NCBI GenBank assembly: GCA_025061835.1 | Contig: JANXAC010000004.1 | Span: 1-64,000 of the forward strand | Origin: Spirochaetota bacterium | GTDB taxonomy: Bacteria > Spirochaetota > Brevinematia > DTOW01 | Length of the DNA stretch: 64,000 nucleotides | Direction of reading: 5' to 3' | Shown here: one piece after another, positions 1 to 64,000 of the stretch | Numbering within the stretch: the first letter of the stretch is position 1 | Layout: each line of letters opens with the position of its first letter | Position numbers and translations under genes: made by a program | The notes under the pieces: generated by a model | The model's database searches: none | Seen by the model: the letters and a program-made list of their open reading frames with translations, nothing else | Told to the model about the DNA's origin: nothing

Positions 1-147
1 GAAAGAAAACAGAGTAGCAAGAGGTGTGATATACTAAAAATATCCATCTCCATAACCTTAAACTATTTTAATGAATCATCTCACAAAAAATTTTAGACTT
101 TATTGTTGAAACTAATTTATAATGTTCTTATAATTTCAACAAGTTAT

Positions 148-894
148 ATGATAAGAATATTCTTTGTATGGTTTTTAGTTTTTGATTTGTTATTGTTATG
201 GGTTAATGCTTATTCTCAAACTGTTGTATACTACGACCCTGATGGTAATTTGAGAAGGATAGTTGACATAAATTCTGAAGGTAGTAAGTTATTCTCAAAG
301 GTTGGTTTGAAATTTGTGGTCACAGCAGACGAAAACTCCTTTAATAATGCAGTTAAACAATACTCTCCTGAGTATTTTATTCTAAACTCCATCATATACC
401 AAACGAAGAAGAAGAGTTTGGATGTTGATGCTTCTTTTGTTTTTGAGAGGAATAAGAAGGTAACATATACCAAAAGAGTAGTGACTTTTCAAGAGGGGAT
501 AGGTATCAAAGATCTTGGCAATAGTGTTTTAGCATCTTCTTTCAGAGACATATCAGATATAGTTCCTATTGAGACAAGGGTTCTGAAGGTTCCTAAGGAT
601 CTTGATGCACTTCTGGCAATGAAGTTCAAGCAAGCGGATTTTGCACTGGTGTCTGAGAGTAGTATTGATGTTTTTAAATCCATAAGTCCTGTGGACTTTG
701 GTTTATTGAAGGTTGTATATACCAGTAGAGAGATATATAATCCTGTCTTCTGTTATGTTCTGGGAAAGGGAAGTCTCTCCAAAGTTAGGGAAGTTGAGAG
801 GTTGTTACTAACGCCAGAGGCAAAGCAATTTCTAAGTCTAATGCTCTTTGACTCAATAAATAATGACCCTAAAATAATATCTAAAGTTAAGTAG
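148..894 (+). CDS. PhnD-like periplasmic substrate-binding protein
   Basis: Secreted protein of about 248 aa. From the ATG at 148 the first 22 residues form a good signal peptide (MIRIFFVWFL then a hydrophobic core, cleavage near AYS-Q). A TTG 45 bases upstream keeps the frame open but would put extra residues before the signal; neither start has a clear Shine-Dalgarno sequence. The body resembles the phosphate/phosphonate PhnD type binding fold: a segment FALVSESSID followed by a block on 'ready to use' residues and a C-terminal helix VREVERLLLTPEAKQFL, as in PhnD C-termini. The ligand cannot be read. It is the first gene of a four-gene + operon (10 bases to the next start). No ABC permease or ATPase accompanies it, so it may serve sensing rather than import. 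Family assignment is by pattern recognition, moderately sure. Confidence 0.65.
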   Translation: MIRIFFVWFLVFDLLLLWVNAYSQTVVYYDPDGNLRRIVDINSEGSKLFSKVGLKFVVTADENSFNNAVKQYSPEYFILNSIIYQTKKKSLDVDASFVFERNKKVTYTKRVVTFQEGIGIKDLGNSVLASSFRDISDIVPIETRVLKVPKDLDALLAMKFKQADFALVSESSIDVFKSISPVDFGLLKVVYTSREIYNPVFCYVLGKGSLSKVREVERLLLTPEAKQFLSLMLFDSINNDPKIISKVK

Positions 895-904
895 GAGGTT
901 GTTT

Positions 905-1867
905 ATGGGAATCTTTGAGAGGATAATTGTTTTAATATCTTTGTTATTCGTATTTTCATACTCTTCCCTTTCGGAGGTTATAAGAGATATAAAGACTTTC
1001 TCATTTCCTAAAAGGACTGGTAAAGAGGTTTTAGTGTTGGTTTCGGATAAAATTTCAACTTTTGAAGAGGTTGATAACGGTATAGCGGAGTCACTCAAGG
1101 GTTATAATGTTTATTCGTATAACTTTCAAGGTGATACTAACTCAATGGATGATGTGCCAGAAATAGTTTCCAGGCTAAAACCAAATGTTGTGGTAGTTCT
1201 AGGTGCTAGTATTTTTGAAAAGATTGTTGGGAAAACAGATATACCGATAGTTTTCTCCATGGTCATAAACTATAAGAAGTTTGACATTGAAAAATATAAA
1301 AATATTGCTGGTGTTTCATTACAAATTCCGCCTGAATCTGTCTTCTTTAATCTTAAGACAATCTATCCTAACTTCAGGAAGGTTGGGGTTATATGTAGTA
1401 AAGACTACTTTGATTCTTATATAAAGCCTTCTGTTGATAGCTTGAAGATCAGCCTAGATGTTGAGGTTATTTCAAGTATCATTCAATCATCTAAAGACTT
1501 TGTTTCAGCATATAATAACATATCAAAGAACGCTGATGTTATGTGGATGGTTCCTGACACTGCTGTTCTAGATAAGAACTCAATAATATTTTTCATAACT
1601 GAAAGCTTCAAGAGGCAGAAACCTTCGGTTGTTTATTCAGAACCATTCGTCAAAGCAGGTGGATTTTTCAGTGTGTCTCCAGACTATAATAGTATTGGTT
1701 CCCAGATAGCACTCATAGTGAGGAGAATAGTTGAGGACAAAAGCACTCCTAATAAGATAGGTATAGTTCCAGTTGTAGGAACATTTGTAACCGTGAATAG
1801 AGAGATTTCTAAGAAGTTAGGTATAAGTGAGGATATTTTGAGTTTGGTTGATAAGGTTATTGAGTAG
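905..1867 (+). CDS. ABC-type substrate-binding protein, PF04392/TrpX-like family
   Basis: Periplasmic protein of about 320 aa. The start is the ATG at 905, placed by the sequence taggagg eight bases before it; an in-frame TTG six bases upstream is less likely. An N-terminal hydrophobic signal (ERIIVLISLLFVFSYSS) is followed by the two-lobe fold of the PF04392 binding-protein family: VLVLVSDKISTFEEV, the repeat strand PNVVVVLGASIFEKIVG, IPIVFSMV, then KVGVICSKDYFDSY for the second lobe and a late GFFSVSPDYNSIGSQIALIVRRI segment typical of the family. Ligands in this family are often aromatic amino acids or unknown compounds. It sits between another binding protein and a sensor phosphatase, which suggests it reports ligand occupancy to that phosphatase; that is inference. 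Confidence 0.75.
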   Translation: MGIFERIIVLISLLFVFSYSSLSEVIRDIKTFSFPKRTGKEVLVLVSDKISTFEEVDNGIAESLKGYNVYSYNFQGDTNSMDDVPEIVSRLKPNVVVVLGASIFEKIVGKTDIPIVFSMVINYKKFDIEKYKNIAGVSLQIPPESVFFNLKTIYPNFRKVGVICSKDYFDSYIKPSVDSLKISLDVEVISSIIQSSKDFVSAYNNISKNADVMWMVPDTAVLDKNSIIFFITESFKRQKPSVVYSEPFVKAGGFFSVSPDYNSIGSQIALIVRRIVEDKSTPNKIGIVPVVGTFVTVNREISKKLGISEDILSLVDKVIE

Positions 1868-1876
1868 GGGGTTATT

Positions 1877-3493
1877 ATGTTGTCTTTTTCAAACCTCAAC
1901 ATTAGAGCTAAACTTTCAATAGTTATATCAATAATAGTTGTTTCTATGTCTCTTGTGATGAGTATAATATTTATACTCAAATCTAACAATGAAATGATGT
2001 CTTCAATAGTTGTCAGGTCTGGTATGCTTGCTAGAAGCATGGCTGTCTTATCCGCTAATTACATAGCAGGGTTTCAGTATCTTGATGTTCAAAAAGCCAT
2101 AGAGGATGTTGTAGACAAAGACAAGGAGATTGTTTATGGTTACCTAGAAGATGTTAATGGAGATGTTATTTCTCCTGTATTTAGAGATGAATTGATAAAG
2201 GATCAGAGCAAGATATTATCTGATTACAAGAACTTCACAAAAATTTTAGGTAAGCTTGATCCATATGGTTATGGTTTTACAGCAGATGTTAGATTGAATA
2301 TAGTTGTTCATGGTAATGAAAGGTGTGTTGATGTTAGAGTTCCGGTTGTAATAGGAGAATCGGTGTCTTCATACATAAGATTTGGGACAACTCTTAGATA
2401 CCTAGATCAGCAGCTCTTGATGAATATAATTATATCAGTGCTTATAGTGACCTTCTTGATAGGTATAGGTATCGTATTTAGTTGGAGTTTTGCAAGAAGT
2501 TTCTCAACACCTATTCTTAAACTCAAAGATGCTGCTATACAGTTTGGTAACAAAAACTTTGATTATAGCGTTGAGATCGTTACGAACGATGAGATTGGTG
2601 TTCTTGCAAAAACATTTGATGAGATGCGAAAAAACATAAAACAATATAGTGAGCACTTGGAGGAACTAGTTGCTCAAAGGACAAAAGAATTACAAGAAGC
2701 GTATCAAAAACTCAAAGAGAAAGATGACATAATACAGATGGAATTAGACTTTGCAAGTAAGATACAAAAGGGTATAATGCCTAATGGAGGATACAAGTGG
2801 CACGACTTTGTTGTTTTTGGATACTCTCAACCTATGGAGAAGATAGGGGGAGACTTCTTTGATATATTTCCAATTCCGGGTGGAAAACTTTTGTTCTACG
2901 TTGCGGATGTTTCAGGACATGGTATTCCTGCTGCGCTAGTTACTACTATGTTAAAAATATCACTTATAAATATAAGTTTTGAAACGAGTAATCCGTCAGA
3001 GATAATTGAAAGACTCAACGAGAGGATAAGAATAATAAACAGTGATGCTAGTCAAGTTATGGCGAATTACTTAACAATATTTACTTCAATTGTTGACAGA
3101 GAAGGTAATATGGTTTATTCATCGGGAGGGCATCACAAGCCTATTTTGTATAACTCCAAAACTAGAACTTTTGAAGAACTTCCAGAGGCTCAAGGAGCGA
3201 TTGTAGGTATAATCCAGCCAGAACTTTATAGTTGCACTTCTTCAAATTTCGTTCTTAAAGATGGAGATAAGATGATACTATACACCGATGGTGTAACAGA
3301 GAGAAGGAACCTCTCGAATAAAGAACTTGAACTTGAAGGGCTGAAAAAGATAGTTGCCGAATGTGTTGATAGGAATCTATCTGGTAAAAAACTGCTAGCA
3401 CAGATCCTAAGTGAGATTGATAGATTTGCTGAAGGAGTTCCACCAAGAGATGATTTTACCATTTTATTAGTTGAGAAAATAAAGTCTTCTTAA
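1877..3493 (+). CDS. Membrane sensor PP2C-type serine phosphatase (RsbU/SpoIIE-like) with HAMP
   Basis: Inner-membrane sensor of 538 aa that should dephosphorylate a serine/threonine-phosphorylated partner, typically an anti-sigma-factor antagonist. Order of parts: TM1 about residues 14-34, periplasmic sensor about 35-180, TM2 about 183-205, HAMP about 206-260 (ending NDEIGVLAKTFDEMRKNI), a coiled-coil linker about 262-290, then the PP2C domain to the end. Catalytic motifs are intact: GGDFFDIFPI, YVADVSGHGIPAALV, the SSGGHHKPIL strand and ILYTDGVTE, with a final RDDFTILLVE. Start ATG is preceded by tagggggtt. It lies 9 bases after the second binding protein and 18 before the TonB receptor, so these four genes are probably cotranscribed. 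No partner STAS or anti-sigma gene is in the window. Confidence 0.93.
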   Translation: MLSFSNLNIRAKLSIVISIIVVSMSLVMSIIFILKSNNEMMSSIVVRSGMLARSMAVLSANYIAGFQYLDVQKAIEDVVDKDKEIVYGYLEDVNGDVISPVFRDELIKDQSKILSDYKNFTKILGKLDPYGYGFTADVRLNIVVHGNERCVDVRVPVVIGESVSSYIRFGTTLRYLDQQLLMNIIISVLIVTFLIGIGIVFSWSFARSFSTPILKLKDAAIQFGNKNFDYSVEIVTNDEIGVLAKTFDEMRKNIKQYSEHLEELVAQRTKELQEAYQKLKEKDDIIQMELDFASKIQKGIMPNGGYKWHDFVVFGYSQPMEKIGGDFFDIFPIPGGKLLFYVADVSGHGIPAALVTTMLKISLINISFETSNPSEIIERLNERIRIINSDASQVMANYLTIFTSIVDREGNMVYSSGGHHKPILYNSKTRTFEELPEAQGAIVGIIQPELYSCTSSNFVLKDGDKMILYTDGVTERRNLSNKELELEGLKKIVAECVDRNLSGKKLLAQILSEIDRFAEGVPPRDDFTILLVEKIKSS

Positions 3494-3511
3494 ATTTTTA
3501 AGGAGGGTTTT

Positions 3512-5710
3512 ATGAAGCACATGCTGAACATAATTATTATGCTGTTTATATTTCTTCTTCAGTTTGGGGGTTATGCTCAGATAACTGAAGAAGATTTTTT
3601 CAAGATTGAGGAGAGCATAGTTGTAGCAGCTACGAAGCAGAAGCAAACAGTTTCTGAAGCACCAGCAACTGTTTATGTTATTGACCAAAAGACTTTAAGG
3701 GTACTGAGTTTCTCTGAACTAAATCAAGTGTTGAGGTTTGTTCCTGGCGTTGATGTCTATGATCCTGACTTCTTCCTTTTCGGCGGACAAAGGGGGTTTG
3801 TAGGTGCTTTTGACACTACCTTGGTTCTTCTTGATGGAGTTGAGATGAATAATAATATTGCAAGTGAATCGTTCATAAGTCACAACTATCCTCTATTCCA
3901 TGTGAAAAGGATTGAGGTGATACAAGGTCCTGCATCATCACTCTATGGTGCTAATGCAGTGGGTGGTATAATAAACCTTGTCACATACGATGAGGAAGAA
4001 ATCAATGGTATAAGGGCAAGTGTTAAGTTTGGTTCATACAATACTCTATCTCCTTCCGCATTACTTGGTGGTAAAATAGGAGAGTTTAGATACAAAGTTT
4101 TTGGTAGGGTTTATCTTACCGATGGACCAAACTATTACGATAAGGTTACGAAGTATTACATTTACGCTCCTCAAACACCTAATATAAACAGAAGACCTAA
4201 TTACTCACTTTGGGACTATAGTGATACAGGTTATAATAGATATCTGTATGCTAAGCTAAGTTATGGACCTTTCTATCTAGGTGGTGTCTATAATTACCAG
4301 ATTGATGGAAGAGGAGTTCAAGATATTCAATGGGTTTATTACTTTGACGAGGACGGTAGAGATCAGAGAGTACTCTTCGGTGGTTTTGAACAATTTCTAA
4401 TTCCTGATTTCTTGAAACTTAAGATTGAACAGAGAGTATGGCAAGATTATCTGTGGGGTAATCATACACAAGTTAGCGATATTTTGGATGTTTCACCAAG
4501 TGGCTATCCAATAACAAACTCACAAGATACAAACATCACAAGAGGTGATATTGAAGCATGGAGAGGGTTCTACTCAAATCTAAAGTCTCCAGGGAGCTTA
4601 AGGTTCCAAACGGAATTACAAGCTGCTCTATATTTTGCGGAAAAACACAGACTTACAGTTGGTGCGGTTCTTGATATTTTAAGAGGTTTAGGTGCTTCTT
4701 GGAATAGGCTTGATTACTCAACTCTTGTAGAAGGTCCAACTAATGTTATAGATGTTCATCCTTATGTTGATGTTGATAAGCAACTCGCATCTTGGATAAA
4801 AGCAAGTCTCTACGCTCAATGGGAAGTTCCTGTTATAAGTGAAGTGCTATTTGTTACGCTAGGTGGTAGAGGAGATGCTTACATAGTTAGTAATCAAACG
4901 AGGTTTGAGATAAACCCGAGGAGTGGTATAGTTTTAAAACCGTTTGAGGGAGCTGCTTTTAAACTACTTGTTGGTAAAGCGTTTAGGGAGCCTACAGTGT
5001 TTGAACTATGGGGTGCTGCTAACAAGCAAGGTGGTATCCAGAAGCTCAAGTCAGCGTCAACTTGGACCTTTGAGTTAAGTTGGTTCCAGATCATTTCTGA
5101 TTGGTTACAGAACTCACTTGCAGGATTTTATAATTATGGAGAGAACTTTAAAGTTACGATACCAGAGCAAGGTTCTGGTGTAACTGAAGTCCCGATTGTA
5201 AGGATATGGGGTGCTGAAGAGTATCTAAAGATTACTCTACCATTCTTCCCAAGCATCCAGATAACGCTAGGTTATACCTACCAAACAGGAGTTCAGTCAT
5301 ACTGGAAAGTAACCGTTCAAGGAACTACAACAAACTCAAACTGGGTTGACGGAAGCATACCGACAATCCCTCAACATAAAGGTAGTGTAATCGTATCTTA
5401 CAAAGTTCTAGAAAATGCTTATCTATCCATACTTAATTATATCGTTGGTGATATTGACCCAGGGCTAGGAAACTCATTATCAACAACATTAGGAAGACTT
5501 CCAGCGTATTGGATAGTTGATGCATCATTATTGGTCAATGATATATTCACTTTTGCTAATACTTCCTATGATCTTAATATAGCAGTTAGAAACCTTCTCA
5601 ACCAAGAGTGGTGGAACCTCAACCCAAGAAACGGTGGTGCAGGACTTTCACCAGCGGCATTTCCACAGAAAGGTATCAACTTTGAAGTATCTCTAACGGG
5701 TAGGCTATAA
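3512..5710 (+). CDS. TonB-dependent outer-membrane receptor
   Basis: Outer-membrane gated barrel of 732 aa for import of a scarce ligand (iron complex, cobalamin or similar). Signal peptide about residues 1-22 (cleavage near GYAQ). A TonB-box-like stretch ESIVVAATK follows at about 31-39, then the plug domain with SEAPATVYVIDQKTL, LNQVLRFVPGVDVYD, TTLVLLDGVEMNN, and the classic VKRIEVIQGPASSLYGANAVGGIINLVT. The rest is a beta-barrel with alternating aromatic strands. The last strand ends FEVSLTGRL, so the usual terminal Phe is replaced by Leu. Start follows aaggagg. It is last in the operon and is followed by an intrinsic terminator. The ligand cannot be inferred; siderophore and B12 receptors look alike at this level. 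Confidence 0.95.
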   Translation: MKHMLNIIIMLFIFLLQFGGYAQITEEDFFKIEESIVVAATKQKQTVSEAPATVYVIDQKTLRVLSFSELNQVLRFVPGVDVYDPDFFLFGGQRGFVGAFDTTLVLLDGVEMNNNIASESFISHNYPLFHVKRIEVIQGPASSLYGANAVGGIINLVTYDEEEINGIRASVKFGSYNTLSPSALLGGKIGEFRYKVFGRVYLTDGPNYYDKVTKYYIYAPQTPNINRRPNYSLWDYSDTGYNRYLYAKLSYGPFYLGGVYNYQIDGRGVQDIQWVYYFDEDGRDQRVLFGGFEQFLIPDFLKLKIEQRVWQDYLWGNHTQVSDILDVSPSGYPITNSQDTNITRGDIEAWRGFYSNLKSPGSLRFQTELQAALYFAEKHRLTVGAVLDILRGLGASWNRLDYSTLVEGPTNVIDVHPYVDVDKQLASWIKASLYAQWEVPVISEVLFVTLGGRGDAYIVSNQTRFEINPRSGIVLKPFEGAAFKLLVGKAFREPTVFELWGAANKQGGIQKLKSASTWTFELSWFQIISDWLQNSLAGFYNYGENFKVTIPEQGSGVTEVPIVRIWGAEEYLKITLPFFPSIQITLGYTYQTGVQSYWKVTVQGTTTNSNWVDGSIPTIPQHKGSVIVSYKVLENAYLSILNYIVGDIDPGLGNSLSTTLGRLPAYWIVDASLLVNDIFTFANTSYDLNIAVRNLLNQEWWNLNPRNGGAGLSPAAFPQKGINFEVSLTGRL

Positions 5711-5727
5711 GATATTTTTGGATTTAT

Positions 5728-5750
5728 AGGGGGATAATTCCCCCTTGTTT
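5728..5750 (+). terminator. Intrinsic terminator after the TonB receptor operon
   Basis: A stem A+GGGGG / CCCCC+T (5728-5733 with 5740-5745) closes a six-base loop ATAATT and is followed by TTGTTT. It starts 18 bases after the receptor stop. It also lies just beyond the end of the convergent gene on the other strand, though the U-tract favours + strand termination. Confidence 0.8.
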
Positions 5751-5778
5751 GATAATTTGTAAGCGACTCTGTTTCATA

Positions 5779-5808
5779 AGATCAAAATTCAAAAGATCAA
5801 AATTCAAA
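5779..5808. repeat. 15-bp tandem duplication at a gene end
   Basis: The unit AGATCAAAATTCAAA is present twice in a row (phase approximate). The - strand gene that ends here uses the TCA at 5797-5799 (TGA on its strand) inside the second unit read downstream, so the duplication duplicated the stop codon region. No function is apparent. Confidence 0.6.
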
Positions 5809-6861
5809 ACTTCTAAAAATACCTAGACCAATAGAAAAACCTCTTCTAGTTCTAGGTTCATTTACGTCTTGGTAACTCCTAACATAATAATCGTCAAAAC
5901 TTGTCTGTATTTCTGCTCCAAGTTCCTTGCTAAACTGATACATAATTGATAAACTTAAACCTGTGTAATCAGAAATATTATCTCCATTTCTTCTAGGGAA
6001 TGTAAAATAAGTAACGATATCAAAGTCTAGTATATTCAGATATATGCAGAAACGAGGTTGTAGAGGTAGAATTCCATCCTGTAGAAATCTAATTACTAAG
6101 AAATCTATTCCAAGACCAATAGGACCTATAATCTTAGTTCCTAGGTATACGGAAATCTCTTTTGATGTATTTCCTACTCTTGTTTTATTAGTATTGAATG
6201 AAATCAGAAGACTTGGTATGCTAAATCCAGCGAACCATCCATTACCTAGTAATCCACCTTTTGAGTTGTTTATATATCTAAAAGCTATAGAAGGATAGAT
6301 TGTAAAACCTAGATCAAAAAAGTATGATAATATGTTAAATGATATTAAAAACCGTCCAGGTACTGTAACCTCCTCAAACCTCTCTTCTATTATCTTTCTA
6401 TACTCCACCGCTAGTGATTCTTCATACTTCGGTAAAACCTTATTAGCACCTTCTCTGAAGTCCTCAACGACGCTGTCAATGACTTCAAATATCCTATCAA
6501 CATCATACTCAAATTCATACTCTCTAGATACCTTAACACTCTTGTTCGCCACATCCAGAAGGTGTAAAACCAACCTATATTGGTTTTTAGACTTCTTTGA
6601 TACAAAACCATAGATTGAGAAATCTACCTTGCTTTTAGTCCCCTCATTTAGAACCTCATTTCTGTCAATTAAGTTTGTGTTTATGTCAGTCATATCAAAG
6701 TCTCTTGATAGAATGAGTAAAGATGATTTTTTTATAGCATTCGCAACACCACTACCAACAACATCAAAACTCTCTATGTTAAAAATACCTATCTTCCATT
6801 TAGCAGAAGCGTATTCAACAAGCAGTGTTAAGAATATTACAAAAACGAAGACAAATCTCAT
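5797..6861 (-). CDS. Secreted two-part protein: N-terminal alpha/beta domain and C-terminal barrel-like domain
   Basis: Protein of 354 aa, not assigned to a named family. Signal peptide about residues 1-20 (MRFVFVFVIFLTLLVEYASA). Residues about 21-150 look like an alpha/beta periplasmic domain that begins KWKIGIFNIESFDVVGSG and includes a strand-helix run resembling TolB-N/CsgG-type modules. A charged helix about 140-165 links to about 190 residues of alternating hydrophobic strands (SFNILSYFFDLGFTIYPSIAFRY and so on) ending in FEF, the terminal-Phe signature of outer-membrane barrels. Start has agggg upstream. It follows the gene ending at 6871 by 9 bases and has the same architecture, so the two are a transcriptional pair. 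Outer-membrane location is inferred. Confidence 0.7.
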   Translation of the reverse strand: MRFVFVFVIFLTLLVEYASAKWKIGIFNIESFDVVGSGVANAIKKSSLLILSRDFDMTDINTNLIDRNEVLNEGTKSKVDFSIYGFVSKKSKNQYRLVLHLLDVANKSVKVSREYEFEYDVDRIFEVIDSVVEDFREGANKVLPKYEESLAVEYRKIIEERFEEVTVPGRFLISFNILSYFFDLGFTIYPSIAFRYINNSKGGLLGNGWFAGFSIPSLLISFNTNKTRVGNTSKEISVYLGTKIIGPIGLGIDFLVIRFLQDGILPLQPRFCIYLNILDFDIVTYFTFPRRNGDNISDYTGLSLSIMYQFSKELGAEIQTSFDDYYVRSYQDVNEPRTRRGFSIGLGIFRSFEF

Positions 6862-6870
6862 AAATTACCC

Positions 6871-8019
6871 CTAGAACTTGTATCTTAGAAATACAGATTC
6901 GGAAATAGAAGCACTATAAACGAAAACTATATTGCTACCATCTAATAAATAGCCAGTGGTTCCTAAAGACAATGTCAATGCTTTTATTTGGAAACCCAAA
7001 GAGATGTTATCAATGAAAGATGTTTCAAAGGAAATCATTATCCCTAAAAACCTGACATTCCCCGGTTCCGCTGCACTACTATCAATCACTACATTCTCTC
7101 CTCCTACATTCCCTGACAGAACTAAAAGTGGAATAAAGGATAAAGCTTCATTCTTACTGAACTTTAACTTCACAACGGGGAATAGGTAGAGGTTATCAAA
7201 ACTTATTCTTTCCAAATCTGATTGAAGATTAAGTGTTTCGTTATTGTGTTTTGTAAATCCTCTGATTTCAAACACTGAATGTTCATACAACATTCCAAGT
7301 CCTATCATCATAAAACCTTTGAAAAACCAGAAACCACTAGATAAGTCAATACAAAAATTGGGGCTCGGTTTGGGTTCAATAGATAATCCTAAAGAAAGCG
7401 AGAAATATCTAGTATCTAAACCATAACTTAAGCCAATCATATATCTAATGCTATATTCAGGTTTTTGTTCAAAGTCTTCGGTAATTGGGAAAATGTTCGT
7501 TTGTCCCATATTAATGTTAGTTCCCAATGATTCTTTTTCAAGACGTATTATTGGTTGAGTGGGATTGATATGTACTGCAATGCTATGCTTTGTTCTTGTT
7601 TCTTCAAGAGGGCTTACATAGTCAATTTCTACTATCTCCTTGAGTATCTTTTCTGGTTCCTTTGGAGGAAATATTTCTAGAATGTTTGAAACTATTGCTT
7701 CAACCTTATCATCACTCAAGGAGATATTCGTTAGCAACCCTTTGGTTGTAAATATTCTTAATGTCTTGTTGCTTATTGCTAGAAGACCAGACAGTTTGTT
7801 ATCAGACATAAACTTCATCTTTTCGTTATCATCACCTATCTTACCAATGTGGTAATATATATTTAATTTACCGGAGTTTGCGAGTTTTGTCTCCATAAGC
7901 ATAGCCATAAATCTACTATCACTATCTTCCGGAATTACCGATATAGTTTGATTTTGAATACCTGATGTGTATGTGCTAAATACAACACATATTAATGATA
8001 CAAAAAATGACTTTTTCAT
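6871..8019 (-). CDS. Secreted two-part protein with C-terminal barrel-like domain
   Basis: Protein of about 382 aa from the ATG at 8019 (MKKSFFVSLICVVFSTYTSG signal peptide); an upstream in-frame TTG would add only seven hydrophobic residues. The N-terminal half (about 20-165) is a small alpha/beta domain with LSGLLAISNKTLRIFTTKGL and a Pro/Glu-rich linker (FPPKEPEKILKEIVEIDYV). The C-terminal half consists of amphipathic strands such as YSIRYMIGLSYGLDTRYFSL and ends SESVFLRYKF, an aromatic terminus expected of outer-membrane barrels. No known family was recognised. It is first of a two-gene - operon and is divergent from purL, sharing a 171-base intergenic region with a palindrome at 8100-8114. 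Confidence 0.7.
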   Translation of the reverse strand: MKKSFFVSLICVVFSTYTSGIQNQTISVIPEDSDSRFMAMLMETKLANSGKLNIYYHIGKIGDDNEKMKFMSDNKLSGLLAISNKTLRIFTTKGLLTNISLSDDKVEAIVSNILEIFPPKEPEKILKEIVEIDYVSPLEETRTKHSIAVHINPTQPIIRLEKESLGTNINMGQTNIFPITEDFEQKPEYSIRYMIGLSYGLDTRYFSLSLGLSIEPKPSPNFCIDLSSGFWFFKGFMMIGLGMLYEHSVFEIRGFTKHNNETLNLQSDLERISFDNLYLFPVVKLKFSKNEALSFIPLLVLSGNVGGENVVIDSSAAEPGNVRFLGIMISFETSFIDNISLGFQIKALTLSLGTTGYLLDGSNIVFVYSASISESVFLRYKF

Positions 8020-8099
8020 AATTAATATTATGATAATCAAATTAAGGGTTTAGTGTAAATTTTTAGATATTAAATACCATTAGTATGATTTTTAGCATC

Positions 8100-8137
8100 T
8101 ACTCAAGTTGAGTAAGAGAGTGAAGATTTGTTAAAAT
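8100..8137 (+). promoter_or_regulatory. Candidate purL promoter overlapped by a palindromic operator
   Basis: A 15-bp palindrome TACTCAA-G-TTGAGTA occupies 8100-8114. Its right half supplies a possible -35 TTGAGT (8108-8113), followed after 18 bases by TAAAAT (8132-8137) as a -10. Transcription would start near 8144, leaving a leader of about 47 bases before the purL ATG. The overlap of palindrome and -35 suggests repressor control; no regulator is identified. Confidence 0.4.
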
Positions 8138-8159
8138 ATTGCAAACATTTTAATAATGT

Positions 8160-8190
8160 TTTTTGGAGAGAGAGATTTTTGGAGAGAGAG
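8160..8190 (+). promoter_or_regulatory. Tandemly duplicated Shine-Dalgarno region of purL
   Basis: The motif TTTTTGGAGAGAGAGA occurs twice in succession directly before the ATG at 8191. Both copies contain GGAGAG, giving two potential ribosome-binding sites about 16 bases apart; only the second is at working distance from the purL start. This decides the start in favour of 8191 over the in-frame TTG at 8128. Confidence 0.6.
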
Positions 8191-10416
8191 ATGTCAGCCG
8201 AACTAAAGGAAGATATTAACGAAAGAACTAAGGAACATTTGAACATTTTGAAACTTTCAGAGGACGAGTATAGACTTATAGTTGAGTACTTAGGTAGGAA
8301 ACCGAATGAAATTGAACTTGGGATGTTTGGAGCATTGTGGAGCGAACATTGTGGATACAAGCATACGAGAAAACTACTGAAAGAACTGCCTACAGAAGGT
8401 AAATACATCTATGTTGGACCTGGTGAGAATGCTGGTGTCATAAGAGTAGATGATTTAGCAATAGTCTTCAAGATAGAGAGCCATAACCATCCTAGTGCCG
8501 TGGAACCCTATCAAGGTGCTGCAACTGGAGTTGGTGGAATCGTTAGAGACATTCTCTCAATGGGAGCAAGACCTGTAGCACTTCTTGACTCCTTAAGATT
8601 TGGAGATCCGTCGAAACCTAAGGTTAAACATCTCCTTACAGGTGTCGTTAGAGGTATATCTGATTACGGAAACTGTATTGGAGTTCCTACGGTTGCAGGA
8701 GAAGTGTATTTTGAAGATGCTTACGAAAATAATCCTCTCGTCAATGTAATGTGTGTAGGTATAACAAAAGTGGACAAACTTGTAAAATCTGTTGCTAAAG
8801 GTGTTGGAAACTTGGTTGTTTATTACGGTGCTAAAACTGGTAGGGATGGTGTTCATGGTGCTACCTTTGCATCTGCTGAACTTAACACTTCGTCAAATGA
8901 GGATAGGTCAAGCATCCAGATAGCTGACCCTTTCGTTGAAAAGAAACTCATAGAGGCAACACTAGAACTTGCTGAAAATAACTTAGTTGTATCTATACAA
9001 GATATGGGTGCTGCTGGACTTACAAGCTCATCCTGTGAGATGGCGTCAAAGGGAGGTGTTGGAATTGAACTTGAAATTGATAAAGTTCCTGTTAGGGTAA
9101 GTGACATTACACCTTATGAGATTATGCTATCAGAGTCGCAGGAAAGAATGCTAGCAATCGTTGAACCATCTAAACTTGATAAGGTTAAAGAAGTTCTTGA
9201 GAGATGGGAGTTAGATTGGGCTGTGATAGGAAAGATAACTAATACAAAACGATGTGTTGTGAAGTATAATAATGAAAAAATTGTAGATTTGCCGCTAAAA
9301 TATCTGGTTGATGAGGTTCCATTCTACCAAAAACCATCCAAAGAGGATACCGAAGTAAGGAAAATAAGAGATATAAAGCCAACTGTCTTCATAGAAGATC
9401 TGAAATCATCTATTCTCAAGCTCTTGTCCTCTCCAAATATATCTTCCAAGAGGTGGATATACGAGCAATACGATTGGTCTGTCCAAACGAATACGGTCAT
9501 ACCACCTGGTAAAGCGGGTGCTACTGTTATAAGGATTAAGGATACCAACAAAGGATTAGCGCTTAAGGTTGATGGAAATGGAAGGTATATGTATTCCTAT
9601 CCTTATATTGGTGCCACAGTTGCAGTAGCAGAGGCTTGTAGGAATGTTTCATTTGTAGGTGCTGAACCCGCTGGTATAACAAATTGTTTAAACTTTGGAT
9701 CTCCTGACAATGAGAATGTTTCATACCAGATACAACAAGGTATAAAGGGAATGGCTAGGGCTTGTAAGGAACTAAATGTTCCAGTAACTGGTGGTAATGC
9801 ATCTCTTTATAACGAGTATAATGGAACTCAAGTTTATCCAACCATAACTGTAGGATGTGTAGGTATAATAGATGATATAACAAAGGTAGTTGATGCTCAA
9901 TTCAAGAAAGAGGGAGATTTGATAGCACTCATCGGTAACGAAACAAAAGAAGATTTTGGAATGGCCGAAATTCTTAAAGCACTGGACAAAGATGTATGTG
10001 GAAAACCACCTATAATTGAATTTGAGGTTGAGAGAAAATTACAGGAATTCGCAAGGTTTGTAATAAAGCATGGTCTTGTCTCGTCTGCTAACGATGTATC
10101 TGATGGTGGTATGATTGTTTCAGTCGTTGAAAGTATGATAGATACAGATTTTGGAGTAATGCTTGACCTTTCATCATTGCCCGTCTATCCAGCAATAGCA
10201 CTATTCTCCGAAACTCAAAGTAGAGGTATATTCTCTTTTGATAAGGAATTCCTTGATACTATAAAAACTATATCTCAACATTATGGATTAAAGTTTAGAT
10301 TGATCGGTGAAGTGATTAAAGACCACAAACTCATAATTAAGGGTGTCAAACAATCTGATGATTTGGTTATCACTAAAGAAGAATTAAAACATGCGTTTTA
10401 TTCTAATTCTTTCTAA
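8191..10416 (+). CDS. purL: Phosphoribosylformylglycinamidine synthase, large subunit (small-form PurL)
   Basis: Cytoplasmic enzyme of de novo purine synthesis: converts FGAR, ATP and ammonia to FGAM. At 741 aa it matches the small PurL form that works with separate PurQ and PurS, neither of which is in this window. Visible motifs: SEHCGYKHTR (51-60), ESHNHP at 96-101, YQGAATGVGGIVRDI, the central ATP-site loops VSIQDMGAAGLTSSS and SQERM, and in the second half TGGNASLYNE and SANDVSDGGM. Start at 8191 has GGAGAG immediately upstream. The next gene starts 26 bases before the purL stop, so it may be translationally coupled. Confidence 0.97.
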   Translation: MSAELKEDINERTKEHLNILKLSEDEYRLIVEYLGRKPNEIELGMFGALWSEHCGYKHTRKLLKELPTEGKYIYVGPGENAGVIRVDDLAIVFKIESHNHPSAVEPYQGAATGVGGIVRDILSMGARPVALLDSLRFGDPSKPKVKHLLTGVVRGISDYGNCIGVPTVAGEVYFEDAYENNPLVNVMCVGITKVDKLVKSVAKGVGNLVVYYGAKTGRDGVHGATFASAELNTSSNEDRSSIQIADPFVEKKLIEATLELAENNLVVSIQDMGAAGLTSSSCEMASKGGVGIELEIDKVPVRVSDITPYEIMLSESQERMLAIVEPSKLDKVKEVLERWELDWAVIGKITNTKRCVVKYNNEKIVDLPLKYLVDEVPFYQKPSKEDTEVRKIRDIKPTVFIEDLKSSILKLLSSPNISSKRWIYEQYDWSVQTNTVIPPGKAGATVIRIKDTNKGLALKVDGNGRYMYSYPYIGATVAVAEACRNVSFVGAEPAGITNCLNFGSPDNENVSYQIQQGIKGMARACKELNVPVTGGNASLYNEYNGTQVYPTITVGCVGIIDDITKVVDAQFKKEGDLIALIGNETKEDFGMAEILKALDKDVCGKPPIIEFEVERKLQEFARFVIKHGLVSSANDVSDGGMIVSVVESMIDTDFGVMLDLSSLPVYPAIALFSETQSRGIFSFDKEFLDTIKTISQHYGLKFRLIGEVIKDHKLIIKGVKQSDDLVITKEELKHAFYSNSF

Positions 10417-11149
10417 TATTCTACTAAATACTCTTCTAGCCTTAGCATACCAATCAAACTACATCCAGGTGATTGGAAGCCTATCAAGCTTGAAAAACTC
10501 ATTCATTGTTGATGGAGGTGTAAGCATATACTCATTTGACATATCACTTAAGATAGAGTATAACGATTACGGTGAAGTTAAAAATTACGGATTGTTAAAC
10601 TCTGAATACTATATTGAGACTGGTAGTTATAGAATTTATGAAACCTTACTCTCTGCTAGTATTGGTATAAATTTAGGAAACTTTAGGAGTTTTACTATAC
10701 TTAAGAGTAGCGTTATAAGTGCGATAACTCAAAGTGTAGGGTTTTATTACGGTGTTGGAGGTTCTTTAAGTTTTGCCGAAGGATTAGTGCTTGGCTTTAA
10801 TGTAGATGACTTTGAACCATTCTCTGGTAACGTCAGGTTCTTGGGGTATGTAAGTTATAGCGACACAAACTTGATAGATAGAATTTACTTGTCAATTTCA
10901 AAGAGTGTAATCTCGACTCTTGGTTTTGAGGTTCTTTCTGAAGTTAGGTTGCTGAAACTTGAATATTTTAGTGTAAATGTGGGGCTTGGTTATAACGGTT
11001 CTTTCGGAGGAAGACAACTCTATCCATATCTGACTACCTTGAAACTGATATTACCTTACGGATTTGAGATTTTCAACACTACAAGGTTTTCAGAGTTTGC
11101 TTACGATACTAGCATTGGAATAACCTACGAATTTGACTCCATCCAATAA
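10391..11149 (+). CDS. Secreted barrel-like protein of unknown function
   Basis: Protein of 252 aa overlapping the end of purL by 26 bases in another frame. The N-terminus MRFILILSNILLNTLLALA is a signal peptide. The remainder is rich in amphipathic strands with many Tyr, Phe, Ser and Gly residues (for example SVGFYYGVGGSLSFAEGLVLGF and SVNVGLGYNGSFGGRQLYPY) and almost no charged helices, as in small outer-membrane barrels. It ends ITYEFDSIQ rather than on an aromatic residue. No family was recognised. Overlap with purL is unusual for a surface protein and probably reflects genome compaction rather than a shared pathway. Confidence 0.7.
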   Translation: MRFILILSNILLNTLLALAYQSNYIQVIGSLSSLKNSFIVDGGVSIYSFDISLKIEYNDYGEVKNYGLLNSEYYIETGSYRIYETLLSASIGINLGNFRSFTILKSSVISAITQSVGFYYGVGGSLSFAEGLVLGFNVDDFEPFSGNVRFLGYVSYSDTNLIDRIYLSISKSVISTLGFEVLSEVRLLKLEYFSVNVGLGYNGSFGGRQLYPYLTTLKLILPYGFEIFNTTRFSEFAYDTSIGITYEFDSIQ

Positions 11150-11330
11150 GACTATGTAACTCTGAAATTGCCAAAAGCCCAACAACTAATGTGTCTAAAA
11201 CTATCTCTTTTAACTTAAGTTTTTTATAACTTCAGACAAGAACGTTAACGATTGGTGTGTGCCTGAAAGACATCTTTACAATATACTACAATGGTTTTAA
11301 GTTCCATAAATTACTCAAGATTCTTAAATT

Positions 11331-13955
11331 TCAGTATATAGTTTTTAGTTGCGATATAAACAAATCCTTAATTGTCAACAAATCTCTTCCTTTGTCTATT
11401 GCACCTCTTACGAAGTCTGACCTACCACCACCTTTAACACCTTCGCTTTTGAGTGTTTCTAAAACCTTATGGATGTTTAATCCACTAACATTCGTTCCAG
11501 CAACGAAGTTAATTCCCTTGTCCCCTTCCGAAGCCAGGAAAACAACAACGTTATTTATTCTATCTCTAACTGAATCAACCAATCTCCCCAAAGAGTTAGT
11601 ATCTACATCACTAAAAACTTTGAAAACCACTTTGATATTCCCAATATCCTCAACATCACTGACTATTTCATCCACTGATACTTGCCTTGATGCTTTACTT
11701 CTTGACTTCTCAAGTTCTTTAAGTTTCTTCAGTATGCTATCAACTTTGACTGGTATGTTGTCAAAATCTACACCCAGTTTTCTTGATAGCTCTTCTAGTA
11801 TTAGACTATACTTTCTAAACTCATCAAGTGCTGACTTACCAGCGACTGCTTCCAATCTTCTCACTCCTGATGCTATTGCTCTCTCGTCAGTAATTTTAAT
11901 AATTCCTATTTCCCCAGTTCTATTTACATGCGTTCCGCCACAGAGTTCTTTTGAAAAGTTAGATATACTAACGACTCTCACAATATCTCCATACTTGTCT
12001 CCAAAGAATGCTAACGCTCCGCTTTTAATAGCCTCTTCCCTCGGCATAAATGTCTTAATAACCTCAACATCTTTAAAGATTATTTCATTAGCCTCTTCCT
12101 CAATATTCCTAATTTCATCGTCGGTTAGTGATGAGTAGTGAGAGAAATCAAATCTCAATCTGTTTGGTTCAACCAAAGACCCAGCCTGTGCTACATGTGT
12201 TCCTAAAACTTTCCTCAAAGAAGCGTGTAGGATATGTGTAGCAGTATGATGTTTTGCTATATTTTTTTTTCTGTTGATATCTACAATCATCTTAACCTTG
12301 CTATTCTTCTTTATCTCTCCTTTCTCTGGTCTTACGATGTGTAGATATACATCGTTTTCTTTCTTTGTATCAAGAACCAATCCTGTATTTTCATCAGCAG
12401 TTATAAGTCCAATATCACCTATCTGTCCTCCTCCTTCTCCATAGAATGGTGTTTCCTCGGTTATCACGATTCCCAGATTGCCTTCATTTAGAACTTCCGA
12501 CTCAACAAGATTTTCTCCTTCTTTGAGTAGGATTTTTTTTACTCTGGACTCATATTCGTAGTACTCGTCTCCAACATATTTAGTTGATGTTTCTCCTTTA
12601 GTGATGATGTTAAAGTCAAAAACCACCTCTTCCTTCTTCCAACTCATTCTACCTCGCTGTTTTTGTTCCTCCATAAGTTCGTTAAAATTATTCCAATCAA
12701 CAGAAAGTCCTTCATCCTTACAAACATCCTCAATTAAGTCAAGAGGCACGCCCATTGAGTCATACAGTTTGAATACCTCTGCTCCAGGAAGAATTGTGCG
12801 TTTTTGCTCTTTTATCTTTTGTATAAGTTCAGAAAGATATTCTATTCCCTTTGCTATATTACTAAAGTATCTCTCTTCCTCAATCTTTATAACCTTCTTT
12901 ATATTATCTTTTTTGGACACAATCTCTGGATAAGCATCTCCCATAGATGCTACAACACCATCAATAATCTTATGTATTATTGGTTCGTTGATACCAATCT
13001 TGTTAGCGTACCTTAACGCTCTCCTCAATATTCTTCTTATTACATACCCTCTTCCTTCATTAGAAGGATAAACACCTTCAGCACCTACGAATGTTATAGC
13101 CCTTGAATGGTCCGCTAGAACATTTATAGGAATAGTATTATCTCCTTCATATTTCTTTTGGGTTTCCAATACTATCTTGTTGATTATAGGTTCAAATACA
13201 TCCGTTTCATAAACACTTTTCTTGTTTTGTAGTATCATTGCAAGCCTCTCAAGTCCCATGCCTGTGTCAATGCCTTTGTATTCAAGTTCAGTTCTTTTAC
13301 CTGTTCTATCCTGATGAAACTGCATAAATACAAGATTCCAAAACTCAAGAAATCCATCACAGTCCTCTGGTGTTTTACAAGTCGTTTTATCATAACCCCA
13401 GATCTCTCTTAAGTCAATGTATATTTCAGAGCAAGGACCACAAGGTCCTTCATCGCCAGGAGGTCCCCAAAAGTTATCTTTCTCTCCAAGCCTAATGATC
13501 CTATCGCTTTGGATACCAATCCTCTTGTTCCATATTTCAAACGCTTCTTCATCGTCTTTGTAAATGCTAACCCAGAGCAATTCCTTTTCTATTCCAACAA
13601 CATTAGTAACGAAATCCCAAGCGTATTCTATCGCTTCTTTCTTGAAGTAATCTCCGAATGAAAAGTTACCAAGCATTTCAAAGAAGGTATGATGTCTTGG
13701 TGTTTTACCTACATTCTCAAGGTCGCTTGCCTTGCCACCTGCTCTCAAGCACTTTTGAACCGATGTTGCTCTAGTGTATTCAGGGGTCTTTTCTCTCAAA
13801 AAGTATGGCTTGAACTGAACCATACCTGCAGTTGTAAAAAGAAGTGTTGGATCATCTGGTGGTATAAGAGGACTACTACTAACTACTCTGTGATTTCTAC
13901 TCTCAAAAAATTTTAGGAAGACCTCTCTTATCTCGCTACTCTTCAGGTTCTTCAT
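11331..13955 (-). CDS. alaS: Alanine--tRNA ligase
   Basis: Charges tRNA-Ala in the cytoplasm and clears mischarged Ser/Gly. Length about 874 aa, as expected for the full bacterial enzyme. The catalytic domain shows FFESRNHRVVSSSPLIP, QKCLRAGGKASDLENVGK, HHTFFEMLGNFSFGDYFK and the ATP-site stretch FWGPPGDEGPCGPCSEIY. The editing domain has the zinc motif HHTATHILHASL and the later CGGTH. The C-terminal DHHA1-type domain ends GGGRSDFVRGAIDKG. The start is taken as the ATG at 13955, where homology begins (MKNLKSSEIREVF); a TTG 36 bases further out remains possible. It is monocistronic; its upstream DNA is occupied by IS-end repeats from 14004. Confidence 0.97.
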   Translation of the reverse strand: MKNLKSSEIREVFLKFFESRNHRVVSSSPLIPPDDPTLLFTTAGMVQFKPYFLREKTPEYTRATSVQKCLRAGGKASDLENVGKTPRHHTFFEMLGNFSFGDYFKKEAIEYAWDFVTNVVGIEKELLWVSIYKDDEEAFEIWNKRIGIQSDRIIRLGEKDNFWGPPGDEGPCGPCSEIYIDLREIWGYDKTTCKTPEDCDGFLEFWNLVFMQFHQDRTGKRTELEYKGIDTGMGLERLAMILQNKKSVYETDVFEPIINKIVLETQKKYEGDNTIPINVLADHSRAITFVGAEGVYPSNEGRGYVIRRILRRALRYANKIGINEPIIHKIIDGVVASMGDAYPEIVSKKDNIKKVIKIEEERYFSNIAKGIEYLSELIQKIKEQKRTILPGAEVFKLYDSMGVPLDLIEDVCKDEGLSVDWNNFNELMEEQKQRGRMSWKKEEVVFDFNIITKGETSTKYVGDEYYEYESRVKKILLKEGENLVESEVLNEGNLGIVITEETPFYGEGGGQIGDIGLITADENTGLVLDTKKENDVYLHIVRPEKGEIKKNSKVKMIVDINRKKNIAKHHTATHILHASLRKVLGTHVAQAGSLVEPNRLRFDFSHYSSLTDDEIRNIEEEANEIIFKDVEVIKTFMPREEAIKSGALAFFGDKYGDIVRVVSISNFSKELCGGTHVNRTGEIGIIKITDERAIASGVRRLEAVAGKSALDEFRKYSLILEELSRKLGVDFDNIPVKVDSILKKLKELEKSRSKASRQVSVDEIVSDVEDIGNIKVVFKVFSDVDTNSLGRLVDSVRDRINNVVVFLASEGDKGINFVAGTNVSGLNIHKVLETLKSEGVKGGGRSDFVRGAIDKGRDLLTIKDLFISQLKTIY

Positions 13956-14003
13956 AAGAGAAATATAACAAAAGTTTTGAATTTGTTTCAATTAACCGAA
14001 GAG

Positions 14004-14199
14004 TCTATTCAAGAAATTGTTGTATATCTTGAGAGATTAGACAAGATGGAGGATGTATTTGTGAAAGTATATTAAAATAGTATCTCTCGGAGGTCAGATA
14101 AAGGGTGTTCAAAAAATTGTTATATGTTTCAAGAGATTAGGTAGGAAGAGGAATGAGTTTGCGAAAGTTTGTTAAAATGATGTCTCTCGGAGACAGGGT
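14004..14199 (+). repeat. Tandem pair of 100-bp IS-end repeats
   Basis: Two related copies with a period of exactly 100 bp (TTCAAGAAATTGTTGTAT at 14008 and TTCAAAAAATTGTTATAT at 14108). Each continues through GAGATTAG, GTGAAAG or GCGAAAG, TTAAAAT and a small palindrome (GTATCTCTCGGAGG, GTCTCTCGGAGAC). A third copy lies at 23736-23827 at the left end of the other IS remnant. The second copy leads straight into transposase-like sequence, so this is the left end of an insertion sequence, duplicated once. Confidence 0.7.
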
Positions 14200-14580
14200 A
14201 TGAGGTTATTCTTGTTGTAAGGTATTGAACAAACAGCAAGATAGAAAGAATAATTAGTGAAAACTGTTACAAAGGTAGAGGCAGAAGAAAGAAACGCAAG
14301 AGTGCTCTGATTGTCCTGATAGATGTTCTTATGATACTGTGAAGGCTTTCGTATAGGCAAGCAAGAGAGGTTGTGAAAAGAAAACTGGGGATAGACATAC
14401 ACTACCGTTTGAAGAGATTGAGAGAGATAAAGGATGTGATTAATCGGAAGATACCTAAGTTAAATATGAGTTTTTTTGAGGAAGGCAGGGGTGAGATGGA
14501 TAGTCGTTGATGGGACGGGTGTTGTGGGATGGAGATTAGGGGGGTTAGGGGACACATCAAGTTTGGATTACAACTGGTAG
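14200..14580 (+). pseudogene. Decayed DDE transposase fragment (IS remnant 1)
   Basis: Conceptual translation gives KIERIISENCYKGRGRRKKR, SALIVLIDVLMIL, a stop, then RLSYRQAREVVKRKLGIDIH and YRLKRLREIKDVINRKIPKL. After a frame change it reads RWIVVDGTGVVGWRLGG. The last segment looks like the strand carrying the first catalytic Asp of a DDE transposase (VDGTG). At least one stop and one frameshift interrupt it, and the C-terminal half and right inverted repeat are missing. The N-terminal part matches the remnant at 23844 (KIERIIDRDYYKSRSRRKKH). IS family is uncertain; IS4/IS5-like is a guess. Length of decay suggests an old insertion between alaS and the aminotransferase. Confidence 0.65.
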
Positions 14581-14637
14581 CCCATTCCTAATTGAAATGC
14601 TTTATTTTACGATTTTATAATAATGAGTATATAAATT

Positions 14638-15837
14638 ATGAAACACGAATTTGCTGAAGCGAATAGACTTAAGAGAATTCCTCCTTATATCTTCTCAGTT
14701 GTTGATAGTATGAAGTTAGAGGTTCAGAAAAAGGGGATTGATACGATTGACTTCAGTCTCGGTAGCCCCGACATGAAACCTCCAAAAAGAGTCATTGAAA
14801 AACTTAAAGAAGCTCTTGATAGAGATGATGTTCATAATTATTCAAGGCACGATGGTGAAATAGAAAAGGAGTTTAGAAAAGAAATTGCTAATTGGTATGA
14901 GAGAAAATTCAATGTGTTACTAAACCCCGAAAAGGAAACATTACAACTTATAGGCTCAAAAGAAGGTATCGCTCACTTCGCTCTAGGTGTCATAAACAGT
15001 GAAGATATTGTCATAGTTCCATCACCAACCTATCCAGCGCACTTTAATGGTATAATAGCATCAGGTGGAATAGTCTATTATGTCCCCCTGCTTGAGGATA
15101 ATAAGTATGTTTTGGATTTCAAGAAGATAGACCCCGGAATATTAAGGCTTGCTAAGATACTTATAGTGAGTTATCCGCAAAATCCCACAACCGCAGTCGT
15201 TAAACTTGATTTTTACGAAGAACTCGTAGATTACTTCAAAGACAAAGGAATAATAATCGTAAGTGATATAACCTATTCTGATCTGATATACGAAGAAGGA
15301 TATAGACCAACTAGTATTCTAGAAGTTAAAGGTGCTAAAGACTTTTGTATTGAATTCCATACACTATCCAAGAACTTCAATATGGCTGGCTGGAGGGTTG
15401 CTTTTGCATCTGGAAACGCTAAATTGATTGAAATACTCAGGAAAACTAAAAGTTACATAGACTTTGGAGTTTTCAAGGCTATACAACTTGCAGGTATTGA
15501 AGCTATGAGGTATTGTGAGGATTTCATTCAGGAAGTCAAAGAAACTTACTACGACAGGATAACTACCTTCGTTGAAGGACTTAATAGAGCAGGTTGGAGA
15601 GTTGAGATGCCCAAATCTACCTTCTATGTCTGGGCTAAAATACCTCTTAAATACTCCGCTTTGACATCTCTTGAATTTACTAAGGTTTTGATTGAAGAGA
15701 CAGGAGTAGTGTGTTCGCCGGGGAGTGGGTTTGGTGAGTATGGAGAAGGGTATGTAAGGTTTGCTATGGTCCAGAACAAGCAAAGAATAAAAGAAGCAGT
15801 CTTGAGAATAACTAGATTTCTTTCTAGAGAAGACTAA
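14638..15837 (+). CDS. PLP-dependent class I aminotransferase (LL-diaminopimelate/AlaC-like)
   Basis: Fold-type I aminotransferase of 399 aa. It shows IDFSLGSPDMKPPK, the phosphate-binding loop IGSKEGIAHF, SPTYPAHFN, the SYPQNPTT strand, DITYSDL with the PLP-ring Asp, and the Schiff-base lysine K245 in HTLSKNFNMAGWR. The SK-FNMAGWR signature and length place it among LL-diaminopimelate aminotransferase or alanine-forming (AlaC) enzymes; substrate is not decidable here. The ATG at 14638 has no obvious Shine-Dalgarno sequence. TatD follows after 13 bases, so they are probably cotranscribed. A second, distinct class I aminotransferase lies at 17613-18764. Confidence 0.88.
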   Translation: MKHEFAEANRLKRIPPYIFSVVDSMKLEVQKKGIDTIDFSLGSPDMKPPKRVIEKLKEALDRDDVHNYSRHDGEIEKEFRKEIANWYERKFNVLLNPEKETLQLIGSKEGIAHFALGVINSEDIVIVPSPTYPAHFNGIIASGGIVYYVPLLEDNKYVLDFKKIDPGILRLAKILIVSYPQNPTTAVVKLDFYEELVDYFKDKGIIIVSDITYSDLIYEEGYRPTSILEVKGAKDFCIEFHTLSKNFNMAGWRVAFASGNAKLIEILRKTKSYIDFGVFKAIQLAGIEAMRYCEDFIQEVKETYYDRITTFVEGLNRAGWRVEMPKSTFYVWAKIPLKYSALTSLEFTKVLIEETGVVCSPGSGFGEYGEGYVRFAMVQNKQRIKEAVLRITRFLSRED

Positions 15838-15850
15838 TTCAGAGGTTTTT

Positions 15851-16630
15851 ATGTTCGTTGATACTCACTTTCATATCAACATGATAGAAGAGGATATAAA
15901 CATTCAGAAGAGTGTTATTGATGACTCCATAGCGAAGGGACTTGTTGATGGGATATGTATATATACATCTCCTACTTCTTTTATGAAGGATGTTGATGTT
16001 GTAAAGTATGTTTCTAGCAAGGGTATTAAGGTTGCTTGTGGTTGGTATCCAGAGCATAGTCCTAGCGAGGAGAAAATAAATCAACTGGAGGATGTTATCC
16101 GTTCTTACGATGTTTTTGCGATAGGTGAGATAGGGCTTGAGTATTACAGAATGCCTGTTCCTAAACAAGAGCAGATTGAAATGTTTGAACTACAGATGGA
16201 GTTGGCTAGGAAATATTCCAAACCTGTTCTAATACATTCAAGGGATGCGTTTGAGGATACGCTTATGGTTCTTAAGAAATACGATTCTGTTAAGGGGATT
16301 ATGCACTGTTTTTCTGGAACGCCAGAAATGGCAAAGAAGTATGTTGACATTGGATATTATATTTCCTTCGCAGGAAATCTTACGTTCAAGAAAGCAACCA
16401 ACCTACAAGAATCTCTCAAGCAAGTTCCTCTTGATAGAGTGTTGTTTGAAACAGATGCTCCTTTCCTAGCACCAACACCATTCAGGGGACAGAAGAATTA
16501 CCCATACATGGTCAAATACGTTTATGAGTTTGCTTCAGGTATACTCAAGATACCATTTGATGGATTAGTAGAAAAGGTTTTGAATAATTGGAAGGAGTTT
16601 CAATCGCAAGTAACCAACTCAAGGAATTAG
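15851..16630 (+). CDS. TatD family metal-dependent deoxyribonuclease
   Basis: Cytoplasmic TIM-barrel hydrolase of 259 aa; relatives act as 3'-5' exonucleases in DNA repair. Metal-binding motifs are complete: DTHFHIN at residues 3-9, GEIGLEYYR with the bridging Glu, PVLIHSRDAFEDTL, GIMHCFSGTPEMA and FETDAPFLAPTPFRG. Length is normal for TatD. The ATG at 15851 is preceded by cagaggt. It follows an aminotransferase by 13 bases without an obvious functional tie. Confidence 0.93.
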   Translation: MFVDTHFHINMIEEDINIQKSVIDDSIAKGLVDGICIYTSPTSFMKDVDVVKYVSSKGIKVACGWYPEHSPSEEKINQLEDVIRSYDVFAIGEIGLEYYRMPVPKQEQIEMFELQMELARKYSKPVLIHSRDAFEDTLMVLKKYDSVKGIMHCFSGTPEMAKKYVDIGYYISFAGNLTFKKATNLQESLKQVPLDRVLFETDAPFLAPTPFRGQKNYPYMVKYVYEFASGILKIPFDGLVEKVLNNWKEFQSQVTNSRN

Positions 16631-16722
16631 TAGTATTCCAAGTAGGTGATTAATCTAAAAAAGGTTAGGGGAATGAATAGAAAAATGATTTGTTGTAAAT
16701 CTAAACTTTGCTATTAAAATAG

Positions 16723-17604
16723 TTATATTTGGACTTTTTTAACTGCGTATATCTCAAATGTATCTCCGACATTTGTTATCCTTTGGTATAGTTCTAGTAT
16801 GTTTTTAATGATTGGTATTCTAGAAACTCTGTCAGGATGGAAACCTGTATTCACTATCTTTATAACCTTGAAATTCTCTTCTTTGAGTAGAATTGATAGG
16901 GAATCTGGTGAGAACTCAAATATGTGGTCTTCTGGAACGAGAGAGTAGTAGAATTTAGGTTTGAAAGTTTGTGTAAATCCGTTTCCGTTTGGTGTTGAAA
17001 TCGCAAGTATTCCTCCATACTTTAGAAGCCCCCATACCTTCCTTAAAACCTCTCTAGGGTTGGGCAAATGTTCTATGACATACCAGATGGTGATTATGTC
17101 AAACTTTTCATTTGTCTCGTAATTTGCGAAGTCTGTTATTATAACCCTATCTCTTATGTCAGGAGGTAGTAGATGTAGGATTTCTTTGTTTATATCAATA
17201 CCTCGTATGTTAAATCCTCTTCTTTTCGCCATATCTATGAACACTCCTATTCCGCATCCAATATCCAAGAGAGATTTGTTTTTAAGTGAAGACACGAAAT
17301 TCCTAACATAACATCCGCCGCAACTTCCACTACCGCATCCTGAACACTCGCCTTCTCTTAGGTAGATGTTCTCTATTGTGTCTAATCTTCTGTGTGTGAT
17401 CTTTCTCATATTCTCTATGTCTTCACTTGCTTTCCTACCATACCTGCTTTCGTATCTTTCGGCGAAGTATTTGGAGTTATAAACTTCAAGTATGTTTTGG
17501 TAGTACTCTTCTGGGTTAAGTCGCTGAAGTGTTTTACAGGAAGTGCATTTGTAGAGTTTATCTGCTACTGCGATAAGGTCGTTACTACAGACATAACATT
17601 TCAT
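16723..17604 (-). CDS. Class I SAM methyltransferase with N-terminal zinc ribbon and Cys-rich insert
   Basis: Protein of 293 aa. Residues 1-25 form a CxxC...CxxC zinc ribbon (CYVCSND, CTSCKTLQ). A Cys-rich patch CSGCGSGSCGGC sits at about 87-98, just before the Rossmann domain. The methyltransferase core has SLLDIGCGIGVFIDMAKRRG, IRGIDINKEIL, FDIITIWYVIEHLPNPREVL and GGILAISTPNGNG, which is the Methyltransf_23 (UbiG/Coq-like) pattern common in cell-surface glycan clusters. Substrate unknown. Its start lies 8 bases after the stop of the aminotransferase at 17613, so the two form a - operon. The Cys patch is not part of the usual family and may bind a metal or cluster. Confidence 0.85.
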   Translation of the reverse strand: MKCYVCSNDLIAVADKLYKCTSCKTLQRLNPEEYYQNILEVYNSKYFAERYESRYGRKASEDIENMRKITHRRLDTIENIYLREGECSGCGSGSCGGCYVRNFVSSLKNKSLLDIGCGIGVFIDMAKRRGFNIRGIDINKEILHLLPPDIRDRVIITDFANYETNEKFDIITIWYVIEHLPNPREVLRKVWGLLKYGGILAISTPNGNGFTQTFKPKFYYSLVPEDHIFEFSPDSLSILLKEENFKVIKIVNTGFHPDRVSRIPIIKNILELYQRITNVGDTFEIYAVKKVQI

Positions 17605-17612
17605 GTATTGTA

Positions 17613-18764
17613 TTATTTGTAGATTTTCTTGTATATCTTGTTTATCTTTTCAACGCCTCTTTCTATCGTTTTATCGCTTGCGGCAAAGGATAGCCTGAAG
17701 TGAGTATTCTTTTCAGAAAAGACATTTCCGGGTATTATTAGAACACCTTCCTTTATACACTCCTCAACGAATTCTCCAACATTATCACCACCTTTAGGTG
17801 ATGGGAAAGAATAGAAAGCACCTTCTGGTTTAACTAGGTTAAAGTTATCTTTAAGGCCTTCATAAACCAAATCTCTCTTATGCTTGTACTTGGATATGTA
17901 TTCAGACATATCGTAATCCAATGCTTTTATTGATGCATACTGAGCGAAAGATGGAGCGCAGACGAAAGTGTATTGCTGTAATTTGATCATCTCTTTTATT
18001 ATAGGTGAAGGACCGAAAGCGTATCCTACTCTCCATCCAGTCATAGCATAAGTTTTTGAGAAACCTCCAAGCAAGATAGTTCTTTCAGGATACATACTAG
18101 CGATTGATACGTACTCCTCGTCATAAACGAATTCGTCGTATATCTCATCTGAAACAACTATCAGATTATACTTCTTGGCAATTTGGTATATAGTTTCAAT
18201 GTCTTCTCTTGATAAAACTTTGCCAGTGGGGTTAGCAGGAGAGTTAATCATTATTATTTTTGTTCTTTCATTTATCTTCTCTTCTATTTCTTTCTTCCTT
18301 GTTGATAGTCTGAAATCTGGGTAGGTATCAACAATGATTGGTTTTCCGCCGAAAAGGTTTGTAAGGTGTTTATACATTACAAAGTATGGGTCAAATATTA
18401 TAACCTCATCTCTGTCATCCAGTAATGCCATAAGTGTCAGAACTATACCACCAGAAACACCAGATGTTATAATACAGTCTTCCTTTGTATATTTTGTTTT
18501 TTTCCTTGAGTTTATGGATTCGGTTAGTTTATCTCTCAACGGTTCTATTCCTTGTGTCACAGTGTATTTGTTGAACCCCATTTCAATCGCTTTTATTGCT
18601 TCCTTCTTTATCTCTTCTGGAACATCAAAGTCAGGTTGTCCGATACTTAGATTTATTGGATCTTCTATCTTCTGAGCAAGGTCAAATACTTTTCTGATAC
18701 CAGATGAGTCTACTTTTCTACTCTTCTTTGATATTAGTGAGGTTATATCATCTACGCTTTTCAT
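17613..18764 (-). CDS. Class I aminotransferase, aspartate aminotransferase-like
   Basis: PLP enzyme of 383 aa, the usual length for subgroup I-gamma aspartate or aromatic aminotransferases. Motifs: LSIGQPDFDVPEEIKK, the glycine loop SGVSGGI, YFVMYKHL, INSPANPTGKVL, SDEIYDEFVYDEEY, and Schiff-base K237 in GGFSKTYAMTGWRVGYAFGP. The terminal part has RLSFAAS where the substrate-carboxylate Arg is expected. A likely role is amino-group transfer between glutamate and oxaloacetate or related keto acids. The start has aagga upstream. It is followed by the zinc-ribbon methyltransferase. Confidence 0.9.
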   Translation of the reverse strand: MKSVDDITSLISKKSRKVDSSGIRKVFDLAQKIEDPINLSIGQPDFDVPEEIKKEAIKAIEMGFNKYTVTQGIEPLRDKLTESINSRKKTKYTKEDCIITSGVSGGIVLTLMALLDDRDEVIIFDPYFVMYKHLTNLFGGKPIIVDTYPDFRLSTRKKEIEEKINERTKIIMINSPANPTGKVLSREDIETIYQIAKKYNLIVVSDEIYDEFVYDEEYVSIASMYPERTILLGGFSKTYAMTGWRVGYAFGPSPIIKEMIKLQQYTFVCAPSFAQYASIKALDYDMSEYISKYKHKRDLVYEGLKDNFNLVKPEGAFYSFPSPKGGDNVGEFVEECIKEGVLIIPGNVFSEKNTHFRLSFAASDKTIERGVEKINKIYKKIYK

Positions 18765-18831
18765 AATCCTTGATTATAAACAAGATAGTAAATTGGATTC
18801 AAAACGGCAACTTGGCCTCAGAGTTTAATCC

Positions 18832-19383
18832 TCAATACTTCAATTTTTCTTCAACGAACTTTTTATACTGTATGTGGTCTTCCGTTGCAATTATGAAAGG
18901 AACAATTATAGAACTTGCTATGATGTATGCCCATTGCTGTGTATTGAGATTTCTGTTGTTGTCTCTGTAGTTGTAGAATGATACTTGCTCCATGAGATAC
19001 TTTGCAACCATATAGGTTGTAGGAATTGAAACGAGTAGTATTATTTCATACCTTCTTTCATAACTCAAGAAGAAAGGTTTTTCTTTGATATCCTCCTTTG
19101 GTTCAAACTCAAATGTTGCTTTGAGTGATTTCATCTGGTTAAATTCAACCTTCTGTAAGACATTTGTTTCGTATATGGAGATGTTTGTCTTGAATTGGTT
19201 TTTCTCAAGAATTGCTAATAACTCTTGAATGCTAACCTCGTTTGTATTTGTTGAAGAGACATTAGTAGGTTGTTGAGATTTTTGAATACTTGTAGTTTTT
19301 GATGTCTTCAAGTCGGTCTCAATACTAAATCCCGTCATTTTCAGTATCAGTAGTCCTAATATAAGAATAAGTGAATGCTTCAC
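18832..19383 (-). CDS. Small membrane protein of unknown function
   Basis: Protein of 183 aa, not recognised. It has an N-terminal signal or anchor (MKHSLILILGLLILKMTGFS), a Thr/Ser/Asn/Gln-rich linker of about 35 residues, a short acidic region (FEFEPKEDIKEKPFF) and two hydrophobic helices near the end: IILLVSIPTTYMVAKYLM and WAYIIASSIIVPFIIATED. The C-terminus is Lys-rich. The layout suggests an inner-membrane protein with a periplasmic linker. It is transcribed alone, 67 bases upstream (on its own strand, before) of the aminotransferase start region. Confidence 0.6.
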   Translation of the reverse strand: MKHSLILILGLLILKMTGFSIETDLKTSKTTSIQKSQQPTNVSSTNTNEVSIQELLAILEKNQFKTNISIYETNVLQKVEFNQMKSLKATFEFEPKEDIKEKPFFLSYERRYEIILLVSIPTTYMVAKYLMEQVSFYNYRDNNRNLNTQQWAYIIASSIIVPFIIATEDHIQYKKFVEEKLKY

Positions 19384-19613
19384 AACATAATTATAAAATA
19401 TTTGGAAGAAGTTTGTTCAATTTTTAGTTTCTATGTTTGGAATTGCAGGGATTTAAGAAATTCACACTTAATGATTGTATATAAGTTAAGTCAGTTTATT
19501 GATTTTGCCGGAGTTCGGGATAGTATCGGAGTTTGGTTCGTTGGATAAACACATCTTATTAGGTATTGGTAAATCCTTGGAAGGAATGTTTATACTATAA
19601 TATCGTATCTGTT

Positions 19614-20645
19614 ATGAATGGAATAAGGCTGATTATATATATCTTGATAGGGATAGCGTTTATTCTTCCTGTTATACACTATATAGTGATAGGGGGGACC
19701 TCGTCCTACTACTTGGATGTTGCGATAAGGGTTGGTGTTTATTTACTTTTGGCTTTGGGGCTAAACCTTGTTATCGGATACACTGGGCTTCTTGACCTTG
19801 GTTTCATAGGGGTTTTCGGAGTTGCTTGCTATACTACTGCTATCTTAAACACTAGTGGTATTCCATTTGTTTTTTCTGCCTTGGGTGCTGTAATTTCTGT
19901 AATGTTATTTAGGCTAATTATTGGATTACCGCTTATAAGACTCAGGGGGGACTATCTAGCGATAGCGACACTCGGGTTTGGTGAGATAGTCAGAATAGTA
20001 GCAAATAATTTTGATGCTCTCACAAACGGTCCAAGAGGATTACCTAGAGTAGGTCAAACGATTGAGAATATTAACTTTGGATTTTATCAACTGTCTTCAA
20101 GCCTTGAAGTGTATATCTTCACAGTGGTTATGATAATACTCGGCATTCTAGCATCGTATAGGATAGAGAATTCTAGAATTGGTAGGGCACTCGTTGCTAT
20201 AAGAGAGGATGAGATAGCATCTTCTCTTATGGGTATAAATGTTTCAAAACTTAAGTTATTCATTTTTGTAATAAGTGGTATATTTGGTGGAGTTGCTGGA
20301 GTGATATACACTCACAAGGTTGGTTATATTACTCCGAACTTGATACAGTTTTGGGATTCTATACTTCTGGTAGCAATAGTTGTGATAGGTGGTATAGGTA
20401 GCATACCTGGTGTTGTTATTGGTGCGATAGTATTTTACGGAATACCTGAATTGTTGAGAGATGTTCTAGGCTCTCAACTTACTGAGTTTAGGATGCTTGT
20501 TTTCGGTATAATAATGCTTCTTATGATCATCTTTAGACCTCAAGGACTTATACCTTCCGAAAGGAGGAAGGTAGAACTCAAACCAGAGACTTCAAAGATC
20601 CGTGAGGAGGAGGACCAATCTCTGTTTGACCTAGAAAAGAGATAG
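19614..20645 (+). CDS. livM: Branched-chain amino acid type ABC transporter permease (LivM family)
   Basis: Inner-membrane permease of about 343 aa from the ATG at 19614; an upstream in-frame GTG-like start at 19566 would add 16 residues not seen in relatives. Signatures of LivM: YLLLALGLNLVIGYTGLLDLG, LPLIRLRGDYLAIATLGFGE, FDALTNGPRGLPRVG, the EAA-like loop SRIGRALVAIREDEIASSLMGIN, then LKLFIFVISGIFGGVAGVIY and GGIGSIPGVVIGAIVFY. About nine membrane helices. LivH, LivG, LivF and LivK are not adjacent: the next gene is a tiny membrane protein and upstream is an opposite-strand gene. The rest of the transporter must be elsewhere or absent. Confidence 0.92.
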   Translation: MNGIRLIIYILIGIAFILPVIHYIVIGGTSSYYLDVAIRVGVYLLLALGLNLVIGYTGLLDLGFIGVFGVACYTTAILNTSGIPFVFSALGAVISVMLFRLIIGLPLIRLRGDYLAIATLGFGEIVRIVANNFDALTNGPRGLPRVGQTIENINFGFYQLSSSLEVYIFTVVMIILGILASYRIENSRIGRALVAIREDEIASSLMGINVSKLKLFIFVISGIFGGVAGVIYTHKVGYITPNLIQFWDSILLVAIVVIGGIGSIPGVVIGAIVFYGIPELLRDVLGSQLTEFRMLVFGIIMLLMIIFRPQGLIPSERRKVELKPETSKIREEEDQSLFDLEKR

Positions 20646-20696
20646 ACAAATATTATCATTTGAAACTTTGATAATTATGTGCTAAATTTTAATTCT

Positions 20697-20882
20697 ATGA
20701 ACAGAAAAAGAGTCGTTTCGCTTATTGTACTTTTTGTTGTCACAGGTGGTTTTCTACTAGGCATCTTCTACATGATGGCTTCTCAAAACCACAGAGATGG
20801 ATTCGTGAATACCGTAAAAGATATAAAGAATAAACCTTTTATGGGACCAAGGGCGAAAGAAAAGTGGAAGATGGAGAGGTAA
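20697..20882 (+). CDS. Small single-pass membrane protein
   Basis: Peptide of about 61 aa from the ATG at 20697 (an in-frame GTG at 20679 would add six residues). One hydrophobic helix, VVSLIVLFVVTGGFLLGIFYM, preceded by the positive MNRKR and followed by a basic tail ending KEKWKMER. It lies 51 bases after livM on the same strand and its stop directly abuts the stop of the convergent gene. No family recognised; coding status rests on the coherent helix and placement. Confidence 0.5.
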   Translation: MNRKRVVSLIVLFVVTGGFLLGIFYMMASQNHRDGFVNTVKDIKNKPFMGPRAKEKWKMER

Positions 20883-21827
20883 CTACATACTTGAAAGCAT
20901 TGATATAACGAAAGATAGATTATAGTTAGCACCTATACATAAAATCTTATTCTTGAATTTTACAAAAGCTATGTTTTGACTTCCGTATATGAAAAACTTT
21001 GACATTTCTAGATCAACTACTTCCATATTGTTTATGTTATTACCTATCATATCTGGTGATATCTTTACTTTACCGATAGCATCAATGGGGAAGTCCATAG
21101 CATATCTTGGATTTATATAACTGTCCTCATCGTCAAATATTATTACGAAATTAAGTCCGAACAGCTCCTTTAGGTAGTAGGATGTCATTATAACCTTCTC
21201 TTCTTCAGAAATAGTGTTTGAACTTGATATGGCATACAGTTGGCTAAGTGCTAAAGCATTCCTCGCACCCCAAAATCTACCTATTTCAAATCCTCTGAAT
21301 TGGATGAGTCTAAGAGAGATTGATAGGACATCAATGCACTTTTTCAGTATCATTTCAGTATCTTCCTCAAGTTTAACTTTTCCTTTAGCCTTTACTACCA
21401 AGAATGTTCCCATCTCTCCTGATACTTTAAAGAATATTGTTTCATCTACTTTAGTGTAGTAGTTAACTCCAAAGAATGTAGGTATCTCTCTGTCTTCAAT
21501 CTCGCCGTATATTACATCAAGTTTTTCAGAGAAATATCCAATACCTTGAACATCAAAATTCAATCTAGTTATGATTGTGTAGAGAGACGAAGCTATACTC
21601 TCAACGGAAGAGAAGTATTTGATATCTTCCACTACCTTCATAAGTAAGTTTATCAATCCGAACTTGTCAGTGAAGATAGAAGATGCTAGGTTTTTCTCGT
21701 AGTATTCTTTAAGAATTTTTAAATCTTCTATTGTTACTGGTTTGAAAGAAAACAGATTATTTTCACCTTGTAGGCTCTGTAGAATTAACTTTTCTCGGTA
21801 AGATTTAGCTTTATCCAGTAGTCCCAT
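20883..21827 (-). CDS. Conserved-looking protein of unknown function, GAF-like layout
   Basis: Soluble protein of 314 aa with no signal peptide. An N-terminal helical part (LLDKAKSYREKLILQSL, VTIEDLKILKEYYEKN) is followed by a sensor-like alpha/beta region about 60-170 (YFSSVESIASSLYTIITRLNFDV..GIGYF) that recalls a GAF domain, a long helix (MILKKCIDVLSISLRLIQFR) and a second alpha/beta part. The start is preceded by aaagaggt. It is last in a three-gene - operon, 10 bases after the acidic protein. Function not inferred; GAF similarity is only a visual impression. Confidence 0.65.
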   Translation of the reverse strand: MGLLDKAKSYREKLILQSLQGENNLFSFKPVTIEDLKILKEYYEKNLASSIFTDKFGLINLLMKVVEDIKYFSSVESIASSLYTIITRLNFDVQGIGYFSEKLDVIYGEIEDREIPTFFGVNYYTKVDETIFFKVSGEMGTFLVVKAKGKVKLEEDTEMILKKCIDVLSISLRLIQFRGFEIGRFWGARNALALSQLYAISSSNTISEEEKVIMTSYYLKELFGLNFVIIFDDEDSYINPRYAMDFPIDAIGKVKISPDMIGNNINNMEVVDLEMSKFFIYGSQNIAFVKFKNKILCIGANYNLSFVISMLSSM

Positions 21828-21837
21828 AGATACCTCT

Positions 21838-23322
21838 TTATTTTATCTTGAGTTTATCAAATATCCTAATATAAAGGTCGTAGTATTCAGAAGAGGCAAA
21901 CTCTTTTATCTTATCTTCGGGTAGGCTTTCAAGTAGCTTGTCAAGGTAGGTTAAGATCTTTCTAATGTCTTCTTTGTCTTGTTCTGGAAGTGTATCTATT
22001 GCTTCTTCAACTACTGATGCTCTTTCTTCAGTGATGATAGATTCTTCGGCTGTGACTTCTGATTCAGTTGGAATTTCAGCTACACCAATCTCGCTTATAA
22101 CTTCTTCAGAATAAGTTTCTGAGGACAAACTAATTTCTTCCTCTTTAGAAACATCTTCTCCAAAGCCTATGCCTAGTATTTCTTCTGCCTGTTGTGGTTG
22201 TTCAATTATTATCTCTTCAACTCCTACTTCATCGGGCATTACAGAGAATTCTTTACGTTTTTCTTCAGTGCCCATTACTACTTCAGTTTCTAATTCTATG
22301 TCTTCATCAAAACTTGTGACTGGTTTATATTCTTCAGATGTTTTTTCAATTTCTTCCAGAACAGTTGTCGCTCCTGTTTCGGATATTTCCATAGGGCTCT
22401 CTAAAATTGTCTCCTCTTCGAACGAATTAGGTTGAAGTTGTTCTTCTTCAACTATATCCTCACTAAGGATCTTGTCTGATATAACAGTTTCTTCGGAGAT
22501 TTCTAAAGTTTTTTCGTCTTCAAATGCTAACTCTACTTCTTCAATCTTCTCACTAGGTGAAATCCCTATCTCTTCCGGTGAGATAGGTTCTCCAAGAGAT
22601 ATGGTTTCTTCCTCTGTGATATCAAGTATCTCTTCTGGTCTATCTACTAATGGTATTCCTTGTTCTTCTTCAACGAGTTTATTATAATCTTCAGTAGATA
22701 TGGATATTAAATCGCTTTGAGAACCAAGTTCTAGAGTTTCTTCTGATGTTTCAATAACTCGTTGTCTTGAGACTATCTCACTTTCAGTAGTTATCGCTTC
22801 TGATGCTTTTGTGAAGATACTTTCGTCAAGAGTTGATTCTTCTTCCTGTAGAGAGATTTCTTCTAATATTTCTACTGATTCTGTCTCTATTGTTGGCTCT
22901 TCTTCAATATCTATTCTGCTAGTTTCATCAATTGACTCAACTTTGGAAAAGATATCCTCATCCATCTTGGTAGTTGTGCTTTCAAGTTCGCTTATATCAC
23001 CTAGATCAACTGTAACTCCTTCTTCCTCCTCTAAAGTTGCATCGCTAAGGATACTGTCTAGTTCATCATTAGATATGGATACAGATTTATCTTCATCTGA
23101 ATCAGAAGATTGCTGCATATCCTCCTTATTGATATTGATATCTTGCTTCTCTGACACATCTTCAATGACCTCAATTTCATCTAGAGATGCATCAGAAGAA
23201 CTTTTAGGCATACTTCCGAAGTCATCCAAAGAACTTATATCAAGACTAACATCATAATTTTGGTCTATGTCTAAGTCTATTTGTTCAATTTCTATCTCGT
23301 CAAGATTTTTGTTGTCTTTCAT
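21838..23322 (-). CDS. Very acidic low-complexity protein with a conserved C-terminal helical tail
   Basis: Protein of 494 aa. Residues 1 to about 440 are dominated by Glu, Asp, Ser, Thr and Ile with loosely repeated blocks such as EEISLQEEES, ITEEETISLGE and EIEKTSEEYKPV, so probably largely disordered or extended. Residues about 445-494 change character to a compact helical tail, EDIRKILTYLDKLLESLPED followed by KIKEFASSEYYDLY. A tail of this kind occurs in spirochaete hypothetical proteins as I recall; not verified. The start has AGGTGA, which is the stop of the upstream small membrane gene (4-base gap), indicating coupling. The low complexity in the opposite frame explains long Ser-rich shadow frames. 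Confidence 0.75.
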   Translation of the reverse strand: MKDNKNLDEIEIEQIDLDIDQNYDVSLDISSLDDFGSMPKSSSDASLDEIEVIEDVSEKQDININKEDMQQSSDSDEDKSVSISNDELDSILSDATLEEEEGVTVDLGDISELESTTTKMDEDIFSKVESIDETSRIDIEEEPTIETESVEILEEISLQEEESTLDESIFTKASEAITTESEIVSRQRVIETSEETLELGSQSDLISISTEDYNKLVEEEQGIPLVDRPEEILDITEEETISLGEPISPEEIGISPSEKIEEVELAFEDEKTLEISEETVISDKILSEDIVEEEQLQPNSFEEETILESPMEISETGATTVLEEIEKTSEEYKPVTSFDEDIELETEVVMGTEEKRKEFSVMPDEVGVEEIIIEQPQQAEEILGIGFGEDVSKEEEISLSSETYSEEVISEIGVAEIPTESEVTAEESIITEERASVVEEAIDTLPEQDKEDIRKILTYLDKLLESLPEDKIKEFASSEYYDLYIRIFDKLKIK

Positions 23323-23326
23323 AAAA

Positions 23327-23689
23327 TCACCTCATATCTATTTTGCTATCTCCGTTAGTAATTATTTTTAATAGGTTAGTAATTGTCAAGATATTTTTGA
23401 CCTTACCGCCCATTATCGCAAATACTTCTAGTTGAGTAGTTCCCTTATCTACGAGTATAAACTTACTGCCGCTTTCATTTACTATCTCAACCTTAATACC
23501 TGACGGCTTTTGGTTAAAATTTTGGTTAAAACTCTTATTATTCTTCTTTGAGTAAGTTGGTTTGTTGGTTTTATTGTCTTCCGAGTAATACTTTGCGACT
23601 GTATAGTCTATGTCTGTTATAGAAACTAAAACACCAATTAAAAGGAATATTAAGATTGTGATCATTAGGTAAAATATCTCCTTCAACAT
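23327..23689 (-). CDS. Small membrane-anchored protein with extracytoplasmic domain
   Basis: Protein of 120 aa. One N-terminal helix IFYLMITILIFLLIGVLVSI, an Asn/Lys-rich linker (about 40-62) and a small beta-like domain IKVEIVNESGSKFILVDKGT..LEVFAIMGGKVKNILTI. No family recognised. It is the first gene of the operon with the acidic protein and the 314-aa protein. It begins just 47 bases from the end of the IS remnant at 23736, so the IS lies in its upstream region. Confidence 0.6.
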   Translation of the reverse strand: MLKEIFYLMITILIFLLIGVLVSITDIDYTVAKYYSEDNKTNKPTYSKKNNKSFNQNFNQKPSGIKVEIVNESGSKFILVDKGTTQLEVFAIMGGKVKNILTITNLLKIITNGDSKIDMR

Positions 23690-23735
23690 AAGTTAATTTT
23701 ACCATCTGTAACAAGAGTTTTCAAAAAATTGTAAA

Positions 23736-24472
23736 GGTGTTTAAAAAATTGCGGGATGTCTTCAGAGATTAGGCAAGAAGAGGAGTGTGATTGTGAAATT
23801 GTGTTAAAATGATGTCTCTCGGAGATAGAGTGAGAAGTTCTTCTTGTTTGAAGATATTCAACGAATGTACAGCAAGATAGAAAGGATAATTGACAGGGAC
23901 TATTACAAGAGCAGGAGCAGAAGGAAGAAACACGGGGATGCTCTGATTGTCATAATAGATGTTCTTGTGACGAAGTGGAAAGCAATGGTTGTTGAGTGTT
24001 TGAGGGGGTCGGCATACTCTGATGAGAGGAGGATGGTTTTGTGAGTAGGGGTTTTGTTGAGAAGGTGTTGAAGGAGAATGGGTGTAGGTGTATGAGGATA
24101 TTCTGTATGGTAGGAGTGTTGAGTTGTTGGAGTTTGAGAGGAGGTATGGGAGGATAGGTACATAATAAGGTGAAGCATCCTTTGAGGAAGGAGTATGAGA
24201 GGGGTTGTAGAGATTACAGGTATCAATACGATAGGGATGGATACAAGGTTTAGGAGGCAATAAGTCATTTCAATGAGAGTAGGTCTAGGTGGTTGGAAGT
24301 TAGGTATAAAGAGGTGGGTAGGAGTTTGGTGGTGATAAGTGTATTAGGATTTGTAATGTTTGATGATGGTAGAGGTAAAAATTTTTTGTTTTTGGTGTTT
24401 TTACAATACTTGCGAAGAGGTGTCATCGGAACAACAAGTATTCACAAGCATTACATAGATTTTTTGAATACC
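23736..24472 (+). mobile_element. Degenerate insertion sequence with both inverted-repeat ends (IS remnant 2)
   Basis: The left end GGTGTTTAAAAAATTG (23736-23751) and the right end GATTTTTTGAATACC (24458-24472) are imperfect inverted repeats of each other. The left end is a copy of the 100-bp repeat seen at 14104, with the same TTAAAAT and GTCTCTCGGAGAT palindrome. Between them lies a broken transposase frame. At 737 bp it is shorter than an intact IS with this kind of transposase would be, so there is an internal deletion as well as stops. No target duplication was recognised. A further partial left-end copy (TTTTCAAAAAATTGTAAAG) is at 23718. Confidence 0.65.
23844..24365 (+). pseudogene. 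Decayed DDE transposase, N- and C-terminal parts
   Basis: Frame pieces read MYSKIERIIDRDYYKSRSRR, KKHGDALIVIIDVLVTKWKA and, after a stop and shift, GFVEKVLKENGCRCMRIFCM. Later come KHPLRKEYERGCRDYRYQYD and, after another stop, HFNESRSRWLEVRYKEVGRS then LVVISVLGFVM. The last two resemble the C-terminal end of DDE transposases, where an Arg-rich helix precedes a short hydrophobic helix. The N-terminus matches IS remnant 1; the segment with the VDGTG strand preserved there is missing here. Several stops make it non-functional. Confidence 0.6.
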
Positions 24473-24542
24473 TTCTTAATTTTTGAAAACTTGATATAAT
24501 GAAGTTTATAATGCTTTGACTGAATATTGTTTGGAGGTTATT

Positions 24543-25511
24543 ATGATAGAATGTCCTTCTTGTTCATCAACTATAGATGAAAAAGGTTATTTGAGAACTT
24601 ATTTTTCTGACGCATCTAAAGTTGAGTACAAATTATACCATTGTAGCAACTGTGATTTGGAATTTTGGACACCACTTGAGTTTATCAGAAGCATTTATGA
24701 GGAAGAAGCAATCAGTGATTACAAAGGTGCGCATCAAGCAGAAACAATAGAACTTACTGCAAATCATAGGTATTTTGTGAGTTATTATCTTAAAAACCTA
24801 AAGAAATCTTATCCATCTGGTACTTTACTAGATGTTGGTTGTGGCAATGGATCGTTCATCAAATACATTGAAAAACAAGGATTTGATGTGTATGGTATAG
24901 ACATAGATTCGAAGAGTGTAGAAGTTGCTAAGAATAAGTTTGGATTGAAAAATGTCTATTCTATGTCTCTTGATGAGTTTTCAGAGAAATTTGGAGGGAA
25001 TCTGAAATTTGATATGATAACCTGTTTTGAAGTTCTAGAACATCAAACCGACATAAAGAGCTTCATAAGTAAAGTTAGTCTTCTACTTAAGGATGATGGT
25101 ATATTTGCTGGTACTGTTCCAAATAGGAATAGGGCTTTTGCAGATTTGACAAGATACCATTCAAAGGCTGATAAAAATTTAGATTTCCCACCCCATCACT
25201 TTTTTTGGTTTTCTGATAAGTCTCTTTCCTGGTTTTTTGAAAATAATGGTTTTGTCTGTAGTGTAAAAGAAACTAAAGTACCATATGATATTTTTGCTGA
25301 TAGAATATCAAACTTGATTTACGTGATTACGAAGATAAAATTATTTGATTCGGATATTCTCAAGAAAAATTCCGAATCAAATAGGTTTAATAGTTATATT
25401 GCCAAGATGATTAGATTCTTGTTAGTTTATCCAATTGCATTTTTTGTTAAACATATTTACGAGGCTATGGGTGGTTTCGGACTCTTCTTCTACTGTAAAA
25501 AGAAAATGTGA
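24543..25511 (+). CDS. Class I SAM methyltransferase with N-terminal zinc ribbon
   Basis: Protein of about 322 aa from the ATG at 24543, preceded by ttggaggt; the open frame extends nine codons further without support. A zinc ribbon CPSC(16 to 30 residues)CSNC opens the protein (MIECPSCSS, LYHCSNCDLEFW). The core has GTLLDVGCGNGSFIKYIEKQ, VYGIDIDSKSVEVAKNKFG, FDMITCFEVLEHQTDIKSFI and GIFAGTVPNRNR. A hydrophobic C-terminal stretch (MIRFLLVYPIAFFVKHIY) suggests membrane association. This is the type found in O-antigen or polysaccharide clusters, but no glycosyltransferase is near. It sits between an IS remnant and gene-poor DNA, so lateral acquisition is possible. Confidence 0.85.
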   Translation: MIECPSCSSTIDEKGYLRTYFSDASKVEYKLYHCSNCDLEFWTPLEFIRSIYEEEAISDYKGAHQAETIELTANHRYFVSYYLKNLKKSYPSGTLLDVGCGNGSFIKYIEKQGFDVYGIDIDSKSVEVAKNKFGLKNVYSMSLDEFSEKFGGNLKFDMITCFEVLEHQTDIKSFISKVSLLLKDDGIFAGTVPNRNRAFADLTRYHSKADKNLDFPPHHFFWFSDKSLSWFFENNGFVCSVKETKVPYDIFADRISNLIYVITKIKLFDSDILKKNSESNRFNSYIAKMIRFLLVYPIAFFVKHIYEAMGGFGLFFYCKKKM

Positions 25512-26038
25512 ACTTAAATAAAAAGATATTTTCAGCGCGATAATCTTACCATCCATTCACTTCAGGATAATATGTATCTCCGAGGAGATTAGTGTATTTT
25601 TATATACGCTTATAAAAAGACTTCACTTAAGGAGTTTATCTTTTTCCTAAAGTTATTTTTCTATTTAGCAAAATAACTAAATCCTGTGGAAATAGATTCA
25701 AAATGTTTTCTAAAACAAACGCATCTATCGTATTGAGAGTACGAATAACCAGCATCTCTCGTCAAATTCTAGAATTTACTTAAAGATTTTTAACAAACTT
25801 AAGTTACTTTCTTTATTCATATTTGTCTCTTTGTAAAACTCAGCAAAATCATGTATTTCTTAAAACCTTTATTAGGCTATTTCTAGAAGGTGCTTGGAAT
25901 CCATCACATGGTGAGTGATTGTATTTGTACTCCTAGGCAATCTACTAAGAATTTTTGACTTTGCTTGCAAATATTGCGTTTGATGGAAAGATTTACTATA
26001 TTTACTACATAATTCTTTGCCAAAAGAGGTTGTGCAAG
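25512..26038. other. Gene-poor stretch of about 530 bases
   Basis: No credible gene was seen on either strand; open frames are short and uncharacteristic. The only structured element is the palindrome ATCTCC-GA-GGAGAT at 25576-25589. In reverse orientation it resembles the hairpin of the IS-end repeats (ATCTCCTCGGAGATA against GTCTCTCGGAGATA), so this may hold worn IS debris. The rest is AT-rich without clear promoters. Confidence 0.5.
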
Positions 26039-26230
26039 ATGGATAAAAAATATATGAACGATAAAAACTGGAAGATGCTGTTTGCTGGTATAGGGATACT
26101 GTTTGCTGGGCTTATTGCGGTGGCACTTGTTGGAACTAACTATCACGGTATTCCTGCTTTGATAGCATCTGCGCTCTTGCTTCTAGGTGTTGTGACAATT
26201 TTCTGGAGTTTGGCTGCAAAGTTTGAGTGA
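26039..26230 (+). CDS. Small two-helix membrane protein
   Basis: Protein of about 63 aa from the ATG at 26039, preceded by agaggt. Two hydrophobic helices: MLFAGIGILFAGLIAVALVG and LIASALLLLGVVTIFWSLAA, separated by TNYHGIPA. The open frame continues upstream but without support. Its stop lies 17 bases before the panD start, so it may be cotranscribed with panD-panB. No family recognised. Confidence 0.55.
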   Translation: MDKKYMNDKNWKMLFAGIGILFAGLIAVALVGTNYHGIPALIASALLLLGVVTIFWSLAAKFE

Positions 26231-26247
26231 TTTTTAATTCTCTGTCT

Positions 26248-26595
26248 ATGCTGATAGAAGTTTTAAAGTCAAAGATACATAACGCTACGGTAGTTGAAAC
26301 ATTTCTAGACTACGAGGGTAGTATAGGAATTGATGAAGAAATAATGGAAAAGAGTAATTTGGTTGAGTTTGAGAAAGTTCAAGTTTGGAACATTAACAAT
26401 GGTGAGAGATTTGAGACTTATGTTATCAAAGAACCTAGGGGTAGTAGAAGGATTACAATAAACGGTGCGTCCGCTAGACTAGTGCATAAAGGTGATAAAG
26501 TTATAATAGCAAGTTTTTGCTTGATAGAAAAAGGTGAAAACTTCACTCCTACCATACTCATACTTGATGAAAAAAATAATCCAAAGGTCAAGTGA
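26248..26595 (+). CDS. panD: Aspartate 1-decarboxylase precursor
   Basis: Makes beta-alanine from aspartate for pantothenate and CoA synthesis. Length about 115 aa, typical. The start at 26248 gives the standard N-terminus MLIEVLKSKIHNATV. The self-cleavage site is Gly24-Ser25 in DYEGSIGID; cleavage generates the pyruvoyl cofactor from Ser25. Downstream motifs ITINGASARLVHKGDKVIIA and the late PTILILDEKN are normal for the family. panB follows after 19 bases; panC is not in the window. Confidence 0.97.
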   Translation: MLIEVLKSKIHNATVVETFLDYEGSIGIDEEIMEKSNLVEFEKVQVWNINNGERFETYVIKEPRGSRRITINGASARLVHKGDKVIIASFCLIEKGENFTPTILILDEKNNPKVK

Positions 26596-26614
26596 TAGAA
26601 GTTAAGTAATTTGT

Positions 26615-27463
26615 ATGGTTTCTCCAGAGACACTCATTGAGTTAAAGAGGAATGGACAAAAAATCTCAATGATAACTTGTTATGACTATCCAACCGCAAA
26701 GACCCTATCAGATTCTGATATTGATGTTGTTTTGGTAGGAGACTCTCTTGGAATGGTTGTGTATGGCTATAGTTCAACAGTTAATGTTAATATGGACCAG
26801 ATGTTTTATCACACTGAAGCGGTTGCAAGGGGGTTGGGAGGTTCTAAATTATTAGTTTCTGATATGCCGTTTCTGTCTTACCAAGCGTCAACTCAAGATG
26901 CAGTTCTTAACGCGGGAAGGCTGGTTAGAGCAGGTGCGAACATGGTGAAGATAGAAGGGGGTAGGCGAGTAATTGACAAGATCAAGGCTATTGTTGATGC
27001 GGATATACCTGTTATGGGACATCTTGGTCTTACTCCACAGAGTATAAACATCACAGGTGGTTATAAACTTCAAGCAAAAACACAGGAGAAGATAGAGAAA
27101 CTCTTTGAAGATTGTTTTTTACTTGAGAGGGAGGGATGCTTTGCGATAGTTTTGGAACTTGTGCCAGAGGAAGTTGCGAAGGTTATCACAGAAAACCTTA
27201 AAATACCTACGATAGGCATAGGTGCAGGAAGATTTTGCGATGGTCAGGTTCTGGTGATAAATGACCTTCTAGGATACTATCAGGATTTCAAACCGAAGCA
27301 TGTCAAAAACTATCTAAACCTTTCAGAGCAAGTTCTGTTGGCTGTTAATGAGTTTGTAAGAGATGTCAAAAGTCTTAACTTTCCTAGCGAGGATAATTTA
27401 TTCAAACTCAAAGAGCAGGTAGACCTTGAGAACATTGTGAAAAGCATAAGAAACAAGTTGTGA
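26615..27463 (+). CDS. panB: 3-methyl-2-oxobutanoate hydroxymethyltransferase (ketopantoate hydroxymethyltransferase)
   Basis: Transfers a hydroxymethyl group from methylene-tetrahydrofolate to ketoisovalerate, the first committed step to pantoate. It has 282 aa, slightly longer than average. Motifs: ISMITCYDYPTAKTLSDSDI, VLVGDSLGMVVYGYSST with the metal-binding Asp, LLVSDMPFLSY, GANMVKIEGG, VMGHLGLTPQSI and PTIGIGAGRFCDGQVLVINDLLG. All catalytic regions are present. It is placed after panD on the same strand, so both branches of the pantothenate pathway start from one transcript. Confidence 0.97.
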   Translation: MVSPETLIELKRNGQKISMITCYDYPTAKTLSDSDIDVVLVGDSLGMVVYGYSSTVNVNMDQMFYHTEAVARGLGGSKLLVSDMPFLSYQASTQDAVLNAGRLVRAGANMVKIEGGRRVIDKIKAIVDADIPVMGHLGLTPQSINITGGYKLQAKTQEKIEKLFEDCFLLEREGCFAIVLELVPEEVAKVITENLKIPTIGIGAGRFCDGQVLVINDLLGYYQDFKPKHVKNYLNLSEQVLLAVNEFVRDVKSLNFPSEDNLFKLKEQVDLENIVKSIRNKL

Positions 27464-27570
27464 CTATAATAATGTTGTATTACGAGGCTTCTACAGTTTT
27501 ACTCGTTTCACATACTAGGTGTTTCGGAGGCTATAGAAGTTTGAATTATACATCCAAAAGGATTGATTTT

Positions 27571-28368
27571 TTAGTATTCAATTTGTGTTAGAAGTTCTAT
27601 AAATTGTTTTGCGTTTTCTACTGCTTGACCGTTATGACAGTTGTTGAAATAAACATAGAGTTTTTCAAAATTTTTGTTCTTTATCTTCTCAATCCACTCA
27701 AGTAGTTCTTCTTTTGAGTAGAGATAGTCATACCGAAGTTTTTCACCTTGATACCATTTGTTTTTGTCTCTACTGTGTAATCTTAAGTATCCGACTTTGC
27801 CTGTGATTATAAAGTCTCTTGGTGGAAGTGAAGGAATGTCTGGTTCATCTACACTTACAAAGCAAAGGTTTTCTCTCTCAAAGGCTTCATATATGAGTTT
27901 GTTATACCATGACTTGTGTCTAAATTCTACTGCTAGAATGTAGTCCTTGAATGCTCTTTTCAGTTTGAGTAGATAATCAAGGTTTTTCTGTGAGAAGTGA
28001 AAACTTTGGGGAAACTGCGCTAGAAGTGTTTCTAGCATTCCTTTGTTCTTCATAGGTTCTATCGCTACGAGAAAGTCATCTCTCTCTTTTTCAGGGACTA
28101 CTTCATAACTTTCTGGTAAGGTTGTCTGGTGTGTAAATGAAGAGAAGAGTTTTATAGTGAATACGAAATTACTAGGAACATTTCTCGCTATTGCGTTCAG
28201 GATATACTTATTCGGCATCCTGTAATATGTAAAGTTTATCTCAACCGTCTTGAAGTATCTTGAATAGTAATTTAGAAACTTATTCTTGTCAAGGTTTTCT
28301 GGATAGAAAACTCCTACCCAGTCCTCATAACTCCAGCCTGATGTCCCAACTAGTATCTTTTCATCCAT
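27571..28368 (-). CDS. DUF72 (YecE family) protein
   Basis: TIM-barrel protein of about 265 aa. Family hallmarks: ILVGTSGWSYEDWVGVFYPE, YYSRYFKTVEINFTYYRMP, LLAQFPQSFHFSQKNLDYL, LAVEFRHKSWYN and a C-terminal YVYFNNCHNGQAVENAKQF. The family is widespread and its reaction is still unclear. The start is the ATG at 28368 with GGTGG just upstream; it lies inside the end of trmB (about 19-base overlap), so translation is probably coupled. Last gene of a five-gene - operon. Confidence 0.93.
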   Translation of the reverse strand: MDEKILVGTSGWSYEDWVGVFYPENLDKNKFLNYYSRYFKTVEINFTYYRMPNKYILNAIARNVPSNFVFTIKLFSSFTHQTTLPESYEVVPEKERDDFLVAIEPMKNKGMLETLLAQFPQSFHFSQKNLDYLLKLKRAFKDYILAVEFRHKSWYNKLIYEAFERENLCFVSVDEPDIPSLPPRDFIITGKVGYLRLHSRDKNKWYQGEKLRYDYLYSKEELLEWIEKIKNKNFEKLYVYFNNCHNGQAVENAKQFIELLTQIEY

Positions 28369-28946
28369 ACACTCCACCAGAAACTCCTGCCCTCACTCTT
28401 CCACTTTTCGTAGTATAAGGTAGGAATGAAATTATCTTTAAACTCTACAGTTTTTTTCTCATCTAAAGACCAGTTGCCTAAAACACGGCAAAGTATATTA
28501 TTTATAGTATCGTATATGTATTCAACATCAGTAGCAAGGTGAAATAGCCCACCAACTTTTGTTATTCTATCAATCATACTCATAAATCCAAGTTCGTAGA
28601 GTCTATTCCTCCATTGGTATTCTTTACCCCAAGGTTCTGGAAAGTTCATAAATGCTTTCTCAACGCAATGGTTTGGGAAGAATAATGGTATTATATTCGT
28701 AGCATCACCAGAAACCACAAAAACATTTAAAAACCTGCTTCTCTCAATCCTGCGTTTTGACTTCCTAGCCCTCTTCACATCAAGTTCAATACCTAGAATG
28801 GTTTTGTCTGGATGACTTTTGGCAAGATGTTCAAGAAATATTCCATTACCACTACCTATCTCTAAAATTATGTTTTTATTCTTCAGAACTTCAACAAGTC
28901 CGTCAGGACTTGCGAGAGTAAGTATGCTATCGGAATACTTTCTCAT
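28350..28946 (-). CDS. trmB: tRNA (guanine-N7-)-methyltransferase
   Basis: Methylates G46 in the variable loop of many tRNAs using SAM. The 198-aa protein carries ILEIGSGNGIFLEHLAKSHP (SAM-binding loop), the acidic GIELDVKRARKSKRRI end of strand 2, and the family signature in the form FMNFPEPWGKEYQWRNRL (usual pattern NFPDPWPKxRHxKRR, so partly diverged). It is about 10-20 residues shorter than common TrmB at the N-terminus. It overlaps the upstream CNNM/CBS gene by 4 bases and the downstream DUF72 gene. Confidence 0.9.
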   Translation of the reverse strand: MRKYSDSILTLASPDGLVEVLKNKNIILEIGSGNGIFLEHLAKSHPDKTILGIELDVKRARKSKRRIERSRFLNVFVVSGDATNIIPLFFPNHCVEKAFMNFPEPWGKEYQWRNRLYELGFMSMIDRITKVGGLFHLATDVEYIYDTINNILCRVLGNWSLDEKKTVEFKDNFIPTLYYEKWKSEGRSFWWSVWMKRY

Positions 28947-30121
28947 AGCGAAACCCTAACCTTCTCAACGCTAAATTCGGATACCTCAACAACCTCAAAT
29001 GTAATCTCATCAAATTTTATCTTTTCACCAACTTTCGGTAGAAATCCATTTAGAGATAGTATTAGCCCGTTTACGTTGCTTTCATTTAGTTTTGGATATT
29101 CCTGAAGGAACTTTGAGACATTCTTTCCAAGCATCTCTAGTATATCAACGACTTTATCCTCTCCTTTTGCTATCAAAGTTCTTTTAGTTATATCTTTACT
29201 TTTGACTTTTACTACCGTATCTAGAATAGTGCTCAAAATTTCATTCTTGGAGATTACTCCTACAACGTTGCCTAGGTCATTGACTACGAATATCAGTTCT
29301 TCAAGATTTATGTTTTCATATTGCATAATTCTTGAGAATTGAAAATCCTCATACACAACTATGCTTGGTTTCTTTAAAACTTCTAAAACCGTTGCTTTTG
29401 AAATTTTTTCGCCCTTTAGTTTTAGGATATCTTGAATTTTGACAAAACCTAAAACTTTCAGGTTTTCTGCCACAATAACATACTCTTTACCTCTAAAATA
29501 GTCAAAAACATCTTTGAGTTTTGTAGAGGGTGATACAACTCCAACCTCGTCTATCTTTGACATTACATCTCTCAGTTTTAAATACTCAATCTCAGCTGTG
29601 TTTTTTAGAATATCAGTGATGGTAGAGTATTCATCACTTTCAAACTCCTTCTGTAGTGTCGCTACGATATGTTCAAAAGATGTTTGGTCATCTGGCTTTT
29701 TTCTGAATATCAGAGAGCCTAGTCCTGCTATTGGTAGGAACACTGGATATGTCAAGATTATTATCCTATCTTTATACTTTCTAAAGATTGCTTTTGGTAA
29801 AACTTCAGAGAATATGAATAAGAATGGGGTTATAACGAGTATGGATATCACACCGGATAGTATCTCTGGAACATTGAGGCTTACGAATATGTTGAAGACC
29901 GCTATTGCAAAGAGAACATTCCAAAGAGTATTGAGGAAGAGGAATAGGAAGATAAATATACGCTTGTTTATAATTATAAACTCAATCTTACTATACTTTT
30001 TTGCTGGAATGTTTATCTTTGAGATGTCGTAGATGTTGAGTGCGATAAACATTGCTTCAAAGCCAGAGCTCAAACTACTCAACACGGCTGTAGTAAGTGC
30101 TAATAGAATACTCTCAATCAT
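28943..30121 (-). CDS. CNNM/HlyC-CorC family membrane protein with CBS pair
   Basis: Inner-membrane protein of 392 aa. The N-terminal DUF21/CNNM domain spans about residues 1-140 with four hydrophobic segments (LLALTTAVLSSLSSGFEAMF, FIFLFLFLNTLWNVLFAIAV, SGVISILVITPFLFIFSEVL-PKAI, and one near 130). Two CBS domains follow (about 175-300, LRDVMSKIDEVGVVSPSTKL for the first), and a CorC_HlyC-type C-terminal domain ends FEVVEVSEFSVEKVRV. Relatives affect magnesium or cobalt efflux. Overlaps trmB by four bases and starts 3 bases after the lptC stop. Confidence 0.9.
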   Translation of the reverse strand: MIESILLALTTAVLSSLSSGFEAMFIALNIYDISKINIPAKKYSKIEFIIINKRIFIFLFLFLNTLWNVLFAIAVFNIFVSLNVPEILSGVISILVITPFLFIFSEVLPKAIFRKYKDRIIILTYPVFLPIAGLGSLIFRKKPDDQTSFEHIVATLQKEFESDEYSTITDILKNTAEIEYLKLRDVMSKIDEVGVVSPSTKLKDVFDYFRGKEYVIVAENLKVLGFVKIQDILKLKGEKISKATVLEVLKKPSIVVYEDFQFSRIMQYENINLEELIFVVNDLGNVVGVISKNEILSTILDTVVKVKSKDITKRTLIAKGEDKVVDILEMLGKNVSKFLQEYPKLNESNVNGLILSLNGFLPKVGEKIKFDEITFEVVEVSEFSVEKVRVSL

Positions 30122-30124
30122 AGA

Positions 30125-30697
30125 TTAATCAACTACTGCTTCAACATTCTCAAGTTCAATGGGGTAGACATCGGGATTTGTTCTCAAACCTGTTCCTTTT
30201 AGTGTTCCACCTGATGAGACTATCGTTGTCTTGTCGTTTCTAGTGTTGTATATCAATTTGGTTCTACCATCCCATATGAGTCTTGTTGAGTATATTTTCG
30301 TTTTGTTCTCGTAGTTTTCCAATACGACATTTCCATAAACTTCTGCTCTATTTTGTTTTGAAAATAATTTACCGCTGTCTCCCTTGAGACTTGAGACTAT
30401 TCTTCCTTTCTTGAAAAACTTTATGTCTATATTTGTCAAATCAACTTCGTTATTCTTATACACTACAGAGGATTCAGATATAAGCTCCCAAGATTTATTC
30501 TTCGTTTTTGTGTCTATTCCGATGTATTTGAATTCCTTTGAGGTTAGTAGGATGTTGTTGTCTCCAACTTTAGGTTCAACTTTTATTACGGGTGGTTCAA
30601 CATCATAGTAACAACCACTTGTAAAAAGGAGTGTGAGTATGATGAATGTTATTTGTTTCACATCATAATGATAACCGAATTTTCGTTTCTTTTTCAA
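30125..30697 (-). CDS. lptC: LptC-like LPS-export lipoprotein
   Basis: Protein of about 190 aa with an N-terminal lipobox LLFTSGC: the Cys would be acylated. A possible alternative GTG start at 30661 gives an even tighter signal (MKQITFIILTLLFTSGC). The rest is a series of short beta strands (ELISESSVVYKNNEVDL, IVSSLKGDSGKLFSKQNRAEV, VYGNVVLENYENKTKIYST) of the OstA/LptC jellyroll type that carries LPS across the periplasm. It lies between hom and a CNNM protein, not with lptB. Two LptF/LptG permeases occur at 46864 and 52349. Assigned on fold pattern; classical LptC is membrane-anchored rather than a lipoprotein. Confidence 0.75.
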   Translation of the reverse strand: MKKKRKFGYHYDVKQITFIILTLLFTSGCYYDVEPPVIKVEPKVGDNNILLTSKEFKYIGIDTKTKNKSWELISESSVVYKNNEVDLTNIDIKFFKKGRIVSSLKGDSGKLFSKQNRAEVYGNVVLENYENKTKIYSTRLIWDGRTKLIYNTRNDKTTIVSSGGTLKGTGLRTNPDVYPIELENVEAVVD

Positions 30698-30702
30698 AGA
30701 GA

Positions 30703-31998
30703 CTAATGACTACTGTCATCAACTATTCTTATCATCACACCTTGACCTTTAACGACTTTTAAGTTATTTATCTCGGATAGTGCTTTTATAAGATCCTTCT
30801 CTCGGGAGTGGTGCGTTACCATAACGAGTGGGACAAACTCGTGAGGGCTAACTTCCTTCTGTATTACTGACGCTATACTGATATTGTTATCTCCTAGTAT
30901 CTTGGATATTGCACTCAAGACACCTGGTCTATCTATCACTAGAAATCTTAAGTAATACCTGGAATATATATCACCTATCGGCTTTATCTCTCGGTTTTCA
31001 AATTCTTTTGTTTTCTCGGCAACAATTGGGTTTTGAATATGTTTAGCAATTTCAACAATATCAGAGATTACAGATACGGCGGTTGGATATCTACCTGCTC
31101 CTTTCCCGTAATACATTGAGACACCGAGATTTTTACTCTCAATAAGGATTGCGTTGTATTCGTTTCTCACGAATGCGAGTTGGTTTGTCTTGCTTATTAA
31201 TGAAGGGTGAACTCTAACTTCAATAGTTCCATCGTCATCTATCTTTGAGATGCCTAGTAGTTTAAGAACAAAACCTAATTCATAAGCATACTTAACATCT
31301 TCAAGTGATATGTTTCTGATACCTTCAACATGTATGGCGTTGAAGTTAACTTTTGTGTTGAACGCTAGTCTTGTAAGTATGGCAATCTTATGTGCTGTGT
31401 CAATACCGTCAATATCAAGCGATGGGTCTGCTTCCGCAAAACCTAGTTCCTGTGCTTTCTTCAAGGCAGTAGCAAATTCCATATTTTCTTCAAACATCTT
31501 TGTAAGTATAAAGTTTGTAGTTCCATTCACAATGCCAAGTATTTGACTCACCCTGTCTCCAACTAAACTGTCTCCGAGAATTCTAATTATTGGTATTCCA
31601 CCTGCTACACTTGCTTCAAACCCAACAACAACATTATGTTGCCTTGCTAGTGAGAATATCTCATCCCCTCTTTCAGCGAGAAGTGCTTTATTTGCAGTGA
31701 CAACATTTTTACCTGCCTTTATCGCTTTTGTTATTATATCGTAGGGAACATCTATTCCACCGACGAGTTCTACAACTATACTAACTTCTTTGTCATTTAT
31801 GATCTCGTTGTAGTCGGGAGTTTTTTTTGAATAGAGTATCTCAACGCCACTACTACGAAATGTTTTGCTCGCTACATACTTAAGTTCAATATCAACACCT
31901 GCTCTTTTTCTTATTAACTCTCTACTACTTTGTAGTATATCAACAACGCCACCACCTACAACCCCAAAGCCAACAACTCCTACACAAACCTTCTTCAT
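30703..31998 (-). CDS. hom: Homoserine dehydrogenase with C-terminal ACT domain
   Basis: Reduces aspartate semialdehyde to homoserine for threonine and methionine synthesis. About 431 aa from the ATG at 31998 (an in-frame ATG at 32010 adds four residues). NAD(P)-binding loop VGVVGFGVVGGGVVDIL, then VVELVGGIDVPYDIITKAIK, VVTANKALLAERGDEIF, GFEASVAGGIPIIRIL, and the catalytic region LGFAEADPSLDIDGIDTAHK. The ACT domain (LVIDRPGVLSAISKILGDNN) is the expected site of threonine feedback. First gene of a tight - operon with lptC 5 bases downstream. Confidence 0.97.
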   Translation of the reverse strand: MKKVCVGVVGFGVVGGGVVDILQSSRELIRKRAGVDIELKYVASKTFRSSGVEILYSKKTPDYNEIINDKEVSIVVELVGGIDVPYDIITKAIKAGKNVVTANKALLAERGDEIFSLARQHNVVVGFEASVAGGIPIIRILGDSLVGDRVSQILGIVNGTTNFILTKMFEENMEFATALKKAQELGFAEADPSLDIDGIDTAHKIAILTRLAFNTKVNFNAIHVEGIRNISLEDVKYAYELGFVLKLLGISKIDDDGTIEVRVHPSLISKTNQLAFVRNEYNAILIESKNLGVSMYYGKGAGRYPTAVSVISDIVEIAKHIQNPIVAEKTKEFENREIKPIGDIYSRYYLRFLVIDRPGVLSAISKILGDNNISIASVIQKEVSPHEFVPLVMVTHHSREKDLIKALSEINNLKVVKGQGVMIRIVDDSSH

Positions 31999-32116
31999 AT
32001 TGAAGGTCATTTTATAGCAAAACCAATGGTTTATACAAATTTGCTTTTCAGTCTTGTCTAGATGAACTAATGGAAATGGTAAAGTACTGGTTTATACTTA
32101 TAAAATTTCAGTATAA

Positions 32117-32869
32117 ATGGATACAGAAAGAATTCGTAGGAGGATAATGAACATAAAAAAAATGCTAGAGAGTGCATTGGCTTTGACAAAAGATCCCAGG
32201 AGAATAGAAAGTATAAAAGCATCTCTTATTATGGTATCAAAGGATCTGAAAAAGATAGATGAAGGAACATTTACAGAAGAAGATATGAAAAGATATGAAG
32301 CTAGCAAGTATAAAGAAACCGAGCAAGAACCAATAGAATACTCTTTTGACATTCTAGAGACGATACCGAAGGTTTCGCCGTCACCTTATATATCCGATAA
32401 GGAATTGGTTGATATAAACAGTTATTTTGATTTCTTTGAGAAGGAGTATCTTCCGTTGTTTACTCCGAAATATCTTAAAGTTTTGTTTTCGTATCAACAT
32501 AAGTTGGACTATTTCTTTTCTGAATTCAGAAAAATTCAGATGTTATTTTCCAAGTATGTTGAGTTAGTTGAAAATATAAGCAAAAGTGATAATGATATGT
32601 ATATATCCGAGATGCAGAGACTCAGAAGGAAAAGGTTTAGGGAGTTGCTTTTTAATGTTGATAAGTTTTTTGAGGAACTACAAGAATTTCTAGAGGCAAT
32701 ACTTGAGAAACCTACATCGGACGGGATACTACTTGAGCCGCGTTTCGTTATAGAGTTTGATACTTTTCAGAACAAAGTTATAAATAATATAGAGGCGATT
32801 GAGGCGATAAAAGATATGTATAAATTTGTCACTGAGGTTAGAAACTATATAGGATTAGCTGGTGGTTAA
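32117..32869 (+). CDS. Mostly helical cytoplasmic protein of unknown function, upstream of bactofilin
   Basis: Protein of 250 aa without signal or membrane segments. Strongly helical and charged, with probable coiled coils at about 5-55 (RIRRRIMNIKKMLESALALT) and 115-200 (FEKEYLPLFTPKYLKVLFSY, MQRLRRKRFRELLFNVDKFF). It starts the bactofilin operon (13 bases between genes) and may be a structural or regulatory partner of the bactofilin; this rests on position only. No Shine-Dalgarno sequence was seen at its ATG. Confidence 0.7.
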   Translation: MDTERIRRRIMNIKKMLESALALTKDPRRIESIKASLIMVSKDLKKIDEGTFTEEDMKRYEASKYKETEQEPIEYSFDILETIPKVSPSPYISDKELVDINSYFDFFEKEYLPLFTPKYLKVLFSYQHKLDYFFSEFRKIQMLFSKYVELVENISKSDNDMYISEMQRLRRKRFRELLFNVDKFFEELQEFLEAILEKPTSDGILLEPRFVIEFDTFQNKVINNIEAIEAIKDMYKFVTEVRNYIGLAGG

Positions 32870-32882
32870 GGGAGGTAAATAT

Positions 32883-33269
32883 ATGCCTGATCCGAGAACG
32901 AATGTGTATAACACGATAATAGGTGAAAATTCCTTCTTTGAAGGAAGGTTTATGGTTAATGGCAGCATAAGGATTGATGGAAAATTTGAAGGAGAAATGC
33001 TAAAAGTATCACACGTCACCATAGGAGTAAAAGGTAAAGTTAAAAGTAATATATCTGCTATGAATGTTGTTGTTGAAGGGGTACTGATAGGGAATATTGA
33101 TGCAAAAGTTAGAGTGATGCTACTACCGACGAGTAGAGTATATGGGGATATAACAACTCCGGAGATAATAATTCAACAGGGTGTCCTCTTTGAGGGCAAG
33201 ATAAAGATAGTTCAAGATAGAAGTATATCTGTAAAAGAGGAGATTGAGAAGATTTACAGAGGAACCTAA
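32883..33269 (+). CDS. Bactofilin cytoskeletal protein
   Basis: Polymer-forming protein of about 128 aa. The start is the ATG at 32883 with gggaggt upstream; the open frame begins seven codons earlier. The core is the right-handed beta-helix of short repeats typical of bactofilins: FEGRFMVNGSIRIDGKFEGE, VTIGVKGKVKSNISAMNVVV, EGVLIGNIDAKVRVMLLPTS, VYGDITTPEIIIQQGVLFEG. Flanking tails are short and disordered, as usual. In helical or curved bacteria bactofilins shape the cell and peptidoglycan. It overlaps the hisC start (TAATG). Confidence 0.95.
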   Translation: MPDPRTNVYNTIIGENSFFEGRFMVNGSIRIDGKFEGEMLKVSHVTIGVKGKVKSNISAMNVVVEGVLIGNIDAKVRVMLLPTSRVYGDITTPEIIIQQGVLFEGKIKIVQDRSISVKEEIEKIYRGT

Positions 33270-34324
33270 TGTTGCTTGAGAATCTTGATAGTGTTCCTGA
33301 GTATGTAAGCGGGACAAAGGATGTTCCTTTCAAAGTAAGGCTCTCTTCAAACGAGAATAACTACGGACCTTCACCAAAAGTCATCCGTAGAATAAAGGAA
33401 ATCTCAAAAGAGACTCATAGGTATCCTAATTCTTCATACTATCGTCTCAAGGAAGTTTTGGCAGATTTTAATTCAGTTTCACCTTCAAACATCATACTAG
33501 GTAATGGTTCGGATGAGATATTCCTAAACTTATTCCTGATTTTCTTGAACTCTCAAAATTCGCTTGTTACGATTGAAAGGACATTCACATACTACAAAAT
33601 AGTTGCTACAATGGTCGGTGCGAAGGTTATTGAGGCAAAAAGAGGTGATAACTTTGCAATATCCTGTGAAAATATACTTTCATCAGTAGATAAAACTACA
33701 AGGATAATAATATTCCCATCACCGGATAACCCAACAGGTGTCATAACAACAAGGGAATGTATTGAGAGAATCTTGAAGAATATTCCTGAAAGCACACTGT
33801 TTATCTTGGATGAGGCGTATTTCCAGTTCGTTCCTAAAGATAAGTATTGGGATAGTATTAGTCTTGTTAAGAAGTATCCTAATTTTATTGTAACGAGGAC
33901 ATTTTCAAAACTTTATGGACTTGCTGGTGTTAGGTTGGGATATGGTATATGTGATGAGAGTATCACTAGACTATACGAGAAGGTAAGAATGCCTTTTAAT
34001 ATTTCACTCGTTGCTATGGAGAGTGGAATAGTAGCGTTGTCTGATGTTGAGTATTATTCGAAGGTTCTTAGTCTAATACTGAAGGACAAGGAGAGAGTTA
34101 TGGTAGAGTTTGAAAAGATAGGGATGTGGGTTCTTAAAGAGTCTTACGCTAATTTCTTGTTCATAAGGGCATCAAAGAACCTTGATAGGAGACTACTAGA
34201 GTATGGGATAATGATAAGGGATCTCAGATCGTTTGGTTATGATAATGAGTATTATAGGGTTACAATAGGTAAAAGCAAAGAGAATGAATTTTTGCTAGAA
34301 GTTTTACCACGATGTGTCGGATAG
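33269..34324 (+). CDS. hisC: Histidinol-phosphate aminotransferase (HisC family)
   Basis: PLP aminotransferase of 351 aa that converts imidazole-acetol phosphate to histidinol phosphate. Motifs: KVRLSSNENNYGPSPKVIRR, RYPNSSYYRLKEVLADF, ILGNGSDEIFLNLFLIFL, FPSPDNPTGVITTRE, LFILDEAYFQF and the Schiff-base lysine in RTFSKLYGLAGVRLGYG. The Arg in the late YRVTIGK segment should hold the phosphate or carboxylate. No other his gene is nearby, so a related aromatic or phenylalanine role cannot be excluded. The ATG overlaps the bactofilin stop by one base, so the two are translationally coupled. Confidence 0.9.
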   Translation: MLLENLDSVPEYVSGTKDVPFKVRLSSNENNYGPSPKVIRRIKEISKETHRYPNSSYYRLKEVLADFNSVSPSNIILGNGSDEIFLNLFLIFLNSQNSLVTIERTFTYYKIVATMVGAKVIEAKRGDNFAISCENILSSVDKTTRIIIFPSPDNPTGVITTRECIERILKNIPESTLFILDEAYFQFVPKDKYWDSISLVKKYPNFIVTRTFSKLYGLAGVRLGYGICDESITRLYEKVRMPFNISLVAMESGIVALSDVEYYSKVLSLILKDKERVMVEFEKIGMWVLKESYANFLFIRASKNLDRRLLEYGIMIRDLRSFGYDNEYYRVTIGKSKENEFLLEVLPRCVG

Positions 34325-34599
34325 GTGTATTTTGTGTAAGTAGAACTAGAGTTGATAATAATTTCATAGGTTCTTCAGGTATGTTTATGATCTTGAGGAT
34401 TCCTAAAGTGTCAAGGATATCCTTTTTTTATCATAACGTCTCTTGCTAGTAAGAGGAAGAGGAACTACACCTAATTGTAAATTTTAGGCTTTGCTATGAT
34501 TGTATTGTAGTAGTAAGACCATTCTTAGTGTTTGTATCCAATAATATCGTTTTTTAAATCCTACAAGATATCTTGATTATGTAGTCTTCCATTTAGAGA
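34325..34599. other. Intergenic region between convergent hisC and beta-helix gene
   Basis: No gene seen. Two 12-bp palindromes share a core: AAGGATATCCTT (34413-34424, followed by TTTTTT, so possibly a weak terminator for the hisC operon) and CAAGATATCTTG in the segment near 34565. Both are AT-rich and without a loop, so terminator function is doubtful. Confidence 0.35.
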
Positions 34600-37382
34600 C
34601 TATAGGTTAGTAACCGTGTTGTTAGTAGATATTAAGGCGTCTATAGCCAGATTGTTATTTATAATGTTGATGTCGTTTATATCAGTCCCTGGTACACCTT
34701 CTCTATATAACACTTTTAATGTATTAGTTGCGAATTTATTTTCAACTAGGATGTGAGCTGATATATCAGATTCTTCAAAAATTCCTGTTGTTGTAGTAGC
34801 ACTACTACCACCTATTAAGCAGTTTGATATGACCAGCCCATCAGTTACGTTATTCAATCGGATTACTTTATTTGGACCACAGTTTGTGAATATGTTGTCT
34901 ATTATCCAGAGTCCCTTAACATTGTTGGCGAATATACCTCCTGTGTCTCCACTAGCATTAGCAAATACACTTGAGATGATAATATTAGACGGAGATGAAA
35001 TAATGTAGATACCAGAAGTATTGCTGGCGGTGTTAAGAAGTATCTGTGAGTTGGATATAACATTATATGCACTCCATATAATGTAGATAGCACCGAAGTT
35101 AGCTAACACTGTATTTCTTAAAACAAGGGATGAAACTGTATTGCTACCACCACCCTCTATGTATATAGCAGATCCATTTAAAGAAGTATTACTAATGAAC
35201 TCTCCCAGCACTGTGTTGAAACTAGAGCTACCAACCAAGTATAATCCTCCTGCGTTGTTTTCTGAACTGTTGTATCTGAAAGATGAATTTATTATGTTTG
35301 AGAGAGAGTTTTGTAGTCTTGCACCACCACCTCTGCTGTTCAAACCTATTACATAGTTACTCACTATCTCCGCTGATATAGTATTGTAATGAGAAGAATT
35401 AAGAGTTATGCCTCCTCCACCAGAGTTAGCTGCTGTAGAGACGTTTGAGATTATTAGATTTGAAATGAAGTTATTGGTGGAATTGTCAAGGTATATACCT
35501 CCACCACTTCCAGAGATGTTGTATCCTACAAGACTATCTATAACATTGCTATAAGAGGAGTATAAATATACTCCTCCTCCGTATAGTGAAGAAGAATTTG
35601 ATACTATTGTGCTTCTAACTGTGTTGCCACTGGAATTTTCTATGTATATTCCTCCACCATTGCTACTAGAAGTATTATTTGCTATTGAACTGCTTTGTAT
35701 AAGATTATTGTCAGAGAGGAATAAATAAATTCCGCCTCCGTATGATGTTGCTCTATTTGAAATTATAGAGCTTGAAATTGTGTTACCGTATGAAGAATTG
35801 ATGAATATTCCTCCTCCTTCCGGACTTATATTACTTATGAAGATACTAGCAATCAAGTTATTGTTAGCTCCTTCTAGGTATATACCTCCACCTTTATCAT
35901 TGTTTGTGTTGAATGTGATGATATTGGATATTATGATATTTGAGTGAGAGTACATCAGTCCTATACCACCGCCGTAATAACTAGCACTGTTATTACTTAT
36001 GATACAATTTGAAATAACTGAATGTGAAACATTACTGAAGAATACCCCGCCCCCAATGACTTCTATATCAGATGACCCATTAGCCAAACCTTTTGTTATG
36101 ATAAAGCCATCTATGAAAATGTTTGACACATTCGTTGATAGAATGATATGATATAGGTTATTCATTCCATCAAGTAGAGAGTATCCTGTTCTACTAGTGA
36201 AGGTTATATTCCAGCCACCGGCCAGGTTTATGTTATTGTTGGTTATTACTACTCCACTGTCTGTTGAATTGAGACCATTTCCCGGAGTGTATGAGCCTGA
36301 GCTAACCAAGACGTTTCTGATTCCATACTGACCAGCAATTTCTAGTCCTTTTTGGATAGTTCTGACAGGTAAATTTTTGGATATTCCTAAATTAGCATCG
36401 TTACCACTAGTTGATACATAAACATTCAAAGCAACTACAAATACATTTGATATAACGTTATTGGTCCAGCCTGCTTCATCAATAGCGTAAGCGTATATTA
36501 CATTTGTTCCTTCCTGTAAGTTTTCTAGGTTGGTGCTCCAAGATGTAGTGCCTGAAACTTTACCGAAACTACCACTGCTACCTAATCTAAGCCAAACTTC
36601 TTTGACCTTAATGTTATCACTAGCACTACCTAAAACTAGCGTAAAGTTAGTGGTCAAGATTTGGTTGTTCGTAGGTTGATTTATTGAAAGGCTCGGTGGT
36701 GTAAGGTCAATTATAAGATACAGTTGATTGGTAGTGCTATATTCATCATTACTACTTATGGTGAAGAAGTGGAGTTCGTTAGTTCCTTCTGGTAGGCTTG
36801 ATAGGTTGGTGTTCCAGGATGTGGTTCCGTTTGCGATGCCGAAGTTTCCGGTGCTACCTAGTCTGAATCTGACTTCTTTTATACCGCTGTTGTCGGATGC
36901 TATTCCTGAGACTGTGATGGAGTTGGAAGTGATGATATGATAGTTTGTGATGTTAGTTATGGCAAGACTTGGAAGGGTAAGATCAACGATAAAATAGACT
37001 TCATTAGTCAAACTATATTTACCACTAATGCTAACTGCGAATACATATATTACGTTTGTTCCTTCAGACAAACCTGTTAGGTTTGTAGTCCAATTAGTAG
37101 TTCCGTCCACAACTCCGAAGTCTCCACTGCTACCGAGTCTAAGTCTGATTTCCTTCACTCCGTCATCACTAGATGATGTTCCTGATACTACCAGAGAATT
37201 AGTTAGAAACACCTGATTGTTTGTAGGTGAAACTATTGAAACAGTAGGGATAGACGTTGAAAATTGGTAGGATTGGTAGTAGTATTTCTAGGTATGAGAT
37301 CAGTAAGACTGGTGCAGTTAGTGAGATGTATTAATAGACCGGATAAGAAAAGGAACAAAAGGTAAAGTTTAAGTCTATTCAT
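34600..37382 (-). pseudogene. Large beta-helix lipoprotein gene split by a single-base frameshift near its 5' end
   Basis: The ATG at 37382 has GAGGTGG upstream and begins a perfect lipoprotein signal (MNRLKLYLLFLFLSGLLIHL then TNC). That frame stops after about 50 codons. The long frame (870 codons from 37212, actually open to about 37260) is one base out of register; joining them needs one extra T at a TTTT run (37256-37260) or a -1 slip there. The body has three Ig-like repeats of about 85 aa, each with GTTSW(S/N)TNL and SEGTNVIYVFA type ends, then about 550 aa of right-handed beta-helix with N(N/S)xIxxS-GGGIYL repeats, beginning VYVSTSGNDANLGISKNLPV. This is a typical surface or exported adhesin or polysaccharide-binding protein. 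It could be a true pseudogene, a phase-variable gene, a programmed frameshift or a sequencing error. Confidence 0.75.
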
Positions 37383-37478
37383 AAATCCACCTCACAAATA
37401 ATATATACAACAAACTAATCTACAATTCAACTAAAATCTTTACGAATTTCAGACTTGGTATCTGGGGATACATATTGT

Positions 37479-39551
37479 TTACGGTTCAGGCTTCTTGGTT
37501 TTGGGGAATACATACTTTATTGTGTCTTTACCAAATATACCATTATACTTGACTCTAACCTCAACATCTACAATCTTCTGGTCGGGGTAAAGAGTCTCAT
37601 ACAAACTTTTGAAGACTATCAGATATCTGAAAACTCTGTTTTTCTGGTAGTCTCTTAGGAATATGTCTGGTGATAGAAGGATACTCTTATCATAGTATTT
37701 GCCTCCTGATGTATTCGCTAGTGTCTCTAGGTATGTGTTTCTGTTTATTGATACAACATAAACAGGAATGAAGTTGTAGTATGCGTAGTCAATCAATGTT
37801 TGGATGTCTCTATAAGACTTGTCTGTCTCAAGATCACCCGAAGTTATAACAAGAACCGCATTGTTTCTAAGTGAATATAGCATCTCTGTTATGCTTCTAT
37901 CTATACCGTCAAGTATTCTGTAACTATCCTCAAACGTTTTAAAGTTTTTTTCTAAGAAGTCAATGGGATATAGAACCATAGTATTTGTTTTACCCATCTC
38001 TACAATGGTATCTCCTACGATACTTAGATTTATATGATCGTAAGCACTTAACTTATTGAATATCTCTCTCAGGAAGGGTTTGATGTTGTCAAGATACTCA
38101 TAGACTGCTTTACTTTTTTCAATAATTATGTATATACTTTTTCTTTTTAGGAACCCATAGGTTTGTTCAACTTCTGGTAGTAGTATTCTTATACCAGACT
38201 CAAGCACTTCAAAGTTTTCATTTCTAAGATTATTTAAGACATTCTGGTTCATATCTCTTACACCAACTACAATCCCAATAGTAGGAAAGTTTTCAACAAA
38301 TATACCCTTAACATCTATATCAAGGTTATGTGTGTGTAAGTAGATATTTCCGAAAACTTCTAACTCTCCTCGTTCTGTGTTTATAGCGTATATTTTCTTG
38401 TCATAGCCAAAAACAACATCGTCAAACGTTTTTTCTGAAATTTTAACTTTCTCTCTCCCATTCGTTGTTATTATGTAAATACCGTCATCGGTAGCAATTA
38501 TCAGAGAATCGTCATAGGTACAGAAGCCTCTAATAACCCTATCAACATCAAATTCTCTTTTGAAATTGCCATACTTGTCAAAGAATTTAATTTTGGTGTT
38601 ATCAGAAACTAGGATAGTACCATTATCTACCTCTATATCAGTAGGTGATACTAGAGGATCGTTAGGAAATGAGAGATTAATAATACCATTGTCTTTTCTA
38701 ACAACAACTACTTTTCTTGATAGAGAATCAAGTATATACAGAAACTCCCCCATCTCGACAAACTTTCTAAAATTCACACCGTTGTATTTAAAGTTACTAT
38801 GTATGTTTATATCAAAGAGATTTAAGTTAAACCAACCGGGTTTGTATTGGTAGACCTCTGAAAATGTTAATATCCAGAATGTTTCTTGCTCCTCATCATA
38901 GATCATGTCAATTATTCTTCTTCCTGTATTAAAGGAATATAATTTAAACTGATCATCAATTGATACGAACCTATCGTCTCCAAATGAGTTTATCAAGACT
39001 CCGAAGGTTTTTGAGGTTCTTATACTGCTAGGAAGTGAGAACAACTTCTTGTTTCCAATTATGCTAGGAATATTCGTCAAACTAAAGTATTTTTTAGGGA
39101 CAACATCACCGAAAGAATACGATAACCTTGAGTATATGGAGGATATCTTAGGTAATACAAAACTTGATAATTCTCCAGAACTAATCTCTTCAAGTATCTG
39201 AATAGCATTCCTTATCCTACCAGAGTTAAGGTAGGATTTTGCTAGGAAGTATTTTGCCTCTGGGGATAGGGGGTTATAAAATATAGATTTGTTGAAAGAG
39301 TACGTTGCTCTATCATAGTTCATCGTTGATAGAAAGTCAATACCTTCAGTAAAAAACTTTTCTCCTAAACCAAATTTGACATCTTTAAACCTCTCAATAT
39401 CTTCAAGGATTGATCGTTTCTGAACTAGGTTAGTTTCAATAATCTCGCTTTCTACTGATTCTTCAACTTGACCTTCACAGCCTACAAGAATGAGAAAAGT
39501 TAGGATAAAAAGTATGCTATACTTCAATTTCCATACCTTCTCTTGCAACAT
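37479..39551 (-). CDS. Lipoprotein with TPR, NHL-like and VWA-like parts
   Basis: Lipoprotein of about 690 aa. The lipobox LILVGC lies right after an N-terminal hydrophobic helix (YSILFILTF). The start is uncertain: ATG 39551, GTG 39569, or TTG 39527; the last gives the neatest signal peptide and has gaaggt upstream. Domains in order: TPR-like helices about 60-140 (FTEGIDFLSTMNYDRATYSF, AKYFLAKSYLNSGRIRNAIQ), an NHL/beta-propeller-like region about 170-440 with strands such as VSPTDIEVDNGTILVSDNTK, and a VWA-like C-terminal domain with YIIIEKSKAVYEYLDNIKPF, NLSIVGD and AVLVITSGDLETD. Last gene of a four-gene - operon; its start overlaps the MBL gene. Confidence 0.75.
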   Translation of the reverse strand: MLQEKVWKLKYSILFILTFLILVGCEGQVEESVESEIIETNLVQKRSILEDIERFKDVKFGLGEKFFTEGIDFLSTMNYDRATYSFNKSIFYNPLSPEAKYFLAKSYLNSGRIRNAIQILEEISSGELSSFVLPKISSIYSRLSYSFGDVVPKKYFSLTNIPSIIGNKKLFSLPSSIRTSKTFGVLINSFGDDRFVSIDDQFKLYSFNTGRRIIDMIYDEEQETFWILTFSEVYQYKPGWFNLNLFDINIHSNFKYNGVNFRKFVEMGEFLYILDSLSRKVVVVRKDNGIINLSFPNDPLVSPTDIEVDNGTILVSDNTKIKFFDKYGNFKREFDVDRVIRGFCTYDDSLIIATDDGIYIITTNGREKVKISEKTFDDVVFGYDKKIYAINTERGELEVFGNIYLHTHNLDIDVKGIFVENFPTIGIVVGVRDMNQNVLNNLRNENFEVLESGIRILLPEVEQTYGFLKRKSIYIIIEKSKAVYEYLDNIKPFLREIFNKLSAYDHINLSIVGDTIVEMGKTNTMVLYPIDFLEKNFKTFEDSYRILDGIDRSITEMLYSLRNNAVLVITSGDLETDKSYRDIQTLIDYAYYNFIPVYVVSINRNTYLETLANTSGGKYYDKSILLSPDIFLRDYQKNRVFRYLIVFKSLYETLYPDQKIVDVEVRVKYNGIFGKDTIKYVFPKTKKPEP

Positions 39552-40407
39552 ATACTTTGTAATTAACACCTTTCATTTTAAAGTAGTTTTCAATGTAATG
39601 TTCAATTAGCATCATATCCTCATCTTTTCTTCCGGGGTCTAGGTGGAATAGAATTACTTTCTTTGCTTTGGCTTTTATACCAAAGTTGATTGCACTAGGA
39701 ATGGAGGAATGTCCCCATCCTTTTTTTGAAAGATATTCAGACTTTGTGTATTGAGCGTCTAGCACTAGTAAGTCGGCGTTTTTAGCAAAGTCAAGTATGT
39801 AGTCTTCGGAAGGTATGTTTTCCTTTCCAACTATTCTTAACATCTGTTTAAAGTAATCTCCTAAAACTATCGCTTCTCTACCTACATCTATTTCAAAATC
39901 AAACATTGTTACTACCTTTTTGCCGTTGTATTCAAAAGAATATCCAAGACAAGCGATAGGATGATAAAGGTATATAGTAGATATTTTTGTGTTTCCTATC
40001 TTAAAAGTTTCTGTTTCAAGTTCTCTAAACTCAAGGTATGATGACAGGTCATCTATTTTGACAGGAAAGTATATGTAGCCCATCTGACCGCTTATCATGT
40101 TTTTAAGTTTCCCAAGCATACTAGGTCCATGTATCATTATTTTGTATCTGTAGTCGAATATAGGTGAGAAGAATGGTAGCCCCTGTATGTGATCCCAGTG
40201 GGTATGAGTTAGGAACAGATTTATATCATACTTTGGATAGGAAGAAATTATTTTGTCCCCTAGTAGTCTTATCCCAGAACCTGCGTCAATAATGAATATG
40301 GATTCTTCATTTCTTATTTCAATACAAGATGTATTGCCGCCATATACTGCTGTATGAAGACCTGGAACTGGTATTGAGCCTCTGACTCCCCAGAACCTTA
40401 CGATCAT
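39517..40407 (-). CDS. MBL-fold metal-dependent hydrolase
   Basis: Cytoplasmic metallo-beta-lactamase-fold protein of 296 aa. The start is the ATG at 40407, which overlaps the upstream HEAT gene stop as ATGA; the open frame continues 23 codons further without homology. Core motifs: FWGVRGSIPVPG at the N-terminus (a hallmark of the COG1235/PhnP-like subgroup), FIIDAGSGIRLLG, the metal motif HTHWDH at about 68-73, the distal LDAQYTKSEY and KKVILFHLDPGR. Relatives are often phosphodiesterases, including cyclic nucleotide enzymes; substrate not determined. Coupled by overlap to genes on both sides. Confidence 0.9.
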   Translation of the reverse strand: MIVRFWGVRGSIPVPGLHTAVYGGNTSCIEIRNEESIFIIDAGSGIRLLGDKIISSYPKYDINLFLTHTHWDHIQGLPFFSPIFDYRYKIMIHGPSMLGKLKNMISGQMGYIYFPVKIDDLSSYLEFRELETETFKIGNTKISTIYLYHPIACLGYSFEYNGKKVVTMFDFEIDVGREAIVLGDYFKQMLRIVGKENIPSEDYILDFAKNADLLVLDAQYTKSEYLSKKGWGHSSIPSAINFGIKAKAKKVILFHLDPGRKDEDMMLIEHYIENYFKMKGVNYKVYVAREGMEIEV

Positions 40408-41063
40408 TTCTTCTGACTCTCCTTGGCCATCCCCCCCATCTCGGATATTATTTTTTCTATCTCCATATTGACCCATCTCTCAAATTTACCAGATTTTAGA
40501 ATTTCTGTAAGCGTTCTGAATGCTTCAGTCTTGCCTATGTTCTTGAGTGCTCTTGCACATTCAATACCTATCATATTGTTTTCAGTAGATCTTATAACTC
40601 TATCCAAAAATACAAATGCTTTTTCAGAATCTTTACCAATCTTTCCTAAAGCCCTTATGACTTCAACCTTGTAGGGGGTTGATGTAAATCTATCATAGTT
40701 ATCAATCAAAGGGTCAATTGCTCTCTTATCTCCTATTTCGCCTAACGACCATACGGAAGCCAATATAACCTCGTAGAATCCCTTACTAACTGATTGCCCT
40801 GAGAACAGAAATATGGACATTAGTCTGTCAAAAGCATTAGTTGCTTTTAACTGACCAAGCCTATAAACTGCCCTTTGAGCAACTCTGAAGTTGTCTGAAT
40901 ATGTTAAGTCAATAAGTAGGTCTATGTCACTAGGTCCAAATGTCATTATCACATCAGAAGGGTCCTGACTTTTATTAGTATCTGTGTTACTTTGTTTTCG
41001 TTCTTGTCCGTAGGTCAAAATAACAAGAAGAGTTATTGATAAAATTAGTATAATTCTAGTCAT
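40404..41063 (-). CDS. Secreted HEAT-repeat protein
   Basis: Protein of 219 aa. Signal peptide MTRIILILSITLLVILTYG, then a short Ser/Asp/Asn-rich linker and about four HEAT repeats: NFRVAQRAVYRLGQLKATNA, ILASVWSLGEIGDKRAIDPL, YKVEVIRALGKIGKDSEKAF, MIGIECARALKNIGKTEAFR. It should be a periplasmic helical scaffold for protein contacts. The start is preceded by ggaggagg. It lies 23 bases after the DUF2723 gene and overlaps the MBL gene by 4 bases. Confidence 0.88.
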   Translation of the reverse strand: MTRIILILSITLLVILTYGQERKQSNTDTNKSQDPSDVIMTFGPSDIDLLIDLTYSDNFRVAQRAVYRLGQLKATNAFDRLMSIFLFSGQSVSKGFYEVILASVWSLGEIGDKRAIDPLIDNYDRFTSTPYKVEVIRALGKIGKDSEKAFVFLDRVIRSTENNMIGIECARALKNIGKTEAFRTLTEILKSGKFERWVNMEIEKIISEMGGMAKESQKK

Positions 41064-41086
41064 ACCTCCTCCAAGTCACAGTTGAG

Positions 41087-42565
41087 TTAGGTTCGTTTAG
41101 TTACAAGTTTTTCAACCCAATCCATAGTTGTTTGCATACCTTGAGCGATAAACAATGCTACGATAAAGTATGATTGTAGTAGGAATACACTCCAAAAGGC
41201 TCTAGATCTCTCAACAGGCTCACCTTGAACAAAAAGTGCAAATAGTGCAACGAATGTAAGCCATATGAATAATATTGAAAATGAAAAGTTCATATCTTTT
41301 TTGAGCAGTCCTATTATACCGGGTATTAGGAGTATATAAAGTATTATGTAAAACTGCTGGAAGTGTATTTTCGCAAGATCCCATAACTGAACTAGGTTGT
41401 AGTAAAGAGGTGTGCCTGATATACCTCCATATTGTTTTCTCATTATGTGTGTCCATAGAACATCAAGTGTCCTTATCTCACCCCATGTTAGTATCCTTAT
41501 CTCTGCCTCTGGCATATCATATATTGCAACACTTCTTATCCATAGGTATCCGTAAAATACTACTATTGGTATCATAAATAATAACAACCCCCAGAAGGAT
41601 GTTTGAAGAATATCTCTTACCCATTTGTCTTCCTGTTTGACAGGGTATAGATACCCAGCTAGTCCTGCGAATAGGATAGGAACTAAAGGAGCAAAGGTAA
41701 TTATATAAGCCTGTTGTGGTGAAATAGGACCTATAACCTTCCAGCCGTTGTAGTAGAACAACACTATTGCTATCACAAGTGATACCATAAACCCAATTAT
41801 TAGAAGGTATTTTGTTGATAGTAAATCACCCCATTTGAATGATACCTTACCCCATAGTGCAGAAAATACAACCAGAACTATTATAACACTTATAGGTATT
41901 ATATAACCTGCTGATAGATGGTGGTCAGTAAGGCTTAATCCCATCGTGAAAAATAGTAGGATTAGATATCTACTGCCGATGTAGGGTTCCTTTGTGTGAT
42001 AGTAGTTAAATATGACATCCTCGTACCAGAACATGAAGACTATCAGAACCAAACCGTTTAGCAAACTATGTAAAGAATAAACTTCTCCTATTATTGATTG
42101 GTCCCAGAGAAGGTTTGAAAAACCCAACATCAACGCAGATAAGATTGCTGGAATGTATATCCTTAAGTCAAGTCCCTGTGTATTTCTAATAATGTCAGGC
42201 TTTCTTGTTATTCCAAGTATTTTTAGGGCAAATAAGAAGAATACGAATGAAGTTGCTGCGCCTGCAAATGCTGACATCATATTAATTCTGTAAGCGACGT
42301 TTCCAAACGGAAAGTATGTGAAGAACTTACCGAGTATCGCAAAGATAGGATATCCGGAGGGATGTGGAGCGCCGAAAGAGTAGGTTGTAGTTGCTAACTC
42401 TCCGTGGTCTCCTGCTGCTACGGAAGGTGTTAGCGTTAGAAGATAGTTTACAAATACTACAATAAACACCCCAAGTCCAATAAAGAAATCTCTAACTCTG
42501 TATGAGTAGAACTGGTAGTTCTGGTATATCTTTTCAGATATGAATGGGTTTGTTATATTGGGCAT
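41087..42565 (-). CDS. DUF2723 multi-pass membrane protein (PMT-like glycosyltransferase fold)
   Basis: Protein of 492 aa with about ten membrane helices. It carries the DUF2723 N-terminal signature: TLTPSVAAGDHGELATTTYS, FGAPHPSGYPIFAILGKFFT and YRINMMSAFAGAATSFVFFL. The acidic pair near GDHGE corresponds to the catalytic Asp region of the GT-C protein mannosyltransferase superfamily, so it may transfer a sugar from a lipid donor to exported proteins. Start follows aaggagg. First gene of an operon with a HEAT protein, MBL hydrolase and a lipoprotein, which could be targets or helpers; this is inference. Confidence 0.88.
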   Translation of the reverse strand: MPNITNPFISEKIYQNYQFYSYRVRDFFIGLGVFIVVFVNYLLTLTPSVAAGDHGELATTTYSFGAPHPSGYPIFAILGKFFTYFPFGNVAYRINMMSAFAGAATSFVFFLFALKILGITRKPDIIRNTQGLDLRIYIPAILSALMLGFSNLLWDQSIIGEVYSLHSLLNGLVLIVFMFWYEDVIFNYYHTKEPYIGSRYLILLFFTMGLSLTDHHLSAGYIIPISVIIVLVVFSALWGKVSFKWGDLLSTKYLLIIGFMVSLVIAIVLFYYNGWKVIGPISPQQAYIITFAPLVPILFAGLAGYLYPVKQEDKWVRDILQTSFWGLLLFMIPIVVFYGYLWIRSVAIYDMPEAEIRILTWGEIRTLDVLWTHIMRKQYGGISGTPLYYNLVQLWDLAKIHFQQFYIILYILLIPGIIGLLKKDMNFSFSILFIWLTFVALFALFVQGEPVERSRAFWSVFLLQSYFIVALFIAQGMQTTMDWVEKLVTKRT

Positions 42566-42720
42566 TATATGCCTCCTTAAAACTAATTATCAAATACTAT
42601 ATGAATACCTATCAAATTAATTGAAGTAGAGTTTGATCGAAGGATATTATGAATAATTTTACTTTGCCACTAGTAGAAGAGTTTCTAGCAGAAGTTTGAG
42701 CATTGAAATTTTAATAAGCT

Positions 42721-43542
42721 TTAGGCCTTGTGATAGTAAAAAAGATTGAGTTCTTTGAATGATTTAAACTTGTCTGAAAGACCAAATAGGCTTTCAGTAG
42801 GACTTAAGAATAAATAACCATCGCTATGTAGTGATGTATAGATGTTATCAACTATCCTCTTGGCAGATTCTTCATCCATATATATAAGCACATTTCTACA
42901 CATTACTACATCTACTCCTCTTATGCCATTATCAAAAAGTAAGTTGTGATAGTCAAATCTAACATACTTCTTGAATTCCTCTTTTATTGCAAATTTGCCT
43001 TGATCTAATCTTGTAAAGTATTTATCAATGATTATTTTTGGAACATCGTGAAGTTTCTCCTCAGAGTATATACCTTTTTGTGCTATCTCAAGACACTTCA
43101 GGCTTATATCTGATGCTATGACCTCAACTCGCATTCTTATATTGTTCTCTTCAAATGACTCCAGAGCAGATATAAGCAGTGAGTACGGTTCCTCACCTGT
43201 TGCACAGCCAGCACTCCATATCTTTATCTTTGATAGCCCTTGTTGCTCTCTCTTTATTGATAGTTCAGGTATTACTTTATTCTTTATAAACTCAAACTGT
43301 TCATAGTGTCTAAAAAATTTAGTAAAATTTGTCGTTATGCTATCAATAAATGAAGTTAGTTTATCCTCATCCCTTAGTATAACCTCATAATAAGCATGTG
43401 GTGATAATCCCTCTTGTTTTGACTGAGAAAGTATTTTTCTCTTCAAGACAGATACATTACTGTTGGTAAAATATATCCCACTCCAGTCGTGTATCAGTTG
43501 TATATATTTATCCAGTAGTTCTTTGTCTATGACTTCTTCCAT
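42721..43542 (-). CDS. cheR: Chemotaxis protein methyltransferase CheR
   Basis: Methylates glutamates of chemoreceptors using SAM. The 273-aa protein has the N-terminal helical CheR_N domain (SVLKRKILSQSKQEGLSPHA, TNFTKFFRHYEQFEFIKN with the receptor-contact region) and the catalytic domain with IKIWSAGCATGEEPYSLLIS, VIASDISLKCLEIAQKGIY, FDYHNLLFD and VVMCRNVLIYMDEESAKRIV, ending FLSPTESLFGLSDKF. No TPR extension. No other chemotaxis gene is next to it. Supports motility together with the flagellin at 61364. Confidence 0.96.
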   Translation of the reverse strand: MEEVIDKELLDKYIQLIHDWSGIYFTNSNVSVLKRKILSQSKQEGLSPHAYYEVILRDEDKLTSFIDSITTNFTKFFRHYEQFEFIKNKVIPELSIKREQQGLSKIKIWSAGCATGEEPYSLLISALESFEENNIRMRVEVIASDISLKCLEIAQKGIYSEEKLHDVPKIIIDKYFTRLDQGKFAIKEEFKKYVRFDYHNLLFDNGIRGVDVVMCRNVLIYMDEESAKRIVDNIYTSLHSDGYLFLSPTESLFGLSDKFKSFKELNLFYYHKA

Positions 43543-43689
43543 TCAAAAGTCTAGTGTAAAACTATTTAAAGCTATGTTTCAACTTGATCTCTAATAGGTA
43601 TTCGTGTCAGAATAACTGAAAAGGACAGTGTGTGTCTTGACGAAGGGTTGTATCCAAACTATGTTTGTAGTTTTAAGTATGATAGTTTC

Positions 43690-43719
43690 TTGATTGTAAT
43701 TTAGAAGCAAATTTATATT
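43690..43719 (+). promoter_or_regulatory. Candidate promoter for the 530-aa membrane protein
   Basis: TTGATT (43690-43695) and TATATT (43714-43719) are separated by 18 bases and lie 25 bases before the ATG at 43744. The pair fits a sigma-70 type promoter with a short leader; a weak gaagg precedes the start. In AT-rich DNA such matches arise by chance. Confidence 0.35.
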
Positions 43720-43743
43720 GTTTCCGACTGGAAGGTTCCTAAA

Positions 43744-45336
43744 ATGGAATTTAAGGAAGTAAAAAGACAGAAGAGTGCTCTTGATATCATATTTGAGGAG
43801 AAAGTTATAATATATGCTTTATTACCTTTCGTAATATCGTTTTCATTCTTCGGAGCGATGGTGGAAACGGTTAGGATTTTAAGTAAATACGAGTCTCCTT
43901 TTTTCTACTGGTATCCTGTTTATTTCGTGTTTATATTGCCCTTTTCAATATACACTAACTCCTCTATGTTTGCTGGTGGTAAATTCATAAGGAGTGTATT
44001 TGAGACACTGTTTGAGATCTTACTACTCATACTTTTCAACTTTATGTTCCTAAAGGGTTTTAGTTTTGAGAGGAACATAGCATACTTTTTTGATATAAAC
44101 TTTGGTATATCAGTAGTTTTCTGGATAATGATAAGACTAACGAATGGACATGTTGTAAGGCTTTTGAACTTCCCTTACGAAGTTCTGACAACGACCGCAA
44201 ACTCACTATCGGAGAATGTAAAGATTGATGAGATTTTTGATGAGAAGTTCTTTGAAAAACATAGCCTTAGAACTACTTTCAGAGGTGTGCTTGCAACTTT
44301 CATAGTTATGCTTACAATCATGTCAATCCTTATTCTTCTTTCAGCGACGAATATTCTAACACTTGTATATATGTTTTTATTCATTGCTTCCTTCCTAACA
44401 CTACTTGTAAATACCTCAAAGATGTATCTACTTGAAGATATGTTTCTGAAGAAGATAAACATCAGTTCAGTTAATTTTATGCCTATTATAACGAGATTTT
44501 CAATAAGGTATGTTGCTGTAATAATGATAGTATCAATACTTGCAACAACACTAACATTTTTTATAGCAAGAGAGGTTTCAAAACAAATAAATTCGTTTAT
44601 AAAGTCAAGAGTTTCAGAGATAACAGAAGCGCAGAGGAAGGTTGAAGAAGAGGAGATAAGGAGAATAAGGGAGCGTCTGATGACAGAGACTGTTACGAAC
44701 GAATACACCCCAAAACCGGTTCAACCAACACCGCAACAAAGGATTGGTTGGTGGATAATACCTCTGGTTTTACAATACTTTCTCCTACTTCTTGGAGTTA
44801 TGATAGTGATCGGCTTCCTTCTTAAAAATGTCTTTAAGGTTAAAGACGTTCCTATACTGGGTTTCTTTGTGAAGGTTTATGAGATTTTTGCATACTTCGT
44901 TCAGCGTGTAATAACGGGAATTTATAACCTTCTTGTGAGGCTTTTCACGAGGCGTAGAAGGCCCATTATCCCCGAAGGACTAGAAGAAGAATTGATAAAA
45001 TCAATGCAAGTGTATAAAGAGGAAGTCTCGGAAGAGAAGATGCAAGAGATTGAGACAATAGTCAAGATATTTATTAATATGTTATCATACACTTCCTATA
45101 TCCTGCCATACAGGAGGAACATGGGTGTTGAGGAGTATTGTAGTGCTCTAAAGAATTATCTTCCGGAGTTTCTAAAAAACCTTGAGTTTATTTCTGATAT
45201 CGTGAATGAGAGTAGGTATAGTAACCACCTATTACCTCCTTCGTCAATTGATGAACTAAAGGAGAATGTTGAACAGATTGTCTCAAAGATAAAAGTAAAG
45301 GTTAGGATGATTGAGGACTACAGAGGTACCATCTAG
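43744..45336 (+). CDS. Multi-pass membrane protein with DUF4129-like C-terminal domain
   Basis: Protein of 530 aa, not firmly assigned. Eight or so membrane helices lie in residues about 25-370, including YWYPVYFVFILPFSIYTNSS and LVLQYFLLLLGVMIVIGFLL. A charged coiled-coil stretch about 280-320 (SEITEAQRKVEEEEIRRIRE) sits in a loop. The C-terminal 120 residues are soluble and helical with YRRNMGVEEYCSALKNYLPE and LEFISDIVNESRYSNHLLPP, which resembles the DUF4129 tail seen in transglutaminase-type membrane proteins. No catalytic motif is visible. Transcribed alone. Confidence 0.65.
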   Translation: MEFKEVKRQKSALDIIFEEKVIIYALLPFVISFSFFGAMVETVRILSKYESPFFYWYPVYFVFILPFSIYTNSSMFAGGKFIRSVFETLFEILLLILFNFMFLKGFSFERNIAYFFDINFGISVVFWIMIRLTNGHVVRLLNFPYEVLTTTANSLSENVKIDEIFDEKFFEKHSLRTTFRGVLATFIVMLTIMSILILLSATNILTLVYMFLFIASFLTLLVNTSKMYLLEDMFLKKINISSVNFMPIITRFSIRYVAVIMIVSILATTLTFFIAREVSKQINSFIKSRVSEITEAQRKVEEEEIRRIRERLMTETVTNEYTPKPVQPTPQQRIGWWIIPLVLQYFLLLLGVMIVIGFLLKNVFKVKDVPILGFFVKVYEIFAYFVQRVITGIYNLLVRLFTRRRRPIIPEGLEEELIKSMQVYKEEVSEEKMQEIETIVKIFINMLSYTSYILPYRRNMGVEEYCSALKNYLPEFLKNLEFISDIVNESRYSNHLLPPSSIDELKENVEQIVSKIKVKVRMIEDYRGTI

Positions 45337-45648
45337 AAATAATATTTGAACTATTTTATTTGATGTTTATGATTTTTTGTGCTCTGAGTGAACTAGGATG
45401 CAAGTTCAAATTTTCATCTAGGTTAATGGATAGACTTACTTTTTACTTACTATCTTTTGTTCTGGATATTATCCATCAGTTTAAAAACTTCACCTCACAG
45501 CAGAAACTTTAGATGGTTGTTAAGAGGAATACTTTTCAGTCTAGGTAGAGACCATATGAGTGAAATAAAAATCTCAAGTATGGTGATAGTTTTGGAATCT
45601 AATTGAACTACTAGTGTATGATTTTAAAGTCAAGAGAGTAGTTAAAAT
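45337..45648. other. 312-base intergenic region between convergent genes
   Basis: No gene or RNA was recognised. One short hairpin, TGGATA-T-TATCCA at 45463-45475, is present without a U-tract. The rest is AT-rich with no strong repeat. Confidence 0.4.
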
Positions 45649-46200
45649 TTACTTTTTTATCTCAACTAAAAATCTTGTTGTGCAGAAGTAGTTAGCGCCT
45701 GCGTGATGTATCAGGACTATATCCTTTTCTTCTAGTAGCCAGTGGTCTGAAAAAAGAGTATCTTCAACTGTTGCTCGTCGTGCTTCTCCCATTATCATAG
45801 CATGTTTTTGCATCGGAACTATTGATTTCACAACAAACTCAACATTTGCTATACAATTATCAAGAATAGGTGAATTGATGTACTTACCTTTTGAGTATGG
45901 TATTTTAAACTCTTCAAATTTATCTAAGTATCTTCCTGAAATACTCCCGACCTTTTTGACAATATCAAGTATTTCAGCGGTTGGAGTATTCAAAGCGAAC
46001 TCTCCAGATTTGTCTATGAGTTCAAAAGTAAATGAACTTTTATCAAGGGAAAGCATAACTAACGGAGGGTCCTTCTCAACAGGTGTTATCCATGCGACTG
46101 TGGAAACATTCTTTATTCCACCATACTCAACACTGACGAGTTGAACATTACCTAGGTTGAATATTCTGCTGGTTAGACTTAAGTCTATATCTATTTTCAT
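45649..46200 (-). CDS. Flavin reductase-like / FMN-binding split-barrel protein
   Basis: Protein of about 183 aa from the ATG at 46200, which has agg-ag upstream at normal spacing; the open frame starts two codons earlier with GTG. The fold signature is that of flavin reductase-domain proteins: VQLVSVEYGGIKNVSTVAWI, PPLVMLSLDKSSFTFELI with the flavin-phosphate contact, GEFALNTPTAEILDIVKKVG, FVVKSIVPMQKHAMIMGEAR. Probably binds FMN and passes electrons from NAD(P)H to an unknown partner. It follows clpP by 10 bases. Confidence 0.88.
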   Translation of the reverse strand: MKIDIDLSLTSRIFNLGNVQLVSVEYGGIKNVSTVAWITPVEKDPPLVMLSLDKSSFTFELIDKSGEFALNTPTAEILDIVKKVGSISGRYLDKFEEFKIPYSKGKYINSPILDNCIANVEFVVKSIVPMQKHAMIMGEARRATVEDTLFSDHWLLEEKDIVLIHHAGANYFCTTRFLVEIKK

Positions 46201-46210
46201 ATACACACTC

Positions 46211-46807
46211 CTAGTATCTCTTTACAAGTATTTCATCAATTATTCCATACTCTTTAGCTTCTTGAGGAGACATATAGAAATCTCTGTCGGTATCTTTTTG
46301 CACTCTCTGTAGTGGTTGTCCTGTATGCTCTGCGAGGATTTTGTTCAATAAGTCTCTCATTCTTAGTATCTCTTTTGCTTGTATTTCTATATCTGTTGCC
46401 TGTCCTTGTGCTCCTCCTAGTGGTTGGTGTATCATGATTCTTGAATGGGGTAAGGCGAATCTCTTACCTTTCGTTCCAGCAGATAGTAGTATCGCAGCCA
46501 TTGACGCAGCCTGTCCGAGACAGATTGTAACTACATCCGGTTTTATGTATTGCATAGTGTCGTATATAGCAAGACCAGCAGTAACTAATCCACCAGGACT
46601 ATTTATGTAAAAGTGGATTTCCTTATCTGGGTCTTCTGCTTCAAGAAACAGAAGCTCCGCTATTATCAAGTTTGCTATATCTTCTGTGATTTCAGACCCT
46701 AGTATCACTATCCTATCCTTCAGGAGTCTAGAGTATATATCGTATGCTCTTTCACCTCTGCCTGTGGTTTCAACTATCATCGGTATTATGTAGTTCTTCT
46801 CTTTCAT
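46211..46807 (-). CDS. clpP: ATP-dependent Clp protease proteolytic subunit
   Basis: Serine protease of 198 aa forming the degradation barrel served by ClpX or ClpA/C. The catalytic triad is visible: Ser102 in LGQAASMAA, His127 in [11 protein letters not shown], Asp176 in TDRDFYMS. The N-terminal [20 protein letters not shown] and [20 protein letters not shown] are standard. Start follows cggagg. It lies between an LptF/LptG permease and a flavin reductase-like gene; clpX is not adjacent. Confidence 0.98.
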
Positions 46808-46863
46808 TCAAATCCTCCGACTTAAAATGTATATAAAGTATATAATCAAAAAGAATATTCTTT

Positions 46864-48153
46864 TCAAGTTTTTACCTTGTAGTTAAGGTAGATTGCATAA
46901 GATACAAATATTAGGTTAGGTATCCATACCGCAACGATTGGTGGTAAGATCCTGTTTTCACCTAGCCATACACCCCCAAGGAATGTTATAAAGTATAGAA
47001 CGTACCTTATAACAGACTGGAAGACCATATTAACGAATGTTAGGTTCCTTGAGATGACTGTTACGAAACCCAGAGAAATTAAAACGGATATTAGTAGAGA
47101 GAAAGATAGACTAGGTCTTGATAGCATCTGCATAAGCCTTTGATAGTATCCACTACTTCCAAATACAAATTTTGTAGCAAGGGACTTGTTGAGTTCTTGA
47201 GTCATTTCTGACATAGTCAAAAACATAAAGTCATACTTCATCGGAAAGAAGAAACTGGGTTCGTCCAATTTGAAATCAGGAGTATATGTGTTTAACTTCT
47301 TTCTTGATACTAGTTCGGTTTTTTTGTCAAATTCTGTTATTTCAGCATCGTAGAGTATCCAGTTTTTAATTTTTTCATCCCACTTACCATATCTAGCAGT
47401 TATAGTGTATTGAACCAATCCTCCCTCAAATCTCTTTGACTCAAAATCAATACCTCCGGTGTATTCGTAGAACTTATTTATTCTTACATCTCTCATCTCA
47501 CCACTTCTAGAAACGAAACCAATCTCTACATAAGTGACGAGTTTGTTTTGACTCTTTAAGGGTTCCTTTATGTTCTCTATATACTCACTGTCAAGAAAAC
47601 TCAAATCTCCCCATACCTTAACTCTTTCTATCTTCCTTGATTCCTTACCAGCCGCAGTCATAACCTGATCTAAGAACAGAAAGTATAGAATTGAGATTAG
47701 TATCGTTATGGTTATGAAAGGGGCAAAAAGTCTTTTAAGACTTACACCAGCATTTACGATTGCTACTAGTTCAAAGTTTCTAGACATTCTTGAAACGACA
47801 TAAGATATGCTTATCAACATGCAGAGTGGTGCTAGGTAGGAATAGAGATGAGGTCCTCTAAGGACATAAACTAGGAGTATGTATTCAAATTTGTTTCTCA
47901 AAACATCTGGATTTGCTAGAAACCAATTCATATCCATCACTAAGTTGAAAACAACGGCAAGGAGTGTGAGTGATACGGAAGAAACTAGGAATGCGAATAG
48001 GAACTGTTTTATGATGTATTTTTGTATTCTACGAAACTCAAATCCACTTTTTATGTATTCCCAGGTAATGTTAAGAAAATTTTTTGATATTTCGGCATAG
48101 TTATATTTTGAGATCTTTTGAATGATTGACATTATTCTGCTTAACATAACCAT
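46864..48153 (-). CDS. LptF/LptG family permease (YjgP/YjgQ)
   Basis: Inner-membrane component of the LPS transporter, 429 aa. An N-terminal amphipathic stretch of about 35 residues precedes the domain start FRRIQKYIIKQFLFAFLVSS. Three helices, a large periplasmic beta-rich region about 190-310, and three C-terminal helices (SFSLLISVLISLGFVTVISR, FVNMVFQSVIRYVLYFITFL, PPIVAVWIPNLIFVSYAIYL) follow, as in LptF/G. Whether it is LptF or LptG cannot be told. It is first of the operon with clpP. The partner permease lies at 52349. Confidence 0.88.
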   Translation of the reverse strand: MVMLSRIMSIIQKISKYNYAEISKNFLNITWEYIKSGFEFRRIQKYIIKQFLFAFLVSSVSLTLLAVVFNLVMDMNWFLANPDVLRNKFEYILLVYVLRGPHLYSYLAPLCMLISISYVVSRMSRNFELVAIVNAGVSLKRLFAPFITITILISILYFLFLDQVMTAAGKESRKIERVKVWGDLSFLDSEYIENIKEPLKSQNKLVTYVEIGFVSRSGEMRDVRINKFYEYTGGIDFESKRFEGGLVQYTITARYGKWDEKIKNWILYDAEITEFDKKTELVSRKKLNTYTPDFKLDEPSFFFPMKYDFMFLTMSEMTQELNKSLATKFVFGSSGYYQRLMQMLSRPSLSFSLLISVLISLGFVTVISRNLTFVNMVFQSVIRYVLYFITFLGGVWLGENRILPPIVAVWIPNLIFVSYAIYLNYKVKT

Positions 48154-48272
48154 TCATTCAAATCCTAAACAAGAGTATAATGCTTTGGCAAGTAGAGTAA
48201 AACAAGAAAATCTATCTTTGAAAGAATTTGTACATTACATACAAAATCTGTTTTGAAGGTTTGGAGGTAGTT

Positions 48273-49433
48273 ATGGGAATGTTGGTAAAATATCATCTTT
48301 ACGCACCAGGACCTGTTGAGATACCACCTGAAGTTCTTACAGAGATGTCTAAACCAATCTTCCATCATAGAACATCTCAATTCAGTGATGTGCTTGTGAA
48401 TGCATGGGAAGGGCTAAAGTATGTGTTTCAGACAAAACAGCATGTCCATATTCTGTCATCTTCGGGAACTGGTGCGATGAATGCAGCAGTTGAAAACACA
48501 CTATCAGAAGGGGATAAGGTGATAGTTTTGAGTTTTGGAAAGTTTGGTGAAAGATGGGAGAAAATAGCAAAGTCCTATAGACTTAATGTCATAACATTAA
48601 AGAAGGACTACGGATATTGTGTTGAACCAGATGAGGTTGAAAAAGCACTGAAGGAAAATCCTGATACAAAAGCAGTTTTGCTTCAGCATTGTGAAACTTC
48701 AACAGGAGTATCATCTGACCTAAAGGAGATAGCAAATATAGTTAAGAAGACAGATGCTTTACTGATAGTTGATGGTATAACATCGGTAGGATGCGATGAA
48801 GTTAAGATGGATGAGTGGAGTATTGATGTTCTAATAGGGGGGTCTCAAAAGTCATTTATGATACCTCCAGGATTATCCTTTATTGCGCTATCTGAGAAAG
48901 CAAGGAAATATATGGAGAAATCTAATCTACCAAAATTTTATTTCAACCTAAAGGAAGAGGAAAAGGCTTTGGTGGATAAAACAACTGCTTGGACACCTGG
49001 TATAACTTTGATCATGGCTCTCAACAAGGCTATAGAACTTATGAAGAAGGAGGGTCTAGAAAACGTTATAAAAAGGCATAGAGTGATTGCAGAAGCAGTT
49101 AGGGAAGGTGTGAAAGCGATAGGGTTAAATCTTTTCTGTAAGTATAGGCTATTTTCTAATTCAGTTACGGCGGTTGAAGTTCCACAAGGGATAGATGGAA
49201 CTAAAATTCCAAAGCTTATGAGAAACAAATATGGTGCTGAAATTGCGGGAGGTCAGGGTAGTATGAAGGGACAGATATTCAGGCTTGGACATCTTGGATA
49301 TGTTGATAAGGGTGATGTTGTTGTGATGCTTCAAGCATTGGAATTCACACTACGTGAGCTTGGATACAAGTTCAACATAGGAGATAGCATATCAGCAGCT
49401 AATAAGATCATCTTTGATAAGTACGAATTCTAG
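48273..49433 (+). CDS. Class V PLP-dependent aminotransferase (alanine-glyoxylate / serine type)
   Basis: Protein of about 386 aa. The start is the ATG at 48273 with ggaggt upstream; the open frame begins 15 codons earlier. Family marks: YAPGPVEIPPEVLTEMSKPI, FHHRTSQFSDV, LSSSGTGAMNAAVENTLSEG, LQHCETSTGVSSDLKEIANI, LLIVDGITSVGCDEVKMDEW and Schiff-base K193 in GGSQKSFMIPPG. The late GAEIAGGQGSMKGQIFRLGH is typical of the AGT/phosphoserine-like subgroup. It probably moves amino groups between alanine or serine and glyoxylate or 3-phosphohydroxypyruvate. It stands alone; no serA follows. Confidence 0.9.
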   Translation: MGMLVKYHLYAPGPVEIPPEVLTEMSKPIFHHRTSQFSDVLVNAWEGLKYVFQTKQHVHILSSSGTGAMNAAVENTLSEGDKVIVLSFGKFGERWEKIAKSYRLNVITLKKDYGYCVEPDEVEKALKENPDTKAVLLQHCETSTGVSSDLKEIANIVKKTDALLIVDGITSVGCDEVKMDEWSIDVLIGGSQKSFMIPPGLSFIALSEKARKYMEKSNLPKFYFNLKEEEKALVDKTTAWTPGITLIMALNKAIELMKKEGLENVIKRHRVIAEAVREGVKAIGLNLFCKYRLFSNSVTAVEVPQGIDGTKIPKLMRNKYGAEIAGGQGSMKGQIFRLGHLGYVDKGDVVVMLQALEFTLRELGYKFNIGDSISAANKIIFDKYEF

Positions 49434-49524
49434 AAATTTATCTTGGTTTGCGCGAAAAATTCTTTTGATTGTAGAAAAAGTTGTATATACTTATATATTA
49501 TTATATATCGTTTAGGAGGTATAT

Positions 49525-50880
49525 ATGAGAAAGACTCTATCGTTTGGAATATTGTTGTTGGTGATAATAGGACTGCTTGGTTGTCCTGCTCCAAGACCTG
49601 ATGAAGAACTTAAACTAGCGAAGGAGAAACTGGAGCAAGCACAGAAGGAGGAAGCTCCAACCTTCGCTAAAGAAGACTTTGACAGAGCCAAGAAAAATTA
49701 TATAGATGCAACTAACCTAGTTGAGCAGGGAAAGAACGAGGATGCTAAAAAGAGAGCATTGGTATCAATAACAAATTCAGAAACTGCAATCCTTAATTCA
49801 AGAAGAGTAAGAGCGCAGAATGAACTAACAAAACTTGACGGTTTGATAAAAGAATCCTCATCACTCAGGATGGATGTGGTTTATCCAGATAGTTACAATT
49901 CCTACACTAATTCATACCAAGTCTCACTTGATCTATTCAATAAATCAAACTATGTTGAGTCTATACAGAATTCAAGGAAGACTATTTCCGAGGTTGAAGT
50001 AACTCTTAAAGAACTGAAAGATAAGTGGAATACTGCTAGGACTGAACTAGGTAGAGCAACTTCAAGAACTGAAAGACTAAAAAGGATCGCAAGGTGGCTT
50101 TCATCTGAAGTTCAGGAAATTGAAAGTCTGGTAGTTGAAGCAAGGAAGTTGTTGGATGAAGCAAAACTTGATGATAGTATTCAGAAATCCAGAGAAGCAA
50201 ATGCGAAACTTGATGAACTTACAGGAAAACTTAGACAGAGAAACGAACAAGAATTAGATAATACTGGAAGCAGAATGAAAGAGTTGAAAATAAATAAGAT
50301 ACAAATAAAGTTTATGTATTTTGCTAGGTCTATTGAAGAGATAGCATATTCAAAAATGGTAGATACTGATAAGAGAATAGCACTTATGTATGAAGAGACT
50401 GCAAAACCTACTGAGCAGAAGAATATATCACAAATGACAGACCAAGAACTAGAAGAATACAAAATATCGCTTGAATCTGAGGTTTCAAACCTTGCACAGG
50501 AGATAAAAACACTTTATAACCAAGCGCAACAAGACTATACTAACGGTAATTATGAGGACTCACTTGAGAAACTAGATAGAGTTAATCAATTACTTGACAT
50601 ATATTCCCTAAAGAAATCAGAGATTAATCTAGTGGTTAAGGAGATAGAAAATAGGAAGGCTAGGGTAACAAAAGAAACAAAAGTAACACCAGCACCTAAA
50701 AAAGTCTCAGCTTACTCTGTAAAAAGTGGTGACTTTCTCTCAAAGATAGCAGGTAATTTATTCGGAGGTGCCTATTGGTGGTGGCCCAAAATATTCACTG
50801 CTAACAGAGATAAGATAAAAGATCCCGATGTGATTGAAGTTGGAATTGAACTAGTTATACCTGCTATTCCAGAGGAATAG
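49525..50880 (+). CDS. LysM-domain lipoprotein with long helical body
   Basis: Lipoprotein of 451 aa: signal with lipobox LLGC at residue 20 (LVIIGLLGC). The body (about 30-385) is almost wholly helical and charged, with DUF4398-like repeats of the type KEDFDRAKKNYIDATNLVEQ, GKNEDAKKRALVSITNSETA, YNQAQQDYTNGNYEDSLEKL. The C-terminal 55 residues are a LysM peptidoglycan-binding domain (YSVKSGDFLSKIAGNLFGGA, then DVIEVGIELVIP). It probably tethers outer membrane to the cell wall or forms periplasmic scaffolding. Start has aggaggt. The ECF sigma gene begins directly at the next base after its stop. Confidence 0.9.
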   Translation: MRKTLSFGILLLVIIGLLGCPAPRPDEELKLAKEKLEQAQKEEAPTFAKEDFDRAKKNYIDATNLVEQGKNEDAKKRALVSITNSETAILNSRRVRAQNELTKLDGLIKESSSLRMDVVYPDSYNSYTNSYQVSLDLFNKSNYVESIQNSRKTISEVEVTLKELKDKWNTARTELGRATSRTERLKRIARWLSSEVQEIESLVVEARKLLDEAKLDDSIQKSREANAKLDELTGKLRQRNEQELDNTGSRMKELKINKIQIKFMYFARSIEEIAYSKMVDTDKRIALMYEETAKPTEQKNISQMTDQELEEYKISLESEVSNLAQEIKTLYNQAQQDYTNGNYEDSLEKLDRVNQLLDIYSLKKSEINLVVKEIENRKARVTKETKVTPAPKKVSAYSVKSGDFLSKIAGNLFGGAYWWWPKIFTANRDKIKDPDVIEVGIELVIPAIPEE

Positions 50881-51423
50881 ATGTCCTATGAAATAATATC
50901 TGATGATGATATTGTTTCATTACTAATAGAAAAGAGCAACGAAAGCAAACAGAAGGCGTTTAATCTAGCATACGACAAATATTTGAATTTTGTCTATGAC
51001 TTTGGAAGGACAATGGGCATACCCAAAGACCACTGTGATGACTTCGTTCAGGAAGTTTTTTTTAGACTTTTTAGAAAAATTCACAAGTTCAACACTAAAA
51101 AAAGATTTTTTCCATGGTTCTACTCGCTAGTAAGAAACTGTTGCTATGATTACATTAAATACCTTGAGAAGCATAAAGATATAGATTATAGGATAGAGAA
51201 TTATGTATATAACCCCTATGAGTTTGAGATAGAGACTATAAACTATGTTAGAGACATAATCTCAAGGCTTCCAAATGATGAAAGAGAGGTAATATTCTTA
51301 AGATTTTACCAAGATTTATCTGTTGATGAGATTACACAAATTCTTGGATACTCAACTAGAAAAGTGTATAATATTATTGATAAAGCACTTAAGGAAATAG
51401 AGAAACATTGGTCTGAAAAATAG
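50881..51423 (+). CDS. ECF-type RNA polymerase sigma factor
   Basis: Protein of 180 aa, standard ECF length. Region 2 reads AFNLAYDKYLNFVYDFGRTM, DDFVQEVFFRLFRKIHKF and RFFPWFYSLVRNCCYDYIKY (region 2.4); region 4 reads LPNDEREVIFLRFYQDLSVD and EITQILGYSTRKVYNIIDKA (the helix-turn-helix). The ATG abuts the stop of the LysM lipoprotein (TAGATG) without its own Shine-Dalgarno sequence, so it relies on coupled translation. No anti-sigma gene is next to it: the following gene is an ABC ATPase. Confidence 0.93.
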   Translation: MSYEIISDDDIVSLLIEKSNESKQKAFNLAYDKYLNFVYDFGRTMGIPKDHCDDFVQEVFFRLFRKIHKFNTKKRFFPWFYSLVRNCCYDYIKYLEKHKDIDYRIENYVYNPYEFEIETINYVRDIISRLPNDEREVIFLRFYQDLSVDEITQILGYSTRKVYNIIDKALKEIEKHWSEK

Positions 51424-51425
51424 TT

Positions 51426-52175
51426 ATGGAAATCATTAGAGTTGAGGGACTTTACAAGTCGTTTGGTTCTCATCAAGTTTTGAGGGACATAAACTTTTCA
51501 ATTGACAGTGATAGGTTGCTAATTATTGGGCGAAGCGGGATGGGTAAGAGTGTTTTAATAAAGAGTATTGTTAGGCTTCTGGAACCTGACAGGGGTAGAG
51601 TGTTTTTGAACGGTGTTGAAGTAACATCTTTGAGTGAGAGACAACTTGAAGAGTTGTGGAGGGAGGTTGGGTTTCTTTTTCAGAGTGGTGCTTTGTTTGA
51701 CTATATGAATGTTGAGGAGAATATTCTTTTCGTTCTTGAGAATGTTAGAGGTATAACGGGAGATAAGGCGAAGAAGAGAGTTAAGGAAGTTTTGGAAATG
51801 GTAGGGCTGCCGAATGTAGGAAACAAAATGCCGTCTGAGTTGAGTGGTGGTATGAGAAAGCGGGTAGCACTCGCTAGAACAATCTCAACTTATCCTAGCA
51901 TCCTGTTTCTTGATGAGCCTACCACAGGTCTTGATCCAATAACATCAGACTATGTTATCTCATCAGTGATAGAATTAAAAGACTACCTTGGTATTCCAAT
52001 AGTTGTAGTCACTCACGACGTTGAGGTAATGAAGAAAATTAGTGGTAAAGTAATTATGATTGAAAACTCTCAGATTGTCTTCTTTGGAGACTTTGAAGAT
52101 ATGATTAGAAACGGTAATGAATACATAAGACAGTTCTTGAATGGGCTCTCTGAAGGCCCCATAAATGTAGTCTGA
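51426..52175 (+). CDS. ABC transporter ATPase, MlaF-like (phospholipid/organic solvent type)
   Basis: Cytoplasmic ATPase of 249 aa. Walker A GRSGMGKS at 35-42, Q-loop VGFLFQSGALFDYMNVEENI (the QSGALFD form is typical of MlaF), signature LSGGMRKRVALARTI, Walker B ILFLDEPTTGLDP, and switch His in VVVTHDVEV. Relatives pair with MlaE and MlaD to move phospholipids between membranes. Neither is adjacent, so partners lie elsewhere. It starts two bases after the ECF sigma stop and is the last gene of that operon. Confidence 0.9.
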   Translation: MEIIRVEGLYKSFGSHQVLRDINFSIDSDRLLIIGRSGMGKSVLIKSIVRLLEPDRGRVFLNGVEVTSLSERQLEELWREVGFLFQSGALFDYMNVEENILFVLENVRGITGDKAKKRVKEVLEMVGLPNVGNKMPSELSGGMRKRVALARTISTYPSILFLDEPTTGLDPITSDYVISSVIELKDYLGIPIVVVTHDVEVMKKISGKVIMIENSQIVFFGDFEDMIRNGNEYIRQFLNGLSEGPINVV

Positions 52176-52240
52176 TAAGTTTGTAGTTTGAAGATGTCTT
52201 GGTCTTTGTGATCTTGACTTCAAGGTATTAGACATTATCC

Positions 52241-52259
52241 ATAAATTTTGAAAATTTAT
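52241..52259. repeat. AT-only hairpin between convergent genes
   Basis: ATAAATTTT-G-AAAATTTAT is a perfect inverted repeat between the ABC ATPase (+) and the LptF/G permease (-). A direct pair of TCTAGA follows at about 52304 and 52320. Possible weak bidirectional terminator; no GC in the stem. Confidence 0.3.
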
Positions 52260-52348
52260 CGTTTTATGAGTGTTGGTCATTAAAGCAAGTTAGGATGGTT
52301 TATTCTAGATGATTAACAGTCTAGAGTTGTCTTTATAGTTCAAGAACA

Positions 52349-53731
52349 CTATGCTTTTTCTCTAAGTAGTAAATATAATGCGGGTATTGTTAGAACAATG
52401 TTTGACCACCAAGCACCGATAACTGGGTCTAGATCTCCGTTTCTAATGGGTATTTCTGAGATGAAAGTAAGGTAAGTTTGTATAAGTATAATAATTATAC
52501 CGATTATGAGAGAACCACCTTTTCCAGTTCTAACCTTGACCATTATTCCGAATACAAAACCTATGAGCCCATAAACAATTGCTGACACAGGTATTGATGT
52601 CTTCTTATGCTGCTCAAAGATAAATATATTGTAATTTACCATTTCTGGGGAGGTATTGAGAGACTTTATTTTTATACTTAGTTCTGAAATATTGCTTAAT
52701 GTTGAATTAAAATGTTTTTTAGCGTTTTCTCTAGCATTTTCATCCTTAAGAAGTGAGAAAATATATTCAGGTAAGGTTGTAATTATCTTTTTATAGTTTT
52801 CAATTAGTTTTTCATTCAGTGAGGATAAAGTCTTAAGTGTTGATTTTAAGTTCGTTTGTTCCTTCATTTTTTCAATTATCTTTTCGGTTTTGTATCTTGA
52901 CATAAGTCTTGGTTGGAGTTCTGTGTTGTAGGTTGGAATGTAGGATACTTCGTAGTCTATTCTTAATTCAGCTTCCTTAAACTGTGATGAGAATATACTG
53001 CCATCGGATGATTTGTCAATGTAAGTTCCGTTAAACAGTAGAATAGAATAGTAAGGAACATCGCCAGTTGATATTATTCTTCCTGTATTTGCTTTAATTA
53101 TTTTCTCACTGTTTTTGGTTTTCTGATATATTTCAACACCTTTCATCTCACCACCTTGTAGTTCCTCAAAACCAATATTGAAGTCTCCAATCTTGGGAAA
53201 CTCCCCGGGGTTTATGTCAATAAAAGGTTTTTCAACTCTCATCTTTATCATTGACCTTATATACATTTCATTACCTTTTATCAGAACTGTGTCAAAGAAA
53301 GTGTAGGTTATACTTCCTATAAGTAATGAGAATACCAGAACTGGTAAGAATAGTCTTGTTTTCCTAATGCCACTGGACCTCAAGACAAGTATCTCTAGGT
53401 TGAGTGAGAGTTTGTTAAAGGTAAGCAAAGTTGCCATTATCATACCTGCAGGTATCGTTATAGCCATCGTGAAAGGAAGACTGTAAAAGAATATGCTTAA
53501 GGTAGTAGTGAGTTGTGCGCCTTTCTGAATATATTGAACATATATTAGGTATACCTCCTTTAACCACACAACCAGTGAGATTATGAGAAACGAAACTACA
53601 TAGCTTATTGCTAGATCCTTATATACCATTATATCGTATCTCTTTAAAGGTATATAACTAGAATTTATGTGTGAGATAACTCTCTTGAGGACATTTTTGA
53701 CGGCTGAAGTAATAACATTAAGTGTCTTCAT
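52349..53731 (-). CDS. LptF/LptG family permease (second copy)
   Basis: Inner-membrane protein of 460 aa. Domain start YMVYKDLAISYVVSFLIISL-like (residues about 30-60), then FFYSLPFTMAITIPAGMIMA and LTFNKLSLNLEILVLRSSGI, the conserved cytoplasmic loop of LptF/G, followed by a large periplasmic region about 140-330 and helices VSAIVYGLIGFVFGIMVKVR, SLIIGIIIILIQTYLTF and IVLTIPALYLLL. It is the probable partner of the 46864 permease in an LptB2FG-type complex; lptB was not seen. Transcribed alone, divergent from the PEGA gene. Confidence 0.88.
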   Translation of the reverse strand: MKTLNVITSAVKNVLKRVISHINSSYIPLKRYDIMVYKDLAISYVVSFLIISLVVWLKEVYLIYVQYIQKGAQLTTTLSIFFYSLPFTMAITIPAGMIMATLLTFNKLSLNLEILVLRSSGIRKTRLFLPVLVFSLLIGSITYTFFDTVLIKGNEMYIRSMIKMRVEKPFIDINPGEFPKIGDFNIGFEELQGGEMKGVEIYQKTKNSEKIIKANTGRIISTGDVPYYSILLFNGTYIDKSSDGSIFSSQFKEAELRIDYEVSYIPTYNTELQPRLMSRYKTEKIIEKMKEQTNLKSTLKTLSSLNEKLIENYKKIITTLPEYIFSLLKDENARENAKKHFNSTLSNISELSIKIKSLNTSPEMVNYNIFIFEQHKKTSIPVSAIVYGLIGFVFGIMVKVRTGKGGSLIIGIIIILIQTYLTFISEIPIRNGDLDPVIGAWWSNIVLTIPALYLLLREKA

Positions 53732-53860
53732 CTTCTTATCAAGCCTGGAGGATATTTTAATTGAGAGTATTTTTAAAATACATTTTACGAAAGGTTTTAG
53801 TTTTCTTGAAAAGAGGAGTTATTTTATTTAAGAATGAATGAAGATAGGAGGAGTGTAGGT

Positions 53861-56800
53861 ATGAATGCTATTTTGGTAGTCAGGTTAGTTATTCTAATGG
53901 TATTGACACTATTTGTATCTTTACGTTCGTTTTCTAATGTGCTTATCGTTAGTGAAACTCCGCTCAAGGGCAAGGTTACATTAAGCCAAGAAGATATTGA
54001 CTTTGTGAATACTCTAGTTACATATTCTCTTAATGACCTTTCAGATATTTTACCATATGGATATATAGATATAACTACTGCGCAGGATTGGTATAATTCT
54101 GTGGTTGATATAGTGAATGCTACGAATACTAATGTGGTTATGGTTAAAGGTAAGCCGAGTGTTCCGAAACCACTTCCTAAACTAAAGATAACTACACTCA
54201 ATGCTCAAGCACTCTCAACATTAACTAAACTTATTCCAGATATAAAAGGTGCTGTAATTTCATCTTACAGCGTAGCAGGTAATGTTCTTAAAGTAAGTAT
54301 TCAATATCTTGACCAAACAGGTAAGGCAGTAAATAGAAAGAATGTTGATATACCTCTTGCGATCTTGAAAGACAGGGATAGTGTTTTACTACAGGTTAAG
54401 GAAAACATGGTTGATTTGCTTAATGCTTGGAAATTCTATTATTACGATCCTAAAAGGACAGCAACGGTAAATATCAGTGTCAAGCCTACACCAAAGGATC
54501 TGTCAATACTAGTGAAGCCTGATAATCTTCAACTGAAACCTGGTAAGAATACTCTTAACGAAGGTGAATACACTCTTTTAGTATCTGCTTCTGGCATTCA
54601 ACCTATAATAACGAATATCCTAGTTCCTCCTGGTGGAAACATAAACTTGAGTTTCAACCTTCTACCAGCACAGAAAATAGATAGCCCAGTTCCAGTCGGA
54701 ACTGTTTATATAGATGCTAATGTAAAAGGTGTTCCTCTTATAATAGCAGAAGGTAATATCTTTGGAACAACACCATTGACAACAAACCTAACCGAAGGAG
54801 TAAAGAATTTGATCTTCCAACAGACACCTACAACACTACTCAAGTCTGCCCAGATTGAAGTGAAACCAAATCAACTTAATTACTACTACATAAACCTAGA
54901 GAGAGTAGGTGCTGGTGTAAATATAATAGCAGATAACAATTCCTACGTTGTCATAAACAGAAAACTTGAAGGGATTGTAACAGCAGGTAGTTATTCAAGG
55001 AGTTTGACAAGGGGTATCCATACCATAACAGTATTTAAGAATGGTTTTGAGGCATTTAGAACGAATATCAATATAACTTCTGACGAAAAGGTGACATTGA
55101 GAGTTAGTCTATCCCCTAAGAAAGTTCCTGTATATATAGTAACGCCACAAAGTAGGGAAGCAATAGTATCATATCAAGGTAGAAACATAGGTACTACTCC
55201 ATACTCTTTAAGGGTGGATCAAGGTAGGGAGGCAAAGATTGATATAGTAGCACAGGAAGTAGGTTTCAACAACGCTACTATAACATTTTTACCGTCAATG
55301 GCAAAGATAAACAATGTCGTTCAAAATCTATCCCCACTTTACGGAGACTTGTTAATCCTTACTGATCCAATTGATGCGATAGTGAAGATAGATGGTAGGA
55401 TTGTTGGAAAAACTGGTCTTGACGGACTTCTTCTCAGGAGTATCTCTTCAAGAAGGTCGTTTATTTTCATTCAGAAGGAAGGATACAAGGCTGTCAAAAC
55501 GAACCTTTATATACTTCCTAATATTCAGAACTCTCTTTCATACAAGCTTAAAGAGGCACCTATTAAGCTATTCATAAACACTCTACCAGTTCAGAATGTG
55601 AGCATATATATGAACGAGGAGTACTACGGTGAAAATGATGGTGTTGTTAATGTTGAACTTGGAAACTTTGTTATGAAACTTTTAAAGAGAGGTTTTAGGA
55701 CAGTATATACTAATGTTTCGTTCCCAGATAAGATTGATAATATAATACCTATAACTATTCAGATGACACCCGGGTTGAGCGAATCCGAGGTTATTGAACA
55801 AGCTAATAGTGATTTAACTACTATTGATACACTTGTATCAAATGGTAACTACGTAGATGCATACGATATGATAAGAAAAGTAAAAGAGCAGATAATATCT
55901 TCTGGATATACAAACTTCTCTAAAGAGGTCTTGAGTCTATATAACTTCGTAGTTACTAAGGAAAGGCAGATTGCGCCTGAGGTAGAATTTGCTATTCTTA
56001 GCAGGGAAGCTAATGATGTTGTTACGAGGTCAGATGCTTTTTCAAGGGTTGGTGCTTATGAAGAAGGTATTAAGGTTATAAGAGAGTTCTTCAAGAAAGT
56101 TGATGCCTCATCACTGTCGCAACAGGGTAAGGATCAAGTTAAAGGTATTGTCAAAGATAAGTATAGAGAACTTGCTTTTGCGAATCTAAATTCAAAGGTT
56201 TCAAACTCGCTTGTTCAGATAGATAGACTGGTAGCTAGGGGAGAAAAATCCGCTGCTTCATCTCTGTATGAAGATAGTATCAAGATGGTTGATGAGTATG
56301 TTGTTGAGTTTCCTGAGATTGAAGCAGATGTAATGAAGATAAGAAATACACTGATTTCCAACTATATACCCCTTGGTATTGAGGTCATCAGTAATAAGGT
56401 TGAAGTAACTCTAGTGAATGTAGATGATCTTGATAAGAAAAAGAACTATACTAATGCTATTGATGTTTTGTCATCAGCAATAAAGGAGATAAGATTATCG
56501 AAGTTATACTTCTTGGATCAAGTTAAGGCTTTTGAGTCTAGACTCAACCAAAAATATGAAGAAATAATTTCAAAGATGTCAGAAGAAGAGCAGATGGGAG
56601 AAGCAAGAAAAGCTTATGAGGAAATAAAACCTATTCTTAAGGAAGCAGTAAGACTTGCTAGCATAAAAGAATATGATAGCGCTATAAGGAAGTATAAAGA
56701 AGCACTTGAGTATATAGAAATATCAGAGTTCAAGGAAAACCCTTTCTTCAAAAAACTTAAGGATGATATAATTTCCCGTATAGTGGAACTCGAGCAGGAA

Positions 56801-57361
56801 AAGAAGCGAGAGGGGGAAGAGAGAGCTAAAAGGTTGAAACTACAAGAAGAGATAGAAAAGAGAAAAGCAGATTTACCTTGGTGGACTAGAATGCAAAGGG
56901 CATGGACTGGTGTAGGATTTGAGATTTTCGGTTCCTTCCTAATACCTAGCGGTGTAGATTTCTATACAACAAATATGAACATACCAATTGGTGCTAAAAT
57001 ACACATATCTTTCTTACCTATACTTGGTTTCTCCTTTGGTGGATACTATAATGTTAATTCTTCTCAGGTCTATCAGGGGGCTGCATACCTAGGATGGTTT
57101 GGTTTTGGTCAGGTTACTTTAAGAATCCCTATTGTCAAACAGTTTTCATTGTTCGGCTCTTTTGGAACAGGTTTCTCTCAACTAATAAATGAACCTTTAA
57201 GGTTTAGGTTAGGAAATGACTACCTACTCAACGCAGGCATTGACCTAAAATTCAATTGGTTTGGAATAAGACTATTCTACAACATGGCTTTCTATGATAG
57301 CTTCAATAAAAACCAGATTGGTGGAGGAATGGGTATAGTCCTTTGGGCTACTGAGGATTAA
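53861..57361 (+). CDS. Giant PEGA-domain protein with helical region and barrel-like C-terminus
   Basis: Protein of about 1166 aa. The start is the ATG at 53861 with aggagg nine bases upstream; the open frame begins nine codons earlier. Signal peptide MNAILVVRLVILMVLTLFVS. Residues about 25-190 are an alpha/beta domain; about 195-640 hold five or six PEGA-like beta modules (VYIDANVKGVPLIIAEGNIF, YIVTPQSREAIVSYQGRNIG, LILTDPIDAIVKIDGRIVGK, and others). About 650-1010 are TPR-like helices (TIDTLVSNGNYVDAYDMIRK, SAIKEYDSAIRKYKEAL type). A Glu/Lys/Arg coiled coil about 985-1035 precedes about 120 residues of barrel-like strands ending GGGMGIVLWATED. Likely an outer-membrane-anchored periplasmic scaffold. 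Bacteriohemerythrin follows after 84 bases. Confidence 0.85.
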   Translation: MNAILVVRLVILMVLTLFVSLRSFSNVLIVSETPLKGKVTLSQEDIDFVNTLVTYSLNDLSDILPYGYIDITTAQDWYNSVVDIVNATNTNVVMVKGKPSVPKPLPKLKITTLNAQALSTLTKLIPDIKGAVISSYSVAGNVLKVSIQYLDQTGKAVNRKNVDIPLAILKDRDSVLLQVKENMVDLLNAWKFYYYDPKRTATVNISVKPTPKDLSILVKPDNLQLKPGKNTLNEGEYTLLVSASGIQPIITNILVPPGGNINLSFNLLPAQKIDSPVPVGTVYIDANVKGVPLIIAEGNIFGTTPLTTNLTEGVKNLIFQQTPTTLLKSAQIEVKPNQLNYYYINLERVGAGVNIIADNNSYVVINRKLEGIVTAGSYSRSLTRGIHTITVFKNGFEAFRTNINITSDEKVTLRVSLSPKKVPVYIVTPQSREAIVSYQGRNIGTTPYSLRVDQGREAKIDIVAQEVGFNNATITFLPSMAKINNVVQNLSPLYGDLLILTDPIDAIVKIDGRIVGKTGLDGLLLRSISSRRSFIFIQKEGYKAVKTNLYILPNIQNSLSYKLKEAPIKLFINTLPVQNVSIYMNEEYYGENDGVVNVELGNFVMKLLKRGFRTVYTNVSFPDKIDNIIPITIQMTPGLSESEVIEQANSDLTTIDTLVSNGNYVDAYDMIRKVKEQIISSGYTNFSKEVLSLYNFVVTKERQIAPEVEFAILSREANDVVTRSDAFSRVGAYEEGIKVIREFFKKVDASSLSQQGKDQVKGIVKDKYRELAFANLNSKVSNSLVQIDRLVARGEKSAASSLYEDSIKMVDEYVVEFPEIEADVMKIRNTLISNYIPLGIEVISNKVEVTLVNVDDLDKKKNYTNAIDVLSSAIKEIRLSKLYFLDQVKAFESRLNQKYEEIISKMSEEEQMGEARKAYEEIKPILKEAVRLASIKEYDSAIRKYKEALEYIEISEFKENPFFKKLKDDIISRIVELEQEKKREGEERAKRLKLQEEIEKRKADLPWWTRMQRAWTGVGFEIFGSFLIPSGVDFYTTNMNIPIGAKIHISFLPILGFSFGGYYNVNSSQVYQGAAYLGWFGFGQVTLRIPIVKQFSLFGSFGTGFSQLINEPLRFRLGNDYLLNAGIDLKFNWFGIRLFYNMAFYDSFNKNQIGGGMGIVLWATED

Positions 57362-57445
57362 GGATAAAACTTTGTTCTATACTAATAGTAATTACACTTT
57401 GTTTCTAGTGTATCCAGAATTATATTATCATATTAGGAGGTAAAT

Positions 57446-57865
57446 ATGGAAAAGTTATCTCTTACACCTGATCTAATTGTTGGAGTTGAGCTAATAGATG
57501 ATCAGCATAGAGAACTTATTGATAGGATAAATAAATTTATTGACGCTATATCGGTTTCTGATAGCAATGTTTTAGCCTCTGAACTTGAGAATATTTTTGA
57601 TTTTATGTTGGATTATGCTCAATCTCACTTTTCAGATGAAGAGAATCTAATGGATCAGCACAAATGTCCGATCCTAGATATTCAAAAAATGCAACATCAA
57701 TTTTTCGTTATGGAAGCCAGAAAACTTAAGTTTGACCTAAAAACAAAAGGTTTGACCAGTGAGCTAATTCAAAAATCTCAAAAGATTCTCGTTGAATGGA
57801 TAAAATCCCATATATCTGGTATGGATAAAAAGATAAAAGATTGTGTTCATAAATCCAACTCTTGA
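57446..57865 (+). CDS. Bacteriohemerythrin with one substituted iron ligand
   Basis: Small non-heme di-iron, oxygen-binding protein of 139 aa. Ligand positions by family alignment: His21 (DDQH), His61 and Glu65 (HFSDEE), His84 (QH), His122 and Asp127 (SHISGMD). The remaining expected His four residues before His84 is Gln80 (IQKMQH), so one canonical ligand is missing. Start has aggagg. Relatives deliver or sense oxygen in microaerophiles and motile bacteria. Single gene, with a possible small hairpin (ACACT/AGTGT) in its leader at about 57393. Confidence 0.9.
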   Translation: MEKLSLTPDLIVGVELIDDQHRELIDRINKFIDAISVSDSNVLASELENIFDFMLDYAQSHFSDEENLMDQHKCPILDIQKMQHQFFVMEARKLKFDLKTKGLTSELIQKSQKILVEWIKSHISGMDKKIKDCVHKSNS

Positions 57866-57937
57866 AGGAATTGACATAGTTTCTATAAGGAACATAAAAT
57901 GAAAAATCAAGGTATTGTTATTTAGAATGAGATATGT

Positions 57938-59221
57938 ATGGGCGATATTCTGATAAAGGGTGGGAAGGTTTTTTGTTATAAAAATGGTATTGATGGTGAG
58001 GAGTTGGATATTTTTATTTCAGACGGTAAGGTTGTTGAGGTGGGTAGAAACCTGAAATGTAAGTATGAGATAGATGCGAGAGGTATGTATGTATTTCCGG
58101 GTTTCATTGACTTACATGTTCACTTGAGAGAGCCGGGTGGTGAGAACAAGGAGACGATAGATACTGGCACGAGGGCTGCAGCGAAAGGTGGTATAACGAC
58201 AGTTGTCGCTATGGCTAACACTACACCTAGAATAGATAGTCCAGAGGTTTATTTTGATGTCATAAGTAGAATATCAAGGAAGGCTGTTGTGAATGTTATA
58301 CAGTCAGGTAATGCTACTAAGGGTATGGAAGGAAGAGAAATAACAGAGATGGGATTAATGAAAAATTTAGGATGCTATATATTCACTGATGATGGAAAGC
58401 CAATATCTGATGCGAAGGTTATGCACAGGGTTCTTACATACGCAAAAAACTTTGACGTTTTGGTCTTTGAACATCCGGAGGAGGTATCTTTATCTGAAAA
58501 CGGAGTTATAAATCAAGGCAGAAAGTCTCTAGAACTCGGGCTACAAGGAATACCAAATTGTAGTGAGAGTATAGCAGTCGCAAGAAATATACTACTTGTT
58601 CAAGAAACAAATTCTTATATTCATCTTCAACACATATCAACGAAGGAATCTGTTGAACTAATTAGATGGGCTAAGAAGGAAGGAATAAATATAACATCAG
58701 AGGCTACTCCACATCATCTTATACTTACGGATGATAGTATAACATCACATCTTGACACTAACAAGAAGATGAATCCCCCGCTTAGAAGTGAGGAAGATAG
58801 AAGAGCGTTGGTAGAGGCTTTGAAAGATGGAACTATAGATGTTATAGCAACGGATCACGCACCACACACGAAGTTTGAAAAATCTTTAACTATACAGGAA
58901 GCACCATTTGGAACGATAGGTCTTGAGACAGCGCTACCTGTGTTATATACCTACCTTGTGAAAACCAATGAGATTAGCTTGCTTCAGCTTGTAAAGTTGT
59001 TTTCTTACAATCCTTCAAGAATTCTAAGACTTAAAGATAAAGGACATCTTTCGGTAGGTAGTGATGCGGATATTACTATATTTGACCCAAACAGTGAGAG
59101 TATTATAGCAGAAGATTTTTTTGTGTCAAAGAGTAAAAACTCCTGTTTCATAGGTTTGAGAGTGGAGGGTAAAGTAAGATACACAATCTGTTCTGGTAAG
59201 TTAGTTTGGAGTGATATTTGA
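57938..59221 (+). CDS. pyrC: Dihydroorotase
   Basis: Cyclises carbamoyl aspartate to dihydroorotate in pyrimidine synthesis. The 427-aa size fits class I. Metal motif LHVHLREPG, substrate-site NTTPRIDSPEVYF, the Asp pair in YIFTDDGKPI, His sites in FEHPEE and IHLQHISTKES, and the catalytic VIATDHAPHTKFEK. The C-terminal PSRILRLKDKGHLSVGSDAD-type tail is standard. A radical SAM gene follows after 74 bases. Confidence 0.96.
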   Translation: MGDILIKGGKVFCYKNGIDGEELDIFISDGKVVEVGRNLKCKYEIDARGMYVFPGFIDLHVHLREPGGENKETIDTGTRAAAKGGITTVVAMANTTPRIDSPEVYFDVISRISRKAVVNVIQSGNATKGMEGREITEMGLMKNLGCYIFTDDGKPISDAKVMHRVLTYAKNFDVLVFEHPEEVSLSENGVINQGRKSLELGLQGIPNCSESIAVARNILLVQETNSYIHLQHISTKESVELIRWAKKEGINITSEATPHHLILTDDSITSHLDTNKKMNPPLRSEEDRRALVEALKDGTIDVIATDHAPHTKFEKSLTIQEAPFGTIGLETALPVLYTYLVKTNEISLLQLVKLFSYNPSRILRLKDKGHLSVGSDADITIFDPNSESIIAEDFFVSKSKNSCFIGLRVEGKVRYTICSGKLVWSDI

Positions 59222-59295
59222 GAGCTTATTTTAGATGTTCCAGAGTTACGTTTTTTAATTTGAAACCTATCTGGTGGTAGGTATTAAATAGTTTT

Positions 59296-60198
59296 ATGGG
59301 GTTTGTTCCTTCTTATCTAAACTTGAGTAAGTCCGAGATAGGAGAAAGGATAGATGAGTTATTTGAGTTTTTAAATACTTGTAGAGTTTGTCCTAGAAAT
59401 TGTGGTGTTGATAGGGTTGGTGGTAAGAAGGGTTTTTGTAAAGTGGGTTATTATCCTATGGTCTCATCTTATTCGCCTCATTTTGGTGAGGAAGATGTGC
59501 TCGTTGGAGTAAGAGGGTCTGGGACTATATTCTTTACGGGTTGCAATATAGCATGTGTGTATTGCCAAAATTACCAGATATCTCAACTTATGAGGGGTGT
59601 GGAGGTAGATTTTGAAACTCTCGCAAATATGATGATTAAACTGCAAGAATTAGGTTGTCATAACATAAATTTTGTCACTCCTACGCATCAAGTTCCTCAA
59701 ATAGTTAGGGCAGTTGGTATAGCGATTGAGAAGGGTTTGAGAGTTCCTCTGGTTTATAACTCAAGTGGATACGATTCTGTTGAGGTTTTAAAACTCTTGG
59801 AAGGTATATTTGACATCTACATGCCAGATCTGAAATATTCCAACAATAACTTTGCTGTTAAATACTCGTATGCTTCTAACTACTTTGAGGTTGCTAAGTC
59901 TGTTGTAAAAGAGATGCACAGACAAGTTGGAGACTTAATAGTAGAAAATGGTATTGCTGTTAGAGGATTGATTATCAGACATTTAGTGTTACCTGAAGGG
60001 ATAGCAGGTTCTTATGAAATTTTGAGGTTTATTGCTGAGGAAGTATCTTTGAATACTTTCATAAATATAATGGATCAGTATAGACCTCTTTTTAAAGCAT
60101 ACAAGTATGAGGAGTTGAAAAGAAGAATATATCTGGATGAATTCTACGATGTTTTAAATGTGGCTAGGGAGATGGGATTTAAGAGGATATATTTTTAG
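59296..60198 (+). CDS. Radical SAM protein, PflX/COG1313-like
   Basis: Iron-sulfur enzyme of 300 aa. The radical SAM CxxxCxxC is Cys83, Cys87, Cys90 in TGCNIACVYCQNY. An N-terminal Cys set CRVCPRNCGVDR plus GFC (Cys29, 32, 36, 48) is the hallmark of the PflX group of pyruvate formate-lyase activase relatives. Further conserved parts are NFVTPTHQVPQIV, LVYNSSGYDSVEVLKLL, FDIYMPDLKYS and the late IMDQYRP. Reaction not known for this group; no AMMECR1 or Memo gene is adjacent. Confidence 0.92.
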   Translation: MGFVPSYLNLSKSEIGERIDELFEFLNTCRVCPRNCGVDRVGGKKGFCKVGYYPMVSSYSPHFGEEDVLVGVRGSGTIFFTGCNIACVYCQNYQISQLMRGVEVDFETLANMMIKLQELGCHNINFVTPTHQVPQIVRAVGIAIEKGLRVPLVYNSSGYDSVEVLKLLEGIFDIYMPDLKYSNNNFAVKYSYASNYFEVAKSVVKEMHRQVGDLIVENGIAVRGLIIRHLVLPEGIAGSYEILRFIAEEVSLNTFINIMDQYRPLFKAYKYEELKRRIYLDEFYDVLNVAREMGFKRIYF

Positions 60199-60261
60199 TG
60201 AGATGTGTTTTTGATGGTTAGACTAATGTTTAGCAGGTTAAATTTATTATATTTATAACCT

Positions 60262-61314
60262 ATGTCTATTGTTTATGTAGGAATGAGTGGTGGGGTTGAT
60301 AGTAGTGTTTCAGCGTTTCTTCTCAAGGAGTGGGGATATGATGTGAGAGGTATAACACTAGTCCTGTCAGGAGTTGAAGGGGAAAGAAAGTGCTGTTCAA
60401 TTGACGAGGTTAAATACGCCGAGTATGTGTGTAGATATCTAGGGATACCGCACGAAGTCATAAGTGTGAAAGAATTATTCAAGACAAAGATAATAAATCC
60501 TTTCATCAGAGAGTACAGTTTAGGTAGGACACCTAATGCTTGTGTAAATTGTAATTTATACTTCAAATTTGGATACATTCTTGAGTATGCATTATCAAAA
60601 GGAGCAGATTTCATTGCTACCGGTCATTACGCGAAGGTTGAGAGTATTGATGGTCAGTATGTTCTAAAAGAGGCGAGGGATAAAATCAAGGACCAGTCAT
60701 ACTTTCTAGCAAGGCTTACAAAGTTCCAGCTCTCTAAGGTAATCTTTCCTCTTTCTGACTTAACAAAGGAAGAGGTAAAACTTATAGCAAAAGAGGCCGG
60801 ATTACCTCTTAAGCCTCACCAAAGGGAAAGTCAAGACTTGTGTTTTGTTCCTGGTGATGATATAAATAGATTTCTGCTAGATCAGGGAATAGTTAAAAAT
60901 CAAGGTTTGATCCTTGATGATACTGGTAATATTGTTGGTAGTCATGAAGGGATACAATTTTACACGATAGGACAGAGAAGGGGATTAAGGGTTCGTGTTG
61001 GTAAAAAAGTTTATGTAAAATACAAGTATCTTGATAGTAATACTTTGGTTGTTTCCGAAAATGCGGATTTTACAGGTCTTATTGGTTCTAAGTTGAATTG
61101 GATATGGAATAAACCTGTTCAAGGTGGTTTGTTTAGTGTTAAGATTAGATACAGGAGTAGTGGTGAGTTAGCGAATGTTGAAATACTAGATGGAGAAAGA
61201 ATTAAAGTTACGTTCAGGGAGAAGCAATTCGGTGTCACACCAGGACAACTTGCCGTTCTTTACTCTGGTGATACCGTTGTTGGAAGTGCTTTTATAGATG
61301 AATCTATAGACTAA
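60262..61314 (+). CDS. mnmA: tRNA-specific 2-thiouridylase MnmA
   Basis: Thiolates U34 of Lys, Glu and Gln tRNAs. The 350-aa protein has the PP-loop SGGVDSS at 9-15, the catalytic Cys97 in ACVNCN, ATGHYAKVE, DQSYFLARL, and the second catalytic Cys194 in SQDLCFVPGDD. A KCC pair at 44-45 (ERKCCSIDEV) is also seen in some MnmA enzymes that carry an Fe-S cluster. C-terminal GQRRGLRV and RYRSSGE are typical. It ends 49 bases before the convergent flagellin stop with a hairpin between. Confidence 0.96.
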   Translation: MSIVYVGMSGGVDSSVSAFLLKEWGYDVRGITLVLSGVEGERKCCSIDEVKYAEYVCRYLGIPHEVISVKELFKTKIINPFIREYSLGRTPNACVNCNLYFKFGYILEYALSKGADFIATGHYAKVESIDGQYVLKEARDKIKDQSYFLARLTKFQLSKVIFPLSDLTKEEVKLIAKEAGLPLKPHQRESQDLCFVPGDDINRFLLDQGIVKNQGLILDDTGNIVGSHEGIQFYTIGQRRGLRVRVGKKVYVKYKYLDSNTLVVSENADFTGLIGSKLNWIWNKPVQGGLFSVKIRYRSSGELANVEILDGERIKVTFREKQFGVTPGQLAVLYSGDTVVGSAFIDESID

Positions 61315-61334
61315 AATTTACTGGTAGTATCATT

Positions 61335-61358
61335 TGAAAAGAGGGGGTTATTACCCCC
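61335..61358 (-). terminator. Intrinsic terminator of the flagellin gene
   Basis: GGGGG-TTATTA-CCCCC (61343-61347 with 61354-61358) lies just beyond the flagellin stop. On the - strand it reads GGGGG TAATAA CCCCC followed by TCTTTT, so it terminates flagellin. It may also stop mnmA from the other side, though the + strand lacks a U-tract. Confidence 0.8.
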
Positions 61359-61363
61359 ATATA

Positions 61364-62239
61364 TTAACCTCTAAGTAATCCTAGTATAGCTTGTGGTCTA
61401 GCATTAGCTTGTGCTAGTAGTGATAGACTTGCGTTAAGTAGTATCTGGTTCTTGGTAAATTCACTTACTTCGTAAGCCATGTCTGTATCTCTAATTCTTG
61501 ATTCTGCTGCCTGCATGTTTTCGTATCCTGTTAGCAATGATTTTGCTGCGTACATAAGCCTATTCTGATAAGCACCTAGGTCTGCTCTTTGTTTGTTCAC
61601 TCTTGAAAGTGCTCTGTCAATTAAACCTATTGCTGCGTTTGCTTTATCAGGTGTTGATAGTGCTATGAAAGAAGCGGTTAGAGGGTTACCAACAGGGTTC
61701 TTTAGTCCAAGTCCTTGTGAATTCATCGTTCCGATATAGAGTTGAATTCTTTGATCCATGTTGGCTCCAATATGCAACCACATACTTGCAGTTACATTGT
61801 TCTCACCAGTGAACTTAGCGAACCTACCTGTTAGTAAGTTCATCCCGTTGAATTGGGCATGAGAAGCAATTCTGTCTATCTCTGCTATAAGAGCTGATAC
61901 CTCAACCTGAATATAGAGTCTGTCTTCATCGGTGTAAATACCGTTTGATGCTTGAACTGCAAGTTCTCTTAGCCTTTGAAGCACATTGGTTGTTTGCTCA
62001 AGATATCCCTCGGCGACTTGGATGAATGAGATACCATCTTCAGCGTTCATTTCGGCTCTTCTAAGCCCTCTAATTTGAGCTCTCATCTTCTCAGACACTG
62101 CAAGACCGGCAGCATCATCACCTGCTTTGTTGATTTTCATTCCAGATGACAACTTCTCAATGTTGCCATCTACATCCCAACCTTTGATCTTAACCATTCG
62201 GTTGGCAAAAATTGAACTGATGTTATGGTTGATTATCAT
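61364..62239 (-). CDS. flaB: Flagellin, spirochaete FlaB type
   Basis: Core filament protein of 291 aa. The start is the ATG at 62239 with aaggagg six bases upstream (the in-frame ATG at 62245 directly abuts that site and is unlikely). N-terminal [60 protein letters not shown] and [20 protein letters not shown] form the coiled coil. The middle [16 protein letters not shown] and [12 protein letters not shown] are marks of spirochaete FlaB. The C-terminus ([40 protein letters not shown]) is standard. The variable central domain is almost absent, as in periplasmic flagella. The leader has a CsrA-like hairpin. Confidence 0.97.
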
Positions 62240-62245
62240 ACACAT

Positions 62246-62264
62246 CCTCCTTGATGTATTTTCA
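62246..62264 (-). promoter_or_regulatory. Flagellin ribosome-binding site with GGA core
   Basis: On the - strand the sequence CATCAAGGAGGATGTGT precedes the ATG at 62239. It contains the GGA core of a CsrA site within the Shine-Dalgarno sequence, forming a second site next to the hairpin at 62265-62282. Confidence 0.6.
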
Positions 62265-62282
62265 CTAGGCGTCCTTGCCTAG
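62265..62282 (-). promoter_or_regulatory. CsrA-type hairpin in the flagellin leader
   Basis: The inverted repeat CTAGGC / GCCTAG closes a six-base loop that reads AAGGAC on the transcribed RNA. This places GGA in the loop of a 6-bp hairpin, the optimal CsrA target, about 18 bases upstream of the ribosome-binding site that carries a second GGA. Two such sites in a flagellin leader is the arrangement known for translational repression by CsrA (Bacillus hag, Borrelia flaB). No csrA or fliW gene is in the window. Confidence 0.6.
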
Positions 62283-62301
62283 CATTTCATTTATATTCTC
62301 G

Positions 62302-62329
62302 TTATCTGACCAAAAACCTTTAGTTTTTC
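62302..62329 (-). promoter_or_regulatory. Candidate sigma-28-like flagellin promoter
   Basis: On the - strand GTCAGATAAC resembles the -10 GCCGATAA, and an AAAA-rich block (TGAAAAAC) lies at about the spacing of the TAAA -35 element. Transcription would start near 62295, putting the CsrA-like hairpin about 13 bases into the RNA. The -35 match is imperfect (no T), so this is tentative. Confidence 0.35.
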
Positions 62330-62333
62330 ATAA

Positions 62334-62374
62334 GTGTATATTTTATACACAATAGGTATTTTTTATATACCAAA
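62334..62374. repeat. Two AT-rich inverted repeats in the flagellin-grpE intergenic region
   Basis: GTGTATA-TTT-TATACAC (62334-62350) is a perfect 7-bp inverted repeat. It is followed by GGTAT-TTTTTAT-ATACC (about 62354-62371). Both lie upstream of the flagellin promoter candidate and may be operator sites for the divergent pair. They have no GC-rich stem, so terminator function is unlikely. Confidence 0.4.
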
Positions 62375-62529
62375 TTTTCACTCACTAGATATAATTTAAG
62401 GTTCATAAATTTTTTGACAAGGTTTATATCGTAGAAAATTAGAAAGTCTATTTGTATCTGTAGTTAATAATCCTGGTAGCAAGTTATATTAAAAACAGTA
62501 TTTATCAATCAAGATTGTCTTTAGCAAAT

Positions 62530-62546
62530 TTGGCACATAGTTTGTA
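62530..62546 (+). promoter_or_regulatory. Sigma-54-like promoter candidate ahead of grpE
   Basis: TTGGCAC (62530-62536) and TTGTA (62542-62546) have the spacing of a -24/-12 element (consensus TTGGCAC-N5-TTGCA). One key base differs (GC at -12 reads GT). Transcription would start near 62557, about 17 bases before the grpE ATG. A TTGACA at about 62415 is a competing sigma-70 -35, but its -10 is poor. No CIRCE element was found. Confidence 0.3.
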
Positions 62547-62573
62547 TATTTATAGGTGTAGGTGGAGGATTGA

Positions 62574-64000
<1,427 letters not shown>

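Follow-up and report, generated by a model that had tools for sequence, protein, structure and literature searches.

Why would a spirochaete encode two periplasmic binding proteins (SBPs), a membrane phosphatase and a TonB-dependent receptor (TBDT) side by side, with no permease or ATPase next to them? The locus lies in the first 64 kb (64,000 nucleotides, hereafter the window) of a 113 kb contig from a Spirochaetota genome of 1.8 Mb in 55 contigs. Four open reading frames were found on one strand in the order BP1, BP2, HAMP-PP2C and TBDT, with 10, 9 and 18 bases between successive genes. Both the reading frames and their families agree with the arrangement given in the original prediction. 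The features are listed below.

148 to 894, plus strand: BP1, predicted PhnD-fold (PF12974-type) periplasmic binding protein, 248 aa, with an N-terminal signal sequence
905 to 1867, plus strand: BP2, PF04392 (ABC_sub_bind, TrpX-like) periplasmic binding protein, 320 aa, Pfam E-value 6.9e-18
1877 to 3493, plus strand: predicted membrane phosphatase, 538 aa, arranged as TM1, periplasmic sensor, TM2, HAMP, coiled coil and SpoIIE/PP2C
1979 to 2431, plus strand: sensor of the phosphatase in the periplasm, spanning roughly residues 35-185; topology Cache-like as judged from the AlphaFold2 (AF2) model and homology
2876 to 3475, plus strand: SpoIIE/PP2C catalytic domain, with the metal-binding motifs GGDF, ADVSGHG, TDGVTE and RDDF
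3512 to 5710, plus strand: TonB-dependent outer-membrane receptor, 732 aa, Plug E-value 1.2e-17
5728 to 5745, plus strand: terminator-like hairpin 3' of the TBDT gene, 7 pairs (5 GC) and a short T tail

BP2 and the TBDT each have a Shine-Dalgarno-like AGGAGG upstream (894-899 and 3501-3506, respectively); upstream of the phosphatase gene there is a run of G (1867-1871). The terminator proposed after the TBDT was recovered as the hairpin together with a convergent gene downstream of it; the hairpin alone is not strong statistically (5 hairpin-type sites observed versus 2.8 ± 1.7 in shuffles). At the 5' end, base 1 of the window is also base 1 of the contig, which leaves 147 bases before BP1. 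In two related genomes (G003 and G004) BP1 is preceded by a gap of about 480-500 bp and then by divergent genes, and we therefore take BP1 to be the first gene of the unit, with no permease cut off by the contig end. Near the unit, no riboswitch or other known RNA exceeded the gathering score, either in the window or at four related loci.

To which families do the two binding proteins belong? BP1 on its own matched PF12974 weakly (E-value 0.16); its orthologues, at 42.6 and 40.7 bits, exceeded the Pfam threshold of 27. The AF2 model of BP1 (pLDDT 89.6) was matched by Foldseek to 7t1m, PtxB, ArrX, AioX and PhnD, with the best likeness to the bacterial sterol-binding protein 7t1m (TM-score 0.76) and E-values of about 1e-12 to 1e-13 against AioX and ArrX. 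With the profile reached by the orthologues and the fold by the model, BP1 is assigned, at the level of a predicted structure, to the PhnD/AioX-type binding proteins (PF12974). The arsenite pocket of AioX (Cys106, Ser161/Ser163/His192) was compared with BP1 by alignment rather than by residue-by-residue superposition; the alignment holds no invariant Cys, and an inter-lobe loop of the distant orthologues is deleted in the window's family. Because this loop is missing, BP1 of the window's family perhaps binds a different ligand or none; it may not share the ligand of the distant orthologues and may not bind any. BP2 has the PDB relatives 3lkv and 3lft, and the searches of solved structures indicated no ligand beyond the family level.

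The TBDT carries a Plug domain only, the N-terminal STN signalling domain being absent in the Pfam search, and its nearest solved chains are Cir and BtuB, across the plug region only; a BtuB/Cir-like plug gives no ligand identity for the receptor. Leptospiral TBDTs have been reported without FecA-type extensions (PMC8638967), which is consistent with signalling by another route.

The third gene encodes a HAMP domain (E-value 1.2e-11) and a full-length SpoIIE domain (1-190/192, E-value 1.8e-37) in which all four metal-binding motifs are intact. From this full-length domain and the metal-binding aspartate motifs, the protein is predicted to be a member of the PP2C (PPM/SpoIIE) phosphatase family. 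Its best NCBIfam match is SiaA (8e-36), below the SiaA cut-off. The AF2 model has a pLDDT of 47 overall and a moderate value of about 70 in the sensor region, where helix-strands topology is placed between two long TM helices.

Is the gene set conserved? Within the window's family, two genomes (G003 and G004) carry all four genes in the same order, in a third (G002) the set is divided between two contigs, with BP1-BP2 closing one of them and PP2C-TBDT lying on the other, and in a fourth (G001) PP2C-TBDT stand at the edge of a contig; identities to the window are 41-69% for BP1, 46-68% for BP2, 58-77% for the phosphatase and 67-85% for the TBDT. Among 393 genomes of the phylum, a BP1 profile gave good matches in 10, in every one of which BP2 adjoins BP1, and one weak match outside this setting. 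Counting spirochaete and other loci together, BP1 is directly beside BP2 in 15 of 15. The BP1-BP2-HAMP-PP2C arrangement extends to three spirochaete families beyond the window's (f20, f9 and f23), so that a HAMP-PP2C gene stands beside BP1-BP2 in all nine spirochaete loci with intact flanks, from four families: the window, G003, G004, L102/L191 (f20), L192/L193/L195 (f9) and L194 (f23). The f9 loci are divergent in orientation, with PP2C facing away from BP1. A TBDT adjoins the unit in 7 of the 9 complete spirochaete BP1 loci and is not near it in L192 and L193. Five more spirochaete genomes, sometimes twice in one genome, carry a triad lacking BP1, made of a TBDT, a PF04392 protein and a HAMP-PP2C protein with a divergent catalytic domain; in one such triad (L097) a class III cyclase replaces the phosphatase. 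The Leptospirae-type triads were considered as users of kinases, a reading ruled out by the divergent SpoIIE-type domain of their 600-860 aa proteins. None of the spirochaete loci has an ABC permease or ATPase gene adjoining the unit.

Spirochaetes carry many SpoIIE-type proteins (12 such domains in the window's genome), and neighbours of this kind might arise as an accident of a compact genome, as proximity without function. The chance that a SpoIIE gene lies within three genes of a given gene is, however, about 4% in the window's genome, against 9 of 9 loci in four families, and in other phyla HAMP kinases take the place of the phosphatase; conservation thus already contradicts this explanation, which we regard as very improbable.

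Conservation outside the phylum was assessed by a contig scan driven by BP2 motifs only, which leaves the neighbours unbiased and yielded 40 non-duplicate loci in named genomes from many phyla; the same kind of scan with the phosphatase alone as the query gave no matches. Within three genes of the BP2 relatives, a HAMP or kinase transducer was present in 31 of the 40 loci and a TBDT in 24, the commonest order being TBDT, SBP and HAMP kinase. The permease and ATPase that accompany the binding protein of a PF04392 ABC importer are absent beside BP2 in the operon, in its relatives and in all 40 loci (0/40), whereas the same detectors found both in 8 of 19 short canonical PF04392 loci. The expectations of a recurring neighbourhood and of permeases missing in relatives were thereby borne out, the full order being kept in G003 and G004 and BP1-BP2-transducer in other families and phyla. 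BP1 adjoins BP2 in 5 of the 40 scanned loci (L138, L139, L141, L142 and L173), and a kinase lies next to BP1-BP2 in Gemmatimonadota (L139, which also has TBDTs) and Desulfobulbaceae (L142). In the BP2 tree, the BP1-linked clade (support 100/97) mixes PP2C and histidine kinase outputs, at least four changes have to be assumed for the PP2C output, and the ABC-linked proteins group apart in a clade of their own (100/100).

What the exchanged outputs have in common was sought with a profile built from TM1-periplasm-TM2 of the phosphatase, with HAMP excluded. All 20 HAMP proteins matched by this sensor-region HMM belong to the module (among them 3 that lie at contig ends or have a split BP1), and none of 25 other HAMP proteins was matched; the best score among 32 other PP2C proteins was 12.8 bits, and the distant matches were themselves weak (14-44 bits). 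Histidine kinases are among the 20 (L139, L142, L143, L149 and others). The reverse case is provided by a second phosphatase of the window's genome (G000:C20), with a catalytic domain 64% identical and an unrelated sensor. Since one sensor is shared by PP2C and kinase outputs and one catalytic domain occurs behind another sensor, sensor and output are separate modules; on these sequence comparisons the sensor travels with the binding proteins and the outputs are exchangeable behind it. The idea that a ligand-loaded binding protein acts on the phosphatase sensor gains from this, to the extent that the sensor region is common only to transducers encoded beside the same SBP family.

The unit may instead serve ordinary nutrient uptake, with the TBDT and SBPs feeding an ABC permease elsewhere (LivHM or a PF00528 pair) and the phosphatase acting as a local regulator that senses something else. 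BP1 and BP2 could serve such a distant permease: orphan SBPs occur in some organisms, and the genome encodes LivH on another contig, 8 PF00528 permeases and LivM within the window itself (19566-20645). The LivM-type permease (PF02653) corrects the earlier statement that the window has no gene for inner-membrane import, although it lies at a distance of 14 kb and belongs to a different class of transporter. Against uptake stand the 40 loci free of an adjoining permease or ATPase, four genomes (G021, G044, G061 and G079) that carry the TBDT-SBP-PP2C triad without PF02653 proteins, and the way in which the sensor region tracks the SBP, and we consider this explanation unlikely.

The operon is, in our judgement, probably a ligand-sensing relay of TBDT, SBPs and sensor phosphatase rather than an import system. 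With energy from the ExbB/TonB system of the genome (ExbB is encoded), the TBDT would admit an extracellular ligand to the periplasm; there BP2 would offer the bound ligand to the phosphatase's Cache-like sensor domain, and BP1 would act as a second binding protein or co-receptor. A signal passing through TM2 and HAMP would then alter the activity of the cytoplasmic PP2C domain, whose most likely target would be a STAS-type antagonist, with release of a sigma factor or other regulator. In relatives, a histidine kinase is wired to this SBP and sensor front end. While the gene set, its conservation, the lack of an adjoining permease, the shared sensor and the exchange of outputs were observed directly, we infer ligand binding, contact between SBP and sensor, the direction of the effect and the phosphatase target. 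Both ends of the relay have candidates, because ExbB and a STAS/HATPase_c_2 gene pair on another contig are present. The gene pair is a candidate for the partner-switch target of the original prediction; its pairing with this phosphatase is not assignable, because the genome has 12 SpoIIE-type domains.

The same parts might work with the opposite sign. SBPs, apo or loaded, would hold the phosphatase off in LuxPQ-like switching, and the main job would be feedback control of the TBDT operon. LuxPQ is a precedent for SBP-dependent switching, and co-transcription together with the divergent PP2C/BP1 promoters in L192, L193 and L195 suggests autoregulation; the sign of the effect, on the other hand, cannot be read from sequence. 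We think it improbable that this is how the unit works.

How does the proposed relay compare with known systems? Like SBP-dependent transmembrane signalling systems, the unit has an SBP gene beside a transducer with an extracytoplasmic domain, an arrangement kept across genomes. AioX is a PhnD-fold SBP thought to act on the kinase AioS (PMC5908839); AioX-AioS and ArrX-ArrS share with the unit the BP1 fold, an SBP gene beside a transmembrane transducer and the lack of a permease. The unit differs from both in having PP2C instead of a kinase as its output and in adding a second-family SBP and a TBDT, and AioX uses Cys106, whereas BP1 has no invariant Cys. In LuxP-LuxQ, TorT-TorS and NspS-MbaA (the last a precedent for an SBP-dependent c-di-GMP enzyme; PMC8967002) the membrane receptor has its own periplasmic binding protein, which controls it without any link to import, as proposed for the unit, but the SBPs are of other families, the output is a histidine kinase or c-di-GMP enzyme and the gene set has no TBDT. 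FecA-FecR-FecI likewise links a TBDT to a signalling system; the unit, unlike it, has no STN domain, FecR or ECF sigma factor, and the signal would go through the captured ligand and an SBP. SiaA/RsbU/RsbP-type phosphatases have the HAMP-SpoIIE architecture in common with the unit; what sets the unit apart is the association of its sensor with SBPs and a TBDT. TrpXYZ-type PF04392 importers share the family and fold of BP2 (3lft, 3lkv) but not the absence of permease and ATPase, and the ABC-linked SBPs fall in the separate clade of the tree.

SBPs are reported to drive chemoreceptors, sensor kinases, c-di-GMP enzymes and Ser/Thr kinases, a list that does not include phosphatases (PMC9602780). 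Neither an SBP-controlled PP2C nor a gene set of TBDT, SBP and sensor was found described in the open-licence literature, an absence that is weak evidence; SBP-driven kinases and cyclases are known, and an SBP-driven PP2C with a dedicated TBDT is apparently undescribed. It is plausible, although we advance it more tentatively than the relay itself, that the unit represents a widespread receptor class whose TBDT takes up a scarce ligand for no purpose but signalling, whose PF04392 and PhnD-fold SBPs pass it to a conserved Cache-like sensor and whose output is variously a kinase, a cyclase or PP2C, the spirochaete form being the first SBP-controlled phosphatase.

The recurrent kit without a pump looks like a little-known way to sense a captured molecule rather than to eat it. 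If this holds for a TBDT and sensor in one operon, some TBDTs would exist to load a sensor and not to feed the cell. The unit offers a testable role for orphan SBPs and for the many unannotated TBDTs of uncultured phyla, and the swap of outputs behind one sensor would provide a natural experiment in receptor modularity.

The solute-binding proteins (SBPs) of the Leptospirae-type triads, in which a TonB-dependent receptor (TBDT) and a PF04392-type SBP accompany a HAMP-PP2C phosphatase with a divergent SpoIIE-type domain, and BP1 is lacking, are 445-530 aa long and carry a TPR-like C-terminal tail (loci L084, L085, L086, L087, L101 and L127), as do most phosphatases of the same triads. At seven further loci (L112, L115, L119, L124, L125, L132 and L133), a PF04392-like region is fused to a histidine kinase and a receiver in proteins of ~1000 aa, which combine SBP and sensor in one chain. 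A cluster that recurs in spirochaetes (L077, L088, L099, L105 and L110) encodes a PF04392-type protein, a protein of 800 aa whose Cache-like membrane sensor precedes an apparent MFS transporter, and an adenylate-cyclase/GGDEF-like protein; some of these loci also have an alanine-racemase-like protein. The cluster is possibly a further SBP-linked sensing system.

Two loci have altered reading frames. In G002, a relative from the window's family, a single 1171-aa frame spans PP2C and TBDT (L070, G002:C55, 1155-4670), with neither the PP2C stop nor the TBDT start present; this probably reflects a small deletion or a misassembly in the fragmented G002 bin. BP1 of the family f9 spirochaete G104 consists of two overlapping frames (L195, 7469-8247), split by a frameshift or sequencing error.

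The window's own genome (G000) encodes two PF02653 permeases, a LivH-like one on contig C23 and the following one in the window:

19566-20645, LivM-type permease (PF02653)

The same genome encodes another phosphatase (L074, G000:C20, 2-1507), whose catalytic domain is 64% identical to that of the operon phosphatase and whose sensor is without HAMP and unrelated to the operon phosphatase's. In G000, two inputs, through the operon and L074 phosphatases, are served by one output module.
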